Made by a program: the position numbers and the translations under genes. From positions 4,216,001 to 4,280,000 of the forward strand of contig NZ_CP045293.1 in NCBI RefSeq assembly GCF_009363075.1: DNA of 64,000 nt, given 5' to 3'. The stretch comes from Paenibacillus guangzhouensis. Lineage in GTDB: Bacteria; Bacillota; Bacilli; Paenibacillales; Paenibacillaceae. The notes below the pieces were generated by a model. That model saw nothing but the letters and a program-made list of their open reading frames with translations, did no database searches and was not told where the DNA came from. This document shows, in pieces, positions 1 to 64,000 of the stretch (its first letter is position 1; each line of letters opens with the position of its first letter).

Positions 1-814
1 ACTTGGCATGCCTCCTCATCTGCACCCAGTTCACAAGCCATAAAATAAGGAACGATAACGACAATAATAGAATCGATACCGCTGCTGCACCCTGGGGATT
101 ATCACTCTCAACCTCGCCAAAAATGTAAACCGAAGCAATGAGCGTCTTGCCCGGAATATTCCCCGCGACAAGCACCACTGCACCAAACTCTGCCAGCGCA
201 CGCGAGAATGCGAGCATCGCTCCACTTAACACGCCTGGAAGAATCGATGGCAAAATGACACGACGAAACACATGGAACCTCGAAGCGCCGAGCAAATAAG
301 CTGCTTCTTCTTCGGATTTATCTAGTTCTTCAAGCAGTGGTTGAATGGCACGAATAACGAATGGAAATGTCACGAAGACCATGGCGATCACGATCGCCGG
401 CTCATGGAATACAATCGGCATACCCAATTGCTCTGCCAATGAACCTACCCAGCTATTCGGGCCGAGCAGCAATAGAATCATTAATCCGCCGACAGCGGTT
501 GGTAAAGCGAAGGGGAGATCCACGAGGCTGTTCAAGAAGGTACGACCTATAAATTGATATCGATTCAATACCCATGCAATCATCGTGCCAATGAGTATAT
601 TGATCGCCGTTGCAATCAGCGACAGCTTCAAGGTCAATAGGATTGACTTCCAAGCAAGCGGATCGCTTACGCTATCCGTGAACGCGCTCCATCCGAGCGA
701 GAATGACTTGGTGTATACACCGATAATTGGCAAGGCAATGAGTACGATAAAATACAGCATGACTGTACTCCGAAATCCCCAACTCCATCCTTTGTGACGC
801 AAAATGCCATTCAT
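1..814 (-). CDS. cysT: sulfate ABC transporter permease, 3' end outside window
   Basis: Inner-membrane permease of the CysTWA sulfate/thiosulfate importer (CysU/CysT family). The gene runs off the left edge, so 271 codons are visible out of about 275-280 usual for the family; only the last few residues are missing. Several hydrophobic segments are clear, and the cytoplasmic loop that contacts the ATPase is visible as EEAAYLLGAS followed by FRRVILP. The segment SALAEFGAVV-like (read as RALAEFGAVVLVAGN) is typical of CysT and its molybdate relatives. Start chosen at the ATG with GAGGAGG 8 bases upstream. cysW and cysA would be expected further left. It could be a molybdate permease, but the length and the LPTAVGG region favour sulfate. 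Confidence 0.88.
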   Translation of the reverse strand, partial: MNGILRHKGWSWGFRSTVMLYFIVLIALPIIGVYTKSFSLGWSAFTDSVSDPLAWKSILLTLKLSLIATAINILIGTMIAWVLNRYQFIGRTFLNSLVDLPFALPTAVGGLMILLLLGPNSWVGSLAEQLGMPIVFHEPAIVIAMVFVTFPFVIRAIQPLLEELDKSEEEAAYLLGASRFHVFRRVILPSILPGVLSGAMLAFSRALAEFGAVVLVAGNIPGKTLIASVYIFGEVESDNPQGAAAVSILLLSLSFLILWLVNWVQMRRHAK

Positions 815-840
815 GCCTAGATCCTCCTCGTGCAGCGAAG

Positions 841-877
841 TTCATATAATTCCTATTTATTTACTTGGTATTATGAA
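841..877 (-). promoter_or_regulatory. candidate CymR-type operator for the sulfate permease gene
   Basis: An imperfect inverted repeat reads TTCATATAATTCC, a 13-base spacer, then GGTATTATGAA on the plus strand. The core AATTCC-tatttatttactt-GGTATT resembles the motif bound by the cysteine regulator CymR upstream of sulfur genes in Bacillales (recalled family knowledge). It lies at and just after the predicted transcription start of the permease gene, a position suited to repression. Confidence 0.45.
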
Positions 878-878
878 C

Positions 879-908
879 ACTCTACCACTTGTTACCGAAT
901 AACGTCAA
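879..908 (-). promoter_or_regulatory. sigma-A-like promoter for the sulfate permease gene
   Basis: On the minus strand TTGACG (903-908) and TAGAGT (879-884) are separated by 18 bases, a good fit to the vegetative -35/-10 pattern. Transcription would start near 872, inside the inverted repeat at 841-877. Confidence 0.55.
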
Positions 909-1007
909 TGACTAAATCTCATATCCGTTTATCAGGTTTTCTAATGCATTCTATTCGTTTTCCTTATGATGTGTGAATGCCTATTATGCTATCTCCACGC
1001 AAACATG

Positions 1008-1038
1008 AAAAAACCGACCACCCTTATCGGGTAATCGG
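1008..1038 (-). terminator. intrinsic terminator of the yigZ-tetR unit
   Basis: Minus strand: CCGATTACCC, loop GATAA, GGGTGGTCGG (10 pairs, two G-T) followed by six T. It starts four bases after the TetR stop codon. Confidence 0.85.
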
Positions 1039-1041
1039 CTG

Positions 1042-1641
1042 CTATGGTTGAATCGCAGGTGATTCAATGATTTTCAATAATGATTGAATGTGGGATAAGG
1101 CCGCGGGCTTTACGTCGTCAAATGAGACGCGATCCTGAATATAATACGAAATGAATCCATGTACGGATAAAAATAGCGTTAATGGGAGCGTAAGCTTTAA
1201 CGTCTCGGGATGTTTAGGTCCCATACTTTGACGAACGATGACAGAGAACAATTCCAGACTGCGAGCTTGCTCCGTTCTGCAATAAGCCAGCATCTCTTCT
1301 TCACGCATGAGGAACATAATCTCATAATGATGCGGCTTCTCAAGACCGAACCGGATTAACTCAAGCATGACATGTTCCAGCTTCGCAATGCCTTCTCCTG
1401 GCGCATGGGTATAGACACGTTCCATGACACGGATCAACGCATTGAAATCCTCTACGACGAGTGCATAGAACAGTTCAGCTTTTTCTTTAAAATGATAATA
1501 TAATGACCCATGGCTGTAACCAAGTTGCTGTCCGATGCTACGCATCGAGATCGCACGATACCCTTTGGTTACGAATAAATGCCGAGCGACTTCCAATATG
1601 CGTTCCCGGGTGAGCTCCTGCTCAACTGCTCTTCTCGCCAT
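1042..1641 (-). CDS. TetR/AcrR family transcriptional regulator
   Basis: 199-residue one-component repressor. The N-terminal 60 residues form the TetR helix-turn-helix (RERILEVARHLFVTKGY, then SMRSIGQQLGYSHGSLYYHF); the rest is an all-helical ligand domain that cannot be assigned. I chose the ATG at 1641 because AGGAGA sits 7 bases upstream; an in-frame ATG at 1728 lies inside yigZ and would give a non-family N-terminus. The gene follows yigZ after 11 bases, so they are probably one transcript, closed by the terminator at 1008-1038. The target genes are unknown; nothing nearby shows an obvious matching operator. Confidence 0.88.
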   Translation of the reverse strand: MARRAVEQELTRERILEVARHLFVTKGYRAISMRSIGQQLGYSHGSLYYHFKEKAELFYALVVEDFNALIRVMERVYTHAPGEGIAKLEHVMLELIRFGLEKPHHYEIMFLMREEEMLAYCRTEQARSLELFSVIVRQSMGPKHPETLKLTLPLTLFLSVHGFISYYIQDRVSFDDVKPAALSHIQSLLKIIESPAIQP

Positions 1642-1652
1642 ACCCTTTTCTC

Positions 1653-2285
1653 CTATTCTCCCTCGATGAAATACACCTGTTCTCCAATCGTTATCAATCC
1701 TTGACCTTGCGTTAAATCCGTCATCCATGCGATGAAGTCATCCGTATCCTTCGCCTCTGGCAAGCACCGCAAGGCAACCTTATCGGTGAACGCTGTCTCG
1801 CCCATTCGCATGCCGCGATTTCGGAGTTCATTCTCAAGCTTCCCCAGCCAAGTGTATTCCACTTCCACGAATACTTCCTGATGCAGCACCTTCGTAATCG
1901 ACTCCGCTGCTTCGATCGCAGCCACAGCACCGTCTGTATAGGCCCGGACAAGTCCGCCTGCACCTAACATGATTCCGCCGAAGTAACGCGTCACGACGAT
2001 GGCAACATTTTTCAAACCTTGATTCTTCAAGACTTCCAGAATCGGCTTTCCGGCTGTGCCGCTTGGCTCACCGTCATCCGATTGCTTCTGAATTTCATCA
2101 CGCTCGCCGATCATATAGGCGGAACAGTTATGTGTGGCATTCCAGTGCAATTTCTTGATCTCATCAATAAAACGAATCGCTTCATCTTCCGTCGCAACAG
2201 GTCTGCCGTAACCGATGAACCGTGACTTCTTAATGACGATCTCCTTACTGCCAAACGCCCTAACCGTCTTATATCGATCTAACAT
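1653..2285 (-). CDS. YigZ/IMPACT family protein (YvyE-like)
   Basis: 210 residues, normal length for the bacterial YigZ/YvyE branch of the IMPACT family. The diagnostic N-terminal domain is present: KKSRFIGYGRPV, then ATHNCSAYMIG and the signature SDDGEPSGTAGKPILEVL, with YFGGIMLGAGGLVRAY after it. A second small alpha/beta domain occupies about residues 140-210. The family is linked to translation control in eukaryotes (IMPACT/YIH1); the bacterial role is not settled. It is immediately upstream of the TetR gene and likely shares its mRNA. Confidence 0.9.
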   Translation of the reverse strand: MLDRYKTVRAFGSKEIVIKKSRFIGYGRPVATEDEAIRFIDEIKKLHWNATHNCSAYMIGERDEIQKQSDDGEPSGTAGKPILEVLKNQGLKNVAIVVTRYFGGIMLGAGGLVRAYTDGAVAAIEAAESITKVLHQEVFVEVEYTWLGKLENELRNRGMRMGETAFTDKVALRCLPEAKDTDDFIAWMTDLTQGQGLITIGEQVYFIEGE

Positions 2286-2347
2286 GACTGATCATCCTCT
2301 GCTAATACTACAAAAAGAGAAACAATTTGTAGACTTATATATTCCAA

Positions 2348-2380
2348 GAAAGCAGTCCACGCTGCCGTGAACTGCTTCTT
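2348..2380 (-). terminator. intrinsic terminator after pgi
   Basis: Minus strand AAGCAGTTCACG, loop GCAG, CGTGGACTGCTT, then TTCTTGG. The stem is strong with one G-T pair; the T tract is weak. It lies between the pgi stop and the yigZ start. Confidence 0.65.
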
Positions 2381-2416
2381 GACATGATCCTTATCTGGTT
2401 GCTGCCTGGTTCAAGA

Positions 2417-3772
2417 TTATTCGGAAAGTCTCGATTCGAGCTCCGCTTTTTCTTTTTCATATCCTGGCTTACCAAGAAGTGCGAACATGTTCTTCTTATA
2501 GGCTTCTACGCCTGGTTGGTCAAATGGATTGACGCCGGACAAGTAGCCGCTGATACCACAAGCAATTTCAAAGAAATACACGAGCGATCCGAATGCGTAA
2601 GGTGTCATATCCGGAATCGTCACGATCAAGTTCGGCACATGGCCGTCTGTATGCGCAAGCATCGTACCTTGGAAGGCCTTCTTGTTCACGAAGTCCATTG
2701 TCTTGCCTGTTAGGAAGTTCAAGCCGTCCAAATCATCTGGATCGCTCTCGATCGTAATGTGGGATGGCACTTCTTCCACTTGGATGATCGTCTCGAACAG
2801 GTTGCGGGATCCTTCTTGAATGAATTGTCCCATCGAGTGAAGATCTGTCGAGAAATCAACGGATGCCGGATAGATGCCTTTGTAGTCTTTTCCTTCGCTC
2901 TCGCCGTACAATTGCTTCCACCATTCGGATACGAAGTGAAGTGCCGGCTCATAGTTCACAAGGATTTCGATCGCTTTACCTTTGCGATAGAGCGCGTTAC
3001 GAACAGCAGCATATTGGTACGCTTGGTTCTCCGCAACATTCGGGTTGTTATATTCTGTTGCTGCATCGGCAGCACCTTGCATCATCTCATCGATGTTGAT
3101 GCCTGCTACCGCAATTGGAAGTAGACCAACGGCTGTTAATACGGAGTACCGGCCGCCTACATCGTCAGGAATCACGAATGTCTCGTAGCCTTCTTCATTC
3201 GAGAGCTTCTTCAACGCGCCTTTCTCACGATCTGTTGTCGCGTAGATGCGTTTGCGAGCGCCTTCCTTGCCATATTTCTTCTCGAGCAATGCGCGGAATA
3301 CGCGGAATGCAATCGCTGGCTCTGTTGTTGTACCAGATTTCGAGATAACATTCACGGAGAAGTCGCGATCGCCGATCAATTGAATCAGATGATTCACATA
3401 GTTCGAGCTGATGTTGTTCCCTGCGAAGTAAATTTCTGGCGTTTTGCGTTCTTCTTTTGGAAGCATGTTATAGAAGGAATGCGACAGCATTTCGATCGCT
3501 GCACGTGCGCCAAGGTATGAACCGCCGATCCCGATGACAACTAAGACTTCGGAATCCGATTGAATTTGCTCTGCGGATTTCTTAATGCGTGCGAATTCTT
3601 CTTTATCATAATTAAATGGCAAGTCGATCCAACCTAAGAAGTCGGAACCTACGCCGGACTTATTATGAAGCTGTTCATGAGCAAGACGAATCGGTTCTGC
3701 GAAATAATCGACTTCATGTTGCCCTACGAATGCTGCTGCTTTGCTGTAATCAAACTGGATTTTTCTACTCAT
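2417..3772 (-). CDS. pgi: glucose-6-phosphate isomerase
   Basis: Cytosolic isomerase of glucose-6-phosphate and fructose-6-phosphate in glycolysis. 451 residues, the usual size of the short Bacillus-type enzyme. Seen in the sequence: the sugar-phosphate binding segment [14 protein letters not shown] (about residues 79-92), [17 protein letters not shown] (about 141-157), [16 protein letters not shown], and the C-terminal [10 protein letters not shown] that carries the catalytic lysine. The start ATG has AGGAGG 8 bases upstream. It is a single-gene unit divergent from the dehydrogenase at 4008. Confidence 0.97.
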
Positions 3773-3957
3773 GGTATTTCCTCCTAGCCATTCTTTTTTT
3801 CTCTATAAACTTTCGTCCTTTAAACCGTCACATTATCGGTTAGCATTAGGATACTGGATTTCCGCCAATAATACAAGTTCAGACGATGCACTTCTTGCAA
3901 CTTTTATCCAATGTAGACAAAACTCGTTTCCTCGAAACTTTAACTATACGATTGTGG

Positions 3958-3963
3958 TAAAAT
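3958..3963 (+). promoter_or_regulatory. extended -10 element for the dehydrogenase at 4008
   Basis: TGGTAAAAT reads as an extended -10 (TGn plus TAAAAT) 45 bases upstream of the start codon. No convincing -35 box is visible. Confidence 0.4.
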
Positions 3964-4007
3964 GATCTAAGCGTTTGACTACAATGTGTAAGGACGAGGT
4001 GAGCCTG

Positions 4008-4895
4008 ATGAAAAACATCGGTTTTATTGGACTCGGGACCATGGGGGCCCCGATGGTCGCAAATCTACTAAGCAAAGGGTTTGCCGTAACGGTATATAAC
4101 CGTACAGCATCCAAAACAGAAGAATCACGTGCACTTGGCGCAAAGGTTGCCAATACACCAGCAGAAGCTGCGCAAGCATCGGATGTTCTCATATCCATTA
4201 TCAGCAACGATCAGGCAACGGAAGAGGTCTATTACGGCGAAAACGGAATTTTCGCAGGCCTTCATTCCAATCTGACAATCATTGATTGCAGTACGTTGTC
4301 GCCTGCGCTCGTGAAGCGTCTATCGAAGGATCTCTCCACGCAAGGCGTACGCTTCCTGGATGCACCGGTTACCGGTAGCAAGCCTGGAGCGGTAAACGGA
4401 ACTCTCCTCTTCATGATTGGCGGAGAAGAATCCGTCATGCAGCAGCATATGGATGTATTCGAAGCGTTAGGCACGAAATTCTTATACATGGGTGAGAACG
4501 GCAGCGGTTCAATCGCCAAGCTCGCACATAATACGATTGTCGGTATTAACAACGTAGCGCTCGCCGAAGGCTTCTCGATCGCAGCCAAAGCGAACCTGCC
4601 CATGTACAATTTCATGGAACTCATTCAATCCGGTTCCGCCGGCAGTAAAGCCGCTGAACTCAAAGGCCGCAAAATCATTGAACATGACTTCAGCAATCAA
4701 TTCTCACTTAACCTCATGCTCAAGGATATGAAGTTGTCTTCACAGCTTACCGATGAGATGCAGCTTCCTACACCGATGCTGGAAGCAGCGAAGAGCATGC
4801 TTCAGATGGGACAGACTCAAGGCTTCGGTGAAGAAGACCTGAGCGCCGTCGCCAAAGCCTATGAGCAATGGATCGGCAAACGTATCGGCGACTAG
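4008..4895 (+). CDS. NAD(P)-dependent beta-hydroxyacid dehydrogenase (HIBADH family)
   Basis: 295-residue oxidoreductase of the 3-hydroxyisobutyrate dehydrogenase/tartronate semialdehyde reductase family. The Rossmann motif GFIGLGTMGAPMVANLL opens the protein. The substrate loop DAPVTGSKPGAVNGTL lies at about residues 120-135 and the catalytic lysine is in KLAHNTIVG at about 170. The start at 4008 is preceded by GAGGTGAG, with 5 bases between; an upstream in-frame ATG at 3975 lacks a binding site and would precede the Rossmann strand. The exact substrate cannot be read from sequence; the two flanking genes (glycolysis, pentose phosphate) do not decide it. Confidence 0.88.
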   Translation: MKNIGFIGLGTMGAPMVANLLSKGFAVTVYNRTASKTEESRALGAKVANTPAEAAQASDVLISIISNDQATEEVYYGENGIFAGLHSNLTIIDCSTLSPALVKRLSKDLSTQGVRFLDAPVTGSKPGAVNGTLLFMIGGEESVMQQHMDVFEALGTKFLYMGENGSGSIAKLAHNTIVGINNVALAEGFSIAAKANLPMYNFMELIQSGSAGSKAAELKGRKIIEHDFSNQFSLNLMLKDMKLSSQLTDEMQLPTPMLEAAKSMLQMGQTQGFGEEDLSAVAKAYEQWIGKRIGD

Positions 4896-4912
4896 ATCGA
4901 TCATGATTTGGA

Positions 4913-4961
4913 AAAGGGTGGCTCGTCAAAGGTCCTGCGATGGACTGACGAGCCACCCTTT
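4913..4961. terminator. bidirectional terminator between convergent genes
   Basis: A perfect 16-pair stem, AAAGGGTGGCTCGTCA with its complement at 4946-4961, closes a 17-base loop. A and T tracts flank both sides, so it can end both the dehydrogenase transcript and the ppnP transcript. Confidence 0.88.
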
Positions 4962-4986
4962 CCATATTCATGAAACATGTCGGTGG

Positions 4987-5313
4987 TTATTCTGTGATGT
5001 AAGAGCAGCAATAGTCCGTAACGGAAGCAATTTGCAGCTTGAATTTCGCGTTCGCCGGAACGGTGAACTCGCCTTCGCCTTGAATATGAATCCATTCATC
5101 GCTGCCAGGAAGCTGAACTTTCAGATCCCCAGCGAGAATTTCCATAATCTCAACGCAATCGGTACCGAACTCGTAATCCCCAGGCAGCATAATGCCGAGT
5201 GTCTTCTTCGTTCCGTCTGCGAACAATACGGTGCGGCTCGTCACCTTACCGTCGAAATAAATATTTGCTTTTTTGACTGCAGTTACATTCTCGAATTGTT
5301 TACTCTCCGCCAT
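4987..5313 (-). CDS. ppnP: pyrimidine/purine nucleoside phosphorylase (PpnP/YaiE family)
   Basis: 108 residues, a small single-domain cupin of the DUF1255 family now known as PpnP, which splits nucleosides with phosphate to free base and ribose 1-phosphate. Characteristic strings are [29 protein letters not shown] and [16 protein letters not shown], with the C-terminal [15 protein letters not shown]. The start MAESKQF was chosen over an ATG nine codons upstream because a GGAAGAGAG site precedes it. It lies 48 bases after transketolase in the same direction; pentose salvage into the pentose phosphate pathway would fit that pairing (inference). Confidence 0.9.
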
Positions 5314-5361
5314 GTCTCTCTTCCCTTTCCCAGGAACCAATATTTAATTCGTGACTACCTC

Positions 5362-7377
5362 TTATAACAATGCTTTTACTTTGTTAACAACATTCTCAAC
5401 CGTGAAGCCATATTCTTTGATCACGCGGTCGCCAGGAGCGGAAGCACCGAATGTGGAGATGCCAAGGATATCGCCTTGATCGCCAACATATTTCTCCCAA
5501 CCCATTGGATGTGCCATCTCGATCGCAAGGCGTGCTTTGACGCCAGGCAAGATAACGGAATCCTTGTATTCTTTGGACTGCTTATCGAATAGATCCCAGC
5601 TCGGCATGCTGATAACACGTACTTGAATGCCTTCTTCAGCGAGTGCTTTTTGGGCTGCAACAGCCAATTGAACCTCAGAACCTGTTGCGATAAGTTGAGC
5701 TTGCGGCGTACCGCTCGCCTCAGATACCACATAAGCACCTTTCTTGATGCCTTCGCGGGACAATTCAGCCGTTGTCTCCAAGATTGGCAAGTTCTGACGT
5801 GTTAACACAAGCGCTACTGGGTTCTTACGGTTCTCAACCGCGTATGCCCAAGCTGCCGATGTCTCGTTGCCGTCTGCAGGACGAAGCACCGTCAAGTTCG
5901 GAATAATACGAAGCGAAGCCAATTGCTCGATTGGCTCATGCGTAGGACCGTCTTCCCCTACAGCGATGGAGTCATGCGTCAAGACATAGACCACTGGAAG
6001 TCCCATCAATGCAGACAGACGAACTGCTGGACGCAGGTAATCGGTAAATACGAAGAATGTACCGCCGTATATACGAACACCGCCGTGCAGCATCATACCG
6101 TTGATTGCCGTTGCCATACCGAACTCGCGAACGCCAAAGTAGATATTACGTCCTGCATAGTTCTCTGCATTGTAGACATCGATTCCTTTGAGGTGAGTCA
6201 TCGTGGAGCTCTCTAAGTCTGCAGAACCACCCATCAAGTTCGGAACGTTCGGTGCAAGACCGTTCAAGGCATTACCGGAAGCAACACGCGTCGACAACGC
6301 TTTGTCTGCTGCTGTATATTTCGGAAGGTCGCGATCCCAACCTTCAGGAAGCTCGCCATTCACGGCTTGCTCGAATTGCTTCGCAAGTTCAGGGTAAGCT
6401 GCTTTGTATGCTTCAAACTGCTCATTCCATGCTTTGTTAGTCGCGATACCGCGATCTTTCACTTCTTGGAAATGAGCACGTACTTCTTGCGGTACGAAGA
6501 ATGGCTCTTCGGAAGACCATCCGTAGAATTCTTTTGTTAATTTCGTCTCGTCAGCGCCAAGTGGAGATCCGTGCGTACCGCCATGGCCGCCTTTACCTTG
6601 TTTGTTCGGGCTGCCGAAACCGATGACCGTTTTCACTTCGATCAATGTCGGTTTGTTCAGCTCTTGTTGTGCAGCTGCGATTGCTGCTTCTAGCGCCGGA
6701 AGATCATTACCGTCTTCTACGCGAAGCACTTGCCAGCCATACGCTTCAAAACGCATTTGAGCGCTCTCGGAGTTCGATAAGCCTAGTTTACCATCAAGGG
6801 AAATATCATTGGAATCGTACAGAACGACTAATTTGCCAAGCTTCAAATGGCCTGCAAGGGAAGCTGCTTCATGGGATACGCCTTCCATCAAGTCGCCATC
6901 GCCGCAAATCGCGTAAGTGAAGTGGTCAACAACTTTAAAGTTATCTTTGTTATACGTTGCGCCGAGTTGCGTCTCAGCAAGCGCCATACCGACAGCCATC
7001 GCAATCCCTTGACCCAGTGGTCCAGTCGTTGCATCCACGCCTGCTGTGTGACCATACTCTGGATGTCCTGGTGTTAAGCTTCCCCATTGACGGAAATTTT
7101 TGATTTCTTCGAGAGGAAGATCATAGCCGCTCAAGTGAAGCAAGCTGTACAATAACATGGAACCGTGTCCCGCAGATAGAACGAAACGGTCGCGGTTGAT
7201 CCACGTTGGGTTCGCTGGGTTATGGTTCATCACTTTCGCGAATAATTCATACCCCATTGGTGCTGCACCCATTGGCATTCCCGGGTGACCTGAATTGGCT
7301 TTCTCGATCGCATCGATCGCTAACGTACGAATCGTATCGATGGATAACTGTTCTACAGACTTATTGCTCGCTGTCAT
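5362..7377 (-). CDS. tkt: transketolase
   Basis: 671-residue thiamine-diphosphate enzyme that moves two-carbon units between sugar phosphates in the non-oxidative pentose phosphate pathway. Domain order is the pyrophosphate domain ([14 protein letters not shown]; the cofactor loop [18 protein letters not shown] at about 155-172), the pyrimidine domain ([54 protein letters not shown]) and the C-terminal domain. Length and motifs are normal. GGAGGAG lies 7 bases before the ATG. A dedicated promoter is visible at 7439-7468, and ppnP follows in the same direction. Confidence 0.97.
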
Positions 7378-7438
7378 GTTGTGACTCCTCCATTCATTAC
7401 TTTTAATAATATCAAATTGAGTATATTACATTGCTACT

Positions 7439-7468
7439 ATTGTACCACGTATCTCCGATACATTCCAA
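7439..7468 (-). promoter_or_regulatory. sigma-A-like promoter of tkt
   Basis: Minus strand TTGGAA (7463-7468) and TACAAT (7439-7444) with an 18-base spacer, 62 bases upstream of the tkt start codon. Confidence 0.5.
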
Positions 7469-7529
7469 TCCTCATTTTTTGAGCAAGGAAAATCTGCCCA
7501 TTGGCCCTTAATATCATAACCACTTTTTG

Positions 7530-7558
7530 AAAAAAATCCCCTCAATATTGAGGGGATT
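7530..7558 (-). terminator. intrinsic terminator of the nfo-purU unit
   Basis: A 24-base perfect palindrome (AATCCCCTCAAT and its complement, 7535-7558) is followed on the minus strand by a T run. It lies 13 bases after the purU stop codon. Confidence 0.9.
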
Positions 7559-7571
7559 CCATGTGATGTCT

Positions 7572-8432
7572 TTAGTTGAAAACAACCGTTTTATTCTGAT
7601 GTACCAAGACGCGGTCTTCAATATGCCAATGTACGGCACGCGCGAGAACGACGCGTTCAATCGTACGCCCGATGCGCTTCAGATCATCCACATCATCGCT
7701 GTGGCTTACGCGCTGCACGTCTTGCTCGATAATCGGGCCGCCGTCAAGCTCTTCCGTTACATAGTGAGCCGTTGCGCCGATAATTTTGACGCCGCGCGTA
7801 TAAGCTTGCGCATAAGGCTTGCCGCCGACAAAGGCAGGCAAGAACGAGTGATGGATATTAATGATTTGGTTCCGATAATGCTCTATAAATTTCGGAGAAA
7901 TGATCTGCATGTATCTCGCCAGAATGATCACGTCGGCTTTGCCGTCTACGACCTCAATCTGCTTACGCTCCGCCTCCGGCTTATTGTCCTTCGTCACTGG
8001 AATGTGGTGGTATGGAATACCGAACTGCTCCACATATTCGCGCATGTCATCATGATTGCTGACAACCATGGCGATATCCGCATCCAAATCTCCCGCTTGC
8101 CATTGCCATAGCAATTCCACCAGGCAGTGGTCTTCCTTCGATACAAAGATGGCGAGACGCTTCTTCTTGCTTACTTCGTGGATCCCCCACTTCATCTGGA
8201 ATTTGCTCGCAATCTCTTCGAAATCTTGCTTCAGCTTCGGCAATACGTTGCTTAGCTGCTGCAGATCAAATTCGATGCGCATGAAGAACATGCCGCCTTC
8301 CGGATCCATCGTGTATTGGTCCGATTGTACGATATTGGCACCGTGGTCAAAAAGAAAGCGCGATACCGCTGCTACAATTCCAGCCTGATCCGGGCATGAA
8401 ATAAGCATTCTTGCTCGATTCTGTTTATCCAT
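7572..8432 (-). CDS. purU: formyltetrahydrofolate deformylase
   Basis: 286 residues, normal length. PurU hydrolyses 10-formyl-tetrahydrofolate to formate and tetrahydrofolate and so balances one-carbon units. An N-terminal ACT domain (LISCPDQAGIVAAVSRFL) covers about residues 8-90. The C-terminal formyltransferase-like domain carries the catalytic NIHHSFLPAFVGGKPYAQA (Asn-His region at about 195), and RVSHSDDVDDL near the end. The start has GAGGG 9 bases upstream. It follows the endonuclease IV gene by 21 bases and probably shares its transcript. Confidence 0.95.
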   Translation of the reverse strand: MDKQNRARMLISCPDQAGIVAAVSRFLFDHGANIVQSDQYTMDPEGGMFFMRIEFDLQQLSNVLPKLKQDFEEIASKFQMKWGIHEVSKKKRLAIFVSKEDHCLVELLWQWQAGDLDADIAMVVSNHDDMREYVEQFGIPYHHIPVTKDNKPEAERKQIEVVDGKADVIILARYMQIISPKFIEHYRNQIINIHHSFLPAFVGGKPYAQAYTRGVKIIGATAHYVTEELDGGPIIEQDVQRVSHSDDVDDLKRIGRTIERVVLARAVHWHIEDRVLVHQNKTVVFN

Positions 8433-8453
8433 CTCTCTACCCTCTGTTTCTAT

Positions 8454-9578
8454 TTATTTAATAAGTTGTTTCCCAGCGAACCATCCCATAATACGTCGAT
8501 TGATCTCTTCTTCGCTCAGCTCCGGGAACACGCTTGCTTCTGCCACCATATCATAGAGGCGGTCCATCGGTTCGCGAGGATCAGCTTTCTTCGCTTTGGC
8601 GTCATTCTTAAGCGTCGTCCACGTCGACAAGACGAACTCACGAGGATCTACCTCTGCTTTGTCATAGAACGCGTGCAGTCGCTCCACGTCCGCCAGATAA
8701 GCTTGTCCAAAGCGCTCTCCAATATCACCGCGGAGAAGCGCGATTTCGGCTTCATACATCGGACGTTGTTTTTTGTCGTCTTTCCCGATCCAAGGCGTCT
8801 CCAGGATGAACGGTCTGCCAGCCAACGCTTCATGGGAGATGACGCGTTTCATGGCATCATAGCCGATCCAGCCTGCCCCTACCGGAGCATGTCTGTCTTT
8901 TCCTGCGCCTGTCGGATTTTTACTATCATTCATATGAACGACGGCGATGCGATCCAGACCAACCACTTGATCGAACTTCGTCAGCACGCCGTCCAGGTCG
9001 TTCACGATATCGTAGCCCGCATCGTGAATATGGCATGTATCCATGCAGACCGTCAAGCGGTGATTGTCTTGTACCTTCTCAATGATCGAGGCAATCTCCT
9101 CGAAGCTGCGTCCGATTTCTGTCCCTTTGCCTGCCATCGTCTCGAGCGCAATGTTCACGTCGAGCTCTTTCGTTCCGTTCAGTACCAGATTCAAGCCTTC
9201 CGCAATGCGGTTAATGCCGTACTCCGGGTCTTTCTCGGTATATGCCCCTGGATGAAGGACGATATTGCGAACGCCGATCGCTTGGGTCCGGCGAATCTCT
9301 TCCTGTAAGAAGTTCACCGCCAGCTCGAACGTATCCGGCTTGTACGACCCGAGGTTAATAATATATGGCGCATGCACGACAATCTCATCGATGCCATGCT
9401 GCCCCATTACATCTCTACCTTCAGCAATGTAGAGCGAATCGATCGCTTTACGGCGTGTATTCTGCGGTGCGCCTGTATATATCATGAATGTGCTTGAGCC
9501 GTAGGAAATCGCTTCTTTTGCAGCCGTGAGCAAGCCTTTGTCTGAAAATGATACGTGTGATCCGATTTTCAACATCAT
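8454..9578 (-). CDS. nfo: endonuclease IV (AP endonuclease) with C-terminal extension
   Basis: Zinc-dependent apurinic/apyrimidinic endonuclease of base excision repair. The TIM-barrel metal-ligand segments are all present: IGSHVSF (N-terminal His), [54 protein letters not shown] and FILETPW. The catalytic domain ends near residue 285. The protein continues to 374 residues, whereas most family members stop at about 280-300; the extra 80-90 residues ([13 protein letters not shown] through [10 protein letters not shown]) are charged and probably helical. The start could be one codon later; both ATGs follow AAAGGGG. Confidence 0.93.
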
Positions 9579-9623
9579 TCATACCCCTTTTCCAAATAAT
9601 CAACCCTTATTTTACCTTGAATA

Positions 9624-9652
9624 TCGTCATAAAGCTAGAAATACGTTATAAT
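9624..9652 (+). promoter_or_regulatory. sigma-A-like promoter for the DUF2621-like gene
   Basis: TCGTCA (9624-9629) and a perfect TATAAT (9647-9652) are 17 bases apart, 65 bases upstream of the start codon at 9718. Confidence 0.55.
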
Positions 9653-9717
9653 TCTTAATATCCAATATTGCTCTATTTTCGGGCAATGCAATGCATTTAC
9701 ATAACGGTGGGGTGACG

Positions 9718-10191
9718 ATGGTAGTGCAATCTACAATATTTTTCGCTGCAGCAGACAATATGCCAGGCACGGGTTATATGCGTTTTATCGCAATCTGGAC
9801 GTTTGTGCTGATTTTCTTTATGTCGATCGGCGGATTTTTCATGTTCCGCAAATTCTTCAAGGTGCTCCCGAAGCAAGATGGGAAATCGAAATTGGATTGG
9901 CAGAATCACTGGGTGGATGCAAGCCGTCATCTCTGGACAGAAGACTCCAAAACATTTCTCGATCTCCTTGTGTCGCCTGTGCCAAATGCATTCCGCGATA
10001 TTGCGAAGCATTCCATCGCAGCGAAGATCGGCCAGATCGCTGTGGAGAGCGGTGCGACTGAAGTTACACGCGATCATTGCCTCCAAGGCTATATTGAAGC
10101 AACGCCGAAGCGCGACTATCGCAGCTTAATTTCGTTCTTGGACAAACATCAAATTGACTATCAACCTTATAAACATCTATTGAATAAATAA
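9718..10191 (+). CDS. DUF2621-like single-pass membrane protein
   Basis: 157 residues of unknown function. One strong transmembrane segment lies at about residues 20-45 (FIAIWTFVLIFFMSIGGFF), followed by a basic stretch and a soluble domain. I take it as a DUF2621-type protein (Bacillus YneK-like) from the overall pattern of DWQNHWVDASRHLW and VTRDHCLQGYIEATPKRDY; that assignment is from memory. The start at 9718 has GGTGGGG 5 bases upstream; an ATG nine codons earlier has none. It is followed 26 bases later by an epimerase gene in the same direction. Confidence 0.7.
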   Translation: MVVQSTIFFAAADNMPGTGYMRFIAIWTFVLIFFMSIGGFFMFRKFFKVLPKQDGKSKLDWQNHWVDASRHLWTEDSKTFLDLLVSPVPNAFRDIAKHSIAAKIGQIAVESGATEVTRDHCLQGYIEATPKRDYRSLISFLDKHQIDYQPYKHLLNK

Positions 10192-10217
10192 ATGATTGGG
10201 CGGGGGAGAGGAAAACG

Positions 10218-11126
10218 ATGAAGATCGCGATATGTGGAGGAACGGGATTCATTGGAACGGCCCTGACAACCTATTGGCTGAATCGGAAGGATGAAGTCAT
10301 TATTATAACGCGAAGAGTTCCTGAAGGGGCCAAGGCTAACCCACGTGTTCGATACGTGACATGGACGCAGTTAGATACAGAGCCTCAGCTCATCTCTGGG
10401 ACGGACGCCATCGTGAATCTGACCGGCGAATCGATCAATCAGCGCTGGACGGCGAGTGCAAAGGACCGTATACTCCAATCTCGATTGCAGGCTGCTGCGC
10501 GCGTCGCCTCACTAGTTCAGTCACTCGATCCGAAACCCTCGGTCGTTGTGAATGCATCGGGCATTTCGATTCATGGTACATCTGAGGTGGAGGTCTTCGA
10601 CGAGACGAGTCCCCACCGTATCACCGACTTCCTTGCCGACGTCGTGGAACGATGGGAACAAGCCGCGGATGCGATTCCTGTGGATCGTCTCGTGAAGCTG
10701 CGTGTGGGTTTGGTGCTGGGGAATCATGGCGGAGCCTATCCGCTCATGAAGCTGCCTTACTTGCTCGGCGCAGGTGGCCGCGTAGGCAGCGGGAGGCAAT
10801 GGTTCTCGTGGATTCACCTCGAGGATATGGTACGATTAATCGACTTCTGCATCCGACATGAGACGATTACCGGACCTGTCAATGCAACCGCGCCAAGACC
10901 CGTTCGAAATGATGAATTTGGGCGTACGCTCGGCAAGATTTATCATCGGCCACACTGGTTCCCTGTCCCTTCCGTCCTCTTCAAGACATTGTTCGGCGAA
11001 CTCTCCATTCTCTTACTCGAGGGGCAGCAAGTGTTGCCAAATGCAGCGTTACAGCAAGGGTTTGAATTTCGATATCCGACGCTTGAGACAGCACTCACTG
11101 CATTGAAGAACGATAAATCCTATTAA
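10218..11126 (+). CDS. TIGR01777 family NAD(P)-binding epimerase (YfcH/SDR39U1-like)
   Basis: 302-residue atypical short-chain dehydrogenase/epimerase. The nucleotide-binding motif GGTGFIGTAL is at the N-terminus; DAIVNLTGESINQRWTASAKDRI and VVNASGISIHGTS are typical of the YfcH family, as is VLGNHGGAYPLMKLPYLLGAGGRVGSG split over about residues 160-195. The C-terminal domain ends with LLLEGQQVLP and QGFEFRYP, also family hallmarks. GGGGGAG precedes the ATG. The substrate of this family is not established. Its stop codon overlaps that of the convergent FHA gene, with no room for a terminator. Confidence 0.88.
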   Translation: MKIAICGGTGFIGTALTTYWLNRKDEVIIITRRVPEGAKANPRVRYVTWTQLDTEPQLISGTDAIVNLTGESINQRWTASAKDRILQSRLQAAARVASLVQSLDPKPSVVVNASGISIHGTSEVEVFDETSPHRITDFLADVVERWEQAADAIPVDRLVKLRVGLVLGNHGGAYPLMKLPYLLGAGGRVGSGRQWFSWIHLEDMVRLIDFCIRHETITGPVNATAPRPVRNDEFGRTLGKIYHRPHWFPVPSVLFKTLFGELSILLLEGQQVLPNAALQQGFEFRYPTLETALTALKNDKSY

Positions 11127-12745
11127 GTTATGCGAAATACATATTCCGACTCCGCAATCTTAAAACAATCCCCATCCTTTAATGGATAAGGCGTATACGG
11201 CACCATCGGCTCCTCAAGCAGCCGGGTGCCGTTTTTGGATCCAAGATCTTTCAGTTGATACCCTTCCTCTGTCCGAATAATCTCAACATGAGAACGAGAA
11301 ACGCCAGCTGAGGAATCCTGATAATGCGCAACATCCCCGCTTCGACCAATGATAAAATGATTCTGATTCACGAGGATACGTTCATTCTCGCCATGCCCTG
11401 ACAGCCGTCGTTCCAGGACAGGTTGCTTCACCGTCGTTGGCGCAGCCAGGACTTCGGTCTGTCCGTCATGCAGCATTACGGTTGCTTCATATTGCGAGCT
11501 ATGGTTCACAGCTGCAGCTGGAAATCCTCTTCTTGACTTGAGGCTCTGCTCATCCTGTATCGGTCCTTCCATCAGCGCTCTCGCTTCCTGCCCTGCTGCC
11601 CGCAGCCCACTGGTCAATCGATCCGCTGTAAAAGCAGGTGCTTGGAACAACAGGCCCGACGCGTCATCGTCCTGTCCGTTCCAACGCCACGAATTCGCAT
11701 TCAACGTACGGCTATCCGCCATCCCTGCTTCTACGGCAAGCGGTGTCTGCCTCTTGAACAGCCACGAAGGACGATACCCCCGCCAAGCTAGAAAAGCAGC
11801 ATCCCCCAGCAGAACCGTAAGCCCTACGGTAATATAAAACATGCCTTGGATAGAAGCATACGCCTCATAAAGAAATTTCCATAACAGGACAATGACCAAC
11901 AATATGCCGCCGATCATATAAACCGTATGTTTCGATGCAGCTGGCATGGGTGAAATGACCTCATCCTCTGCTTCTAATTGCTCTCGGGCACGATCTGCTG
12001 TTGGGTAATGCGGCTCCATCCGATTGTTCATTCCCTTGTTCAATGTCTGTGCTGCATTAGCTGTAGATTGAACCGACTCGCGTACTGGTGGAAATTCGTT
12101 CGACGCCAAAGCAGGCTGACGATCGACACGTATGGCGTGATCTTGTCGCTTCGTCGTCGGCACGCCTTCCTCATTCGTCAGAAGCTGAAGAAGCAGCGAC
12201 TTCAATCCTTGGAGACTGAAATGGTCTTCATGGCAATAATGAATCAGCTGCTGAATGCCTTTGCCCGTGAGCTCCGTTACGGAGGCCATAAACAACGTCA
12301 ACATATTGCCTAATCGATGCGGCAGCGATTCTGCCTGAATGGATTCCTGCGTCGGTACATAACACAACCACAACGAGCCCATATCCAAGGACCCTTCCAC
12401 GAACATATAATCGGCGTGAAGAATATATTGTTCTGGTCGCAGCATATATCGCCGACTATCGTCCAGAATCGTTACAAGCTGCATGAGAAGCGTATAGTAC
12501 GTCGTAAGAGACAACTTCTCACTACGAAGACATTGCGACAGCATTCTTTTGCCGGAGATGTTGTAACGAAGCTGAATCTGAAGATCCAGCTCATGCATAT
12601 GCAATGGAATGAACTGCGGAATCGCCTGAGATTGAATCATTTTCACTTCGAGGCGCGCCATGTGACCAGCCTTTAACCCCTCTGCTCTCTCTAGAATCAT
12701 CCACGTCGAGCCATCTTGAATAAATCGAACCCCAAAGTCTATCAT
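11123..12745 (-). CDS. DUF6382-type membrane protein with C-terminal FHA domain
   Basis: 540 residues, last gene of the Tad operon. The N-terminal ~180 residues match the DUF6382 pattern that I associate with FHA proteins of Gram-positive Tad loci. After a low-complexity linker come two hydrophobic segments (about residues 272-290 and 300-320: YMIGGILLVIVLLWKF and FYITVGLTVLLGDAAFLAW), then a second linker. The C-terminal ~90 residues are an FHA phosphothreonine-binding domain, with IIGRSGDVAHY, SRSHVEII and KDLGSKNGTRL. The start at 12745 is favoured over an ATG two codons earlier because AGGAGG then sits at the ideal 6-base distance. A phospho-signal input to pilus assembly is inference; no kinase gene is in the window. 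Confidence 0.85.
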   Translation of the reverse strand: MIDFGVRFIQDGSTWMILERAEGLKAGHMARLEVKMIQSQAIPQFIPLHMHELDLQIQLRYNISGKRMLSQCLRSEKLSLTTYYTLLMQLVTILDDSRRYMLRPEQYILHADYMFVEGSLDMGSLWLCYVPTQESIQAESLPHRLGNMLTLFMASVTELTGKGIQQLIHYCHEDHFSLQGLKSLLLQLLTNEEGVPTTKRQDHAIRVDRQPALASNEFPPVRESVQSTANAAQTLNKGMNNRMEPHYPTADRAREQLEAEDEVISPMPAASKHTVYMIGGILLVIVLLWKFLYEAYASIQGMFYITVGLTVLLGDAAFLAWRGYRPSWLFKRQTPLAVEAGMADSRTLNANSWRWNGQDDDASGLLFQAPAFTADRLTSGLRAAGQEARALMEGPIQDEQSLKSRRGFPAAAVNHSSQYEATVMLHDGQTEVLAAPTTVKQPVLERRLSGHGENERILVNQNHFIIGRSGDVAHYQDSSAGVSRSHVEIIRTEEGYQLKDLGSKNGTRLLEEPMVPYTPYPLKDGDCFKIAESEYVFRIT

Positions 12746-12763
12746 CCACATCCTCCTCTCCTA

Positions 12764-13213
12764 TCAGGGCATATATAGAAATGCAGTTACCGCGCCAGGC
12801 AGCACAGCATACATAAATGGAAACTTCAGCATCTTCCCCTCTTCAAACGATATCCACGTTTTGCGTCGAACTAACATGATAATCAATGCAATCGCCCCAG
12901 CATATAACACCGAATACATGAGAGACTGAAGCGTAAATTGCAGACCCGTTACTGCGCCAAGTGCAGCGAATAACTTTACGTCTCCGGCCCCAACCGCTCT
13001 GAACAAATAGAGCACGAATAGAATGGCAAAGCCGGCCCCTGCACCATATATTGCATATAAAAATCCAGTCCAGCTATCCGTCGCGACATGCAGACCCACC
13101 CCAAGAATGGCTATCGGTACCGTCAATCGATTCGGGATTTTCGAACGCGTCACATCTGTATAAAAAGCAATACATAAATAAATTGCGCATAATACTTCTA
13201 CGATGATCGTCAA
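12764..13213 (-). CDS. prepilin peptidase (A24 family, CpaA/TadV type), TTG start
   Basis: 149-residue integral membrane aspartic protease expected to cleave the Flp pilin and TadE-like pseudopilins of this operon. Both catalytic aspartates are present: one in FYTDVTRSKIPN (about residue 20) and one in the GxGD motif VGAGDVKLFAALGA (about 73). Length fits the short TadV form without a methylase domain. The start is a TTG at 13211-13213 with GGAGG 7 bases upstream; the preceding gene stops at TGA sharing the same bases (TTGA), so translation is probably coupled. ATG-initiated alternatives upstream would read through the TadE-like gene. Confidence 0.9.
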   Translation of the reverse strand: MTIIVEVLCAIYLCIAFYTDVTRSKIPNRLTVPIAILGVGLHVATDSWTGFLYAIYGAGAGFAILFVLYLFRAVGAGDVKLFAALGAVTGLQFTLQSLMYSVLYAGAIALIIMLVRRKTWISFEEGKMLKFPFMYAVLPGAVTAFLYMP

Positions 13214-14154
13214 CCTTTGTCCTCCTTCATCGATTCTTGGACCCCAACCTGCATCTCTGTTTTCTGACCATCTTCCGTCTCGATGACAATCTGCACCGTA
13301 CTTCCCTTGGTCGTATTGCCGGATACGCGCCATGTCCACGCCACGTTGCCCTCCGCATCGGCGGTCTTCTCGCCCAAATATTTCGCCGTACTCTTCCCGC
13401 TCTTATAATAGACGACCACTTGCACCTTCTGATTTGGCTGTACTTTCACTCGTACCGTCGCGTTCGACCCGGGCTTCATCGGATTCGGTTCCATCCCGAC
13501 GATTTGCGGCTGACCCGTTGCCCCCTCTGAACCCGTCCCTGCACCTGCGCCGGATGTATCACCGATCCATGCCCGTTCAGCCGCTCTAGTTCGTATAACC
13601 AGTTCCGTATTCAGAAACGGAATCCGCATCGGCATCGTGTACGAGAGCTCTAAGGCAACGAAGACATTCGACTTCGTCTTCAAGTTCGGAAAAGCAAACC
13701 GTGTTACATGGATTCGATCTTCACGCAGCGTGGCCTCTTGAAGGTATGGCTTGAGCAGCGGCTTCACGAGCGTATCCCCTGCGGCTTGATAAATCGCATC
13801 TTCTGTACGGCGATACAGCTCGGTATTCTTCACCCAGTCGCCAATCGGTGGTGGCAGAATCCGGTCATACGTCTGCGCAACCTCTTCCATCGTCAGTGAT
13901 CCTCTATTACCTGTCTCGGTCCCTGAATCTGCGGCCACGCGATCCATGACAATAGAAACTGGATACAGATGGGCAGCCAGCTGTTTAGCCGTATTCGAGA
14001 CGGTTAATTGCAGTGCCATCAAGGTATATACCATCTGGATCATATAAATTAGAAAAATAACAAAGAACAAAAAGATCGGCAGAACCATGGCAGCCTCAAC
14101 CGTCATGCTCCCATGCTCTTGGTGCCGCATCTTCTTATAGAGTTGCTGTAGCAT
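13210..14154 (-). CDS. TadE-like pseudopilin, long form
   Basis: 314 residues. The N-terminus has a class III prepilin-like leader: a basic stretch, then GSMTVEAAMVLPIFLFFVIFL, cleavable after Gly with Glu at mature position 5, leading into one transmembrane helix. The exported part (about residues 45-310) contains a Gly/Ala-rich linker (TSGAGAGTGSEGATG) and a C-terminal region of beta character (ATVRVKVQPNQKVQVVVYY) that may be a separate Ig-like domain. TadE family members are minor pseudopilins of Tad pili. The start ATG lies 34 bases after the preceding gene. Confidence 0.82.
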   Translation of the reverse strand: MLQQLYKKMRHQEHGSMTVEAAMVLPIFLFFVIFLIYMIQMVYTLMALQLTVSNTAKQLAAHLYPVSIVMDRVAADSGTETGNRGSLTMEEVAQTYDRILPPPIGDWVKNTELYRRTEDAIYQAAGDTLVKPLLKPYLQEATLREDRIHVTRFAFPNLKTKSNVFVALELSYTMPMRIPFLNTELVIRTRAAERAWIGDTSGAGAGTGSEGATGQPQIVGMEPNPMKPGSNATVRVKVQPNQKVQVVVYYKSGKSTAKYLGEKTADAEGNVAWTWRVSGNTTKGSTVQIVIETEDGQKTEMQVGVQESMKEDKG

Positions 14155-14188
14155 GCTTCGCCTCCTTGGGAACAGCCATGGAAAGTTC

Positions 14189-16507
14189 TTAATAAGTAAA
14201 AGCAGCTGATTTGGTTACATAGTAACGGCTCCCCTCCACTTCGCCTTGCGAGATCACCTGCGTAAGCCGCAGTGTCTTCATGACGCCAGGTAAGAACCAG
14301 AGCCGAATGGACGCCCTGACATCTCCAGCAACTGTCGTCGCACGTTGATTCGGATTAATGTTCGTATTGAATTGGATGACGGCGAGCATACGGGACATCA
14401 TCGAAGTGTTGCGGCTATGCAGCATGAGGAACATTCGAAGATAGTCTTTGTACGTCAGACGCACCGGTACATATTTGGACAGCTCGATATCACCCTTGTT
14501 CACCAATTCGAGCATATCCTGAACGGCATGTTCAACCCCATAGAGAATCGCAGCAGCTAAAATTAAGAGTGGATTCCCAAGCTTACTGCATTCCACCAGC
14601 CCTTCCATCGTTCGAATCGCAAGTCGAACACTGAAAATCTCACCATAAGATGCCGCTAGATTACTGCCAGGGTGATGAAAACCATAAAGAATATATTCGA
14701 GTTCTTGGCTCGGCACTTGCATGGCTCCAACCAATTGATCGCTCATATTATTTGAGGTAAATAGCTCCTTCAGCTTCTCTGGCTCAAATCTCGTAAAGCG
14801 ATTAACCGCATATTCATTCCGATAGAATTCATCTCGCAAGCCGATCAGCATCCCGGCCATCCCGCCATATAAATCGTCCATCATCGACATGGATTCCTTA
14901 CTCGCGTCTTCAGGCTGTTCGTTCAGGCTAGATTGACTTGATTCTTGTTCTGCTGCTCTTGCATTGAAGTTCAAATTATCATTGTAATATTGCTGCAGCT
15001 GATTGAATTGCTCCTGACCTTTTCGCGCGCCCGCTCCTACTTCCTTTAACTTCTTCAACAACCCTGCAACTTCACCGAGCTTCGCTTTGGATTTGGCCTC
15101 TGTCTTCTTTCGCTCGGCATCCGAGCTGCGATAGGCTAGAATAGCCGCTTCACGAGCTTGCAGTACATTTACACCACCGTGCCTTACATAAGCATTCAAA
15201 TAATCATTAATCGCGTGGCTAAGTCGGATCACGGCTTGCTTCAAAGGATAGGCGCTTCCGCTCGTACTTGGCACAGCCGATGATACGGCTGAATCAAAAT
15301 CACGACTGACGCGTTCAAATCGCTCGAAAGCCTGCATCTGTCCTTGAACTTCCCGCTCAAATTGTTGAATGAATTCATCTGGGAGTACCAATTGATCCAC
15401 TTGATTCCGAATATCCTGAATGGTCGACGATGTGTCGCTTGGGAGCGCTGGAAGACCACCATTGGGTGTGCTGCCTGTTCCTACCTGATCGTAAGCTTCT
15501 TTGTTCTGCGCCCTTGCTTCGGCGATCGTCCGCTTCATCTGCTCATTGACCGCTCTGATCTCGGCGAATTTCGGCAGCACGGCTTGCAACTTCTCTCCGT
15601 GCTCCCGCCGCACACGTTCTACAAGATCTCTAAACTCTCGCAGGAATGAGCGCACATCCGATTCATACCCCCATGTCTCATCCGAATAGGACGGTGATTC
15701 ATCCTCATCCCGTATCGAGTCCGCATACTTCATCCGTATATAATCTTCATATTGTGCTGCAATATCGACTGCACGGCTAACCGTTCCTACCATCGTATCG
15801 GAGATGCTATAATGACCATTCGCACCTACATAGCGGACATCAAAATTGGCACGGGAAACTCGATCGCTAACTTGCTGCTGCGTCCTAAGAACCTCATCTA
15901 TCAGCTTTTCCCTTGCCTCATATTGCTTCTGGAGTGATACAAGTAACTCTGTAGTTCGCGATGCTTCCTTCATCTGCAGCGACATCGGCTTCAACCGATT
16001 GATAATCTCAAGTGTAAAATCAATCGGTGCTTTATATTTCATATCCTCCTGAATCTGACGCTCGAACACAGGATAACGCCCCAGCTGATTACTCCCCTCG
16101 ATACTCTGCGTATCAGGTGTGGCATCTAGTATTTGGACAGCCACGCCTTTGAGGGATTTCATGCCGGTTGCTTGTTTCACTGCGTCAGCCAACAAGGCAT
16201 TCGAATCCGCTCCACCTTGGGCGAACAACCCATATTTTTCTTGCAAAATAGGTTCATAACTCGACATTACCGAACGCATACCGGATTTCGCCAGCTGCTC
16301 CGTCTGAAATTGAAAAGCAGCGATCCGGGCATAATCAATAAATACCGCAATAAACAAAAATATAAAGGCCACAATCATAATTAGAAATACTGTAACAGCG
16401 CCATGCTGCTGATCCCTGAACCCCCGAAAGGGGAGATAAATGCTTGAGGCGCCACTGTTCTTCTTTCGCTGTTTACGCAACTTCTCTCCCCCATGAATAC
16501 GAATCAT
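14189..16507 (-). CDS. large TadG-like pilus-associated membrane protein
   Basis: 772 residues. The N-terminal part has QHGAVTVFLIMIVAFIFLF, a pilin-like leader and membrane anchor of the TadG/DUF5702 kind, followed by a long extracytoplasmic region with coiled-coil stretches (about residues 190-460, rich in Glu, Lys, Arg and Gln). I do not recognise a domain in the last 300 residues. The start at 16507 is 7 bases after the previous stop with AGGAAG 10 bases upstream; a TTG at 16480 preceded by GGGGGAGAG is an alternative that removes nine residues. Function is inferred from operon position between two TadE-like genes. Confidence 0.72.
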   Translation of the reverse strand: MIRIHGGEKLRKQRKKNSGASSIYLPFRGFRDQQHGAVTVFLIMIVAFIFLFIAVFIDYARIAAFQFQTEQLAKSGMRSVMSSYEPILQEKYGLFAQGGADSNALLADAVKQATGMKSLKGVAVQILDATPDTQSIEGSNQLGRYPVFERQIQEDMKYKAPIDFTLEIINRLKPMSLQMKEASRTTELLVSLQKQYEAREKLIDEVLRTQQQVSDRVSRANFDVRYVGANGHYSISDTMVGTVSRAVDIAAQYEDYIRMKYADSIRDEDESPSYSDETWGYESDVRSFLREFRDLVERVRREHGEKLQAVLPKFAEIRAVNEQMKRTIAEARAQNKEAYDQVGTGSTPNGGLPALPSDTSSTIQDIRNQVDQLVLPDEFIQQFEREVQGQMQAFERFERVSRDFDSAVSSAVPSTSGSAYPLKQAVIRLSHAINDYLNAYVRHGGVNVLQAREAAILAYRSSDAERKKTEAKSKAKLGEVAGLLKKLKEVGAGARKGQEQFNQLQQYYNDNLNFNARAAEQESSQSSLNEQPEDASKESMSMMDDLYGGMAGMLIGLRDEFYRNEYAVNRFTRFEPEKLKELFTSNNMSDQLVGAMQVPSQELEYILYGFHHPGSNLAASYGEIFSVRLAIRTMEGLVECSKLGNPLLILAAAILYGVEHAVQDMLELVNKGDIELSKYVPVRLTYKDYLRMFLMLHSRNTSMMSRMLAVIQFNTNINPNQRATTVAGDVRASIRLWFLPGVMKTLRLTQVISQGEVEGSRYYVTKSAAFTY

Positions 16508-16514
16508 ACCCCAG

Positions 16515-17213
16515 TTACTTCCTGCCTTTACTCCGCTGCTGCTCAAGCACTTGCCTCGCTTGATCTTGGGTGACTGGCGATCCTCCTCCACCGCCCGCGT
16601 TCTTGAACTTCGCACCGTAGTATCGAACCAACTCTACGGTCCGAATAAATTCGACGGGGTCCACAACAGAACTACGAACCTGTGTCTGCAAGGAGGCCTT
16701 CCCGCCTACCAACCACTCCAGCGGCCTAAATCGCAGCGGATTCAATACCTCCACCGTCACCGAACGTTTCCAACCTTGGTTCTGATACAGCATAGTCCCT
16801 TGAACGGCCTCAGGAACGACAGCAGATGCATTCGCCATCTTGCGGATCGGCAAACTGCTTCCTTCGTCACCAGGTCGATGAAGTGCGTAGGACGTTCCTA
16901 GTGCCTGCCCCGTTAAACCGAATAGAACATCCAAGGTCTGGTCGTCCGTCAACCGCCAATACAAGCCGTCGAACTGGCCATATGGGAAGGCGCCTGTCGA
17001 AGCTTCCTTCGAGGAATTATCCCAGTTATATACCGTTCGTTCCGCAGCCACCGATCCGATATAGACAAGAAAGACTTTCTGATAGGTATAGAGACAGAAG
17101 AAGAGCAGTCCCACAATGATCATGAAAATAAACGGGAACAACATCGATGCCTCGACGGTGAAGCTGCCTTCCTCTTGACTAAACTTGTTAAATTGCCGTC
17201 TGAAGTTACGCAT
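16515..17213 (-). CDS. TadE-like pseudopilin
   Basis: 232 residues. Leader and anchor read EEGSFTVEASMLFPFIFM, with cleavage expected after Gly and Glu at mature position 5, then one membrane helix (IIVGLLFFCLYTYQ). The exported part is about 180 residues with a Gly-rich C-terminal region (NAGGGGGSPVTQ). Start chosen at 17213, 7 bases after the Flp pilin stop; an upstream ATG at 17258 would overlap the pilin gene and lengthen the leader beyond the usual size. The ribosome binding site is weak, so translation may depend on reading of the pilin gene. Confidence 0.82.
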   Translation of the reverse strand: MRNFRRQFNKFSQEEGSFTVEASMLFPFIFMIIVGLLFFCLYTYQKVFLVYIGSVAAERTVYNWDNSSKEASTGAFPYGQFDGLYWRLTDDQTLDVLFGLTGQALGTSYALHRPGDEGSSLPIRKMANASAVVPEAVQGTMLYQNQGWKRSVTVEVLNPLRFRPLEWLVGGKASLQTQVRSSVVDPVEFIRTVELVRYYGAKFKNAGGGGGSPVTQDQARQVLEQQRSKGRK

Positions 17214-17220
17214 CCTTAGC

Positions 17221-17412
17221 TTATCTGCTGAACAATTTATCCGATTCTTTTGTTGCATTCCCCATCAATGTCTTAATGAAAGTCATGATTTGATCCCTGA
17301 ACAGGATAACGATGACCACCAATACAGCAATAATAAAAATAATTTCTACTGTTCCGAGCCCTTCTTCTTCTTTCCAGATCGCCTTAAGCGATTTCCCTAG
17401 ATTAAACATCAT
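17221..17412 (-). CDS. Flp-type IVb pilin
   Basis: 63 residues, the likely major pilin. A short basic leader ends in EEEGLGTVEIIFIIAVL: cleavage after the Gly gives a mature protein of about 43 residues that is almost entirely one hydrophobic helix with the conserved Glu at position 5. The tail ESDKLFSR is short. GAGGAG precedes the start by 6 bases. Flp pilins are the smallest type IV pilins, and this length is typical. It lies directly downstream of the TadB/TadC platform genes. Confidence 0.88.
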   Translation of the reverse strand: MMFNLGKSLKAIWKEEEGLGTVEIIFIIAVLVVIVILFRDQIMTFIKTLMGNATKESDKLFSR

Positions 17413-17445
17413 CCAACACTCCTCATCTTTGTTAATCCCTTCGCC

Positions 17446-18324
17446 TTATGCATTCATCATCATGAAGACTGGCGTACACACCAATACCAACAACAAAAAA
17501 AACACAACGACCATGGGAAACACCAGCTTCGAGGAAGCCTCCTCCCCGCGAACGCGGCTCACGGCTTTCCGTTTCTCCCATAGAATGCGCGACAAATCGC
17601 GCAATGCAACGACGAACTCACCTCCTCCTCTTCGATAATTGAGCATGATGGTCGTCGTGAAGATCGATACTTCCTGCACCGCGCATCGTTTGCTAAATTG
17701 CTCGAAGGACTGCTGAAAGGAATAGCCCCCGCTCCATTCATGAATCATTTGAATCAGCTCTTTGTATAGCGGATGCGTCACTTGCGATCTTTTTCGATCG
17801 ACACAGAGCGTAAGTGCTCGCTGTACGGTCTCCCCCGCATCCACGAGCAAGATCATTTGATTCAAAAACTCAGGCAGCTCTAGCAAAATTTCCTGTTCCC
17901 GATTCTTCACACGCTTGTCCAGTTCTTTCAACTGAGCCAGCGGCAGCAGAACTGCGAGTACCAGTCCCGCACCAAATCCAGCCGCACCGCCATCCGTCAT
18001 CATCGGCAGCAGACAAGCAAACAGAAGCATAATGAGCGCATAGTTCAGCAATTCCGCCATGAACAATGCACTATACACGGCTGATACCTGGCTCCCGTAT
18101 AACACCTGCATCGCACGTTGAATGCGATAGAAGATCGCTGGTACACGTTCAATCCAACGAATCCTTTCCAGTAGATACAGCATTGGCGGTGCAATTCGCA
18201 GCAACTTCAGATTCGGAACCGCCTCCGGAATTCGTTCCTTGAATCTCCCCCCTGCTCGCAGCCCGCACATTCCCCACCCGATCAACAGCAGCACAGCAAG
18301 GATCCCCCATCCTAGGGTCGGCAT
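17446..18324 (-). CDS. tadC: Tad pilus assembly platform protein TadC-like
   Basis: 292 residues of the type II secretion GspF domain family. Hydrophobic segments are at the N-terminus, at about residues 85-140 and at the C-terminus (FPMVVVFFLLLVLVCTPVF). The cytoplasmic GspF segment includes LLELPEFLNQMILLVDAGET and RRGGGEFVVALRDLSRI. With TadB it forms the inner-membrane platform on which the CpaF ATPase works. The ATG at 18324 has AAAGGAGGTG 7 bases upstream, clearly better than the ATG seven codons earlier. Confidence 0.88.
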   Translation of the reverse strand: MPTLGWGILAVLLLIGWGMCGLRAGGRFKERIPEAVPNLKLLRIAPPMLYLLERIRWIERVPAIFYRIQRAMQVLYGSQVSAVYSALFMAELLNYALIMLLFACLLPMMTDGGAAGFGAGLVLAVLLPLAQLKELDKRVKNREQEILLELPEFLNQMILLVDAGETVQRALTLCVDRKRSQVTHPLYKELIQMIHEWSGGYSFQQSFEQFSKRCAVQEVSIFTTTIMLNYRRGGGEFVVALRDLSRILWEKRKAVSRVRGEEASSKLVFPMVVVFFLLLVLVCTPVFMMMNA

Positions 18325-18354
18325 GGGATTACACCTCCTTTCCAAGGGGACAGA

Positions 18355-19245
18355 TCATACCCGGATATCCATAATCTTCAAAATCCAGGCTGAGCAGGCC
18401 GTTAACCCTATCAGTACGATCGTTGAGACAACCAGCCCAATGCCTTGATACATCGGTTGCATATAGTCTGGTGAGCTCATATTCAAAAAAGCGAGGAACC
18501 CGACCGGCGCAATCATGATAATCTTGGATTCGAATTTCTTCTGAGCCACCATGACCGCAATCTCCTGCTTCACGTCCATCTTCTCTCCAATGAGATTCGA
18601 CGTTCGTCGCACAACTTCAACAAGATCACCGCCAGTACGTTTGCATGCAGCGAACACTTCAGCGAAGTTCGTAATATCTTCGATGCCTGCCCGCTGACTG
18701 AGATCGAGCAAAGCTTGCTCAATCGGTTCTCCATTCTCAAGTCGTGAACGGATGATTCGAAATTCCCGGATCAAGTCAGTGTTCACATCAGGATACAAGA
18801 GCTGCAAATCTTGGATCACCTCATGGAAGCTATTCTCGACCGATCTTCCCGCGGCAAGGGATGAAGAAATCGAATACAACGCTTGCTTAAATTGCAAGCT
18901 AAGCTCGGTTCGGCGACGGAGCAGCAACGCTTCACGCCGGAATTTCGGATATAATGCACCCGCAGCGAAACACAGCACAGCAGCGACAACACTGTGGTAG
19001 AACAAATACCCTACGATGCTGAAGACCAGTCCCGCCCCCGCAAACGCAATCAACCACTGCATCTGAGACAGCTTATACTCGGTATAGATCGATAACCCGT
19101 CAGGCATGTGCCCTCCGAATTCCGGCGACGATGCCACTCGGTCATCATTCTCACCCTTCAACCGACGTCGCCGCATCCGTTCCTGCACTACGAAGAACGC
19201 GCCTGTAGCCGCAGCAGCGATGAACGCCAAGACTAATATGTTCAT
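18355..19245 (-). CDS. tadB: Tad pilus assembly platform protein TadB-like
   Basis: 296-residue GspF-domain membrane protein. Membrane segments lie at residues 1-20, around 65-100 and at the C-terminus (GIGLVVSTIVLIGLTACSAW). The GspF core is seen in QFKQALYSISSSLAAGRSVENSF and FAEVFAACKRTGGDLVEVV (each split around residues 120-215). It is paired with the TadC-like gene 30 bases downstream and follows the ATPase gene by 15 bases. GGGGGAG precedes the ATG. Confidence 0.88.
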   Translation of the reverse strand: MNILVLAFIAAAATGAFFVVQERMRRRRLKGENDDRVASSPEFGGHMPDGLSIYTEYKLSQMQWLIAFAGAGLVFSIVGYLFYHSVVAAVLCFAAGALYPKFRREALLLRRRTELSLQFKQALYSISSSLAAGRSVENSFHEVIQDLQLLYPDVNTDLIREFRIIRSRLENGEPIEQALLDLSQRAGIEDITNFAEVFAACKRTGGDLVEVVRRTSNLIGEKMDVKQEIAVMVAQKKFESKIIMIAPVGFLAFLNMSSPDYMQPMYQGIGLVVSTIVLIGLTACSAWILKIMDIRV

Positions 19246-19260
19246 TCATCTCCCCCTCTT

Positions 19261-20505
19261 CTAACCACCCACTAGCTCACCATCGAATAATAAGCCCGCC
19301 ATCTGAAGCTTGCTCCGATCCTGCAATGCATGACCCGTCGCTTGCAGCTCACCTTTCACTTTACCGGCTTCTTCCCCCTCTTCTTCGAATCGGAATAACG
19401 GAATCAACCTCACCTCCCCATGTTCAAGTCCGATCACTTCACTAATCTCCATCACATGTCTGGACCGATCACGAAGCCGTGATAAATGAACGATAATATC
19501 GATCGCAGAACAGATCTGCTGACGAATAACTTCAATCGGCAGCGGCGCACCGCTTAGCACCATCGTCTCCAAGCGGCTGATCATATCCTGCGGTCCATTG
19601 CTGTGACCTGTTGATAGCGAACCATCGTGTCCTGTGTTCATCGCCTGCAGCATGTCGAGGGCCTCCGCCCCGCGCACTTCCCCGACTACTATTCGGTTCG
19701 GACGCATCCGAAGCGAGGATCGAATCAAATCCCGGATCGATATCTCTCCTTTGCCTTCCGTATTTGCGTTCCGCGTCTCCAGCGCGACCAGATTCGGAAC
19801 CGTGCGAATTTGCAGTTCGGCAGAATCCTCAATCGTAATGACACGTTCATCGCTCGGAATATACTGCGATAAGGCGTTCAAGAAGGTCGTCTTCCCTGAA
19901 CCCGTTCCCCCGCTGATAAAGATGTTGTATTTGCCGCGAACGAGCCGCTGCAGAAATTGCGCCGCTTCCAAGGTCAGCGCCCCCTTCGCCACTAGATCAT
20001 CCATCGTCATCGGCTGGTCCGGAAATTTCCGAATCGTCATCGTCGGTCCCTTCAGCGCAATCGGCGGCAGAACCACGTTGACACGCGATCCATCCTTGAG
20101 CCGTGCATCGACAATCGGTGATGACTCATTTACTACCCGGTTCACTTGCGCAACGATCGATTGAATGATATCTTCAAGCCGATCTTGGGATTCAAATACC
20201 ACCTTCGCGCGCTCAACCTTCCCATCCATCTCAATGAAAATCTCGTCATGGCTGTTGATCATGATCTCGGTAATCCGGCGATCTTCCACATAAGGCTGTA
20301 ATACGTCCAGTCCGCGAAACGTGTAGTATACGCGACGAACAATCCGCTGTTTCTCTGACGCCGTCCAACTCTGAGCATGCTCATGCCTGAATACGGCTTG
20401 TTCAATCATCTTGTACAACTCGTCATCACTCGTTGACCCTGATAAATTCAGTCCCGTCCGTACGGTCTGGCGAATCGAAGACACCCACGCCTCTTGCTCA
20501 TCCAT
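19261..20505 (-). CDS. cpaF: Tad pilus ATPase (CpaF/TadA family)
   Basis: 414-residue secretion ATPase that powers Flp pilus assembly. Walker A GGTGSGKT at residues 199-206, Walker B-like RIVVGEVRG at 271-279, and the His box TGHDGSLSTGHSN at 291-303; the arginine-rich RMRPNR precedes Walker B. The N-terminal domain is the usual all-alpha CpaF type. The start ATG at 20505 overlaps the end of the TadZ-like gene by 8 bases (GGATGA region), which suggests coupled translation; a TTG seven codons upstream is possible but has no better site. Confidence 0.93.
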   Translation of the reverse strand: MDEQEAWVSSIRQTVRTGLNLSGSTSDDELYKMIEQAVFRHEHAQSWTASEKQRIVRRVYYTFRGLDVLQPYVEDRRITEIMINSHDEIFIEMDGKVERAKVVFESQDRLEDIIQSIVAQVNRVVNESSPIVDARLKDGSRVNVVLPPIALKGPTMTIRKFPDQPMTMDDLVAKGALTLEAAQFLQRLVRGKYNIFISGGTGSGKTTFLNALSQYIPSDERVITIEDSAELQIRTVPNLVALETRNANTEGKGEISIRDLIRSSLRMRPNRIVVGEVRGAEALDMLQAMNTGHDGSLSTGHSNGPQDMISRLETMVLSGAPLPIEVIRQQICSAIDIIVHLSRLRDRSRHVMEISEVIGLEHGEVRLIPLFRFEEEGEEAGKVKGELQATGHALQDRSKLQMAGLLFDGELVGG

Positions 20506-21643
20506 ACATCGTCGCCCCTTCTTCAACGCACAACTTCATCACCGCCGATTGGAAAGTAGCTGCTTGCAACAAGACTTGCGGCTGATCGATCTGTTTCCAT
20601 GCCGCAATATAGGGAAGATGAGCGCTTACGCGAATCCGCGATGATCGGACAGGATTCACCATCTGTCCAAGATATTTATTCACCGCAAAACAGGTCTTGT
20701 GCAGCAGCGCCGACAACGATTGGCTGGATTGATGGAGCTCCAAATACTGGAGTACCTGCTCTGTCTTCCAGAGCATTAAAGCATCGTCTTGCAGGAGCCA
20801 GAAGAGCTTATCACTGTATTCCATTGCTGCAATGGTCCGCTCCTCCATGGCTGAATCCAAATCTACGACAACCGTGTCGTACGCTCCCGATCGTTGAATC
20901 AGATCAAGTAGACGACGTGCATCCTGCTGATTTATCTGCTTCATTTCATCCAAATTATGCAGTGGATCAAAATAATCGAAGTTCATCGTAGCCCCGCTCG
21001 ACTTGAAAGCATTCCACTCCGTTAACAATTCGTCCACGCTTCGCTCCGATTTCAAATAATAGAGGAGCTTCGACAAACGATTAGCAGGATCCACAGCTGG
21101 TGGACTGCGATATGCATCGAATAATAACGCGGATCCGTTCAACATCTCTAGACTCAAGTAGAACACCCGTTGCCCCTGTAATGTCAGCTGCCTGCAAAAG
21201 TTCAGCGCGAGTGTCGACTTGCCCATCCCAGCTACCGCAGAATATATTGAAATCACCTTCGTGCGCCCCGTCTTGTCTCCATCATTCAGACTCAGATTAC
21301 GCTCCCCGCCGTACTTCGACAGTAAGGTGGAGAGAAGAACATGCAGCGGCTGGTATTTGCCAATCTTCTTCCCAGTCTCCGTCGCCCCCGATCCCCCAAT
21401 ATCTTCACTTAGGAGCAGAATTGGACACGCACAATTTGCGGTACTCTCCATTGCGAGAAATGCCTCCTCTCCCAAGATGAGATCCACCGAGGATTCATGC
21501 TGCACGTAATACCGGAAAGACTCCAGCTGCGTGAACGACTTCATCGTCACTTCATGAACAAATTCCGAGGACTGCACATAATGCATGAATAACTCCACAT
21601 ACTCTCGATCTGCGGAAGCTAATACAAGATTTAATTTCTTCAT
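20498..21643 (-). CDS. TadZ/CpaE-like pilus localisation ATPase
   Basis: 381 residues. The N-terminal ~110 residues have the layout of a degenerate receiver domain (NLVLASADREYVELF; VDLILGEEAFL). The C-terminal domain is a MinD/ParA-type P-loop with a deviant Walker A, YSAVAGMGKSTLAL at residues 134-147, and TVVVDLDSAMEER further on. In other Tad systems TadZ/CpaE places the pilus machine at the cell pole. GGGAGGAGGGAG lies upstream of the ATG. It is the first large gene of the operon. Confidence 0.88.
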   Translation of the reverse strand: MKKLNLVLASADREYVELFMHYVQSSEFVHEVTMKSFTQLESFRYYVQHESSVDLILGEEAFLAMESTANCACPILLLSEDIGGSGATETGKKIGKYQPLHVLLSTLLSKYGGERNLSLNDGDKTGRTKVISIYSAVAGMGKSTLALNFCRQLTLQGQRVFYLSLEMLNGSALLFDAYRSPPAVDPANRLSKLLYYLKSERSVDELLTEWNAFKSSGATMNFDYFDPLHNLDEMKQINQQDARRLLDLIQRSGAYDTVVVDLDSAMEERTIAAMEYSDKLFWLLQDDALMLWKTEQVLQYLELHQSSQSLSALLHKTCFAVNKYLGQMVNPVRSSRIRVSAHLPYIAAWKQIDQPQVLLQAATFQSAVMKLCVEEGATMYG

Positions 21644-21674
21644 GCGTTCTCCCTCCTCCCATACCTGGATCTCA

Positions 21675-21770
21675 TCACATCATGCCTGCCATCTTGAGCA
21701 CACCGCCAATACAACACACCACACCTATCACAGCCATGAATACTGCCGTCTGAAGCTCCCATCGCTGCAA
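21675..21770 (-). CDS. candidate 31-residue membrane peptide at the head of the Tad operon
   Basis: A short reading frame starts at TTG (21768-21770) with a perfect AAAGGAGG exactly 7 bases upstream, and ends 31 bases before the TadZ-like ATG. The peptide begins MQRWELQT and continues with AVFMAVIGVVCCIGGVLKMA, a single predicted membrane helix with two adjacent cysteines, ending GMM. No other frame uses that ribosome binding site. The site strength, spacing, hydrophobic design and operon position are the evidence; no homologue is recognised. It may be a small Tad component or a leader peptide for the downstream genes. Confidence 0.55.
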   Translation of the reverse strand: MQRWELQTAVFMAVIGVVCCIGGVLKMAGMM

Positions 21771-21801
21771 GCAGCCCCCTCCTTTCGCTCCGCCAAAACG
21801 C

Positions 21802-21846
21802 AAAAAAACCGCCACCAAACGCAGGATACCTGCGAATGATGACGGT
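21802..21846 (-). terminator. terminator-like hairpin in the Tad operon leader
   Basis: Minus strand: ACCGTCATCA and TGGTGGCGGT pair (10 pairs with G-T), enclosing an inner stem CGCAGG/CCTGCG with loop TAT, followed by seven T. No gene lies upstream in this direction; the next gene beyond is divergent. It therefore sits between the predicted promoter and the first reading frame of the Tad operon and looks like an attenuator. Confidence 0.7.
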
Positions 21847-21877
21847 GCTTCCGTTCATCTGTTCTGTATTTAACGAT

Positions 21878-21906
21878 AGATTAGCATAAAAACACACGCA
21901 TGACAA
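21878..21906 (-). promoter_or_regulatory. predicted promoter of the Tad operon
   Basis: Minus strand TTGTCA (21901-21906) and TAATCT (21878-21883) are 17 bases apart, and TGC precedes the -10 as in extended -10 promoters. The -10 match is only moderate. Confidence 0.45.
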
Positions 21907-22051
21907 GAAGATTTATCCAATTCTACACGTAACTTACACTTCGAACCTGTGTTGTAAGACTTTGTTCGCTTGCCAAGGCCGCTTTTTGTGCGCATACTTA
22001 AGTTCACGATGTCAGTTCACGATGCCATCAAGAATTACATAAGGAGTGCCT

Positions 22052-22852
22052 ATGAATTTGAAAAACCGATTTAAGAACTCATTCACCCCTGTCCGTCTAA
22101 CGACGGCTATCTTATTGATCTTCATCATTGTATTAACTGGTTGCAGTACTGCTTCCACAAACGCCGGCGATACCAATGCGAAAGTCGTGAAGGTCGTCGA
22201 CGGCGATACGTTAGATGTCGAGTTCAATGGCAAAACAGAGCGTATCCGGTTGCTGCTCGTCGATACGCCAGAGACCGTGCATCCCTCCAAGCCGGTGGAG
22301 CCCTTCGGACCTGAAGCATCTAAATTCGCCAAAGAAACGCTCTCCAATCAACGCGTGAAGGTAGAATTCGACGTCTCGGAACGTGATAAGTACGGTCGAC
22401 TGCTGGCCTACGTCTGGATCGACGGCAAGATGTTCAACGAACTGCTGCTAGAAAAGGGCCTGGCTCGGGTCGCTTACGTCTATCCTCCTAACGTGAAATA
22501 CGTAGATCAATTCCGCGCCATTCAATCCAAAGCCCAAAAAGCAGAGCTTGGCATCTGGAGCATAGAAAATTATGCAACCGATCGCGGGTTCGATGATGCA
22601 GCGGCGAAGAAATCGGAGCAGGGCGCAAAGTCGACAACCAAAGCGAAGGATACATCCGCGACGGACAATGCCAAAAAGCCTTCAACGATCGGCTCCTGCA
22701 AGAAACCAACGATCAAAGGCAATATCAGTAGTAAGGGCGATAAAATCTACCACGTACCCGGCGGTCAATCCTACGAATCGACCAAAGCGGAAGAAATGTT
22801 CTGCTCTGAGGCGGATGCCGAGGCAGCCGGATTCCGTAAAGCAAAGCGCTGA
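22052..22852 (+). CDS. secreted thermonuclease-like (SNase) lipoprotein
   Basis: 266 residues. A lipoprotein signal peptide ends in the lipobox LTGC (Cys at about residue 32). The staphylococcal nuclease fold follows at about residues 45-175: VVDGDTLDVEF, the active-site RIRLLLVDTPE, and DKYGRLLAYVW with the second catalytic arginine; LGIWS closes the domain. A Lys/Ser-rich linker leads to a C-terminal segment (CKKPTIKGNISSKGDKIYH, then FCSEADAEAAGFRKAKR) often attached to secreted SNases. AAGGAG lies 5 bases before the ATG at 22052. Expected to degrade DNA or RNA outside the membrane. Confidence 0.9.
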   Translation: MNLKNRFKNSFTPVRLTTAILLIFIIVLTGCSTASTNAGDTNAKVVKVVDGDTLDVEFNGKTERIRLLLVDTPETVHPSKPVEPFGPEASKFAKETLSNQRVKVEFDVSERDKYGRLLAYVWIDGKMFNELLLEKGLARVAYVYPPNVKYVDQFRAIQSKAQKAELGIWSIENYATDRGFDDAAAKKSEQGAKSTTKAKDTSATDNAKKPSTIGSCKKPTIKGNISSKGDKIYHVPGGQSYESTKAEEMFCSEADAEAAGFRKAKR

Positions 22853-22866
22853 TCCTGTGCCAGCTG

Positions 22867-22913
22867 ACCCGCAAATGGGCTCTTTAAAAGGGAGCCATCT
22901 TGCGGGTTTTTTT
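22867..22913 (+). terminator. intrinsic terminator of the nuclease gene
   Basis: ACCCGCAA and TTGCGGGT enclose an inner stem GGCTCTTT/AAGGGAGCC-like, followed by a run of seven T. It starts 14 bases after the stop codon. Confidence 0.88.
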
Positions 22914-22934
22914 CATTTTCTAGCACGTTCTACG

Positions 22935-22970
22935 AAAAAAGATGACCCCTCAGCCATTGAGAAGTCATCT
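22935..22970 (-). terminator. intrinsic terminator of the aldo/keto reductase gene
   Basis: Minus strand AGATGACTTCTCA and TGAGGGGTCATCT pair around a short loop and are followed by T residues. It lies 8 bases after the stop codon. Confidence 0.8.
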
Positions 22971-22978
22971 GGTTTCCT

Positions 22979-23965
22979 CTATTTCAAAATCGCTTCAATC
23001 TCCGCCAGCTCATCGCTGCTGAAATCCAAGTTATTAATTGCTGCGACGTTCTCCTCGAGCTGCGGCACACGGCTCGCACCGATCAGCACCGACGTCACGC
23101 GACCGCCGCGAAGCACCCAAGCCAGCGCCATTTGCGCAAGCGATTGGCCGCGTCTAGCTGCAATCTGCTGCAGTTTGCGCGCCTTCGCAATCACTTCATC
23201 GGTCACGTCCTTCTTATTCAGGAACCCGCCGCGCCCTGCACGGGAATCTTGCGGAATACCATCGAGATAGCGGTCCGTCAACAACCCTTGCGCAAGCGGT
23301 GAGAAGGCAATGCTGCCAACGCCGTTTTCTTCGAGCACATCCTGCAGCCCATCTTCGATCCAGCGGTTGAACATGGAATACGAAGGCTGATGAATCAATA
23401 ACGGCGTGCCTAGACTGCGCAGAATTTTTACCGCTTCCGCCGTCTGCTCCGCATTATAATTGGAAATCCCCACATACAACGCTTTCCCTTGACGCACAAT
23501 CAAATCAAGCGCTGCCATGGTCTCTTCCAGCGGTGTATCCGGATCTGGGCGGTGATGATAGAAAATATCGACATAGTCCAGGTTCATCCGTTTCAGGCTC
23601 TGATCCAGGCTCGATACGAGATATTTCTTCGAACCCCATTCGCCATATGGCCCTTCCCACATGTAGTATCCCGCTTTGGTCGAGATGATGAGTTCATCCC
23701 GATACGGTGCGAGATCCTTCTGCATCATCCGGCCGAACATCGACTCCGCTGAACCCGGAGGAGGTCCATAATTATTCGCCAGATCAATATGCGTAATCCC
23801 GAGATCAAACGCTCTACGCAGCAGCGCTCTGCCGTTCTCCTCGGTGTCCACACCGCCGAAGTTATGCCACATGCCGAGCGAGACGGCAGGCAGCTTCAAC
23901 CCGGATTTGCCCGTGCGATTGTATTTCATCGTGCTGTAACGCTCATGATTTGCCTGATAAGTCAT
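22979..23965 (-). CDS. aldo/keto reductase, YghZ-like
   Basis: 328-residue NADPH-dependent oxidoreductase with an (alpha/beta)8 barrel. Catalytic tetrad positions are visible: Asp and Tyr in HIDLANNYGPPPGSAE, Lys in IISTKAGYYMW, His in DIFYHHRPDPDTPLEE. The long PPPGSAESMFGRM loop and YNAEQTAEA, IAFSPLAQGLLT and VLIGASRVPQLEENV match the AKR14/YghZ group, which reduces aldehydes such as glyceraldehyde 3-phosphate and methylglyoxal. GGGAGG lies 8 bases upstream of the ATG. It is downstream of, but probably separate from, the fatty acid operon. Confidence 0.92.
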   Translation of the reverse strand: MTYQANHERYSTMKYNRTGKSGLKLPAVSLGMWHNFGGVDTEENGRALLRRAFDLGITHIDLANNYGPPPGSAESMFGRMMQKDLAPYRDELIISTKAGYYMWEGPYGEWGSKKYLVSSLDQSLKRMNLDYVDIFYHHRPDPDTPLEETMAALDLIVRQGKALYVGISNYNAEQTAEAVKILRSLGTPLLIHQPSYSMFNRWIEDGLQDVLEENGVGSIAFSPLAQGLLTDRYLDGIPQDSRAGRGGFLNKKDVTDEVIAKARKLQQIAARRGQSLAQMALAWVLRGGRVTSVLIGASRVPQLEENVAAINNLDFSSDELAEIEAILK

Positions 23966-24051
23966 TGTACTTGCCTCCCATGGATCTTATTGAAGTACAT
24001 GCTTCTTCAACAAAATGGTAAGCCCAAGCAAAGGCAAAGTCAAATTTTACC

Positions 24052-24477
24052 TTAGTCGCCCGAAATAATACGAAATGTCCCCGTTCCAATCGAGCCCAAC
24101 TGGCCCTCGCTGTCCGTAATGGAGCCGTAGACGGTTAACATTTTGCGGGATTGATGCAATAAGTCTGCGGTGACGATCAATTTTCCTGCATACATCGGCG
24201 CGACATAATGAACATTCAGATTCGTCGTTACCGTCTTCGCACCTGGCAGCAGGGAAGCAATCAACACCCCCATCGCATTGTCTAACAGTGATGACAACAC
24301 ACCGCCGTGCACCATGCCGATCAAATTCATATGATGCGTCGTCGCTTCGAGACTAATGATCGCTTGCTTCGGCGTCAACGACTCCACCTGGCAGCCCAAA
24401 TACCCCCAGAATGTCTCCTCTGCTGCCTGCGCAATTTTTGCAATATAGGCCTCCCGTTCAGCCTCGCTCATATCCAT
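24052..24477 (-). CDS. PaaI family hotdog thioesterase
   Basis: 141-residue hotdog-fold acyl-CoA thioesterase. The family helix is seen as LIGMVHGGVLSSLLDNAMG (about residues 50-68) and the sheet as TNLNVHYVAPMYAGKLIVTADLL split around residues 85-108. The ATG at 24477 has GGGAGG 8 bases upstream. It is the last gene of the beta-oxidation operon, 45 bases after the acyl-CoA ligase, so a role in recycling CoA from stalled acyl-CoA intermediates is likely (inference). Confidence 0.88.
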   Translation of the reverse strand: MDMSEAEREAYIAKIAQAAEETFWGYLGCQVESLTPKQAIISLEATTHHMNLIGMVHGGVLSSLLDNAMGVLIASLLPGAKTVTTNLNVHYVAPMYAGKLIVTADLLHQSRKMLTVYGSITDSEGQLGSIGTGTFRIISGD

Positions 24478-24522
24478 CCTTCGCACCTCCCTACAGCCAA
24501 CCGAGCAAGCACTTGCACCGTG

Positions 24523-26220
24523 CTATTTCCCTTTCGGGGTTTTATTCAATTCTTCCTCCAAGAGCTTGCGGCGCAGCACTTTTCCGATAATGTTCTTCGG
24601 TAGTGATTCACGGAATTCATACAACCGCGGTACTTTGTAAGCAGCCAGTCGCTCTCGGCACCATGCGGTAATCTCTTGCTCCGATGTGAACTCCCCATCC
24701 CGCAGCACGATGTACGCCTTGACCGTCTCGCCGCGGTAATCATCCGGGACGCCGACCGCAATCGCTTCTTTGATGCTTGGATGCTCGAAGAGCACTTCGT
24801 CGATTTCGCGCGGATAAATTTTGAACCCGCCAGCGATAATGACATCCTTCTTCCGATCTACAATGGCAAAAAATCCGTCCTCGTCCATCGTCCCCATATC
24901 CCCGGTGTAGAGCCAGCCATCCTGCAGCACTTGCTCTGTCTCTTGCGGGCGATTCCAGTACCCTTTCATCACTTGCGGACCCTTGACGAGCAGCTCGCCT
25001 ACCGAACCAATCGGCAGCTCCTCTCCCGTATCGGGATCGATGATTTTGGCATCGGTATCGGGCAGCGGAATGCCGATCGTTCCGATCTTGCGCTTCTCCC
25101 AGACCGTATTCGCATGGGTGACGGGAGCAGCCTCCGTCAACCCGTAGCCCTCAACCAATCGTCCACCAGACAAGCCTTCGAACGTCTCCTGCACTTCAAT
25201 CGGCAACGGCGCAGATCCGCTCACGCAAGCCTTAATCGAAGACAGGTCGTATTTCGCAATGTCCTTATGGTGAATAAGTGCGATATACATCGTCGGCGCC
25301 CCAGGGAAAATCGTCGGTCTATGCTTATCGATCGTCTTCAGCACTTGGCTGACCTCGAATCGCGGCAGTAGAAGCAGCATACCTCCGGAATACACGCACT
25401 GATTCAATATGACCGTCAGGCCAAAGACATGGAAGCAAGGCAGGGCGCCGAGATAACGTTCTTGACCGAACTCCGCGCGATAGAACCATTTGGAGACTTG
25501 GTACGTATTTGCAATGAGGTTCTTATGGGTTAGCATCGCACCCTTCGGAACCCCCGTCGTACCTCCGGTATACTGCAGAACGGCAAGATCTTCGTCTGCG
25601 TCCACCTGCACCATTTCGAAGACGGGAGAAGCACTTGCGAGCAGCTTGCGAAAGGAATGCACGGACCTGCCGTAGGTAACGGACAAGTTCTGACCGTCTT
25701 TTTTTGCTTTGACCGGATAGAGCCATTTCACCGGAATGGGCAGCACATCCCGCAGCGAGGCGACAATCACATGCTGAATCGAAGTCTGCGGCTGAACAGC
25801 CAACACGCGATGATGCATGAAATCGAGGGTTACAATGGCCTTCGCGCCGGAATCCTGCATCTGATGCCGCAGCTCCCCCTCCATATAGAGGGGGTTCGTC
25901 TGGACGACGATGGCGCCAATCGACAGAATGCCGAAGTAGGCGATCACCATCTGCGGGCAGTTCGGGAGCATAATCGCTATGCGATCCCCTGCCTTCATAC
26001 CTAAGGCGAGCAGCGCATTCGCGAAGCGATTTGACTCGCATAGCAGTTCACCATACGTCATTCGTTTGCCCATAAAATCTATCGCTGGACGACTGCCGAA
26101 CTTCGTGGCGGAATCGACGAGAAATTGAGCGACGTTCTGATCCGGATAATCATTCGATGGAGCGACTTCTTGCGGATAGTGCCTTAACCAAACCTTGGAT
26201 GAATGCAATATCGAACACAT
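24523..26220 (-). CDS. fadD: long-chain fatty acid-CoA ligase
   Basis: 565-residue AMP-forming ligase that activates fatty acids to acyl-CoA with ATP. Adenylation motifs: A3 LQYTGGTTGVPKGAMLTH (about residues 212-229), A5 EGYGLTEAAPVTH, A7 GWLYTGDMG, A8 IVDRKKDVIIAGGFKIYPREI (read at about 447-467, quoted only in part here: DRKKDVIIAGGFK), and A10 PKNIIGKVLRR with the acylation lysine. All are intact. The ATG has AGGAAGG only two bases upstream, so a start slightly further in is possible. It follows the acyl-CoA dehydrogenase gene by 13 bases. Confidence 0.93.
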   Translation of the reverse strand: MCSILHSSKVWLRHYPQEVAPSNDYPDQNVAQFLVDSATKFGSRPAIDFMGKRMTYGELLCESNRFANALLALGMKAGDRIAIMLPNCPQMVIAYFGILSIGAIVVQTNPLYMEGELRHQMQDSGAKAIVTLDFMHHRVLAVQPQTSIQHVIVASLRDVLPIPVKWLYPVKAKKDGQNLSVTYGRSVHSFRKLLASASPVFEMVQVDADEDLAVLQYTGGTTGVPKGAMLTHKNLIANTYQVSKWFYRAEFGQERYLGALPCFHVFGLTVILNQCVYSGGMLLLLPRFEVSQVLKTIDKHRPTIFPGAPTMYIALIHHKDIAKYDLSSIKACVSGSAPLPIEVQETFEGLSGGRLVEGYGLTEAAPVTHANTVWEKRKIGTIGIPLPDTDAKIIDPDTGEELPIGSVGELLVKGPQVMKGYWNRPQETEQVLQDGWLYTGDMGTMDEDGFFAIVDRKKDVIIAGGFKIYPREIDEVLFEHPSIKEAIAVGVPDDYRGETVKAYIVLRDGEFTSEQEITAWCRERLAAYKVPRLYEFRESLPKNIIGKVLRRKLLEEELNKTPKGK

Positions 26221-26233
26221 CCCTTCCTATGGA

Positions 26234-28015
26234 TTAAGACTGATATTTCTCCCCATGAATGACCCGAGCCCCGATCGCCCGTTTCAACTGCGTCGTATTG
26301 ACCGGAGTATGACGAGCCAGCTTCTTCAAGATCGACAGCTGCGTCCGCAGGACATCGCCTGTTTCTAGCGTCGAGAGCGTAATTTTCGCTTCGGATTCGA
26401 TCCGTTCGAACGCTTCCTGCGCGAACACCTGCGTCATTTGAATATAGTTCAGCGATTCCGCCTCGGATGATCTAGCGACCTGCTTCTCTGCGCGCAGCAG
26501 CGCGCTCTCGAGCGCATAGATCTGAATCATCATGTCTGCAAGGCTGCTCAGAATCTCTTGTTCCGCTTCGATGCGCGTACCGACCTTCTGAATCGCGACG
26601 CCGCCGGCGAACAAGAAGATTTTTTTCGCCATGCTTAGCAAATGACGCTCCTGTTCCAACACGCCGTCAAAGGTCTGGCCGGGAATCAGCTGCAGCAGCT
26701 CAGACTGTAAGGCTTCTGCTTTCTGGATGAGCGGCAATTCGCCTTTTAATGCCTTCTTCAGCAATGTTCCTGGAATTAGGAGCCGATTGATTTCATTGGT
26801 ACCTTCGAAAATTCGATTGATGCGCGAATCCCGGTAGATGCGTTCAATTTTGTACTCTTGAATGAAGCCGTAGCCGCCATGGATTTGGACGCCCTCATCC
26901 GCGACGAAGTCAAGCGCTTCCGAAGCAAATACTTTGTTGATCGAGCATTCCAGCGCGTACTCCGATATTCCTTTGGCCGACTGCTTCCCCGCGTCCGGAC
27001 TCGTATGATCCAGATCGCTGAGAATATGATCGATGTATCCAGCGGTGCGATAGACCATGCTCTCCATGACATACGTCGTTATATTCATCTCGGCTAGCTT
27101 CTTCCCGATCAACGGGAACGAGGCGATCGGCTTGCCGAACTGAGTTCGCACATTGGCATATTGCGCTGCGATGTGAATCGCTTCCTTCGCACCGCCTAGG
27201 CAGCCTGCCCCAAGCTTGAACCGACCGATATTGAGGATGTTAAATGCAATAAGATGCCCTTTGCCTATTTCACCGAGCAAGTTATCGACAGGGACATGCG
27301 CCTCTTCGAAAAATAAAGGCCGCGTCGAGGAGCCCTTAATCCCCATCTTTTTCTCTTCGGGCCCAAGGGTGAAGCCCGGCGTATCCTTCTCCACGATAAA
27401 AGCAGAGAAATGTTGCCCGTCAACCTTCGCGTACACGATAAATAGGTCCGCAAAGCCCGCATTCGTAATAAATACCTTTGAGCCGTTCAAGATGTAATGC
27501 TGGCCGTCATCGGACAGCTTCGCCGTCGTCTTCGCACCCAGCGCATCCGAACCCGATGTAGGCTCCGTGAGGCAATACGCCGCGATCTTTGCGCCTGTTG
27601 CCAGGTCAGGCAGATAGCGGGCCTTCTGCTCCGGCGTCCCGAAGAACACGATCGGTAATGTGCCGATCCCGACGTGAGCGCCGACGGACAATGCGAAGGA
27701 AGAAGCTCCTGCCAGCACTTCGTTAATGATGGTCGAGCTGACTTTGTCTAGGCCGAGCCCGCCGTAGATTTCCGGGATATCCGAGCTGAGCAGCCCGAGC
27801 TCCCCTGCCTTGCGCATGAGCTTCACCGTTAATTCATAGTCCAGCTTCTCCAGCTGCTCATCCTGCGGCAGCACATCCGTCTGCAGAAATTGCTTTGTCG
27901 TCTCGACGAACATCCGCTGTTCTTCGGTGAAGTCCTCCGGCGTAACAATCCGATCTGGCGAAATGTCTTCAATGACGAAGCTTCCGCCAATGATTCGATC
28001 GATCACTTTCCCCAT
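26234..28015 (-). CDS. fadE: acyl-CoA dehydrogenase
   Basis: 593-residue flavoenzyme for the first oxidation of beta-oxidation, giving trans-2-enoyl-CoA and passing electrons to ETF. The dehydrogenase core spans about residues 25-400: YGGLGLDKVSSTIINEV, AAYCLTEPTSGSDALGAKT for the FAD/substrate site, and VDGQHFSAFIVEKDTPGF. The Glu-bearing segment reads IHGGYGFIQEYKIERIYRD. About 170 further helical residues follow, as in the B. subtilis FadE and mammalian VLCAD type rather than the 380-residue short form. GGAGGGAG precedes the ATG. Confidence 0.94.
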   Translation of the reverse strand: MGKVIDRIIGGSFVIEDISPDRIVTPEDFTEEQRMFVETTKQFLQTDVLPQDEQLEKLDYELTVKLMRKAGELGLLSSDIPEIYGGLGLDKVSSTIINEVLAGASSFALSVGAHVGIGTLPIVFFGTPEQKARYLPDLATGAKIAAYCLTEPTSGSDALGAKTTAKLSDDGQHYILNGSKVFITNAGFADLFIVYAKVDGQHFSAFIVEKDTPGFTLGPEEKKMGIKGSSTRPLFFEEAHVPVDNLLGEIGKGHLIAFNILNIGRFKLGAGCLGGAKEAIHIAAQYANVRTQFGKPIASFPLIGKKLAEMNITTYVMESMVYRTAGYIDHILSDLDHTSPDAGKQSAKGISEYALECSINKVFASEALDFVADEGVQIHGGYGFIQEYKIERIYRDSRINRIFEGTNEINRLLIPGTLLKKALKGELPLIQKAEALQSELLQLIPGQTFDGVLEQERHLLSMAKKIFLFAGGVAIQKVGTRIEAEQEILSSLADMMIQIYALESALLRAEKQVARSSEAESLNYIQMTQVFAQEAFERIESEAKITLSTLETGDVLRTQLSILKKLARHTPVNTTQLKRAIGARVIHGEKYQS

Positions 28016-28051
28016 CTTACTCCCTCCATGTACGCAAATTGTTGAATCGAT

Positions 28052-29233
28052 CTATTCATGTACTTCAAATACCCCTGCGGCGCCCATCCCTCCGCCAATG
28101 CACATCGATACGACGCCAATCCCGCCGCCGCGACGTTTCAGTTCATAGATTAAGCTCGCGGACAGCTTCGTCCCAGTGCAGCCTAGGGGATGCCCCAGCG
28201 CAATGGCTCCGCCATTGACATTTACCTTCGATTCATCCAGGCCCAGTTCCCGAATGATATGGAGACATTGCGAAGCGAATGCCTCATTGATCTCGAATAG
28301 ATCGACCTGATCGATTTCAATTCCCGCGCGTTTCAACGCCTTCGGGATCGCCTCAACAGGACCGATGCCCATTACTTCTGGTGCAACACCGGCCACCGCA
28401 AACGCACGGAATGTCGCGAGTGGCTTCAGCCCCAGCTGCTCCGCTCTGGCTCTGCTCATGACGACCGCTGCGGCGGCTCCGTCGCTGGTCTGCGACGCGT
28501 TGCCCGCCGTCACCGTCCCACGGGCTGCGAATGCGGGCTTCAGCTTCGCCAAGACCTCCTCCGACGTATCGGGCCGCACCCCTTCATCGCGGTCGAACAC
28601 AATCGATCGCTCGACGAGCTGGCCCCGCTCATCCACATGCCGCAGCTTCGTCTCAAGTGGAACGATCTCCTCCTCGAACTTCCCAGAGGAGAGCGCCGCA
28701 GCTGCCTTATGGTGACTACTCGCGGCGAAGCGATCCTGATCTTCGCGGCTAATATTGAACTGCTTCGCCACCTGTTCGGCGGTATGCCCCATCGCCATGT
28801 AGACGCCCGGCAGATCCGAGACGATCTGCGGATGCGGAGACGGCTTAAATCCCGCCATCGGCACATGGCTCATACTCTCTACACCGCCTGCAATCACGAC
28901 ATCGGCTTCGCCAAGCATGATGCGATCCGCCGCGAAGGCGATGGACTGCAGCCCCGATGCGCAGAATCGATTAATCGTCAGTGCCGGGACCGATACGGGG
29001 AATCCTGCATACTGCGCCATAATCCGCGCAAAATTAAGTCCCTGCTCCCCTTCCGGCATCGCACAGCCGATGATTATATCCTCAACGTCCCCTTTCGAGA
29101 GTCCAGGCGCTCGTTCCACAACCGCATTTAATACCGTTTTTCCCAAGTCCTCAGCCCGCGTCTGTGCCAGACTTCCACGCTTCGCCCTTCCGACCGCCGT
29201 ACGGGCGATTGATACGATGACAGCCTCCTGCAT
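28052..29233 (-). CDS. fadA: acetyl-CoA C-acyltransferase (3-ketoacyl-CoA thiolase)
   Basis: 393-residue thiolase that releases acetyl-CoA in the last step of beta-oxidation. Catalytic residues: nucleophile Cys in INRFCASGLQSIAFA (about residue 89), the NEAFA motif in FEINEAFASQ, His in NGGAIALGHPLGCTG, and the second Cys in VSMCIGGGMGAAGVFE. Length is normal. The ATG at 29233 is preceded by AGGTGCAAGGG; a GTG one codon upstream is less likely. Lies 44 bases after the multifunctional FadB gene and 36 bases before fadE. Confidence 0.95.
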   Translation of the reverse strand: MQEAVIVSIARTAVGRAKRGSLAQTRAEDLGKTVLNAVVERAPGLSKGDVEDIIIGCAMPEGEQGLNFARIMAQYAGFPVSVPALTINRFCASGLQSIAFAADRIMLGEADVVIAGGVESMSHVPMAGFKPSPHPQIVSDLPGVYMAMGHTAEQVAKQFNISREDQDRFAASSHHKAAAALSSGKFEEEIVPLETKLRHVDERGQLVERSIVFDRDEGVRPDTSEEVLAKLKPAFAARGTVTAGNASQTSDGAAAAVVMSRARAEQLGLKPLATFRAFAVAGVAPEVMGIGPVEAIPKALKRAGIEIDQVDLFEINEAFASQCLHIIRELGLDESKVNVNGGAIALGHPLGCTGTKLSASLIYELKRRGGGIGVVSMCIGGGMGAAGVFEVHE

Positions 29234-29277
29234 CACCCTTGCACCTCACTTTCTTCGAATCTTTCTCTCTTTACCTG

Positions 29278-31683
29278 TTAGTTGCGAAGCGGCTTCCCTT
29301 TCGAGAGGGTATATTGAATCCGCTGCATCGTCTTCGGTTCGCCCGACAGACTTAAGAAGGCTTCCCGCTCCAGATCGAGCATGTATTGTTCGGATACGAG
29401 TGAGCCCGCGGGAGCATGGCCTCCAGCCAGCACATGAGCAAGCTTCTTGGCGATTAAGAGATCGTGGTCCGAGATATAGCCGCCTTGATGCATTTGCAGC
29501 GCACCGAGCTGCATGACTGCGCGGCCATCCTCGCCAAGCACACGAATCGGCTCCTCCGGCGGCAGCGTATAACCGCTCCGGTCCATGGCCAGAACCGCCT
29601 GCTTCGCTTCATAGATGCGATAGTCGGGATGGATAATGACACGATCATGCAGCTGAGCAAAATGCAGGTTACGCGCATCATCGCCGCTGGTCGAGACTTT
29701 GGCGAGCGCAATCGTCTCGAACACCTTATTCATAAACGGCTGCATATCTTCATCACGGTCGATCGCGGATCGGCTGACGCGAAGCGCCATCTCTTTGCAG
29801 CCACCGCCCGCAGGAATTAACCCCACACCCGTCTCTACGAGCCCGAAATAGGTCTCTGCCGCGAACAGAATCTGATCTGCTGGCATACACACTTCCACAC
29901 CACCGCCTAATGTCATGCGATGCGGCGCGGCAACGACAGGCTTATCGAGGCGCTTGAGCGTAAGCATCGTGTTCTGGAAGGTGCGAATGATGTTATCCAC
30001 TTCATCCCATTCTCCATCTTGGGCTTCCATCAGCAGGAGCATCAGGTTTGCGCCAACGCAGAAGTTTTTGCCTTCATTCGCAAGTACGAGTCCGCGCCAA
30101 TTGCGGCGGACCTCCTCCACGCTCTGTTGAATCATCGACAGAATATCAACGCCGATCGCATTATTCGGGGAATGAAATTCGAGACAGGCTACCCCATCCC
30201 CTAGATCAATTAAACTCGCACCCGAGTTGCTGCGAATGATCTTCTTCTGCTGCTTCAGCTGAGCAAGGGAGATGTATTCCGGATTCGCTTCGATGCCTTC
30301 CCATGTTTGCTGATGGGTGTAGAACAATCGGTCTTCCTGCTGCTGATAGAAGGTGTCATGCCCTTGCTCCACCCATTCCTTCACCCACGCAGGAACTATC
30401 GTCCCTTCTGCTTCCATCCGGGCGATCGAAGCGCGGACTCCGATCGCATCCCAGGTCTCGAACGGTCCCAGATCCCAGTTGAAGCCCCACTTCATCGCTT
30501 GATCAATCTCCACGATCGAGTCTGCAATTTCCCCGACTTTCTCCGCGGCATAGATCAAGACAGGTTTGACGATATTCCATGCCAGCTGGGAATACGTATC
30601 ATTCGTTCCGAGCAGCGCCTTGATCCTCGCACGCGCGCCCTTCGCATTTTTCGCAGCCTCAAGGGAGGCGGATGTAATCTTGCGCGATGGCTCATACGTC
30701 AGCGTCTCTAACTGCAGCGCTTCGATGACGGATTTGCCGTCAGCGCCTTTCACCTTCTTATAGAATCCCTGCCCCGATTTCTCGCCGATCCAGCCTCGCT
30801 GCACGAGCTCCGTCAACACGCGCGGCGACTGAAATACAGCCCGTTCCTCCGCGGCACTCTCTGGCAGATTCGAATGCACATTGTTCGCGACATGCACGAA
30901 CGTATCGAGGCCTACCAAATCCAACGTACGGAACGTGGCGCTCTTCGGGCGGCCTAAGGCTGGTCCGGTCACTGCATCCACTTCCTCCACGGAGTATCCC
31001 CCGCGCTCCATCTCCTGCAATGTCACGAGCAGCCCGTACGTCCCAATCCGGTTGGCGATGAAATTTGGCGTATCCTTCGCCTGTACGACCCCTTTACCAA
31101 GCCGCTTCTCAGCAAATTGCTTCATGAATGCCAGAATTTCCGGGTCGGTGTCCGGTCCCGGGATAATCTCGAGAAGCTTCATATACCGCGGCGGATTGAA
31201 AAAATGCGTCCCGAGAAAATGCGATCGAAGCCCTACGCCGCAATCCGCGACCATCTCGCGAATCGATATCCCCGACGTATTCGAGCTCACGATGGTCCCC
31301 GGCTTCCAGACTTGCTCCAGCCTTGCATAGAGTCCTTTTTTGATCGGCAGCGACTCCGTTACGACCTCAATAATCCAATCCACATCCGATAGGCTCGGTA
31401 AGTCGTCCTCAATATTCCCGATCTGAATGCGCTGCACAAATTCTGGACTATAGAGCGGAGACGGGTTCGTCTTCTTCAACCTTGCCACCGCATCCGCAGC
31501 CAACCGATTGCGAAATGTAGACGAGGCCGGATTCAAGTCCGCTGCTTCCTCTTCCTTCGTCCGTGAATCCGGTACGCGATCAAGCAATAAGCATGAGATG
31601 CCCACATTCGCTAGATGCGCAGCAATCGCTGCTCCCATCACCCCGGAGCCCAGCACCGCTGCTCTTCGAATCATTCTTGTCAT
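29278..31683 (-). CDS. fadB: 3-hydroxyacyl-CoA dehydrogenase / enoyl-CoA hydratase fusion
   Basis: 801-residue bifunctional enzyme of the B. subtilis FadN (YusL) type. Order: NAD-binding hydroxyacyl-CoA dehydrogenase first (AAVLGSGVMGAAIAAHLAN at the N-terminus; GLRSHFLGTHFFNPPRYM and LLEIIPGPDTDPE around 150-180; two helical C-terminal domains), then enoyl-CoA hydratase from about residue 490, with LVLANEGKNFCVGAN and PHRMTLGGGVEVCMPAD. This order is reversed relative to the E. coli FadB subunit. The ATG at 31683 is placed 9 bases from GGAGGG and gives the family N-terminus; an ATG three codons earlier is too close to it. Confidence 0.94.
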   Translation of the reverse strand: MTRMIRRAAVLGSGVMGAAIAAHLANVGISCLLLDRVPDSRTKEEEAADLNPASSTFRNRLAADAVARLKKTNPSPLYSPEFVQRIQIGNIEDDLPSLSDVDWIIEVVTESLPIKKGLYARLEQVWKPGTIVSSNTSGISIREMVADCGVGLRSHFLGTHFFNPPRYMKLLEIIPGPDTDPEILAFMKQFAEKRLGKGVVQAKDTPNFIANRIGTYGLLVTLQEMERGGYSVEEVDAVTGPALGRPKSATFRTLDLVGLDTFVHVANNVHSNLPESAAEERAVFQSPRVLTELVQRGWIGEKSGQGFYKKVKGADGKSVIEALQLETLTYEPSRKITSASLEAAKNAKGARARIKALLGTNDTYSQLAWNIVKPVLIYAAEKVGEIADSIVEIDQAMKWGFNWDLGPFETWDAIGVRASIARMEAEGTIVPAWVKEWVEQGHDTFYQQQEDRLFYTHQQTWEGIEANPEYISLAQLKQQKKIIRSNSGASLIDLGDGVACLEFHSPNNAIGVDILSMIQQSVEEVRRNWRGLVLANEGKNFCVGANLMLLLMEAQDGEWDEVDNIIRTFQNTMLTLKRLDKPVVAAPHRMTLGGGVEVCMPADQILFAAETYFGLVETGVGLIPAGGGCKEMALRVSRSAIDRDEDMQPFMNKVFETIALAKVSTSGDDARNLHFAQLHDRVIIHPDYRIYEAKQAVLAMDRSGYTLPPEEPIRVLGEDGRAVMQLGALQMHQGGYISDHDLLIAKKLAHVLAGGHAPAGSLVSEQYMLDLEREAFLSLSGEPKTMQRIQYTLSKGKPLRN

Positions 31684-31704
31684 TTCGTCCATCCCTCCAC
31701 TTCA

Positions 31705-33897
31705 CTAGAGCCGCAATACTTCATCGCCAAACACCGCGAGCGCCAAAATCTCCGCAATATCCATCGCCCGCACCTGCTCTTCCACGCCTTTCTGCTTCGT
31801 CCCATCCGATAGCATCGTTAGACAATAAGGACACGCGGACCCAATCATCGTCGGTGATACGGCAAGCGCTTGCTCCGTGCGAGCTACATTCACTCGCTTG
31901 CCCTCCGTCTCTTCCATCCACATTCGCCCGCCGCCAGCGCCGCAGCACATCCCATTCTCCCGAGACCGCTCCATCTCGAGCAGCGTTACCCCTGCAATTG
32001 CTCGCAGGATCGCGCGGGGCGGATCGTACACCTCGTTATAGCGTCCCAGATAGCAGGAATCGTGATAAGTAATTCGCTCTTTCAGCGCATGTTGTGGTGT
32101 AAGCGCTCCCGATTCGATCAATTGTGCGAGCAGCTCACTATGATGGATCACCTCGGCTTTCAATCCAAAGTCTGGATACTCATGCTTGAACGTGTTATAG
32201 GTATGAGGGCATGCCGTGACGATTTTTTTCACACCGTATTTCTCGAAGACAGCGATATTCTCTTGGCACAATTGCTGAAATAGCAGCTCATTCCCGAGCC
32301 GTCTAGGCGTATCGCCCGAATTACGTTCCTCCTGGCCGAGTATCGCAAAATTTACATGTGCTTCTTGCATAAGTCTTACAAAGGCTTCCGTGATTCGCCG
32401 TGAGCGAATATCATATGAACCCATTGAGCCGACGAAGAACAGGTATTCAAAATGCGGATTCTCTTGCACCGTTCTCACACGGTATCGATCAGCTTCATTC
32501 GCATTGACATCGGCACTTTTCCGCTTTGCCGCATAGTCCTCGGTCCATTTCGCTCGATCCATCCGACTCATGCCCCACGGGTTGCTCTGACGCTCAATAT
32601 TCTGCATCGCCCGTTGACCGTCATGCGGCATGCTTCCCTGCATCAGCACGAGATGACGGCGCAGATCGATAATTTTATCCACGTGTTCGTTATCCACCGG
32701 GCATTGGTCCTCGCAATTCCGACAAGTTGTGCAAGCCCAGATCTCTTCCTCCGTAATGACATCGCCGATCAGCTGGATCGAATCGATCGTTGCAGTCGAA
32801 TCTATGTGCCATGCCAATTTCTGTGCAAGCATGGTCGGTTCGATATTGGTCGCTTGATGCGATTCGGCATGGAACATGACGGCGGGTGCATCTTGCCCTA
32901 TCTTGTGCACGCCCGTACTACCGAACCCAAAGGCAGGTACCCATGCGGAGCTTGAAGTCATCGCAGCGCCTTTGTCTGTGAGATGATCGCGAAGCTTCGT
33001 GATCAGATGCATCGGGGAGAGCCATTTGCCCGTGCTCGCTGCAGGGCACACATTCGTACATCGACCGCATTCCACGCAAGCATACAGGTCCAGCAGCTGC
33101 TTCTGGGTGAACTGCTCAATCTGATCCACGCCAAAAGTCTCGGCAGTTTCATCCTCTAGATCCAGCTTGGCAAGCCGCCCCGGCGGACCTTGTCTCCGGA
33201 GCCAGATATTCACGGGCGCAACGATAATATGGAAATGCTTCGATTGCGGGACATATACGAGAAATGCAAGAATCGTAAGCAGATGAATCCACCAGCTCAC
33301 CTCCATCCCCGCGCTCACAGCATTCGAAGATAGACCTTCAAACAACCATGCGGCCATAGAAGAGAGCGGGGCGGTGAGCGATCCCTCCAGGTTGTTGTGC
33401 ACCCGATCGAACCCGAGGAAGGCAACGACGGACAACATTAACGTACCGATAAAAAACACGACCAAACTCGGCTTAAAATCCCGCTGCAACCGCTTGAGCT
33501 TCTCTATGTACCGCCGATAAGCTGCGTAGAGGATGGCGAAGAGCACGAGTCCGACGGTGACTTCTTGGGTTATGGTGAACCATGCTGCTTCGAACCAAGG
33601 GATTCCTCCTCCGGCAACCCCTCTGACCAGAATGTCAATCGCTCCAAATTGCACAATGATGAACCCATAGAAAATAACAACGTGCATCACTCCACTGCGC
33701 CAATCCTTAAGCAGCTTGGATTGACCAAAGACCTGTGCTGCGAATCCATTACGCGCCGCGCCTTCGCGGGTCTGCTGTTCCATCGATTGACCGAGCCGGA
33801 TATATTGCCATCGCCTGAACACGACTATGCCGAATAAGGATGCCGCATAGACCGCTACCGCAATCGCGATGAGCAGGCGCACAATGGATGGGCTCAT
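31705..33897 (-). CDS. membrane Fe-S oxidoreductase, ETF:menaquinone oxidoreductase type (FadF-like)
   Basis: 730 residues. The N-terminal ~235 residues carry five or six membrane helices of the NarI/heme b type. Two [4Fe-4S] motifs follow: CVECGRCTNVCPA (about residue 275) and CTTCRNCEDQCPV (about 395). Two C-terminal CCG domains then carry CPHTYNTF, YHDSCYLGRYNEV, CCGAGGGRMWMEE and CPYCLTML. This is the domain plan of B. subtilis FadF (YwjF) and of the membrane oxidoreductases that take electrons from ETF to menaquinone. It is first in the beta-oxidation operon and divergent from etfBA, which supports that role. GGGAGGG precedes the ATG. Confidence 0.9.
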   Translation of the reverse strand: MSPSIVRLLIAIAVAVYAASLFGIVVFRRWQYIRLGQSMEQQTREGAARNGFAAQVFGQSKLLKDWRSGVMHVVIFYGFIIVQFGAIDILVRGVAGGGIPWFEAAWFTITQEVTVGLVLFAILYAAYRRYIEKLKRLQRDFKPSLVVFFIGTLMLSVVAFLGFDRVHNNLEGSLTAPLSSMAAWLFEGLSSNAVSAGMEVSWWIHLLTILAFLVYVPQSKHFHIIVAPVNIWLRRQGPPGRLAKLDLEDETAETFGVDQIEQFTQKQLLDLYACVECGRCTNVCPAASTGKWLSPMHLITKLRDHLTDKGAAMTSSSAWVPAFGFGSTGVHKIGQDAPAVMFHAESHQATNIEPTMLAQKLAWHIDSTATIDSIQLIGDVITEEEIWACTTCRNCEDQCPVDNEHVDKIIDLRRHLVLMQGSMPHDGQRAMQNIERQSNPWGMSRMDRAKWTEDYAAKRKSADVNANEADRYRVRTVQENPHFEYLFFVGSMGSYDIRSRRITEAFVRLMQEAHVNFAILGQEERNSGDTPRRLGNELLFQQLCQENIAVFEKYGVKKIVTACPHTYNTFKHEYPDFGLKAEVIHHSELLAQLIESGALTPQHALKERITYHDSCYLGRYNEVYDPPRAILRAIAGVTLLEMERSRENGMCCGAGGGRMWMEETEGKRVNVARTEQALAVSPTMIGSACPYCLTMLSDGTKQKGVEEQVRAMDIAEILALAVFGDEVLRL

Positions 33898-34095
33898 AGG
33901 ATATCCCTCCCTTTTTTACTTCTCATGTGGTGTGTGGTCACGTTTGCGAACCTCAATACTTGTATATGTCCAGTAAGGTTGAAAAATGAATTTGGATGAG
34001 CGGTATTTTAGCAGTGTTCAATTAATAAACTTACGGAAGAGGATGCTGTTGTGGGACTTACCCTAGGGGTGAAGCAAGCGAAAGGAGAATAGAGG

Positions 34096-34869
34096 ATGAA
34101 CATTTGGGTATTGCTCAAGCAAACGTTTGATACCGAGGAGAAAATTGTACTCGCAGGAGACGGAATATCCGAGGCTGGTGTGAAATGGATCATCAATCCA
34201 TACGATGAATACGCCGTGGAGGAGGCCATTCGCCTTGTCGAACAACGTGGCGGTAAGGTTCATCTGTTATCGGTAGGTCCTGAACGGACAGGGGAAGCGC
34301 TTCGCACCGCACTTGCGATGGGAGCCGATGAGGCGGTGTTGATTCATGATTCACGCATCCCGCAAGATGAATGGGCCGTCGCTAAGGTGCTCGCAACCTT
34401 CTTAGCCGATCAAGGGGCTGATCTGATTCTCGGCGGCAACTTCTCCGTCGACCATGGCGCAGGGCAAATCGCGATTCGAATCGCAGAGCAGCTCGGCTTG
34501 CCGCATATTGGATCCATTACGAAGCTGGATATTGCGGCAGGAGGCGAAGCGGTCGTTCACCGTGATGCCGAAGGCGATACAGAGATCATTAGCGCTCCGC
34601 TGCCTGCACTGTTCACGGCGCAGCAAGGCTTGAACGAACCTCGCTATCCGACACTGCCGGGCATTATGAAAGCGAAGAAGAAACCGTTCAAGCAGCTGTC
34701 GCTGGACGATATCGCAGGCATCTCGCCTGAAGATCTGGCGCCTCGAACGACAAGAGTATCCTTAGGCTTGCCGAAGGCCAGACAGGCCGGGGTGATCCTG
34801 CAGGGCGATCTGGCTGCCCAAGCAGCGGATCTTATCCGTCGATTGCGTCAAGACGCCAAAGTGATCTAG
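34096..34869 (+). CDS. etfB: electron transfer flavoprotein subunit beta
   Basis: 257 residues, normal. ETF beta binds AMP and, with EtfA, accepts electrons from acyl-CoA dehydrogenase. Seen: WVLLKQTFDTEEKIV at the N-terminus, INPYDEYAVEEAIRLVE, the adenine site around TALAMGADEAVLIHD, LGGNFSVDHGAGQIAIRIAE and the C-terminal RYPTLPGIMKAKKKP. AAAGGAG lies upstream of the ATG. The gene is divergent from the FadF-like gene across a 198-base region; a weak TTGAAA/TATTTT promoter pair is possible there but its spacer is 19 bases. Confidence 0.95.
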   Translation: MNIWVLLKQTFDTEEKIVLAGDGISEAGVKWIINPYDEYAVEEAIRLVEQRGGKVHLLSVGPERTGEALRTALAMGADEAVLIHDSRIPQDEWAVAKVLATFLADQGADLILGGNFSVDHGAGQIAIRIAEQLGLPHIGSITKLDIAAGGEAVVHRDAEGDTEIISAPLPALFTAQQGLNEPRYPTLPGIMKAKKKPFKQLSLDDIAGISPEDLAPRTTRVSLGLPKARQAGVILQGDLAAQAADLIRRLRQDAKVI

Positions 34870-34881
34870 GAGGGAATGATC

Positions 34882-35895
34882 ATGAGTCGTACAATACTTA
34901 CATTCGCGGAAGTACGGAATAACGAGCTGCGCCAGGTAGCTCTGGAAGCTGTCAGCGCAGCAGTGACCATCTCAGAATCCGCCCCTGCTGATATTGCGAG
35001 CTGTCTGCTCGTTCAGGAGAATACCGCAGCAGATCTTATTGCACGTTATGCTGCGAGTCTCTTCGCGCAGGGAGCTCGCCGCGTATATGTCGTGAAGCAT
35101 GCGGGCTTTACAGCGTACCATGCGGAGCTCTATACAAGTGCGGTGCAGCAGATTGTCGCCGCAGCAAGCCCGGAGTTCATGATCTTCGGCCATACGGCGG
35201 TTGGCCGCGACCTCGCACCGCGCCTCGCTTCAGCACTGCAAGCGGGGCAAATCTCGGATATTACAGCCATTGCGCATCAAGATGGGCAGCTGCGCTATAC
35301 GCGCCCGCTCTACGCCGGCAAGGCCGTGGAGCAGCGTGCCTTCGCAGCAGGCTCTTCCGCCGCCTCCATCCTGACGATTCGGCCGAATAACATCCCGCTT
35401 GGTGCGGTAGATCCGTCTCGAACCGGCGAGGTCATCGAGGTTGCGTTCACACCGCCATCCCTGCGCACCATCGTTCGCAATGTTGTTCGCAAGACAAGCG
35501 GTGCACTCGATCTATCCGAGGCGAAGATCATCGTCTCCGGCGGACGCGGCGTAAAAAGCGCGGACGGCTTCAAGCCGCTCGAAGAGCTCGCTGCCGTGCT
35601 GAACGGTGCCGTCGGGGCTTCTCGCGGCGCCTGCGATGCAGGCTACTGCGACTATGGCCTTCAGATCGGCCAGACCGGCAAGGTCGTCACGCCGGAGATC
35701 TACATTGCCTGCGGCATTAGCGGCGCGATACAGCATCTCGCCGGCATGAGCGGTTCCCGCGTCATTATCGCGGTGAACAAAGATCCCGAGGCTCCGATCT
35801 TCAAAGTCGCCGATTACGGCATCGTCGGGGATCTTTTCGAGGTCGTACCACTGCTTACGACGGCGTTCCGCGAGTTCCTGGAACATGAGGCCTAA
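34882..35895 (+). CDS. etfA: electron transfer flavoprotein subunit alpha
   Basis: 337 residues. The C-terminal FAD domain is intact: [35 protein letters not shown] and [20 protein letters not shown], with [20 protein letters not shown] closing the site. The start at 34882 places AGGAGG 8 bases upstream; an in-frame ATG at 34876 is only two bases from it. The 12-base gap to etfB shows one transcript, which ends at the hairpin 35917-35955. Confidence 0.95.
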
Positions 35896-35916
35896 CGTTA
35901 GCGCGTTCTGAACATG

Positions 35917-35955
35917 AAGAAGCGTGGCAGATTCCATATCTGCCACGCTTCTTTT
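35917..35955 (+). terminator. terminator between etfA and the convergent SDR gene
   Basis: AAGAAGCGTGGCAGAT and its complement form a 16-pair stem with a short loop, followed by T residues on the plus strand. The minus side is less T-rich, so it acts mainly for etfBA but may work both ways. Confidence 0.85.
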
Positions 35956-35970
35956 GGGTTTGATTCCATC

Positions 35971-36753
35971 CTAGATCGTTACCGCGCCGAACCCTCCGTC
36001 GACCCGAATGAGCGACCCCGTCACGAAGCTGGATGCAGCCTCCGAGGCGAGCCAGACCACTGCGCCTTGCAGCTCTGCCGGATCACCAAAACGGTTCATC
36101 GGTGTATGGCTCATGATCGAAGCAACGCGCTCAGGAGACAGGATCGATCGATTTTGCTCCGCTGGGAAGAATCCCGGCACGATCGCATTCACCCGAATCT
36201 TGTTCGGCGCGAATTCACGTGCAAGGTACTGCGTCATGTTGTTCAACGCCGACTTGGATGCGGAGTAAGAAAAGACACGCGACAGCGGCGGTCCGGAAGA
36301 TACGGAGCTAATGTTAATGATGCTGCCCCCCGTTCCGTTATCGATCATCGCCTTGCCGAACACCTGACATGCGAGCATTACGCTCTTGGCGTTGACATCC
36401 ATAATGCGATCCCATTCTTCCTCCTCGATCTCGAAGAACGGCGTTGCACTGTTCACCCCGGCCGTATTCAACAAAATGTCGACGCGGCCCGTCCATGCGT
36501 TGATTGCATGCAGCGCCTGCTGCAATTCCAGCTTACTGACAGCATCTGCCTTGAACAACCTCGCCTTACCGGTATCCAGCAGCGGCTGCAGATCTGACGC
36601 AGACTTCTCCAAGTTGCGGACGACAAGCGCCGCATACGCCCCATGGGCGATTAATGCTTCCGCCATCACGCGCCCGAGCGTACTGCCTGCACCAATGACA
36701 ACTGCCGTCCGCCCAGACAAATCAAAAAGTGGGGATGGTGTGTAGATTTGCAT
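35971..36753 (-). CDS. SDR oxidoreductase, probable fructuronate/mannonate oxidoreductase
   Basis: 260-residue classical short-chain dehydrogenase. NAD(P) motif VVIGAGSTLGRVMAEAL (about residues 16-32), NTAGV at about 93, catalytic Ser in INISSVSSG, and Tyr/Lys in YSASKSALNNM. The loop PGFFPAEQNRSIL after the active site resembles that of SDR-type UxuB (B. subtilis YjmF), which interconverts D-fructuronate and D-mannonate. The gene is the last of the hexuronate cluster headed by mannonate dehydratase, which supports the call, though a gluconate-type SDR remains possible. GGAAAGGAGG precedes the ATG. Confidence 0.75.
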   Translation of the reverse strand: MQIYTPSPLFDLSGRTAVVIGAGSTLGRVMAEALIAHGAYAALVVRNLEKSASDLQPLLDTGKARLFKADAVSKLELQQALHAINAWTGRVDILLNTAGVNSATPFFEIEEEEWDRIMDVNAKSVMLACQVFGKAMIDNGTGGSIINISSVSSGPPLSRVFSYSASKSALNNMTQYLAREFAPNKIRVNAIVPGFFPAEQNRSILSPERVASIMSHTPMNRFGDPAELQGAVVWLASEAASSFVTGSLIRVDGGFGAVTI

Positions 36754-36845
36754 CGGAACGTATTCCTCCTTTCCGTTTAATCATCATCAGGTCCCAGCAA
36801 GACATGCCCCAGCCGATAGATATACGACTCAACCATCGATTGACG

Positions 36846-37754
36846 TCATTTCCACTCCTGTATCTGCGACAAGAGCGCTTCTTGACCGGTTAACGACGAT
36901 GCTTTTATGATGCCTTTGCGGTATGCCTCCGGACTGCACCCGGCCACCGCCTTGAACAATCGGCTGAAATGCGCCAAATGCCGGAAACCGACCATACGGC
37001 TAATATCCGACACCGAACGCTCCGGCTGCAGTCTAAGCCAGATTTTTGCCTGATTGATGCGACGGTTGTATAGATATTTGAATACCGTGGTACCCGTAAC
37101 TTCTTTGAATAAATTGGATAAATATGGTTTGGATAAATGAAGCGTCGAAGCTATCGTTTCAAGCGTCATTTCCTCTGCGTAATGGTCCTCCAGGAATGAG
37201 ATCACCCGCTGCACGTACCGTTCCTTGTCCGAACGATGCTCCCGCTCCTGCACATGATTTTTGCATAACCCGCCAACCACGTGCATTAATTCCATAAATC
37301 GCAGCGTAAACCGTTCATAAGCCGCATGAACCTCGGAGCTGTTCCGCTGCCGATACAACGTATTCATCTCGCTCAACAGCCGGTCGAATTCCGTCCGATC
37401 CCGCTCCTGTAGATGAATCCGAATATTGCTCAGTTCCTCGAACGGGCGCAGCAGCTGCGCAACCAGATCCGGCTGCAGCACGGTCGTCAGGTAGGACGGC
37501 TCGAAATGGAGCGTCGATCGTACATAAGGCATGTGCGGCGCAGGATTCGGACAATGTAGCGTCATCCCGTGCATTAAGATCAAATCGCCAGGAACAAGCG
37601 TCATAATTTTGTCTCCGATTAAATACGTGCACTCTCCCTGATGAAAAAAATACAACTCATAATAAGCATGGGCATGAAAATGCGCTCCTTCGATCGGATG
37701 CGCATTACGGTATGTGAGCTCGATGGGCTCATGCCATTGCAAAGATTGCGGCAC
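36846..37754 (-). CDS. AraC family transcriptional regulator with cupin sensor domain, GTG start
   Basis: 302 residues. The N-terminal half is a small beta-barrel sensor (GAHFHAHAYYELYFFHQGEC; GDLILMHGMTLHCPNP). The C-terminal ~100 residues hold the two AraC helix-turn-helix units: LETIASTLHLSKPYLSNLF and VSDISRMVGFRHLAHFSRLF, ending SPEAYRKG. I start it at the GTG 8 bases after GGAGG; the frame stays open upstream but lacks a site there. An extended -10 element (TGGTAAAAT) lies upstream on the minus strand near 37818, so it may have its own promoter. Expected to sense a sugar or uronate and control the surrounding genes. Confidence 0.88.
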   Translation of the reverse strand: MPQSLQWHEPIELTYRNAHPIEGAHFHAHAYYELYFFHQGECTYLIGDKIMTLVPGDLILMHGMTLHCPNPAPHMPYVRSTLHFEPSYLTTVLQPDLVAQLLRPFEELSNIRIHLQERDRTEFDRLLSEMNTLYRQRNSSEVHAAYERFTLRFMELMHVVGGLCKNHVQEREHRSDKERYVQRVISFLEDHYAEEMTLETIASTLHLSKPYLSNLFKEVTGTTVFKYLYNRRINQAKIWLRLQPERSVSDISRMVGFRHLAHFSRLFKAVAGCSPEAYRKGIIKASSLTGQEALLSQIQEWK

Positions 37755-37866
37755 AGAATCAACCTCCAGAAGCACGCGACGGCGCTCTTTTCAGATGGTA
37801 TGCGTAGTTGTCATGATTTTACCATACGCGCGTCCTTTCGGTTACCTAACACTTTCGTGCTCAGTC

Positions 37867-38970
37867 CTACCTGATCACAACCGCTTGATTCTGTGCTTGA
37901 ATACACAATTCAGCCGCTTTGAATGCATGTTCCTGTGTCATCGCGATTTCCGTACGATTCAGACAGTCCAAGATCAGCTCTCCGAAAAACGGAAATCCAA
38001 CCTGACCCGCCACGGCAAAATGATGCTCTCCTTCATGATTCACCATATAGACTTGATCTCCTCGCGGATCGCGTGCCACATCAATATACTTGCGCAGCTC
38101 GATATAACCGTCTGTACCGAGCACGATCGCCCTGCCGTCCCCCCATGTGCCAAGACCATTTGGCGTCATCCAATCCACGCGAAAATAATTCGTCGCCCCG
38201 TTATCGCCGATCAGCGTCGCATCACCGTAATCCTCCAGCTCCGGGTAATCCGGGTTATTGTAGTTCGCTACCTTGCTATGCGCAACGCGGGCGTCCTTAC
38301 AACCGGCATAATACAAAAATTGCTCGACCTGATGACTGCCAATGTCGCAGAGAATGCCGCCATATTGTGCCTTGCGGAAGAACCAATCCGGACGTGAAGC
38401 AGCATTCAAACGGTGGGGCCCCGTGCCAATCACCTGCACCACTCGGCCGATGGCGCCTTCTCGGATCAGCTGTCCCGCGTAAATGGAACTCTCCGAATGG
38501 AGACGCTCACTGTAATAAACCATATACTTACGCCCGGTCTCAAGCGCCTTGGCTCTAGCCATAGCAACCTGCGCAAGTGTCGTGAACGGCGTCTTGTCTG
38601 TAAAATAATCCTTGCCATGATCCATGACCATCAGTCCGAGTGTGCACCGTTCGGAAGGAATCGCTGCCGATGCGACGAGCCGAACCTCCTCGTCTTGCAG
38701 AATAACGTCAAGCGATGACGCCACCTGAGCTTGCGGGTATGTGCGGCAAAATGCCGCCAACTTAAACGGGTCCGGATCGTATACCCATTTGAGCGTCCCT
38801 CCCGCTTCGATCAACCCATTACATTGGCCGTAGATATGGCCGTGATCCAGCGCTACCGCGGCGAATACGAATTCGCCGGGGGCGCATACAGGCTCAGGCT
38901 TAGCGGACTTGGGAGCATAGGTCATGCCATCTTTGTTCTGAAATTGGGGTGTTCCTGCCGCGTCTGTCAT
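37867..38970 (-). CDS. Gfo/Idh/MocA family oxidoreductase, atypical cofactor motifs
   Basis: 367 residues. The fold is recognised from the C-terminal part (YGGILCDIGSHQVEQFLYYAG; GTDGYIELRKYIDVA) and from MVMDHGKDYFTDKTPFTTLAQ, where the usual EKP is replaced by DKTP. The N-terminal segment FVFAAVALDHGHIYGQ lacks the classic GxGxxG. These departures mark a subgroup whose substrate I cannot name. It follows the uronate isomerase-like gene by 4 bases and so is part of the hexuronate operon. Confidence 0.82.
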   Translation of the reverse strand: MTDAAGTPQFQNKDGMTYAPKSAKPEPVCAPGEFVFAAVALDHGHIYGQCNGLIEAGGTLKWVYDPDPFKLAAFCRTYPQAQVASSLDVILQDEEVRLVASAAIPSERCTLGLMVMDHGKDYFTDKTPFTTLAQVAMARAKALETGRKYMVYYSERLHSESSIYAGQLIREGAIGRVVQVIGTGPHRLNAASRPDWFFRKAQYGGILCDIGSHQVEQFLYYAGCKDARVAHSKVANYNNPDYPELEDYGDATLIGDNGATNYFRVDWMTPNGLGTWGDGRAIVLGTDGYIELRKYIDVARDPRGDQVYMVNHEGEHHFAVAGQVGFPFFGELILDCLNRTEIAMTQEHAFKAAELCIQAQNQAVVIR

Positions 38971-38974
38971 GCTA

Positions 38975-40327
38975 TCATCCCTTCACTTTCTTGGCTCGGC
39001 TTAACACCTGCTGAAAGACGCCGCCGAAATATTGCTCCGTATCACGGCGAATGTCGCTCTCGCTGACAAACCAGCGATCTTGATGCAGACGGGCAAATTT
39101 GTCGTACAACACGCCTGTAATAATGGATCGTGAATGATCCCATTTATTAATGAGCTGCTCCAGCACCCGGCAGTCGGAATGTTGAGGAATATAGCTTGTG
39201 CCTAGCAGTTCGGTACGGAATGCCGTCATTTCCCGAATCATCGATTCCGTATGAAGGAACCACCAACAGCCGAATGGGGTCAGGTTGCGGAACTTCCGCG
39301 CCAATACGGCTAATTCATGCTGATTTTCCCTCGCAAGCACCGTCACGAGCAGCTCGAGATCCGGATACCGCAAGCATAGCCGTTCCAGCAGCCGCAGGTC
39401 GGCATGCATACTCATGTCGCCAGCAAGGCGGAGCGCCGGGTTCACCTGACGTCGAACGCCGATCATCAATGCCAGCGGCAATCCGAGCTCACGGCAGACC
39501 GGTACGACCGCTTCGTCTAGCAGCGTCGTTAACGCGTTCCCCGGTACGGGATACTGGATGTCGCCCGGCAGCGACGCCATGATGTACAACGCGCCGATAC
39601 GGGAGCACCAGTCCCGCAGGAAACGCCGGACTTCAGCAAGCGTATCCTCTTGGAAGAAGGCCGAAGGATCATCCGTCGGCACATCATAGCCAAGGCTGCG
39701 CAATTCAACCGCCGCTGACGGTAAGTCGAGCAGCAGCTTGTCGATGCGCAGCGCCGCCTGGAAGCGCGCATCGGTGCAGCCGCTGCCTTCCAGCCATACC
39801 GCTCGTTCAACAGCATCGAATGGATCGTTCGTCATGACGACCGACTTCACTCTAGCTGCGGTAAGCACATCGTTCACTTGTGCGGCAGCTGTCTTATTCT
39901 GCCAGGCCGCACGGTAAGCATCCAAATTGCGCCCATAAATGGCCGGCGATAGGCCAAGTCGGTTGAGCGCGGTAATGACGCCGGAAGCTGCTTCACTAAC
40001 AGGCATCCGGTCGACGAATAACGCTTGCCAGACCTTATCGGCTCTGCACGCATCGTCTAACGCCCAAAATTCATCATATGATAATTCACCCTGGCGGAAA
40101 TACTCCGCTGTCAGATAATGATACACAAGCAGCTGATCGACGCCCCACAACAGCCGCTCCTCAAAATCAGCGGCGTACAAATGGGTGTGGATATCGATAA
40201 CCGGCGTTTCCGAGACGATCTGCCGTACCGCTTTCTGCAGCTCGGCTAACGTTTCGATCGGCGTATCCGGTCGGCGCGATACGTTAGCATACGTAGGATC
40301 AGCATAGGTCGCAGCATGTTGTTCCAT
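38975..40327 (-). CDS. glucuronate isomerase-like metal-dependent hydrolase family protein
   Basis: 450 residues. Near the N-terminus VIDIHTHLYAADFEERLLWG has the HxH metal motif and layout of uronate isomerases (UxaC), followed by LVYHYLTAEYF and the helical insertion typical of that family. Further segments are VVMTNDPFDAVE and GCWWFLHTESMIREM. UxaC converts glucuronate to fructuronate, the step before mannonate, and the position in a mannonate dehydratase operon fits. Sequence similarity to classical UxaC looks low, so the substrate may differ. GGGGGAAAGGG precedes the ATG. Confidence 0.6.
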   Translation of the reverse strand: MEQHAATYADPTYANVSRRPDTPIETLAELQKAVRQIVSETPVIDIHTHLYAADFEERLLWGVDQLLVYHYLTAEYFRQGELSYDEFWALDDACRADKVWQALFVDRMPVSEAASGVITALNRLGLSPAIYGRNLDAYRAAWQNKTAAAQVNDVLTAARVKSVVMTNDPFDAVERAVWLEGSGCTDARFQAALRIDKLLLDLPSAAVELRSLGYDVPTDDPSAFFQEDTLAEVRRFLRDWCSRIGALYIMASLPGDIQYPVPGNALTTLLDEAVVPVCRELGLPLALMIGVRRQVNPALRLAGDMSMHADLRLLERLCLRYPDLELLVTVLARENQHELAVLARKFRNLTPFGCWWFLHTESMIREMTAFRTELLGTSYIPQHSDCRVLEQLINKWDHSRSIITGVLYDKFARLHQDRWFVSESDIRRDTEQYFGGVFQQVLSRAKKVKG

Positions 40328-40397
40328 CTTGCCCTTTCCCCCTTTGTGTACGTGCGATTGATTCTTTCCACAAGCAGCTTTGCAACAGCGGCCGTTC

Positions 40398-41570
40398 TTA
40401 GAACGTGCCTTTCAAATTAACCGGCGCCGTACCGCTCGTAACCGCTGCTTCTGGCTTGCGATACCTTGACGATGCGATACGCTTGCGCAGCTCGGATTCA
40501 TAGAGGTCTTCACTCAGCGGCAGCTCGACCCAATCATCCAGCCAAGTCGACAAATGCATCGCATTGGAGATCATCAACCCGTGAATGCCTTCCTCGCCTG
40601 GTGCAACAAGTGCTGTGCCTTTATGGATGGCGTCAACGAAATTCTGCACAATCCCGGCATGCTCCAAACTCGTGCCGTGAATCGGCACTTCGCATTTCCA
40701 ATGCTCTGGCGAACCGAACGCTTCGCGGTTACGTGCATTAAAATCGCGCTCCGATTCACGCAGCCGCCAGAATGTCAGCTTGCCATCCTCAATGACAATC
40801 TTGCCTCGATCACCCGCTACTTCAAATCGGTTCGTTCCTGGCGCTTCCCCCGTCGTTGTGATGAATACGCCTGTTCCCCCATTCGCATATTCCACATACG
40901 CCGTTACGTCATCTTCCACTTCGATATCACGGTGTTTGCCAAAATGACAGAAAGCGCGAACCCGTACCGGCATTAACCCTGTCGTCCATTGCCACAGATC
41001 CAGCTGATGCGGACATTGGTTGATCAGTACACCGCCGCCTTCGCCAGCCCACGTCGCCCGCCATGAACCGGAATCGTAATAACTCTGTGATCGATACCAG
41101 TTCGTGATGATCCAATTCGTACGGCGGATTTCGCCGAGCTCACCGTCCGCAATCAGTTCCCGCAGCTTCCGGTACAGTGGATTCATGCGCTGATTGTACA
41201 CAATGCCGAACACGCGGCCGCTCGCCGCTGCAGCTTCATTCATCTCCCGTACCTGCTTCGTATAGACGCCCGCCGGCTTCTCGATCAATACGTGCAAGCC
41301 ATGAGCCAATGCGCGCTTCGCCTCTACCGGATGATCATAATGCGGCGTTGCGACGATAACCGCATCGACCTTGCCGGAAGTCAGCATCGCCTCGACATCC
41401 TCATACACGGGTACGCCAGCATACGTTTCCGTCGCCCAAGCGCGTTTCCCGGCGTCGCCATCGCTAATGGCCGACAATACGGCGCCTTTGATCGTGCCTG
41501 ACTTTAAATGATTCGCATGCCCCGCTCCCATGTTACCTATACCGATAATTCCAATTCGAACATCACTCAT
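40398..41570 (-). CDS. Gfo/Idh/MocA family oxidoreductase
   Basis: 390-residue NAD(P)-dependent sugar dehydrogenase-type protein. Rossmann motif IGIIGIGNMGAGHANHL at the N-terminus, VIVATPHYDHP, the EKP motif in VLIEKPAGVYTKQ (about residue 95) and GGGVLINQCPHQLDLWQW near the active site. The start at 41570 is set by GGGGAGGAG at the right distance; the frame stays open upstream into the preceding gene. Substrate unknown, but the operon suggests a uronate or a derived sugar. Confidence 0.9.
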   Translation of the reverse strand: MSDVRIGIIGIGNMGAGHANHLKSGTIKGAVLSAISDGDAGKRAWATETYAGVPVYEDVEAMLTSGKVDAVIVATPHYDHPVEAKRALAHGLHVLIEKPAGVYTKQVREMNEAAAASGRVFGIVYNQRMNPLYRKLRELIADGELGEIRRTNWIITNWYRSQSYYDSGSWRATWAGEGGGVLINQCPHQLDLWQWTTGLMPVRVRAFCHFGKHRDIEVEDDVTAYVEYANGGTGVFITTTGEAPGTNRFEVAGDRGKIVIEDGKLTFWRLRESERDFNARNREAFGSPEHWKCEVPIHGTSLEHAGIVQNFVDAIHKGTALVAPGEEGIHGLMISNAMHLSTWLDDWVELPLSEDLYESELRKRIASSRYRKPEAAVTSGTAPVNLKGTF

Positions 41571-41607
41571 ACTCTTTCTCCTCCCCATATTGGATTCCGG
41601 CTGCTGC

Positions 41608-42528
41608 TTAATCCAGCGCATCCCACCATGTTCTCATTTGCTGGGCATATAAACTTAACATCGTTTTGGTATCATACGCTTCGCTAAAATCCTCAACGCC
41701 TAACCAGCCGTCATATCCTACAGCCTTCAGATCGGAAAGCACACGCTTCCATGGCACCATCCCCGATGCGATCGGTCTCCAGGAGCCTGACCACGTAATC
41801 GGATTCAACGGTTCGGTTTCCTTGCCGCCACGCTCCGCTTGCTTCAAATTCGGATGTTCGGCGCCGCTGGCATCCTTCGCAATCGGAGCCCAGCCTGCAT
41901 TTTTGACATGAACATGTGCGAGGTAAGGACCTAGCAGCTCCATGCCCATGCGATAATTCTCGAATCCCTCGTGCACCATATTGCCCGGGTCATATAGTAC
42001 GCCCACTCTATCGGGGTTCAGCCCTTGCACAAGTCGATAGGCTGCGCTTGCACTTGCTGCAATTGTAAAATGATGCGTCTCCACCAGCGCCTTCACACCA
42101 TAATCACCGGCTAGTCCCTCGACAGCCTTCAAATAATCAACTGCTTCTTGGAGCAGCTCATTGTAATTGCGCGTACCGTTATACCCCGGGACGCCAACGC
42201 GAACCATCGTCGCACCGATCCGAGCCGCAAGCTTAAACATCGCCTCTGTTCCATCCAAGTCCCCGCAAGTAAGGTATGGCGTCAACGCGATCGATTGCAA
42301 CCCATGCCGATCTGCCGCACTAGTAAACACAGCGAGCTGCTCGTCAGTCACCCGAGGATCGATCGTGCTTAGGTTATTGCCCCAGAAGGATGGAGTCTGC
42401 TGCTCATGATCTTGCGGCAGCTCTTTGCAGCGCCATTCCAATCCTTGAATCCCTGCGGTCGACGCTGCCCCAGCAAGCTCCTCCGGCGTTAAATCCGGTG
42501 TTGCAACGGTAAATACGGATAATTTCAT
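41608..42528 (-). CDS. sugar phosphate isomerase/epimerase family protein
   Basis: 306-residue xylose isomerase-like TIM barrel (AP endonuclease 2 superfamily). Metal-site segments include GIQGLEWRCKELPQD near the N-terminus, ALVETHHFTIA, VGVLYDPGNMVHEGF, YLAHVHVKNAGW and GWLGVEDFSEAYD. Starts one base after the mannonate dehydratase stop codon with GAGGGGG overlapping that gene's end, so the two are translated together. The substrate is not identifiable. Confidence 0.88.
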   Translation of the reverse strand: MKLSVFTVATPDLTPEELAGAASTAGIQGLEWRCKELPQDHEQQTPSFWGNNLSTIDPRVTDEQLAVFTSAADRHGLQSIALTPYLTCGDLDGTEAMFKLAARIGATMVRVGVPGYNGTRNYNELLQEAVDYLKAVEGLAGDYGVKALVETHHFTIAASASAAYRLVQGLNPDRVGVLYDPGNMVHEGFENYRMGMELLGPYLAHVHVKNAGWAPIAKDASGAEHPNLKQAERGGKETEPLNPITWSGSWRPIASGMVPWKRVLSDLKAVGYDGWLGVEDFSEAYDTKTMLSLYAQQMRTWWDALD

Positions 42529-42529
42529 C

Positions 42530-43585
42530 TTATTGTCCCCCTCGCTTTAATTTATCAATGGTCTCCCAAATGCCGTTCAAATACGTAGCCCCGAGTGCGC
42601 GATCATATAATCCGTAACCAGGTCGTCCTTGCTCGCCCCAGATCATCCTGCCGTGGTCCGGGCGCAGCGGCCCTGCATAATCGGTATCCCACAGCGCCTC
42701 CAGCACGCGCACCATATCGATGGAACCATCCGATGAACGATGCGACGATTCTTGGAAGGAACGTTGTCCGGTGCGAAGAATATTGCGCGTATGGGCAAAA
42801 TGAATCCTTCCCCGTTCTCCGAAATCGCGGATGATCTCGATGAGATCATTATCGGGATCGGCACCCAGCGAGCCCGAGCAGAAAGTAATGCCGTTCGCAG
42901 GACTGTCGATATGGTCTACCAGCCTGCGCAGCTGTCGTAGATTGCCAACAATGCGCGGCAGCCCGAAGATCGACCATGGTGGATCGTCCGGATGAATCGC
43001 CATTTTCACACCAGCTTCTTCAGCTACAGGAATAACACGTTCCAGAAAATATGCGAGATTCGACCATAAATCATCTTCGCTCATCCCGCGGTACTGCGTA
43101 AGCAGGTGCTGCATGTCTTCTTTCGTATAGCTGGAATCCCAACCGGGCAGCGACAAATCGCCCTGCATCGGGTTCATGCGCTGGATCTGTTCATCTTCGA
43201 AAATGAGCGTTGTCGAGCCATCCGGAAGCGTGTAAGCTAGATCGGAACGTGTCCAATCGAATACCGGCATAAAGTTGTAGCACACCACAGGTATGCCTGC
43301 TTCGCCTAATCGCCGTATGGTTTGACTATAATTTTCAATCAATCGGTCGCGATTCGGCTTTCCGAGTTTAATATCTTCGTGAACCGGGACACTTTCGATG
43401 ACTGCCAGCTTCATGCCATGCGACTCGATTTGAGACTGTAGAGCAGCGATCGCTTCACGCGGCCACACCTCGCCGACAGGCACATCGTATACTGCCGATA
43501 CGATGCCACGAACACCCGGAATTTGCCGAATCTGCGCCAATTTCACGGGATCGTTATCACCGAACCAGCGAAACGTCATTTCCAT
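42530..43585 (-). CDS. uxuA: mannonate dehydratase
   Basis: 351-residue enzyme that dehydrates D-mannonate to 2-keto-3-deoxygluconate. Hallmarks: [21 protein letters not shown] at the N-terminus (in part), [29 protein letters not shown], the metal-site region [41 protein letters not shown] and the C-terminal [14 protein letters not shown]. Length matches the Firmicute form. The ATG at 43585 lies 8 bases after AGAGG. It is the first gene of the hexuronate cluster. Confidence 0.95.
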
Positions 43586-43661
43586 GATCAACACCTCTTT
43601 CTAACCGTCGTTGTATCTTGCTTCATGCACGTTTTCGCTCAATTTCAGTTCATTCAGCCCC

Positions 43662-43670
43662 ATTGTAGCA
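43662..43670 (-). promoter_or_regulatory. extended -10 promoter element upstream of uxuA
   Basis: Minus strand TGCTACAAT: a TGn plus TACAAT element 77 bases before the start codon and downstream of the terminator at 43777-43809. The -35 region is poor, which is common for activator-dependent or extended -10 promoters. Confidence 0.45.
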
Positions 43671-43776
43671 CACCAAATTTACCGCTTTGGCGCTTTTTTC
43701 CATCATCTTAACCACAGTCAAATAATATGGCGAAGATCTGCGTTTCAATCAACAGTTGAAGAAATAGATTAGACAC

Positions 43777-43809
43777 AAAAAAGAGCAACCTCACAATAAA
43801 GATTGCCCT
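43777..43809 (-). terminator. intrinsic terminator in the long intergenic region
   Basis: Minus strand GGGCAATCT and AGGTTGCTC pair (nine pairs, two G-T) around TTATTGTG, followed by six T. It would end any transcript coming from the structured elements at 44133-44531 before it reaches uxuA. Confidence 0.8.
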
Positions 43810-43972
43810 CCCCTTCTTATAGATACTGTTCGTTTGAACCCTAGTATGTTATTATCCAAGTCATTCGATGGATAGCTATCCTGTATTCTATACAACATAC
43901 CCCAGCCATTTTTACCGATATCTGCGTTATCATGGATATCTGCACTAACTTTGATAGAAACAGGGCATTAAA

Positions 43973-44064
43973 GCGGATAAACAGCCCTCTATCCTTCAAA
44001 AATCCAGTATAGCCCTGCTCGAAGCTCAATATCGCCCACCTATCCTGCAACAATCCAACATAGC
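43973..44064. repeat. imperfect 41-base intergenic repeats, two copies 51 bases apart
   Basis: Copies at 43973-44013 and 44024-44064 agree at about 29 of 41 positions; the shared core reads CTATCCTnCAAnAATCCA and ends TATAGC or CATAGC. A third, weaker relative is near 43872-43905. No gene or clear promoter is seen in this stretch. Together with the elements to its right this accounts for most of the gene-free region. Confidence 0.6.
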
Positions 44065-44081
44065 AAGAGAGCACCGCATAA

Positions 44082-44125
44082 TCACCCACAACAAAGGCCG
44101 TCCTTGAAGGACGGCCCACGGGTTG
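44082..44125 (-). repeat. 44-base direct repeat, copy 1, with terminator-like hairpin
   Basis: Identical to 44303-44346. It contains a perfect palindrome (GGCCGTCCTT with its complement, 44096-44116). On the minus strand the hairpin is followed by TTTGTTGTG, a weak U tract, so it could end a transcript of element A. Confidence 0.85.
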
Positions 44126-44132
44126 CCCCAGC

Positions 44133-44291
44133 TTGGATCATTGAATATACGTAGGAGAGAGGAATCTCTTAAAGGAGCCTATGTTCGCTCTTTGGTAGCC
44201 ATTTTCACCCTTCCATCTCATCATCGAAAATGGCGGACAAGAAGCGACCGGAAAGAGATCCTCGCTCCGTCCCACTTATTCAATGATCCAA
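44133..44291 (-). ncRNA. structured element A of a tandem pair, RNA family not recognised
   Basis: Read on the minus strand it folds as a long rod. P1 is 15 perfect pairs (44277-44291 with 44133-44147). P2 has 15 pairs plus one mismatch and a bulged T (44253-44268 with 44154-44170). P3 is 5 pairs (44243-44247 with 44185-44189). P4 is 9 pairs (44226-44234 with 44198-44206) closed by a 19-base loop. Between P3 and P4 an internal loop carries CTTGTCCG opposite CTACCAAA. Element B has the same architecture with different stem sequences. The strand is inferred from the U-tract after the adjoining hairpin and one G-T pair. Confidence 0.65.
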
Positions 44292-44302
44292 TCCCCCCTG
44301 CC

Positions 44303-44346
44303 TCACCCACAACAAAGGCCGTCCTTGAAGGACGGCCCACGGGTTG
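44303..44346 (-). repeat. 44-base direct repeat, copy 2, with terminator-like hairpin
   Basis: Exact copy of 44082-44125, 221 bases away. On the minus strand it directly follows element B in the same way as copy 1 follows element A. Confidence 0.85.
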
Positions 44347-44531
44347 ACGACATCTCACTCAGCGATCAGCACTTGCAGGTGAGGAGGGGAATCTCCTGGA
44401 AGAGTCTACGTCCGGCATTTGGTAGCCCATTGCATCCTTCCAATCTCATCATAGCAATGGGCGGACAAGAGCCGGCTGGAAGGAGATCCCCTCCCACACC
44501 CTTGTGCAAATCGCCCCGCACGAGATCGTCA
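44345..44531 (-). ncRNA. structured element B of a tandem pair, RNA family not recognised
   Basis: Same plan as element A. P1 is split: 44522-44531 with 44345-44356 and 44504-44514 with 44362-44372. P2 pairs 44482-44497 with 44379-44396, again with a bulged T. P3 pairs 44471-44475 with 44412-44416 (CCGGC/GCCGG in place of TCGCT/AGCGA). P4 pairs 44454-44462 with 44425-44433 (GCCCATTGC in place of GCCATTTTC). The internal loop CTTGTCCG/CTACCAAA is unchanged, and the 20-base terminal loop shares GATGAGAT and GGAAGG with A. It begins 24 bases after the response regulator stop codon. Confidence 0.65.
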
Positions 44532-44555
44532 ACCCCCACCGTCTTCACAGACGGC

Positions 44556-45254
44556 CTACTCCATATTGAACTTATACCCATACCCCCGCACCGTCTGCAG
44601 CATCTTCGGATTACTTGGGTCGAGCTCGATTTTTCGCCGCAAATTGCTCATATGCACCATCACAGTACGTTCATCGCTATCCTTGCCTTGGCCCCAGATC
44701 GTATCGAACAAATGCGAGACGCTGAAGACACGATTCGGATTCTGCAGCAGGTACATGAGCAGTTGACGCTCCTTCACGAACAACGAAACGCTCTTGCCAT
44801 GCACATGGACTTCTTCGGTACGCATATCAATCTCCAAATGCCCGTGCCGCCACAGGCTCTCCTGCTCGTCCATTTCGCGTTTCATCGCCGACCGGCGCAG
44901 CTTCGACTTCACCCGTGCGACCATCACCGTCGGATTGAACGGCTTCGTAATATAATCATTGCCACCCAAATCGAGTCCGTTCACGATATCCTCATTATCC
45001 CGCTTACAGCTGATGAAGATGATCGGAACATCCGACACCATTCGAACCTGATTGCATACGTCCATCCCGCTCATCCCAGGCAGCAAAATATCCAGAAGAA
45101 TCAGATCGGGATGCTCCAGCGTTAACCAACCGAGTCCCTGCTCACCGCTCTCTGCATGAACGACACGATAACCTTCCCGCTCAAGATATAACCCCATCAG
45201 CTCGCCAATTTCTTGATCATCTTCAATGACTAGAATCGTCTGTTCTTGCATCAA
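44556..45254 (-). CDS. OmpR/PhoB family response regulator
   Basis: 232 residues. Receiver domain with the acidic pocket EDD (residues 11-13), phosphoacceptor Asp55 in LILLDILLPGMSG, and the conserved Lys in YITKPFNPTVMVARVK (about 105). The C-terminal winged helix (about 130-230) ends with VMVHMSNLRRKIELDP and TVRGYGYKF. It overlaps the kinase gene by 4 bases, so the two form a cognate pair. The start lies within the end of the kinase gene. The signal and regulon are unknown. Confidence 0.94.
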   Translation of the reverse strand: MMQEQTILVIEDDQEIGELMGLYLEREGYRVVHAESGEQGLGWLTLEHPDLILLDILLPGMSGMDVCNQVRMVSDVPIIFISCKRDNEDIVNGLDLGGNDYITKPFNPTVMVARVKSKLRRSAMKREMDEQESLWRHGHLEIDMRTEEVHVHGKSVSLFVKERQLLMYLLQNPNRVFSVSHLFDTIWGQGKDSDERTVMVHMSNLRRKIELDPSNPKMLQTVRGYGYKFNME

Positions 45255-47362
45255 CCTTCAACCTCCACTCTCTGCCTTACCTGCACCAAGGGGATCGTAA
45301 AATACACGTCACTGCCTTCCCCGAGCATACTGCACATCTGAATCGTCCCTTCATGAGACGCGACAATTTCTTTGCAAATGGATAAGCCGAGCCCTGCGCC
45401 CTTCTTACCTGATCGCTTATTCGCGCTTCCCCGGTAGAATCGGTCGAACAAGTGAGGAATTTCCGCCTCGGACATGCCTCTGCCTGTATCGATAACATGA
45501 ACCGTAAATTCGTTCGTATCGATCTGGGCAAGAATTTGAATTTTCCCGCCGGGCTCCGTATTATTCTTCGCATTGTACAGCAAGTTCGAGACCACTTGTT
45601 CGATTCGAACAGGATCTAGAATGGCTGCGGCCGATTCCTGCTCTGGGTGGTCTCCTTGGATCTCAAATACGTAATCGTATTCGTCCAAATCGAATTTATA
45701 TTTATCGTAGACTTTCCGCACAAAAGGAACAATCAGCGTTTCCCTTCGATCGAATGTAATCTGCCCCGCTTCCAGCTTCGAGAGCTCGAATAAGTCTGCG
45801 ATGAGCCGATCCAAGTATAAGGTTTTCTCGAAAATAATCTTCATCGATTTCGGATCGCCAGGAGGTACGACGCCATCCATCATGGCTTTGACATAGCCTT
45901 GAATCGATGTCATCGGTGTACCTAGCTCATGCGAAATGTTGGACAGCAGATGTCTGCGGGACTGCTCCATTTGACTAAGCGATTTATTCGCTTGCAGCAG
46001 CTCGGCATTCGATTGCTCCAGCTCCAACGTCCTGCGCCGAATTTTGGTTGCGAGCGTCTGGTTCCATTCGCTTAACTCCTCGGATAGCCGCTCCGACTGC
46101 TCGAACGATCTAGAGAATTGATGAGCGAGTAAAATCCCTTGCAGAATAAGACCAATAAACATCCCAAGCGACAAAATATCTGCGAACCCAAACGTCGTCT
46201 TATAATAGAGCAATTCACTTATCACACACGGGACAATAATGAGGATCGTGGCAAGATGCATCTTCGACCCTTGCACGCCTCGTCCAACCGCCATCCCGCT
46301 AAGATACAACCAGTAAATCGTGACCGCGATAAAGACGAACAGGTAGTACGGTAGGGTCTGCGTGAATAGAAGCGCTGGCGTGAACATAACAAGCAAGCCA
46401 AGTGCTACATGAATTCCGATAATAAGGGTTGCAGCCCACCGATTGAGGAACTTCTTAAATTGATTCTGGATATAGCATGTAAAAAAGATAACACCGCCAT
46501 ATGCCGTCAAATATTCAAGTTTAACCGCAAACTCCCACGGCAGCTGTGGAAAGAAAGAGATGAGCAGCGACTGGCCCAGCAGCAGCGTACGCAGTCCGAT
46601 CGCGAGACAAGTCAATCCGAAGAAGAGAGGCGCTTTATTCTTACTGCGCTGCAAATAAAGCAAGATATGGTAGGAGCCGAACACGAGCAGTGTCCCCGCC
46701 AAGAACACCTCGTAAGCAACACTGGCCTCACGACTGCTCATGATCACCTCAGGATCACCGAATTCGATCCGTTCCCAGATCCCCGCCTTTCGCTGCACGA
46801 AGCTCGATACCTGAATCACAAATTCCAACTCGGATTCGTGCGGTTGAAAACTAGCCATCTTCGCATAATTCGCAGGCACCGATGACTTGGTGTTCGGACC
46901 AACTACCCCGTTCTCCAGTACGAGCTCACCATTGACCCACAGCTTGTACGCCGTAGCAACGCCGTGAACGTAGACGGACTTCATCCGTCCGACCTCGGAA
47001 GACGGCAATTGAACAACGAGCCGATAGGTCGCGTAACCTTGATTCGGCAATTTCTCGTTCGCGAGCCGATAATTCGTCCAGGAATCTGGTACCTTGACCC
47101 ACACGGGTTCAGGCAATACCGCCTTATCCTTCCATTGCTGCGGTTCGATCAACGACTGCCAGTAGAAGGCCCATTCGCCGTTCAATGGCAGTACGCGATC
47201 CCTTAGATGCGTCCAATGCTGTATGTTCAATACGCCATTCGACGCTGTAGGCGCCTCTTCTTGTACGGCTGCTAACAAATCCGCCCCATATACGGTTATC
47301 CCGCCGCCGCATATTCCTAATACCATGATCCATATCATGAACCAACTTCGCACCGTACGCAT
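45251..47362 (-). CDS. sensor histidine kinase with 7TMR-DISM sensor region
   Basis: 703 residues. A signal peptide (FMIWIMVLGICGGGITVYG) is followed by an extracellular beta-rich region (about residues 35-210: LNGEWAFYWQSL, VYVHGVATAYKLWVNGELV) and then seven membrane helices (about 215-410), the 7TMR-DISM layout used for sensing small ligands, often carbohydrate-like. After a coiled coil come the HisKA domain with LLSNISHELGTPMTSIQGYV (His near residue 475) and the ATPase domain: NLLYNAKNNTEPGG (N box), VIDTGRGMSEAEI (G1) and KKGAGLGLSICKEIV (G2). All catalytic boxes are intact. Confidence 0.92.
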   Translation of the reverse strand: MRTVRSWFMIWIMVLGICGGGITVYGADLLAAVQEEAPTASNGVLNIQHWTHLRDRVLPLNGEWAFYWQSLIEPQQWKDKAVLPEPVWVKVPDSWTNYRLANEKLPNQGYATYRLVVQLPSSEVGRMKSVYVHGVATAYKLWVNGELVLENGVVGPNTKSSVPANYAKMASFQPHESELEFVIQVSSFVQRKAGIWERIEFGDPEVIMSSREASVAYEVFLAGTLLVFGSYHILLYLQRSKNKAPLFFGLTCLAIGLRTLLLGQSLLISFFPQLPWEFAVKLEYLTAYGGVIFFTCYIQNQFKKFLNRWAATLIIGIHVALGLLVMFTPALLFTQTLPYYLFVFIAVTIYWLYLSGMAVGRGVQGSKMHLATILIIVPCVISELLYYKTTFGFADILSLGMFIGLILQGILLAHQFSRSFEQSERLSEELSEWNQTLATKIRRRTLELEQSNAELLQANKSLSQMEQSRRHLLSNISHELGTPMTSIQGYVKAMMDGVVPPGDPKSMKIIFEKTLYLDRLIADLFELSKLEAGQITFDRRETLIVPFVRKVYDKYKFDLDEYDYVFEIQGDHPEQESAAAILDPVRIEQVVSNLLYNAKNNTEPGGKIQILAQIDTNEFTVHVIDTGRGMSEAEIPHLFDRFYRGSANKRSGKKGAGLGLSICKEIVASHEGTIQMCSMLGEGSDVYFTIPLVQVRQRVEVEG

Positions 47363-47446
47363 TTCCTCATATCCTTCGTATCAAGTCATGAACATTTCAT
47401 TACATAATTCACCAAATGACGCTAAATTCCTGCATGATCTGACGGG

Positions 47447-47950
47447 TTAACGTGCCCTTTTCCACCTGCGCAGAAGCAGCACTAACCCATATCCGCATGC
47501 GACGAGGATCACGCCCACCGAATCCATGCCGACATCAATCGCATGCCCTGTCCGTCCTGGAACAAAGGATTGATGCCATTCATCCGAAGCCGCATAGAGA
47601 ACAGAGAGAACCGCCCCCAGTAGAATCGCAGTACTGCGGAATCGCTTGGTCGCCCGCAACGTCTTGATCCACAACAGTGTCAGCAGGGCGTACTCCGCGA
47701 TATGGCCCCCTTTTCGAATGATAAACTCGATGAAGTCGTACGGTTCCTTCCATGTCACAAGCCCGCCGTCATATGTAAATTCGATATGCGGCATCCATTG
47801 GTCGACGACCGATTGCGGAATCCATTCTGAGAGCATAGGACGAATATCTTGCTCCTGATATGGTTCAGCTGATTTGTAGAAAATGAACCCCATCCATAAC
47901 ACGGTTAGAATAAGCCACACGATAAATGATCGATGATTGCGTTGCATCAT
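47447..47950 (-). CDS. VanZ-like membrane protein
   Basis: 167 residues with four or five membrane helices. VanZ hallmarks: IIRKGGHIAEYALLTLLWI (about residues 75-93) and SDEWHQSFVPGRTGHAIDVG (about 118-137). The start at 47950 has AAAGGGG 6 bases upstream; a longer frame would add 18 residues without a site. VanZ itself gives low-level teicoplanin resistance in enterococci, but most members are of unknown function, and no van genes are nearby. Confidence 0.88.
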   Translation of the reverse strand: MMQRNHRSFIVWLILTVLWMGFIFYKSAEPYQEQDIRPMLSEWIPQSVVDQWMPHIEFTYDGGLVTWKEPYDFIEFIIRKGGHIAEYALLTLLWIKTLRATKRFRSTAILLGAVLSVLYAASDEWHQSFVPGRTGHAIDVGMDSVGVILVACGYGLVLLLRRWKRAR

Positions 47951-48058
47951 GCTGCACCCCTTTATGATTGATAAATAAGTCCATACAAGAAAAAAACATG
48001 CCAATTTATCGTTGACATGTTCGTGAAGTTGATTGTTTCTAATTGTAATTGAAATGCA

Positions 48059-48340
48059 TTAAGCTTGCGATAGCACCGAAGAGATCAATTCGCGTTCTTG
48101 AACTTGCGCATGAATTTGATCCACGACATTCTCCATACATTTGCAAATGTAATCCTTACGGCAGATCGGGCAAGGTGTCGTGTGCAAGCGGCTGATATTT
48201 TTGACCGTCCATTCCGGATATCTATTGTAGAACATTCTGCATTTAATACCGTCCTGCAGTTCAACAACAAATTGGTAAAGGCCTTCTTTTTCGTTATAAT
48301 CGGAAAGTTTGAAATCATTTACTCGAGGAATGTATGCCAT
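48059..48340 (-). CDS. small Cys-rich protein of unknown function
   Basis: 93 residues with a clear ribosome binding site (AAGGTGG) before the ATG. The N-terminal half looks like a small beta domain (GLYQFVVELQDGIKCRMFYN); the C-terminal half has a cysteine cluster TPCPICRKDYICKCMENV (CxxC, then CxC) that could bind zinc, followed by a helix. I do not recognise the family. It stands alone between the VanZ-like and ApbE genes. Confidence 0.75.
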   Translation of the reverse strand: MAYIPRVNDFKLSDYNEKEGLYQFVVELQDGIKCRMFYNRYPEWTVKNISRLHTTPCPICRKDYICKCMENVVDQIHAQVQERELISSVLSQA

Positions 48341-48426
48341 AGGACCACCTTTTTAAATAAGAAATTTTCGATACGAGTTTACCGATACTCTATGATAAAG
48401 AAAAATGCGTCACGTGTCAAATACAG

Positions 48427-49488
48427 CTATTCCCCTTTTACGACGACATAATCCTTGTTCGTCATATGGAATTTCTCGCTCATCCCTGACGTCATGTACA
48501 CTTTCTTATCCTTCGTAATAAAGATCGCTTCCGTATTCTTCATATTCTCTACGAATTTTATGCCCTCTTCTTTTCCTAATGCGAACAAAGTCGTGGACAA
48601 AGCATCCGCATCAATCGAATGATCCGTGACGATGGAGACGCTGTTCAGATCGTTGACGACCGGATAGCCCGTCTTCGGATCAAGGATATGATGATACTGC
48701 ACACCATTCTCGATAAAGTATCGCTCATAGATTCCTGACGTTACGACCGTCTGGTTCTGCACACGCATGCTGCCAATTTGGTTCCCCCGACTCTCATTCG
48801 GATCTTGAATACCAATCGTCCAGTAGTCACTGCCCGGCTTCACACCAAGCGCAAAAATGTTACCGCTCAAATCGATAATGGCATTCGGCATGTCATGCTT
48901 CAATAGATATTCCGCAACTCGGTCTGCGGCGTACCCTTTGGCAATGCCTCCTAGATCCAGCGCCATTCCTTCCTTCGTCAGCTTGATTGTCTTGTTCTTC
49001 TCGTCCAGCACTAAATTCTTGTAATCAACATGTTTGAGCGCATCATCAATCTCGCTCTGCTTCGGCACATGGGCCCCCTCATTATTAATGTTCCATAGAC
49101 TGACGAGCGTTCCAATCGCAACATCGAACCGCCCTTTGGAAGCTTCTGAATATTTCTGGGCCGTTTTCACAACATAAAATGTCTCGTCCGATACTTTGAT
49201 CGCCTTTTTACCTGCGTTCGCATTGATCTGATAGATATCGCTTGTCTCGATCGTGCGGCTCATCTTATTCTCGATATCGTCGAGCATGGCTTTGATTTCT
49301 GTGAAATGCTGATCCGTTACTTTCTTATCGTATACCTTAATGGTGACCACCGTATCGAATACGAAGTAGGTTTGAGATTTCGGGTTGATACTCTCCGTCG
49401 CACCCTTGGATGGCGTGGTTCCGCCACAACCTGCAATCGTCACCAGACAGAGAATGAGCAGCGAAATGATAGCTTTTGAACGAAGCAT
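48427..49488 (-). CDS. apbE: FAD:protein FMN transferase, lipoprotein (ApbE/FmnB type)
   Basis: 353 residues. A lipoprotein signal ends in TIAGC, so the enzyme acts on the outer face of the membrane, where it moves FMN from FAD onto Thr/Ser of target proteins. Family motifs: KSQTYFVFDTVVTIKVYD, LDLGGIAKGYAADRVAEYL (flavin site), GSDYWTIGIQDP, VTSGIYERYF and the metal-binding SIDADALSTTLFALG. A strong promoter lies upstream. The gene is divergent from the NusG-II/Gx/ECF operon; lipoprotein ApbE next to such genes also occurs in Listeria-type extracellular electron transfer loci. I see no obvious flavinylated target protein within the window. Confidence 0.93.
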   Translation of the reverse strand: MLRSKAIISLLILCLVTIAGCGGTTPSKGATESINPKSQTYFVFDTVVTIKVYDKKVTDQHFTEIKAMLDDIENKMSRTIETSDIYQINANAGKKAIKVSDETFYVVKTAQKYSEASKGRFDVAIGTLVSLWNINNEGAHVPKQSEIDDALKHVDYKNLVLDEKNKTIKLTKEGMALDLGGIAKGYAADRVAEYLLKHDMPNAIIDLSGNIFALGVKPGSDYWTIGIQDPNESRGNQIGSMRVQNQTVVTSGIYERYFIENGVQYHHILDPKTGYPVVNDLNSVSIVTDHSIDADALSTTLFALGKEEGIKFVENMKNTEAIFITKDKKVYMTSGMSEKFHMTNKDYVVVKGE

Positions 49489-49517
49489 GATGTTACCCCC
49501 TTAAATTGTAGCCGAAC

Positions 49518-49546
49518 ATTATACCATATATGATGCCATTTTTCAA
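49518..49546 (-). promoter_or_regulatory. strong sigma-A-like promoter of apbE
   Basis: Minus strand TTGAAA (49541-49546) and a perfect TATAAT (49518-49523) are separated by 17 bases. Confidence 0.7.
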
Positions 49547-49581
49547 TTTCATCACGCATAGTTTAATTCAATTTTTAAGTA

Positions 49582-49587
49582 TATAAT
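49582..49587 (+). promoter_or_regulatory. -10 element for the NusG-II/ECF operon
   Basis: A perfect TATAAT lies 34 bases upstream of the start codon at 49621. The -35 region is AT-rich but has no good match. Confidence 0.4.
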
Positions 49588-49620
49588 CACAAAATAACTT
49601 AACATAAGGAGAAAAACGCG

Positions 49621-50025
49621 ATGATGAAGCTTAGACGTGGAGATATTATGCTCATCGGTATTGTTCTACTATGTGCGATCATTTTCATCATCATAAAAGC
49701 ATTTCCGAATGAAGTAAGTGACGAATCGCACAGCAAAATTGCCAAAATTACGGTAGACGGAAAAATATTCCGAACCGTTGAGCTGACGGCCGAGCCACAA
49801 GAAATTAAAGTTGAAACCGAAGACGGCCACTACAACCTGCTCAAAGTTCACGATCACGGCATCGAGATGATCGATGCGGATTGTCCAGACAAAGTCTGTC
49901 TCACCTTCGGGTTTATTACGAATCCGTCGCAGACCATTGTCTGCCTGCCGCATCGTGTCTTAGTCGAGATCGAGAACAACAATCCAATGGATCAAGGAGA
50001 TGATATCGATGCCGTCGTCAAGTGA
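49621..50025 (+). CDS. NusG domain II-containing membrane protein (EetA-like)
   Basis: 134 residues. One N-terminal membrane helix (IMLIGIVLLCAIIFIIIKAF) is followed by an extracytoplasmic NusG-II domain with ADCPDKVCLTFGFI and TIVCLPHRVLVEI, whose three cysteines are typical of this family. As I recall, the Listeria and Lactiplantibacillus electron transfer protein EetA is of this type. AAGGAG lies 9 bases upstream of the ATG. Its 3' end overlaps the next gene by 17 bases. Confidence 0.85.
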   Translation: MMKLRRGDIMLIGIVLLCAIIFIIIKAFPNEVSDESHSKIAKITVDGKIFRTVELTAEPQEIKVETEDGHYNLLKVHDHGIEMIDADCPDKVCLTFGFITNPSQTIVCLPHRVLVEIENNNPMDQGDDIDAVVK

Positions 50026-50563
50026 TACGACATCTGCAGCGCTGCTGAAGCGTACCGTCATGATTGCGATCTTCGCTGCCGTAGCTGTCGTCTTAAGCAT
50101 CATCGAATCTATGATTCCACTGCCCTTCTCGGTTCCCGGCGCGAAGCTTGGTCTTGCGAATATAATGGTGCTGACTTGTCTCTATTTCTTAAATGGAAAA
50201 GACACGCTACTGCTCATTATATTGAAGACGATTTTGACTGCCTTTATATTCGGAACCTTCTCTAGCTTCTTATTCAGCTTCTTTGGCGCCATCGTCAGCT
50301 TCGTTCTGATGTACGGCATGATGCGTATGGGACGTGAATTCTTCAGCTTGATCAGCATTAGTATCGTCGGAGGAATAGGGCATAATATCGGCCAGCTTAC
50401 GGCTGCGATGATCATCTTCAAGACATCGAAGATGTTCTACTATTTGCCGGCGCTTCTACTCACAGGGGTTGTAACGGGGATTTTTATCGGCCTTGCCGTC
50501 AAATATTTGATCTCAGCCCTATCGAAGCTAACCTTATTCCAAGGGTGGACTGCACATGAGTAG
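50009..50563 (+). CDS. Gx-type transporter family membrane protein (EetB-like)
   Basis: 184 residues, five or six membrane helices. It belongs to the family once annotated as heptaprenyl diphosphate synthase component I (Hpre_diP_synt_I), now called Gx transporters; seen in SIIESMIPLPFSVPGAKLGLANI (in part), GTFSSFLFSFFGAIVSFVLM and GGIGHNIGQLTAA. These proteins look like substrate-binding S components of ECF transporters, and ECF genes follow at once. The ATG at 50009 is 9 bases from AAGGAG; an ATG at 50000 touches it. No prenyl synthase activity is expected. Confidence 0.87.
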   Translation: MPSSSDTTSAALLKRTVMIAIFAAVAVVLSIIESMIPLPFSVPGAKLGLANIMVLTCLYFLNGKDTLLLIILKTILTAFIFGTFSSFLFSFFGAIVSFVLMYGMMRMGREFFSLISISIVGGIGHNIGQLTAAMIIFKTSKMFYYLPALLLTGVVTGIFIGLAVKYLISALSKLTLFQGWTAHE

Positions 50564-51398
50564 CCCGATGATTCAAATGGAAGGCGTACATTTCTCCTAT
50601 CAGGGGTCAAGCAGCCCGCCAATTCTGCACGATATCTCCCTCACGGTTCATCCAGGGGAATGGGTATCCATTATCGGAGCGAACGGGTCAGGCAAGTCAA
50701 CCCTCGTCAAGTTATTCAATGGGCTCCTGCGCGCTACACAAGGACAAATCTTGATTCAAGGCACGCCGTTATCGAATGAGAACTTATACGATATTCGGCA
50801 GCAAATCGGGTACGTATTCCAGAATCCGGAGAATCAGTTCATTGGCACCACGGTGATGGAAGATATGGTCTTCGGACTCGAGAATCTCTGCCTCGACCAT
50901 GCCGAGATGGAGCGACGCGTGAATCACTATGCTGCAAAGCTGAACATCATCTCTCTTTTATCGAAGCATCCAGGCGAGCTCTCAGGAGGACAGAAGCAGC
51001 GCGCCGCGTTAGCCGCGATTCTAGCGATGGAACCTCGCATCGTCATCTTCGATGAAGCGACTTCGATGCTGGATGAGCAATCCCGAATGGATGTCATTCG
51101 AATCATCCGTGACATGCATCAGAGCGGCGACTATACGATCATCTCTATCACCCATGATGCAGACGAAATCGAAGCATCGGATCGTGTACTGGCACTCGCC
51201 GATGGGCAGATCATAGCAGATGCGACACCAGCCAGCATCGTACAAGAGACTGAGGTGATGAGGCGATGTAACTTGATTCCGTCATTCTACATTCGACTCG
51301 CGCAGCAATTGAACACGTCATATGATTTACCCGTCCGCCATCATGCTGATGAACATGGACTACTGGAGGAACTATGCCAATTGTATTCAATGAAGTAA
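50556..51398 (+). CDS. energy-coupling factor ATPase EcfA1-like
   Basis: 280 residues. ABC ATPase with Walker A GANGSGKSTLVKLF (about residues 40-53), Q loop VFQNPENQFIGTTVMED, signature LSGGQKQRAALA, Walker B IVIFDEATSMLD and the H-loop SITHDADEIE. The VFQNPE..QF Q loop is characteristic of ECF ATPases. It overlaps the Gx gene by 8 bases. AAGGGTGG precedes the ATG. Confidence 0.92.
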   Translation: MSSPMIQMEGVHFSYQGSSSPPILHDISLTVHPGEWVSIIGANGSGKSTLVKLFNGLLRATQGQILIQGTPLSNENLYDIRQQIGYVFQNPENQFIGTTVMEDMVFGLENLCLDHAEMERRVNHYAAKLNIISLLSKHPGELSGGQKQRAALAAILAMEPRIVIFDEATSMLDEQSRMDVIRIIRDMHQSGDYTIISITHDADEIEASDRVLALADGQIIADATPASIVQETEVMRRCNLIPSFYIRLAQQLNTSYDLPVRHHADEHGLLEELCQLYSMK

Positions 51399-52300
51399 GC
51401 CATGCATATGGAGGAAGTCTTTCTGAGCAGCTGGCACTCGATCATGTACAATTTCATATTGAAGATGGACAGTTCGTCGGTATTATCGGTCCGACCGGCT
51501 CAGGGAAATCAACACTGCTGCAGCATTTCAATGCCATTCTACGTCCGACAGGCGGCAAGGCACAGGTGCTGGATTTTCTAATCGTCCCAGGTGAAAAGAT
51601 TCACGAAGTTAAACGGCTTCGGCAGCGCGTCGGCCTTGTCTTTCAGTTCCCGGAGCAGCAGCTCTTCGCCGAAACAGTAGAACGCGATCTCTGTTATGGC
51701 CCTATGAATTTCGGTGCAACGGAAGCCGAGGCCAAAGAGCTAGCGGTCGCAGCGCTGGAACAAATCGGGCTGAGTACAGACTTGCTCCAGTGCAGTCCTT
51801 TCCAACTGAGCGGCGGACAAATGCGCAAAGTGGCCATCGCCTCCGTTCTCGCGATGAACCCCGATGTTCTCGTGTTGGATGAACCGACGGCGACGCTAGA
51901 TCCTAGGAGCCGTGAAGATTTTATGAGCCTACTGCACACACTATGTAAAACCCAGAACAAGACCATCATTGTCGTGACGCACCGGCTCGATGAAGTTCTG
52001 CCTTTTACGGACCATCTGCTCGTCATGCATGAAGGCAAGCTCGTCTTCGAAGGCTCGAATCTTGAACTCTACGAACAAGCTGAGAAGCTGCCCGCATGGC
52101 GAATGGCTATTCCGAAGCCGTTCCGTGTACTGAAGTCATGTGAACGCATGACGAACAGGCAGATGGCTGACCATGTGAGGCAGGAGGGGGTCCATGCGTC
52201 ATTCACGCCATTATGGGTCGCTGAACAGATCAATCAGCTCTTCCAAACCTCAGAGCGAGATGATAACGGAGGTGTGCTATGCAGCAACGATTCATCTTAG
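51374..52300 (+). CDS. energy-coupling factor ATPase EcfA2-like
   Basis: 308 residues. Walker A GPTGSGKSTLLQHF, Q loop VFQFPEQQLFAETVERD, signature LSGGQMRKVAIASVLA, Walker B LVLDEPTATLD and VVTHRLDEV. The FPEQQLF Q loop is that of EcfA2. It overlaps the preceding gene by 25 bases and starts after GGAGGA. The C-terminal ~60 residues (from about 245) extend beyond the ATPase domain, as usual in this family. Confidence 0.92.
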   Translation: MPIVFNEVSHAYGGSLSEQLALDHVQFHIEDGQFVGIIGPTGSGKSTLLQHFNAILRPTGGKAQVLDFLIVPGEKIHEVKRLRQRVGLVFQFPEQQLFAETVERDLCYGPMNFGATEAEAKELAVAALEQIGLSTDLLQCSPFQLSGGQMRKVAIASVLAMNPDVLVLDEPTATLDPRSREDFMSLLHTLCKTQNKTIIVVTHRLDEVLPFTDHLLVMHEGKLVFEGSNLELYEQAEKLPAWRMAIPKPFRVLKSCERMTNRQMADHVRQEGVHASFTPLWVAEQINQLFQTSERDDNGGVLCSNDSS

Positions 52301-53070
52301 GCCGCGTCATCGCTACCGGTTCATGGGTTCATAAGCTTGACCCTCGTGCCAAAATGACTTGCATGCTGATCTATGCGGTAATTACTATCCTGCTTCATTC
52401 CTGGGCCGACTTCATCGCCGTCACCCTTGTCTCGCAATTGATTCTTCTAAGTACGAGAATCAAGCTGACGACGTACTGGCGTGCGGTGCGCCCCCTAAGA
52501 TATCTCATGCTCTTTATTTTTCTGTTCCAAATCTTCCTCGAGAAGGGTGGGGATTTGTTACTTGCCTTAGGACCTATTCATATTTATTCCGAAGGAATCA
52601 TCACAGCAGTATTTACGGTCTGGCGAATGTTCTTGCTCGTCACGTTCACCGCGCTGCTTACGTTCACGACAACTCCGGCCATGCTGACTCAAGCCTTAGA
52701 GGACATGCTGAAGCCGCTCCAAATATTTCGTATATCACCGCAAGCCATCGCGCTCATGCTCAGTATCGCGCTTCGGTTCATTCCGACCATCTTGGAAGAG
52801 ACCGAGCGGATCGTTAAAGCACAAGCTTCCCGGGGTGCAGATCTGAAGGATCTCCCGTGGAAGGATAAAGCGAAAGCGATGATTTCGCTGCTCGTTCCCG
52901 TCACAGTCTGTGCTTTTCGGCGTGCGGAAGAGCTCGTCAATTCGATGGAAGCGCGGGGATACAAGCTAGGCGAGCCCCGCTCCAAATATTTCAGATTAAC
53001 CTGGCACAGCCAGGACACCTATTTCTTACTCATTTTTATTCTTATCGGTTTGTTCATCATTTGGCAATAA
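52279..53070 (+). CDS. energy-coupling factor transmembrane protein EcfT-like
   Basis: 263 residues. Five or so membrane helices plus the two coupling-helix motifs of EcfT: AQASRGADLKDLPW (about residues 184-197) and SMEARGYKLGEPRSK (about 223-237), each with the conserved Ala-Arg-Gly-type triad. It overlaps EcfA2 by 22 bases, with CGGAGGTG before the ATG. With EcfA1 and EcfA2 it forms a complete ECF module, and the Gx protein is the only candidate S component nearby. Confidence 0.9.
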   Translation: MQQRFILGRVIATGSWVHKLDPRAKMTCMLIYAVITILLHSWADFIAVTLVSQLILLSTRIKLTTYWRAVRPLRYLMLFIFLFQIFLEKGGDLLLALGPIHIYSEGIITAVFTVWRMFLLVTFTALLTFTTTPAMLTQALEDMLKPLQIFRISPQAIALMLSIALRFIPTILEETERIVKAQASRGADLKDLPWKDKAKAMISLLVPVTVCAFRRAEELVNSMEARGYKLGEPRSKYFRLTWHSQDTYFLLIFILIGLFIIWQ

Positions 53071-53097
53071 TCGAAGGAAGTTATGGAGGTTTTAACG

Positions 53098-55056
53098 ATG
53101 GCTAGATATTTTCATGGTAAAGAGGTGGAGCTACTCGCTCCTGCAGGTACATTCGATATATTCAAGACGGTCATTGAGACCAATTGCGATGCCGTTTATT
53201 TCGGGGGCCCGAGCCTCAATATGCGGATGATGCGCAAAGGCTACAATCTCAGTTATGAAGAGATAGAGCAAGCGATCTCCATCGCCCACGACTTAGGCAA
53301 GAAAACGTACATTACCCTCAACAACCTGATTAATGAACATGATATGGAGGACGCTAGACAGTATCTCACATTCATTCATCAAGCGAAGCCCGATGCCATT
53401 ATCGTTCAGGATTTCGCCGTCCTCTCCCTGATCAAGGAGATGGGGCTAGACATCAATGTTCATTCGTCCGTCATGATGAACGTTCACAATCTACCAATGA
53501 TTGAATTCCTCGCAGAGATGGGCGTCACCCGGGTCGTTGCTTCACGCGAGATGGATCTCCAGACCGCAAGATATCTGCAAGCCAAATCCGGCATGGAGTT
53601 CGAATATTTCGTGCACGGGGATATGTGTACGGTGCATGGCGCGAACTGCCATATCAGCTCGATGATCTTCGGCATGAGCAGCAACCGCGGTCAATGCATG
53701 AAGCCGTGCCGCTGGGAATACCGCGTGAAGAAGGATGGCTGCGTCTATCCAACGGAATATCCGCTTGCCGCCAAAGATATGAACTTATACGAATACATCC
53801 CAGAGCTGATCGAATCCGGCATCACTTCCTTCAAAATCGAGGGACGGATGCGGGACAAAGAATTCGTCACGATGCTCATTAACAGCTACGGCGATGCCAT
53901 TGATCGGTACATCGAAGATCCGATCGGATACAATCGCTCCGAGAACTCGCAAGAGCTATTCGAACATCGGAAACGCGATTTCTCTACCGCGTATGCCTTC
54001 GGCAAGCCAGGGCTATCTTACATTAATCGCCGTTATGAAGGCACCGGCAAGTTCTACAGCACAGGCAAAGTCTTCAGTACGCCAACACCTGAACGCGACA
54101 TTCAAGAAGACCGCTTAGATGTTATTCGGACATCCTTGGCTACGATTCATCGGCCAGAAGCTGCATCACGGGAGCTATCCGTTCGCGTCAATAATATTGC
54201 GCAAGCGAAGGTAGCAATCGAAGAAGGCGTGCACTATATCTACTTAGCTGGCGATGTCTACGCACCCGATCGTCCATTCACGCGTCAAGAGATTGTAGAG
54301 TTGACGGCCATGAAAGGATCATCCCGTATCTATTTGGCTTTACCGCGAATGATGTCTGAACTTCATTTTGAGCAGTATGAACATCTATTGCGGTCAGCAG
54401 ACTTAGGCATCGACGGTATCGTCGTGACGAATATCGGCGCGCTGCATCGCTTCAAGAAATTCGGCATCCCGATGATTGGCGACTATAATCTGAACGTCAC
54501 GAATAATCAGTCCGCGATGTTCTACAACGAGCATGGACTGAGCCGTTTTACCGCTTCCATCGAGCTTCCGCTGGAGCATTTCACAGAGCTGCTCTCGCAT
54601 ACGACGGTTCCGATGGAAATCGTCGTTCACGGTTCACCTGTCGTGATGTACTTGGAACTCGATTTATATGAGAATACAGAAGTCTTCCAATCCATTGCGG
54701 AAGAAGACAACAAATTCGTCGATAACCGCTATCTCGTCCTCATGACAGATAAAGGCGAGAACCCGGTATATCGCGACCAATTCGGCCGGAATCATCTCAC
54801 GACAGCCAAGGAACTCTGCTATCTTCCTATTCTTCCTGATCTTATCCAAGCTGGCGTTCGACATTTCCGCGTTGAAGGAAGCACGTATACACCCGAGCAA
54901 TTGCGCAGCATTCTTAGCACGTATCGTAAGGCGCTTGAGGCGCCTGAGCAGTGTGCGGCATTATATGAACAACGTTCACCGGTCTATGCCGGATATACAC
55001 TTGGCACATTATCTTTCGGTAAGGCCGTACAAGAAGAAGCAGTGACCATCAAGTAA
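53098..55056 (+). CDS. U32 family protein, double-barrel form with one Fe-S cysteine set
   Basis: 652 residues. The N-terminal half is a standard U32 domain: ELLAPAGTFDIFKT, FVHGDMCTVHGANC, and SSNRGQCMKPCRWEY, giving four cysteines at 177, 184, 200 and 204 that match the [4Fe-4S] ligands of U32 proteins such as UbiU, RlhA and TrhP. SFKIEGRMRDKEFV ends that domain. From about residue 359 the layout repeats without the cysteines: VRVNNIAQAKVAIEEGVHYI, IVVHGSPVVMYLELD at about 509, and RHFRVEGSTYTPEQL at about 587. Annotated peptidase activity is doubtful; known U32 Fe-S proteins take part in O2-independent hydroxylation of quinones, tRNA or rRNA. GGAGG lies 8 bases from the ATG. Confidence 0.85.
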   Translation: MARYFHGKEVELLAPAGTFDIFKTVIETNCDAVYFGGPSLNMRMMRKGYNLSYEEIEQAISIAHDLGKKTYITLNNLINEHDMEDARQYLTFIHQAKPDAIIVQDFAVLSLIKEMGLDINVHSSVMMNVHNLPMIEFLAEMGVTRVVASREMDLQTARYLQAKSGMEFEYFVHGDMCTVHGANCHISSMIFGMSSNRGQCMKPCRWEYRVKKDGCVYPTEYPLAAKDMNLYEYIPELIESGITSFKIEGRMRDKEFVTMLINSYGDAIDRYIEDPIGYNRSENSQELFEHRKRDFSTAYAFGKPGLSYINRRYEGTGKFYSTGKVFSTPTPERDIQEDRLDVIRTSLATIHRPEAASRELSVRVNNIAQAKVAIEEGVHYIYLAGDVYAPDRPFTRQEIVELTAMKGSSRIYLALPRMMSELHFEQYEHLLRSADLGIDGIVVTNIGALHRFKKFGIPMIGDYNLNVTNNQSAMFYNEHGLSRFTASIELPLEHFTELLSHTTVPMEIVVHGSPVVMYLELDLYENTEVFQSIAEEDNKFVDNRYLVLMTDKGENPVYRDQFGRNHLTTAKELCYLPILPDLIQAGVRHFRVEGSTYTPEQLRSILSTYRKALEAPEQCAALYEQRSPVYAGYTLGTLSFGKAVQEEAVTIK

Positions 55057-55088
55057 GATCATGACCAATAGAAAGGAGCGCGATCCCA

Positions 55089-56393
55089 ATGACTCAGTCG
55101 ATCGGCGCAGACCAAATTCTACACAAACGTAAAACGTTCATGTTCCCTTGCACCAGCCACTTCTATAAGCAGCCTCCTCAAATTGTACGAGGACATATGC
55201 AATATTTATACGACGAGAAAGATACCCCTTATGTCGACTTCTTCGCCGGGGTATCCGTCGTCGCTTGCGGACATTGCAATGAGCACATTACACGAGCAAC
55301 AACAAAGCAGCTTGAGACGCTGCAGCACACATCGACGATCTATCTGACACAACCGATGGTTGATCTTGCAGAACGTCTTGCGCGTATTCTTCCAGGGGAG
55401 TTGAAGCGGACATTCTTCGTCAACAGCGGCTCTGAAGCGAATGAAGGCGCCTTGCTCGCGGCACGTCTTCACACCAATAAGCGTGATTTCATCGCTCTCG
55501 ATTTCGGATTGCATGGACGCACTTCCTTAACGATGAGCGTGACCGGCATCCCGATGTGGCGTACGGATCCATATCTCGAGAAGAACACGCACTTCATTCC
55601 ACGGCCATTCGATCCTAGTCTGTCCTTGGAAGAGGCCGCTGATGTCTCTCTACGGGCGCTGCGCAAAGTTCTTGACGAGAAGGGCGATACCATCGCAGCG
55701 ATGATTGTCGAGCCAATTCAAGGCAACGGCGGTATTATCGTACCGGCGAAGCACTATTTCCAAGAGGTGCAGGCTCTGCTCAAGCGGCATAATGTCTTGC
55801 TCATTGCGGATGAAATTCAGACCGGCTTTGGTCGCACGGGAGCAATGTTCGCTATGGACCACTTCGGTGTCGTCCCTGACATCCTATCGATGGCGAAGGC
55901 GCTTGGCAACGGCACGCCGATCGGCTGCTTCTCGACGACGGATGCCATCGCGAATACCTTTAACCGTCCTTCGGCTTCCACCTTCGGCGGGAATCCTGTT
56001 TCCTCCGTTACAGCAATGGCCGTACTCGATTATATCGAACAAGAGAAATTAGTGCGTCGTTCACAGAAGCTTGGTCAGCTGCTGAAGGATGGCCTGCTGG
56101 AACTGAAGCAAAAGTACAATTTCATTACGGATGTACGCGGTATGGGATTGATGGTTGGGATGGAGATCTTGGGGGATGCGCCTCAACGCGGCGCTGAGGC
56201 CGTTGATATGATCATTGAATGTATGAAGAATCGGGGCTTCATTATCGGTAAAAATGGCGTGAACCGCAACGTACTGGCATTCCAGCCGCCGCTCGTCATC
56301 CACGAATCCAACATTCGCAGAATGCTCTCGGCGCTCGAAGATGTCTGTACAGGAGGTCATGCATGGTTATACGAAGCGTCACCAGCAAAATAA
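55089..56393 (+). CDS. class III aminotransferase
   Basis: 434-residue PLP enzyme of fold type I, subgroup III (AGXT2/ornithine-type). Seen: VNSGSEANEGALLAARLHT, ALDFGLHGRTSLTMSVTG, VEPIQGNGGIIVPAKHYF, LLIADEIQTGFGRTGAMFA, the PLP lysine in SMAKALGNGTPIG (about residue 269) and STFGGNPVSSVTAMA. All motifs are intact. Substrate cannot be told. It lies between the U32 and prenyltransferase genes and overlaps the latter by 31 bases, so it is firmly part of this operon. AAAGGAG precedes the ATG. Confidence 0.9.
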   Translation: MTQSIGADQILHKRKTFMFPCTSHFYKQPPQIVRGHMQYLYDEKDTPYVDFFAGVSVVACGHCNEHITRATTKQLETLQHTSTIYLTQPMVDLAERLARILPGELKRTFFVNSGSEANEGALLAARLHTNKRDFIALDFGLHGRTSLTMSVTGIPMWRTDPYLEKNTHFIPRPFDPSLSLEEAADVSLRALRKVLDEKGDTIAAMIVEPIQGNGGIIVPAKHYFQEVQALLKRHNVLLIADEIQTGFGRTGAMFAMDHFGVVPDILSMAKALGNGTPIGCFSTTDAIANTFNRPSASTFGGNPVSSVTAMAVLDYIEQEKLVRRSQKLGQLLKDGLLELKQKYNFITDVRGMGLMVGMEILGDAPQRGAEAVDMIIECMKNRGFIIGKNGVNRNVLAFQPPLVIHESNIRRMLSALEDVCTGGHAWLYEASPAK

Positions 56394-57232
56394 GACTCTT
56401 CGGCGAGCTCGTCATGTTCTCGCATACCCTCTTCTCGCTGCCATTCGCCATTATTTCCTTGCTATGGGCATCGAATGGCTGGCCATCCTGGTATGTGATT
56501 ACATGGTCACTGATCGCACTCGTCGCAGCCCGCAATGGCGCGAATGCCTTTAATCGGCTGGCGGATTTGAAATTCGATACACTCAATCCCCGAACCGCAT
56601 CGCGCCATATGCCGAAAAAGATGCTCCTGCCGAGAGAAGTCATCTGGTTCGTTATTCTGAATTACACCTTATTCGTATTTGCAGCAGCGATGCTGAACCC
56701 GCTCTGCTTCGCATTATCGCCTGTCGCGATCATGCTGATTACGGCATACTCTTATACGAAGCGGTTCACGTGGCTCTGCCATCTGTTCTTAGGCTTCACG
56801 ATAGCGTCTGCCCCGATTGGCGCTTGGTTCGCTGTTACCGGGCAGTTCGCCTTTACCCCGTTTATTCTCGGGACAATCGTCATGCTCTGGATCGCAGGCT
56901 TTGACATCATCTATGCGACGCAGGATATCGATTTTGATCGCAAAAACGGTCTCTGGTCCGTACCGAGCATATTCGGATTCGAAGATGCGCTCTACATCTC
57001 GCGCGCCCTGCACTTCATCATGGTACTCTTGCTCTTTAGCCTTGCCTTCATTCGTGATCTCGGCTGGATCTACCTGCTCGGCATCTTTATGGCTACCCTG
57101 CTGCTGCTCACCGAGCATCGCATTATTAAACCGAGCAATCGTCACCTGATGAAAATCGCATCCTATAAGCTGAATCAGGTCATTAGTATGGTGATCTTAT
57201 TCTGTACACTGCTAGATTTTATCTTATTGTAA
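56363..57232 (+). CDS. UbiA family aromatic prenyltransferase (MqnP-like)
   Basis: 289 residues with eight or so membrane helices. The first Asp-rich motif is in NGANAFNRLADLKFDTLNPR, followed by TASRHMPK; the second is in DIIYATQDIDFDRKNGLWSV. The NRLAD...D..NPRT..R pattern is that of the UbiA-like group (TIGR01475) that includes MqnP of the futalosine menaquinone route. It should attach a polyprenyl chain to an aromatic acid or naphthoate in the membrane. AGGAGG lies 6 bases from the ATG, inside the end of the aminotransferase gene. No other mqn or men gene is present in the window. Confidence 0.88.
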   Translation: MVIRSVTSKIRLFGELVMFSHTLFSLPFAIISLLWASNGWPSWYVITWSLIALVAARNGANAFNRLADLKFDTLNPRTASRHMPKKMLLPREVIWFVILNYTLFVFAAAMLNPLCFALSPVAIMLITAYSYTKRFTWLCHLFLGFTIASAPIGAWFAVTGQFAFTPFILGTIVMLWIAGFDIIYATQDIDFDRKNGLWSVPSIFGFEDALYISRALHFIMVLLLFSLAFIRDLGWIYLLGIFMATLLLLTEHRIIKPSNRHLMKIASYKLNQVISMVILFCTLLDFILL

Positions 57233-57236
57233 TCGT

Positions 57237-57276
57237 AAAGGCTTCGTCTGACCCGCAAAGGTCAACGAAGCCTTTT
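57237..57276. terminator. bidirectional terminator closing the ECF/UbiA operon
   Basis: AAAGGCTTCGT and ACGAAGCCTTT form an 11-pair stem with flanking A and T runs, between the convergent UbiA and sugar-binding lipoprotein genes. Confidence 0.85.
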
Positions 57277-57280
57277 AACA

Positions 57281-58660
57281 TTATTGCTTATTCGCCTTCT
57301 CTTTCAAAATCGCCGCATACTCATCGGTCATTTTACGCAAGAACGTATTCACGTCTTCCTTGCCTTTATCCTTAATCATTTCAGAGGTCTTATCACTGAT
57401 AATATTGGCTTCATAGTAGAAAATATCAGGACCGTATGGTGAGTATACCGGTGTTGCCGCCTTTCCTTTATAGGCTGCATCAATGTTGTAGACGCCTACT
57501 TTATCTTCCCCAGCAAGATATTGACGAATCTCCGGATCTTTCACAACTGGCGGAGCACCGCCGATCGCGATATTCTTCTGATTCTCTTCGGATACTGCGA
57601 ACTCTAACACTTTGAAGGCCTCTTCAATATGTTTGCTCGCTGGGTTAATGGCAAGCGTAAGTGGAATATTGTTCGGCAATACACCTGGGAGATCGCTCCA
57701 GCTTGGGTAAGCGGACATGCCGAAATTCAAGCCTTCTGTATGCGCATAGAGCTTCGCACTGTTCACGAATGATAGAATCATACCGACATTGCCCTTCTCA
57801 AAGCCGAAATTATCCTTCTGCGATTCATCAGGCACATTGCCTGGTATTTTGATTACTCGTTGAATCAAGTTGAAATACTTCGCGAATTTCGGATCCTTCT
57901 CGAATAGAATCTCGCCCGTCTCCGGATTGGTACCAGTAGCGGACAATTGGAGCATCGCCTGGGACAGACCACGGGCAGCCAGACCGACATACTCAGCATC
58001 TCCGTGCTTGCCAGCAATCTTCGCTGCCATATCCAATACCTCGTCCCATGTTGGCGTCTCGCTCGGATATTCGATGCCCAGCTTATCGAAAATATCCTTG
58101 TTATAGAATAGATTTACGACGACATCCTCAAGCGGCATGCCCAGCAATCGATTCTTCTGTTCCGGGTCGCGCTGCCGTATCGCCTCAATCGCACCGTCAC
58201 GGAATTTGGTAAGGTCCACATTATTTTTGGCAACCAAATCATCCAAAGGGTAGGTCATTTCAAGATCATGTAATGTAACAAACGGGTCTGTAACCAGCAT
58301 AATGTCTGGGGAGTTGTTCGCAGCATTCGCTTCTTGTATTTTCTCTGCAGATGCAAATGCACTGATATGTTCAATTTTGATATGAGGATATTTCTTCTCT
58401 AATGCATCCGCAAGACGGATTCTGACCTCTTCACCGCCCCACGGCGTCATAAATTTAATCGTGACAGGTTCGTTCGATTCGGTTGTAGCCTCAGCATTGT
58501 TATTCGTTGCTGGCTCTGTCTTATTGTCATCTACTGCTGCCTCAGTAGTCGGTTTTGGTTCTTCTGTCGTCTTGGTTGAGTTGCCGCACGCCGATAGTAG
58601 AATGGACATGATGCATGTTGTAATCAGGAATAATGTCATCATTTTTCTAGTCTTCTTCAA
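57281..58660 (-). CDS. extracellular sugar-binding lipoprotein (family 1), TTG start
   Basis: 459 residues. Lipoprotein signal with lipobox LLSACG, a Thr/Glu/Asn-rich linker (about residues 22-62), then a periplasmic-binding-protein fold of the MalE/MsmE type: VTIKFMTPWGGEE, NSPDIMLVTDPFVTLHDLE, LLGMPLEDVVVNLFYNKDIF and LTLAINPASKHIEEAFKVLEFA. The start is a TTG with GGAGG 7 bases upstream; the frame is open further up but has no site. No permease or ATPase gene is adjacent, so its partners lie elsewhere. A near-consensus cre site is just upstream. Confidence 0.88.
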   Translation of the reverse strand: MKKTRKMMTLFLITTCIMSILLSACGNSTKTTEEPKPTTEAAVDDNKTEPATNNNAEATTESNEPVTIKFMTPWGGEEVRIRLADALEKKYPHIKIEHISAFASAEKIQEANAANNSPDIMLVTDPFVTLHDLEMTYPLDDLVAKNNVDLTKFRDGAIEAIRQRDPEQKNRLLGMPLEDVVVNLFYNKDIFDKLGIEYPSETPTWDEVLDMAAKIAGKHGDAEYVGLAARGLSQAMLQLSATGTNPETGEILFEKDPKFAKYFNLIQRVIKIPGNVPDESQKDNFGFEKGNVGMILSFVNSAKLYAHTEGLNFGMSAYPSWSDLPGVLPNNIPLTLAINPASKHIEEAFKVLEFAVSEENQKNIAIGGAPPVVKDPEIRQYLAGEDKVGVYNIDAAYKGKAATPVYSPYGPDIFYYEANIISDKTSEMIKDKGKEDVNTFLRKMTDEYAAILKEKANKQ

Positions 58661-58677
58661 TCGATTCCCTCCTTTTT

Positions 58678-58691
58678 TGTAAACCCTTTCA
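58678..58691 (-). promoter_or_regulatory. candidate cre (CcpA) site before the sugar-binding lipoprotein gene
   Basis: Minus strand TGAAAGGGTTTACA fits the cre consensus TGWAANCGNTNWCA at all but one position (G instead of C). It lies 18 bases before the TTG start, where CcpA would block transcription during growth on preferred sugars. Confidence 0.4.
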
Positions 58692-58847
58692 TAAGTTATT
58701 TCGCAAAAAAGCAAGAAATTGGGCCGCCAATCCCGTACATTCCCCCTTTCAATCATTCCTTTTATCCGAATTTAATATATCAAAAACGGTGTGTACGTCG
58801 TGTGATTTTTGTGTGTTTTTCCTGTGAATCTCATCCTGTTCGCAGCC

Positions 58848-58896
58848 AAAAAAAGACTGTCCATACAAGAGATCTCCCCTGTAGGACAGTCTTTTT
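58848..58896 (-). terminator. intrinsic terminator after the LipO-type binding protein gene
   Basis: AAAAAGACTGTCC and its complement form a 13-pair stem with an inner stem ACAG.../..CTTGT, followed on the minus strand by seven T. It lies 17 bases after the stop codon. Confidence 0.88.
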
Positions 58897-58912
58897 CCAA
58901 GCCATCATATCC

Positions 58913-60619
58913 TTACTTCGATGCAAGCGCCTTCTGATAGATCTCAAGGTACTGCGCTAATTGCAGACCATCCAAACCTTTCACATAAGCGTCCCATTCC
59001 TTGTTAATGTCCTTCGAACCTGTAATGAATTGCGCCATATTCGACTTCACGTAGTCGACCAAGGTTGTCTTGATCTGAGCGCTAATCTCAGCATCCTCGA
59101 GGGCGATGAAGAGACCGTTCGGATATTGCTCCTTGGAATGATAAGGCTCATATTCCTTGGATACGTTGTTGAGACGTGTACCGTAGCCGTTATCTGCGAG
59201 CGGATCTTGTGGAGCTGTCCATGAAGCACGGTACGCATACGTTCTGAGCGATGGACCAATTTGCTCCCAGCCATCATTATGGGTTGGTTTCTTATCGGTT
59301 TTGACGATGTTCGTATATTTGGCAGGTTTGCCGTCCATCCCTAACTCGCCTTCCGTTGCTTTGCGCCAGCCACCGCCTTCAGGCCCGTTCTCTTGCAATA
59401 CAATCGATTCTTCTGTATACAGGTAATCTGCGAAGCGGATTGCAGCGATTTGCTGCTCAGGAGTCGCTTTGTTCGTAATCGCAAATTGCGAGTTATTGAT
59501 GCCTGCGAAGAACAACGTCTGCTGAACGCCATTTGGTCCTTTGAGCGGTGGAACCACGACATAGTCTTTGTGGCGCGGCGCCTTGCTGTCCATACTGTAC
59601 GCATAGCTGATTAATGCCGTCGACAGCGCACCCATGACGTTATCCTTCTCACGATTCGCGAGCTGTTGGATCGCATCTGCATTTTGCGTGAAGGAAGCTG
59701 GGTCAATCAGACCTTCTTTATATAATTGATTCAAGTATAAGAGCCCTTGCTTCCATTCCTCTTTATTCGCAACAAAGTCGACCTTGCCGTCTACGACACG
59801 TAGGAACGTACCTGCATTTTTCTCCGTATAGTCATCGACGATGAAGGAGTTCATCAAGAAGGCTGAGACGTTCCCTGTCCACATCTCATCGGAGCCCGTC
59901 AATGGGATCTCATCCGCTTTGCCGTTGCCATTCGGATCCTTCTCTTTGAAAGCCTTCAATACGTTATGGAATTCTTCCGTCGTGGTTGGAACTTGTAATC
60001 CCAATTTATCAAGCCATGCTTTATTGATCCACATTTTGAGCGCATTATCACAGTGATAACACTCATTCACTTGCGGCAGCGCGTAGATGTTGCCGTCTGG
60101 TGCTGTAATCGATGCTTTCATATACGGTATATCGGCCATCGCTTTCTTGATGTTCGGCGCATATTTATCGATCAGATCATTAAGCGGAATGAAGACGCCT
60201 TGCTTGCCGTACTTCATTTGTTCCTCTTTGGTGAGCGCACCATGTAAAATGACTTCCGGGTAGTCGCCGCTCGCGAGCATCAGCTGCTTCCGATCATTCA
60301 GCGCATTATCCGGCACCAAATCCCATTCAATCTTAATATTCGTCTTCTCTTCGAGGAACTTCGTGTAAGTGTTCGTCTCCATATTCTCAATGGTGGATAA
60401 CTGAGGCGCGAACATCTTAATCGTCATCGGCTTCTTCACGATCGGATACGTACCCACTTCCGTGAACACATCCTCCTGTGCCGCAGGCTTCTCACCTGAC
60501 GGGTCCGCTGGCTGCTCTGACTGCTGCGAGCTGTTGCCGCCGCAAGCGCTGAGCATGAGTGCCAAGGTGAGTACCAAACTTAATGTCCCTGCAAACGTCT
60601 TCGTCCATTTTTTTCTCAT
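58913..60619 (-). CDS. extracellular solute-binding lipoprotein, LplA/LipO type
   Basis: 568 residues, the large size typical of Paenibacillus LplA-type binding proteins. Lipobox LMLSACGG at the N-terminus, a short acidic linker, then the family 1 fold: KMFAPQLSTIENMETNTYT, YGKQGVFIPLNDLIDKYAPN, KDPNGNGKADEIPLTGS (a calcium-loop-like DPNGNG motif common in these proteins) and FADYLYTEESIVLQENGPEG. It shares direction with two permease genes upstream and probably receives oligo- or complex sugars for them. The ligand is unknown. Confidence 0.92.
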   Translation of the reverse strand: MRKKWTKTFAGTLSLVLTLALMLSACGGNSSQQSEQPADPSGEKPAAQEDVFTEVGTYPIVKKPMTIKMFAPQLSTIENMETNTYTKFLEEKTNIKIEWDLVPDNALNDRKQLMLASGDYPEVILHGALTKEEQMKYGKQGVFIPLNDLIDKYAPNIKKAMADIPYMKASITAPDGNIYALPQVNECYHCDNALKMWINKAWLDKLGLQVPTTTEEFHNVLKAFKEKDPNGNGKADEIPLTGSDEMWTGNVSAFLMNSFIVDDYTEKNAGTFLRVVDGKVDFVANKEEWKQGLLYLNQLYKEGLIDPASFTQNADAIQQLANREKDNVMGALSTALISYAYSMDSKAPRHKDYVVVPPLKGPNGVQQTLFFAGINNSQFAITNKATPEQQIAAIRFADYLYTEESIVLQENGPEGGGWRKATEGELGMDGKPAKYTNIVKTDKKPTHNDGWEQIGPSLRTYAYRASWTAPQDPLADNGYGTRLNNVSKEYEPYHSKEQYPNGLFIALEDAEISAQIKTTLVDYVKSNMAQFITGSKDINKEWDAYVKGLDGLQLAQYLEIYQKALASK

Positions 60620-60741
60620 AAAGACTACGCCTCCATTATCATCTTAATGGTAAATCATGACCCTGTCATCCTTGTGCTAATGCCCACGTGCGAAATGATT
60701 TGCGGCTGCCGCATCCCCCCTCTCAAGCATGTTACCGATCA

Positions 60742-61641
60742 TTAACCTTTCAGCGAACCGATCATAACCCCTTTAACGAAATGCTTCTGCACGAACGGGT
60801 AGATGATCAGCACCGGAGCGCTCGCGACGACGATCAAGGAATACTTGAGCAAATCTCTTAATCCTTGCTGCGCCTGCATCTGATCGACATTCGCCATCAT
60901 CGAAGGATCAACGGTATTTAAGATGAGAATATTGCGCAAGATGATCTGCAGCGGGAATAGATCTGGTGACCGAAGGAATATCAGAGCGTCAAAATAAGCG
61001 TTCCAATGGCCTACGGCATACATAAGTGTCATAACCGCAATAATCGGCTTCGACAACGGCAGTACTATACTCCATATGAATCGAATATCACTGCATCCGT
61101 CCAGTTCTGCGGCTTCAGCTAATTCATCCGGAATCGACGTCTGGAAGAAGGTACGTGCAACAATAACCTGGAATACCGCGAGCGCGCCTGGCAGGATCAT
61201 CGCCCACCGTGTATCCAGCAAGTGCAGATTTTTGACGACCATGTAGAAAGGAATTAATCCTCCATCGAACATCATGGTGATTACGAGAAGCACCATCACG
61301 AAGTTGCGTCCATAGAAGGTCTTCTTCGCGAGCGGATAGGCGAGCATAATCGTCAGCAAGACGTTGATGATTGTTCCGACAACCGTATAGAAGAGTGAAT
61401 TCATATATCCGACGCCGATTTGCGCATTATTGAACACCGCCTTGTAGCCAGCTAGTGTAAAATCAACGGGGAACAGCCAGACTTTACCCGATACGACAGC
61501 CTGCGGCGAGCTTACGGAAGAGCTTAGAATGTAGATCAGTGGGAGTGCCACGATCAATAAGATCACTGTCAAGAATAGATAGACTAAACCTAGGAACAGG
61601 CGGTCACCCTTGGATTCTTGAATACGAGTTGCATTTATCAT
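60742..61641 (-). CDS. carbohydrate ABC transporter permease, LplC type
   Basis: 299 residues, six membrane helices (first at about 20-42, FLGLVYLFLTVILLIVALPL). The ATPase contact loop reads ELAEAAELDGCSDIRFIW, with the EAA..DG signature; the C-terminus PFVQKHFVKGVMIGSLKG is the standard MalG-type ending. The ATG at 61641 has GAGGAG 5 bases upstream and lies 26 bases after the partner permease gene. No ATPase gene is present, as usual for Lpl systems that use a shared MsmX-type ATPase. Confidence 0.93.
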   Translation of the reverse strand: MINATRIQESKGDRLFLGLVYLFLTVILLIVALPLIYILSSSVSSPQAVVSGKVWLFPVDFTLAGYKAVFNNAQIGVGYMNSLFYTVVGTIINVLLTIMLAYPLAKKTFYGRNFVMVLLVITMMFDGGLIPFYMVVKNLHLLDTRWAMILPGALAVFQVIVARTFFQTSIPDELAEAAELDGCSDIRFIWSIVLPLSKPIIAVMTLMYAVGHWNAYFDALIFLRSPDLFPLQIILRNILILNTVDPSMMANVDQMQAQQGLRDLLKYSLIVVASAPVLIIYPFVQKHFVKGVMIGSLKG

Positions 61642-61667
61642 AAGGACTCCTCTCTCCTTCTTCGGGA

Positions 61668-62606
61668 TTACCACAGGCTATTGTTAGACAGCTTCTTGGC
61701 AATGTAGTTGACAGATACGAGTAGAATTAAGTTAATGATCGAGTTGAACAAGCCAATCGCAGCCGAGAAGCTGAAGCTGGAACCGAGCAAGCCCACTTTA
61801 TACACATAAGTTGAGATGACTTCAGACGTGCTCAGATTGAGCGGATTTTGCATCAGATATATTTTCTCGAAGCCGAGCTTCATAATGTTGCCTAGATTCA
61901 AGATTAATAAGATGACCGATACCGGGATGAGACTCGGAATATCGATATTAATAATCTTCTGAATGCGTGAGGCCCCGTCGACCTTGGCCGATTCATAGAG
62001 CTCAGGATTGACCCCTGCGAGCGCCGCAATATAGATGATCGCACCATAGCCGGTGAACTGCCAGACATCGGACCAGACGTAAATCGATTTGAACAGTCCG
62101 GGAATACCCATGAAGTTCGTATTCTCAACGCCCAGCATCGCGAAGAACTTGCTAATCATCCCTACGTTCGGCGTCAAGTTCACGATAATGATCGAGACCA
62201 TGATAACGGTCGAGATGAAGTACGGTGCGTAGGTGACGAGCTGTACGCTTTTCTTAAATAGTCCGTTGCGGATTTCATTCAATGCCAGCGCCAGAATAAT
62301 GGGAGCAGGGAATCCAATCAACAGCCCGTAGAGGCTAATGCCGAGTGTATTCTTAATGTAGAGCCAGAAATTCGGCGAGTTGAAGAATTGCCCGAAATAT
62401 TTCAGTCCCACCCAGGGGCTGCCCCAAATGCCTTTGATCACGTTATAATCTTTGAATGCAATGACGATCCCTGCCATGGGCACATATTTGAAGATCACTA
62501 AATAGAGCAGTGGCAGCAAAATAACCAAGTACAATTGCCAGTGACGCTTCATGCTTCTCCACGCTGGCTTTCTTACGACTGCTGTTTCATTCACTAGATT
62601 TGGCAT
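61668..62606 (-). CDS. carbohydrate ABC transporter permease, LplB type
   Basis: 312 residues with six membrane helices. Typical LplB opening YLVIFKYVPMAGIVIAFKDY, QFTGYGAIIYIAALAGVNPE and the contact loop ESAKVDGASRIQKI, with the C-terminal NYIAKKLSNNSLW. The ATG at 62606 has GAAGGAG 7 bases upstream; the frame is open further up without a site. First gene of the permease-permease-binding protein operon, 185 bases after the regulator's stop. Confidence 0.93.
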   Translation of the reverse strand: MPNLVNETAVVRKPAWRSMKRHWQLYLVILLPLLYLVIFKYVPMAGIVIAFKDYNVIKGIWGSPWVGLKYFGQFFNSPNFWLYIKNTLGISLYGLLIGFPAPIILALALNEIRNGLFKKSVQLVTYAPYFISTVIMVSIIIVNLTPNVGMISKFFAMLGVENTNFMGIPGLFKSIYVWSDVWQFTGYGAIIYIAALAGVNPELYESAKVDGASRIQKIINIDIPSLIPVSVILLILNLGNIMKLGFEKIYLMQNPLNLSTSEVISTYVYKVGLLGSSFSFSAAIGLFNSIINLILLVSVNYIAKKLSNNSLW

Positions 62607-62736
62607 CACGCAGCTCCTTCCGTCTAGACCTTGGTATGCGATTTCGAATATGACCCCATTGTAGGGGGCGTTCGTCACATCAACAAGAAACAAGAATAAA
62701 CCGATCTAACTTTTTTCACTTTGGCGTCAGAACGCG

Positions 62737-62762
62737 AAAAAAGCAGCGATTCACATCGCTGC
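62737..62762 (-). terminator. intrinsic terminator of the YesN-type regulator
   Basis: GCAGCGAT and ATCGCTGC pair around a 4-base loop, followed on the minus strand by six T, 29 bases after the stop codon. Confidence 0.85.
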
Positions 62763-62791
62763 CTGCACTGTTTTCTACGAATAAACCGTTT

Positions 62792-64000
62792 TCAACCATT
62801 GGCTCTTCGCAAGTGATCCGTACGATATTCACCGGGTGAATAACCAACGACTTTCTTGAATACACGGCTGAATGAGATCGCGCTCGTATATCCAACACGC
62901 TCCGCAACCTCTTGCACCGAATACGTGGTCGCCGTTAGCAGACGCTGCGCCTCTTGCATTCGAATTTCGATGAGGAAGTCGACGAACTTCTGCCCAGTAT
63001 CCTCTTTGAACAGCTTGCTCACATATTTCGCATTCATCTTGAAATGTTCCCCCAGGAACTCCAGCGACATATTCGGATTCGCGTAATCCAGCTCAATAAA
63101 CTTCCGCATCTCTCGAATCATGGCCGTATGCTGCCGTGTATCCCGCATCTGCCGAATCGTATCGTACAATTCGATGAGTACCGGCTTAATGCCTTCGCGC
63201 AATTGTTCCAAGGAATACCCGTAGTCGATTTGCTCGCTTAATTTCGGTAGACTCTCCTGCACCCACATTTGCTGAATTTCCTTGCTCCAACCGGACATCT
63301 CACGGCCGAAGAAGTAGATCAAATAATTCATGACGTTCATGATTTCATCATTCGTGAGCAGACCCTGCTTCAACTGGGTGAACCACGATTCGTACTCCTC
63401 TAACCATTGATCTTCACCCGTGCGGAAAGACTGAACCAACCAGCGGATCGCTCCGAGATGCGAATACACCTCCGCTTGGCCTTGGCTTGCAATATCCTCG
63501 CTTGAGATCAATCGATTCTCACCCAGCACCGTCTTATACTTGAGTGCCTCGATACAAGCTCTATAAGACTGAGGAATTTCATTGATCATCTCTGCGACCG
63601 GACCGAGGCCGATCGTAATCGTAAATTTCAAATTCTGCTCCGTCCAGCCTCTCACTTGATCGGCAAGTTGTGGCAGCGATACCGACTCGTCAGGAAGAGA
63701 TTCCTGGGATTCGAACAGCATCACCGACAAATTGGAAGCCGATGTCCATTCCGACCACAGTCTGCATTCCAATTTAGACGCGATTTCTTCAATGACCGTT
63801 CGCAGGGTGAACTTCAATAGGTTCTGATCCCCTTTGGAATAGTTATTGCAGAAATCCCCATATTTATCGATTTCCACGACAAACATCCGGGAGCGCCCCG
63901 TTGGCGCCGGCAGCTTCAATTGATTCGCTTCATGCTCCCATTCCACTAAGGTAAGATTTGATCCACCATCAATCAATTGATGGAATAGATCTCTCGTCCG
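62792..64000 (-). CDS. YesN-type response regulator/AraC DNA-binding protein, 5' end outside window
   Basis: The last 402 codons of a minus-strand gene that is still open at the right edge (reading RTRDLFHQLIDGG from the edge). The middle region RSRMFVVEIDKYGDFCNNYS and VMLFESQE is the degenerate cyclase-like segment of YesN regulators; an N-terminal receiver domain is expected beyond the edge. The C-terminal AraC domain has SLEFLGEHFKMNAKYVSKLF and VQEVAERVGYTSAISFSRVF, ending GYSPGEYR. It sits upstream of the LplB/LplC/binding protein genes, which it probably controls, with a YesM kinase expected further right. Confidence 0.9.
   Translation of the reverse strand, partial: RTRDLFHQLIDGGSNLTLVEWEHEANQLKLPAPTGRSRMFVVEIDKYGDFCNNYSKGDQNLLKFTLRTVIEEIASKLECRLWSEWTSASNLSVMLFESQESLPDESVSLPQLADQVRGWTEQNLKFTITIGLGPVAEMINEIPQSYRACIEALKYKTVLGENRLISSEDIASQGQAEVYSHLGAIRWLVQSFRTGEDQWLEEYESWFTQLKQGLLTNDEIMNVMNYLIYFFGREMSGWSKEIQQMWVQESLPKLSEQIDYGYSLEQLREGIKPVLIELYDTIRQMRDTRQHTAMIREMRKFIELDYANPNMSLEFLGEHFKMNAKYVSKLFKEDTGQKFVDFLIEIRMQEAQRLLTATTYSVQEVAERVGYTSAISFSRVFKKVVGYSPGEYRTDHLRRANG

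Follow-up and report, generated by a model that had tools for sequence, protein, structure and literature searches.

Two rod-shaped units, A and B, sit between uxuA and a response-regulator/histidine-kinase pair in a 64-kb stretch of the Paenibacillus guangzhouensis genome (called the window here, meaning the whole stretch that was analysed). We propose that they are two tandem copies of an interspersed repeat that occurs across the Paenibacillales, derives from a mobile element and is recognised by its structure, its folded form being slightly more probably single-stranded DNA than RNA. We give this reading a probability of about 0.58. One strand, the plus strand in the window, would fold into a rod with fixed loops: a 3x3 internal loop of GNA opposite GNA, a tiny covarying hairpin, fixed TTG/CAA pairs and a helix, P4, that changes freely. 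The features of the locus are as follows.

42530-43594, minus strand: uxuA (UxuA family)
44082-44125, no strand given: 44-base hairpin repeat adjoining unit A, 100% identical to the copy beside unit B
44133-44291, plus strand (the probable folding strand): unit A, one copy of the structured repeat (124 bits with model R1, 88 bits with model R2)
44303-44346, no strand given: 44-base hairpin repeat adjoining unit B; read on the minus strand, the putative terminator of the two-component operon
44341-44535, plus strand: unit B, second copy, in the same orientation as A and with a longer outer stem (141 bits with R1, 109 bits with R2)
44398-44400, plus strand: GGA of the conserved 3x3 GNA/GNA internal loop in unit B, facing 44478-44480 (placed by eye; counts from the family)
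44404-44409, plus strand: GTCTAC, covarying mini-hairpin of unit B, variant with a 2-base loop (placed by eye; covarying alignment columns 100-103)
44425-44433, plus strand: 5' strand of P4 in unit B, a covarying helix, pairing with 44454-44462
44454-44462, plus strand: 3' strand of P4 in unit B, pairing with 44425-44433
44478-44480, plus strand: GGA facing 44398-44400 across the same internal loop in unit B (placed by eye; counts from the family)
44556-47362, minus strand: response-regulator/histidine-kinase pair

R1 is a covariance model made from 29 of 33 units, after dropping two truncated, one chimeric and one near-duplicate unit; R2 is a broader covariance model. Both were built on the minus strand, which is why they report units A and B as minus-strand matches.

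An earlier note on this DNA described two rods with shared helices, constant loops and compensated stems. These are indeed present. Folded alone on the plus strand, unit A has a minimum free energy of -63.4 (z = -6.9) and unit B one of -95.7 (z = -7.7) relative to 200 dinucleotide shuffles. The minus-strand folds, computed on stretches that take in the flanking hairpin, have z values of -4.8 and -7.6 against the same number of shuffles. Not one of the 200 shuffles folds as well in any of these four folds. The boundaries given for unit A hold, while unit B pairs slightly further out than the 44345-44531 first assigned to it. Across ungapped stretches the two units are 75% identical.

The note also saw an identical terminator-like hairpin after each unit on the minus strand. 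The identity is complete, and the T-rich tail of the hairpin does lie on the minus strand. At the same site in a relative, G001, unit B and the hairpin are kept and no unit A can be aligned; the minus-strand tail of the hairpin there is TTTTTT. Hence the simplest interpretation of the sequence is that the hairpin terminates the two-component operon and that unit A is an extra tandem copy. That the hairpins are 100% identical and the units about 75% could reflect faster divergence of the units or later copying of the hairpins.

Covariation between copies is very strong. In 29 copies, aligned without reference to structure, 20 of the 28 pairs show two-sided compensated changes. Paired cells make up 92.4% of the total compared with 74.1% in shuffles, the covariation score is 0.517 compared with 0.192, and none of 500 shuffles reaches either value. 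On four of five covariation measures, both shuffles and slid partners score far lower; the fifth, the number of further pair types, is no higher than in shuffles (42 vs 42.5). In 89 copies aligned to R1, mutual information peaks mostly at the predicted pairs and also reveals the mini-hairpin, whose inner pair is CG in 51 copies, UA in 28, UG in 6, CA in 3 and CU in 1.

The loops stay fixed, as do the TTG/CAA pairs and the CAAAGGCGRACG side. The sequence of the P4 hairpin changes freely between copies, and the outer stems also differ from copy to copy. Two copies lack the P4 hairpin, one of them together with some adjacent bases; these losses resemble slippage across a DNA hairpin, a likeness that is suggestive only. 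The element is thus a nucleic-acid structure under selection, in which the loops are constant and the stems covary. This supports part of the note's claim of a selected RNA structure; as to the strand, wobble at aligned pairs and the loops point to plus.

The repeat is about 160-210 bases long and forms a large family. A blastn search finds matches in five of 59 genomes, the window's own included. In that genome R1 gives 21 matches at E <= 1 and R2 gives 35, 31 of which exceed 69 bits; two congeners have 30 and 30 matches to R2. R1 matches 89 of 148 genomes of the family, spanning 13 of 19 genera. R2 matches 165 of 198 Paenibacillales genomes, which represent 32 of 44 genera and extend beyond the window's own family; it also matches 28 of 39 chosen genomes, leaving 11 without any match. 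In five genomes (G008, G026, G029, G097 and G157) the counts, given here in rising order, are at least 62, 80, 81, 82 and 82 copies when the best 82 candidates per genome are scored, so that their true copy numbers may be higher. In a sample of the phylum, with the best eight candidates per genome scored, R2 matches 7 of 398 genomes, every one of which belongs to the window's own family. Outside Paenibacillus, seven pattern hits (six other records and Sporolactobacillus) lie near chance by R1; L051 obtains no score.

Phage records contain no match to the repeat, and plasmid records give short, weak matches only. One copy lies on a separate 44.7-kb contig of the window's assembly (L144, G000:C2:30100-30244), antisense between two ORFs; no plasmid record matches this copy. 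Among 27 IMG/VR contigs with a pattern hit, 13 hold a true copy (L459, L461, L462, L466-L468, L470, L473, L474, L476 and L479-L481). Nine of these 13 copies are within 1 kb of an end of the contig stretch, as host DNA at provirus borders might give. Within the window's own chromosome (G000:C1), the region from 1.16 to 3.82 Mb has no copy apart from one weak match at 3.81 Mb; the copy-free 1.16-3.80 Mb may be a more variable part of the chromosome.

Copies are mostly intergenic, lie near gene ends in either orientation and avoid divergent gene pairs. Our placement set consists of 231 elements, taken from 249 aligned rows after dropping rows shorter than 130 letters or with duplicate flanks. Genes were called by a simple ORF script, which finds both neighbours for 226 elements and fails to do so for five. 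Overlap with an ORF of 180 or more amino acids is seen in 13 of the 231. For the 226, neighbouring genes are convergent in 67 cases, divergent in 20 and co-directional in 139. The difference between convergent and divergent is significant at p = 4e-7, and within the co-directional set 87 copies have the folding strand in sense and 52 in antisense orientation (p = 0.004); in both tests related genomes are not independent. In the window's own genome, the copies examined adjoin unrelated genes.

Neighbouring copies are arranged in a regular way. All 16 inverted neighbours within 700 bases share one arrangement, with the folding strands pointing apart, and a further 15 pairs have the same orientation. 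In arrays the units are bare tandem copies, 26-54 bases apart, with no cassettes between them. One tandem array holds five copies, one of them without P4 (L133, 4833-5649; G000:C1:6653332-6654148). By eye, its neighbours are peptidase- and acetyltransferase-like, and the loci of two relatives have one copy each at this site.

Signals of transcription around the copies are modest. Promoter-like sites occur upstream of the plus-type strand in 23 of 135 cases, a modest excess over the 15.0 in shuffles, and on the other strand of the same flank in 15 (15.0 in shuffles). Past the 3' end there is no excess of T-runs: 34 of 231 elements have one, compared with 48 for the A-run control. Relative to the folding strand, an adjacent hairpin lies upstream in 22 of 113 copies and downstream in 8 of 113; shuffles have none. 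Among the best matches listed, a replication-strand bias of 44 to 26 in five genomes is confounded with gene direction; a six-genome count of 60 to 38 includes 16 to 12 from the window's genome, which are not valid as that contig does not start at dnaA.

Which strand folds can be asked of imperfect pairs, since a real RNA tolerates G.U but not A.C. Controls from the same genomes behave as expected on their own strand: 30 SAM riboswitches have 103 G.U and 16 A.C, and 29 T-boxes have 103 and 31. For the repeat, pairs aligned by the model on the minus strand show the opposite, 154 A.C to 64 G.U, a ratio of 2.4 (bootstrap 1.9-3.2, 83 clusters). On this strand A.C exceeds G.U in each of the three helix groups and in each of the four gene contexts, and P4 alone has 9 G.U to 47 A.C. 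Hence wobble is apparently tolerated on the plus strand. The count omits one fixed pair, T.G as read on minus and A.C as read on plus. This pair contradicts the plus-strand reading, and with it left in, G.U counts looked strand-neutral.

Alignments not fitted to the model are less clear-cut. In eight overlapping samples of 30, G.U exceeds A.C on both strands (507 to 404 on minus, 431 to 263 on plus). Single-sequence minimum-energy folds show no contrast between strands: G.U makes up 5.5% of minus-strand pairs with the fixed pair omitted and about 5.0-5.3% of plus-strand pairs. If the fixed pair is counted, the minus-strand value becomes about 7.1-7.3%. Because single copies show no contrast, we rate our preferred reading, as well as the narrower idea that the element spreads as folded single-stranded DNA, slightly lower.

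The loops speak to the same question. Read on the plus strand, the 3x3 internal loop has GNA on both sides: its G and A are conserved in most variants, and its middle base varies freely. GGA/GGA accounts for 39 of 128 internal-loop variants, and a minority carry other letters on either side. Sheared G.A pairs are possible in such a loop. The triloops of the mini-hairpin, read on the plus strand, are GNA in 36 of 39, and 37 of 76 mini-hairpin variants have a loop of two bases, a size that RNA hairpins do not normally allow. The plus strand is the more stable in 147 of 231 elements with RNA energies and in 169 of 231 with DNA energies. DNA mini-hairpins that combine a GNA loop with two or more G-C pairs are described as extraordinarily stable in the part of PMC4686876 consulted. 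Judged from aligned-pair wobble and the chemistry of the GNA loops, the plus strand, opposite to the earlier proposal, is probably the one that folds, and single-stranded DNA is slightly favoured over RNA as the folded form.

The repeat both stays in place and moves. Many sites are common to three congeners. In 14 comparisons of shared sites, some of which share a member, there are 56 double Watson-Crick changes where about 5.5 are expected; part of this compensated change could come from the replacement of one copy by another. Such long residence would also fit a cellular function.

At other sites copies come and go. The ilvN-ilvC gap contains a copy in the window's genome and none in G001 or G002. 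The gap measures 315 bases here and 108 in G001, a difference of 207, and the G001 IlvC is 100% identical. An inverted repeat, TATAAATTA / TAATTTATA, lies near the ends of the 207-base difference. Only one of the 30 loci read (from 58 genomes matched) has the element in this gap, which favours gain over loss; two others have a copy downstream of ilvC. At this junction, the one read closely, there is no clear target duplication. Projection of flanks suggests further empty sites, and the six that were aligned are clear only in part. By eye, many of the 30 loci (L414, L418, L424 and others) also have a separate long hairpin with CCCGCT/AGCGGG-like arms before ilvC, perhaps a conserved ilvC leader or processing element. 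The note had set a selected structure against mobile palindromes scattered with no constraint on their loops. Copies are in fact scattered, and their presence differs between relatives, but the loops are strongly constrained.

We found no protein that would mobilise the element; of 40 genomes, 10 encode a Y1 transposase (PF01797). Mobilisation by RAYTs is rejected, because PF01797 is absent from G029, G097 and G157, each of which has at least 62 copies.

No known family accounts for the repeat, in agreement with the note. A run of 4227 Rfam models yields no family at gathering score, either in the window or for the element in 20 loci, and a lax threshold adds 13 weak matches, all below that score. 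Rfam families share covarying structure with the repeat, and none reaches the gathering score. The literature searched, from which subscription journals are mostly missing, contains no description of it. The family is apparently undescribed.

The kind of element is nevertheless familiar. ERIC, bcr1 and Efa-1 are hairpin-forming intergenic repeat families, and bcr1-bcr3 have been called similar to MITEs, according to the excerpts used here (PMC2267715; PMC3446304). Our repeat likewise has copies between genes, a hairpin-forming consensus and presence or absence at an orthologous site. Like ERIC, bcr1-bcr18 of Bacillus cereus, Efa-1 and YPAL (about 100-170 bases), it places many hairpin-forming copies between genes. 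Unlike these families, as far as the excerpts describe them, it combines nearly free stems with fixed loops, ranges across an order and apparently folds on one strand. Integron attC sites are recognised as DNA in a folded, single-stranded state, and unpaired bases and a variable terminal part contribute to the preference for one strand (PMC6393395, in part). The likeness to our repeat would be a single-strand fold with a strand preference, deduced here from sequence; unlike attC, the array units carry no cassettes. REPs and REPINs with RAYTs are similarly high-copy extragenic palindromes with tandem and inverted neighbours. They differ in that REPs measure 20-40 bp (PMC3733652, in part) compared with about 160-210 bases here, and in that the Y1 transposase does not track copy number in our genomes. 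The kind, structured intergenic repeats and folded single-stranded DNA sites, is already known, and this family is apparently new within it.

How could such a repeat be maintained? We suggest that a factor acting in trans would read the folded single strand by its shape and loops and not by its stem sequence, and that this recognition would copy or keep the element. The folded form would slightly more likely be single-stranded DNA, exposed in replication or repair, than RNA. The element would have spread within the order and then resided in place with its structure under selection. Inserted copies would form hairpins in untranslated or intercistronic regions and may affect the neighbouring mRNA. 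A narrower proposal can be put forward only tentatively: an order-wide Gram-positive element, attC- or REP-like but with no known mover, would be recognised and spread as folded single-stranded DNA, and selection would keep its DNA-type motifs, the GNA mini-hairpin and the GNA/GNA internal loop, constant as compensated changes let the stems drift. Spread may instead involve copying through RNA, in a SINE-like manner.

Alternatively, the repeat could be a functional RNA present in many copies. Transcripts of the plus-type strand, acting as small RNAs or within UTRs, would then be bound by a protein that contacts the GNA/GNA loop and the mini-hairpin. We consider this unlikely, yet several findings fit it. 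Covariation and one-strand wobble at aligned pairs are what the riboswitch controls show, sites are common to several species, the plus-type strand is more often sense beside co-directional genes, and promoter-like sites upstream of it modestly exceed those in shuffles. However, 52 of the 139 co-directional copies are antisense, T-runs are not in excess at the 3' end, the ilvN-ilvC site varies in presence, and the frequent 2-base loops of the mini-hairpin are not normal for RNA. It is much less probable that the copies are passive hairpins at 3' ends, serving to terminate transcription or stabilise mRNA, which duplication has amplified and in which only a stable stem is under selection. The 67:20 ratio of convergent to divergent neighbours and the nearness to gene ends would follow, and the B. 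cereus repeat bcr3 is reported to correlate with longer mRNA half-life (PMC3446304, in part). Such hairpins leave the fixed loops, the GNA/GNA loop, the covarying mini-hairpin and the 16:0 inverted arrangement unexplained, and again T-runs are not in excess.

Least probable of all, and hardly credible to us, is what the note preferred: free-standing small RNAs from the minus strand, or else a regulator connected with uxuA or with the two-component system. Both units do lie between the response-regulator gene and uxuA, each is followed on the minus strand by the terminator-like hairpin, and unit B is kept at its site in G001. Yet no unit A aligns there, and wobble at aligned pairs is the wrong way round for the minus strand; together with loop chemistry it favours the plus strand. 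Promoter-like sites upstream of the copies exceed those in shuffles only modestly. Moreover, A and B are just two of 35 matches in the genome, which occur in both orientations, and those examined among the other 33 are beside unrelated genes. We find no support for a role in regulating uxuA or the two-component system. The mobile-derived, structure-recognised repeat is our preferred reading.

Covariation alone shows neither that a structure acts at the level of RNA nor which of its strands folds. The structured element described here is present in tens of copies per genome in most sampled Paenibacillales genomes and is missing from Rfam and from the literature searched. With its loops fixed and its stems free, recognition by shape can be tested directly. 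The strand evidence raises a further question: can a bacterial repeat persist through folding as single-stranded DNA, with no known recombinase?
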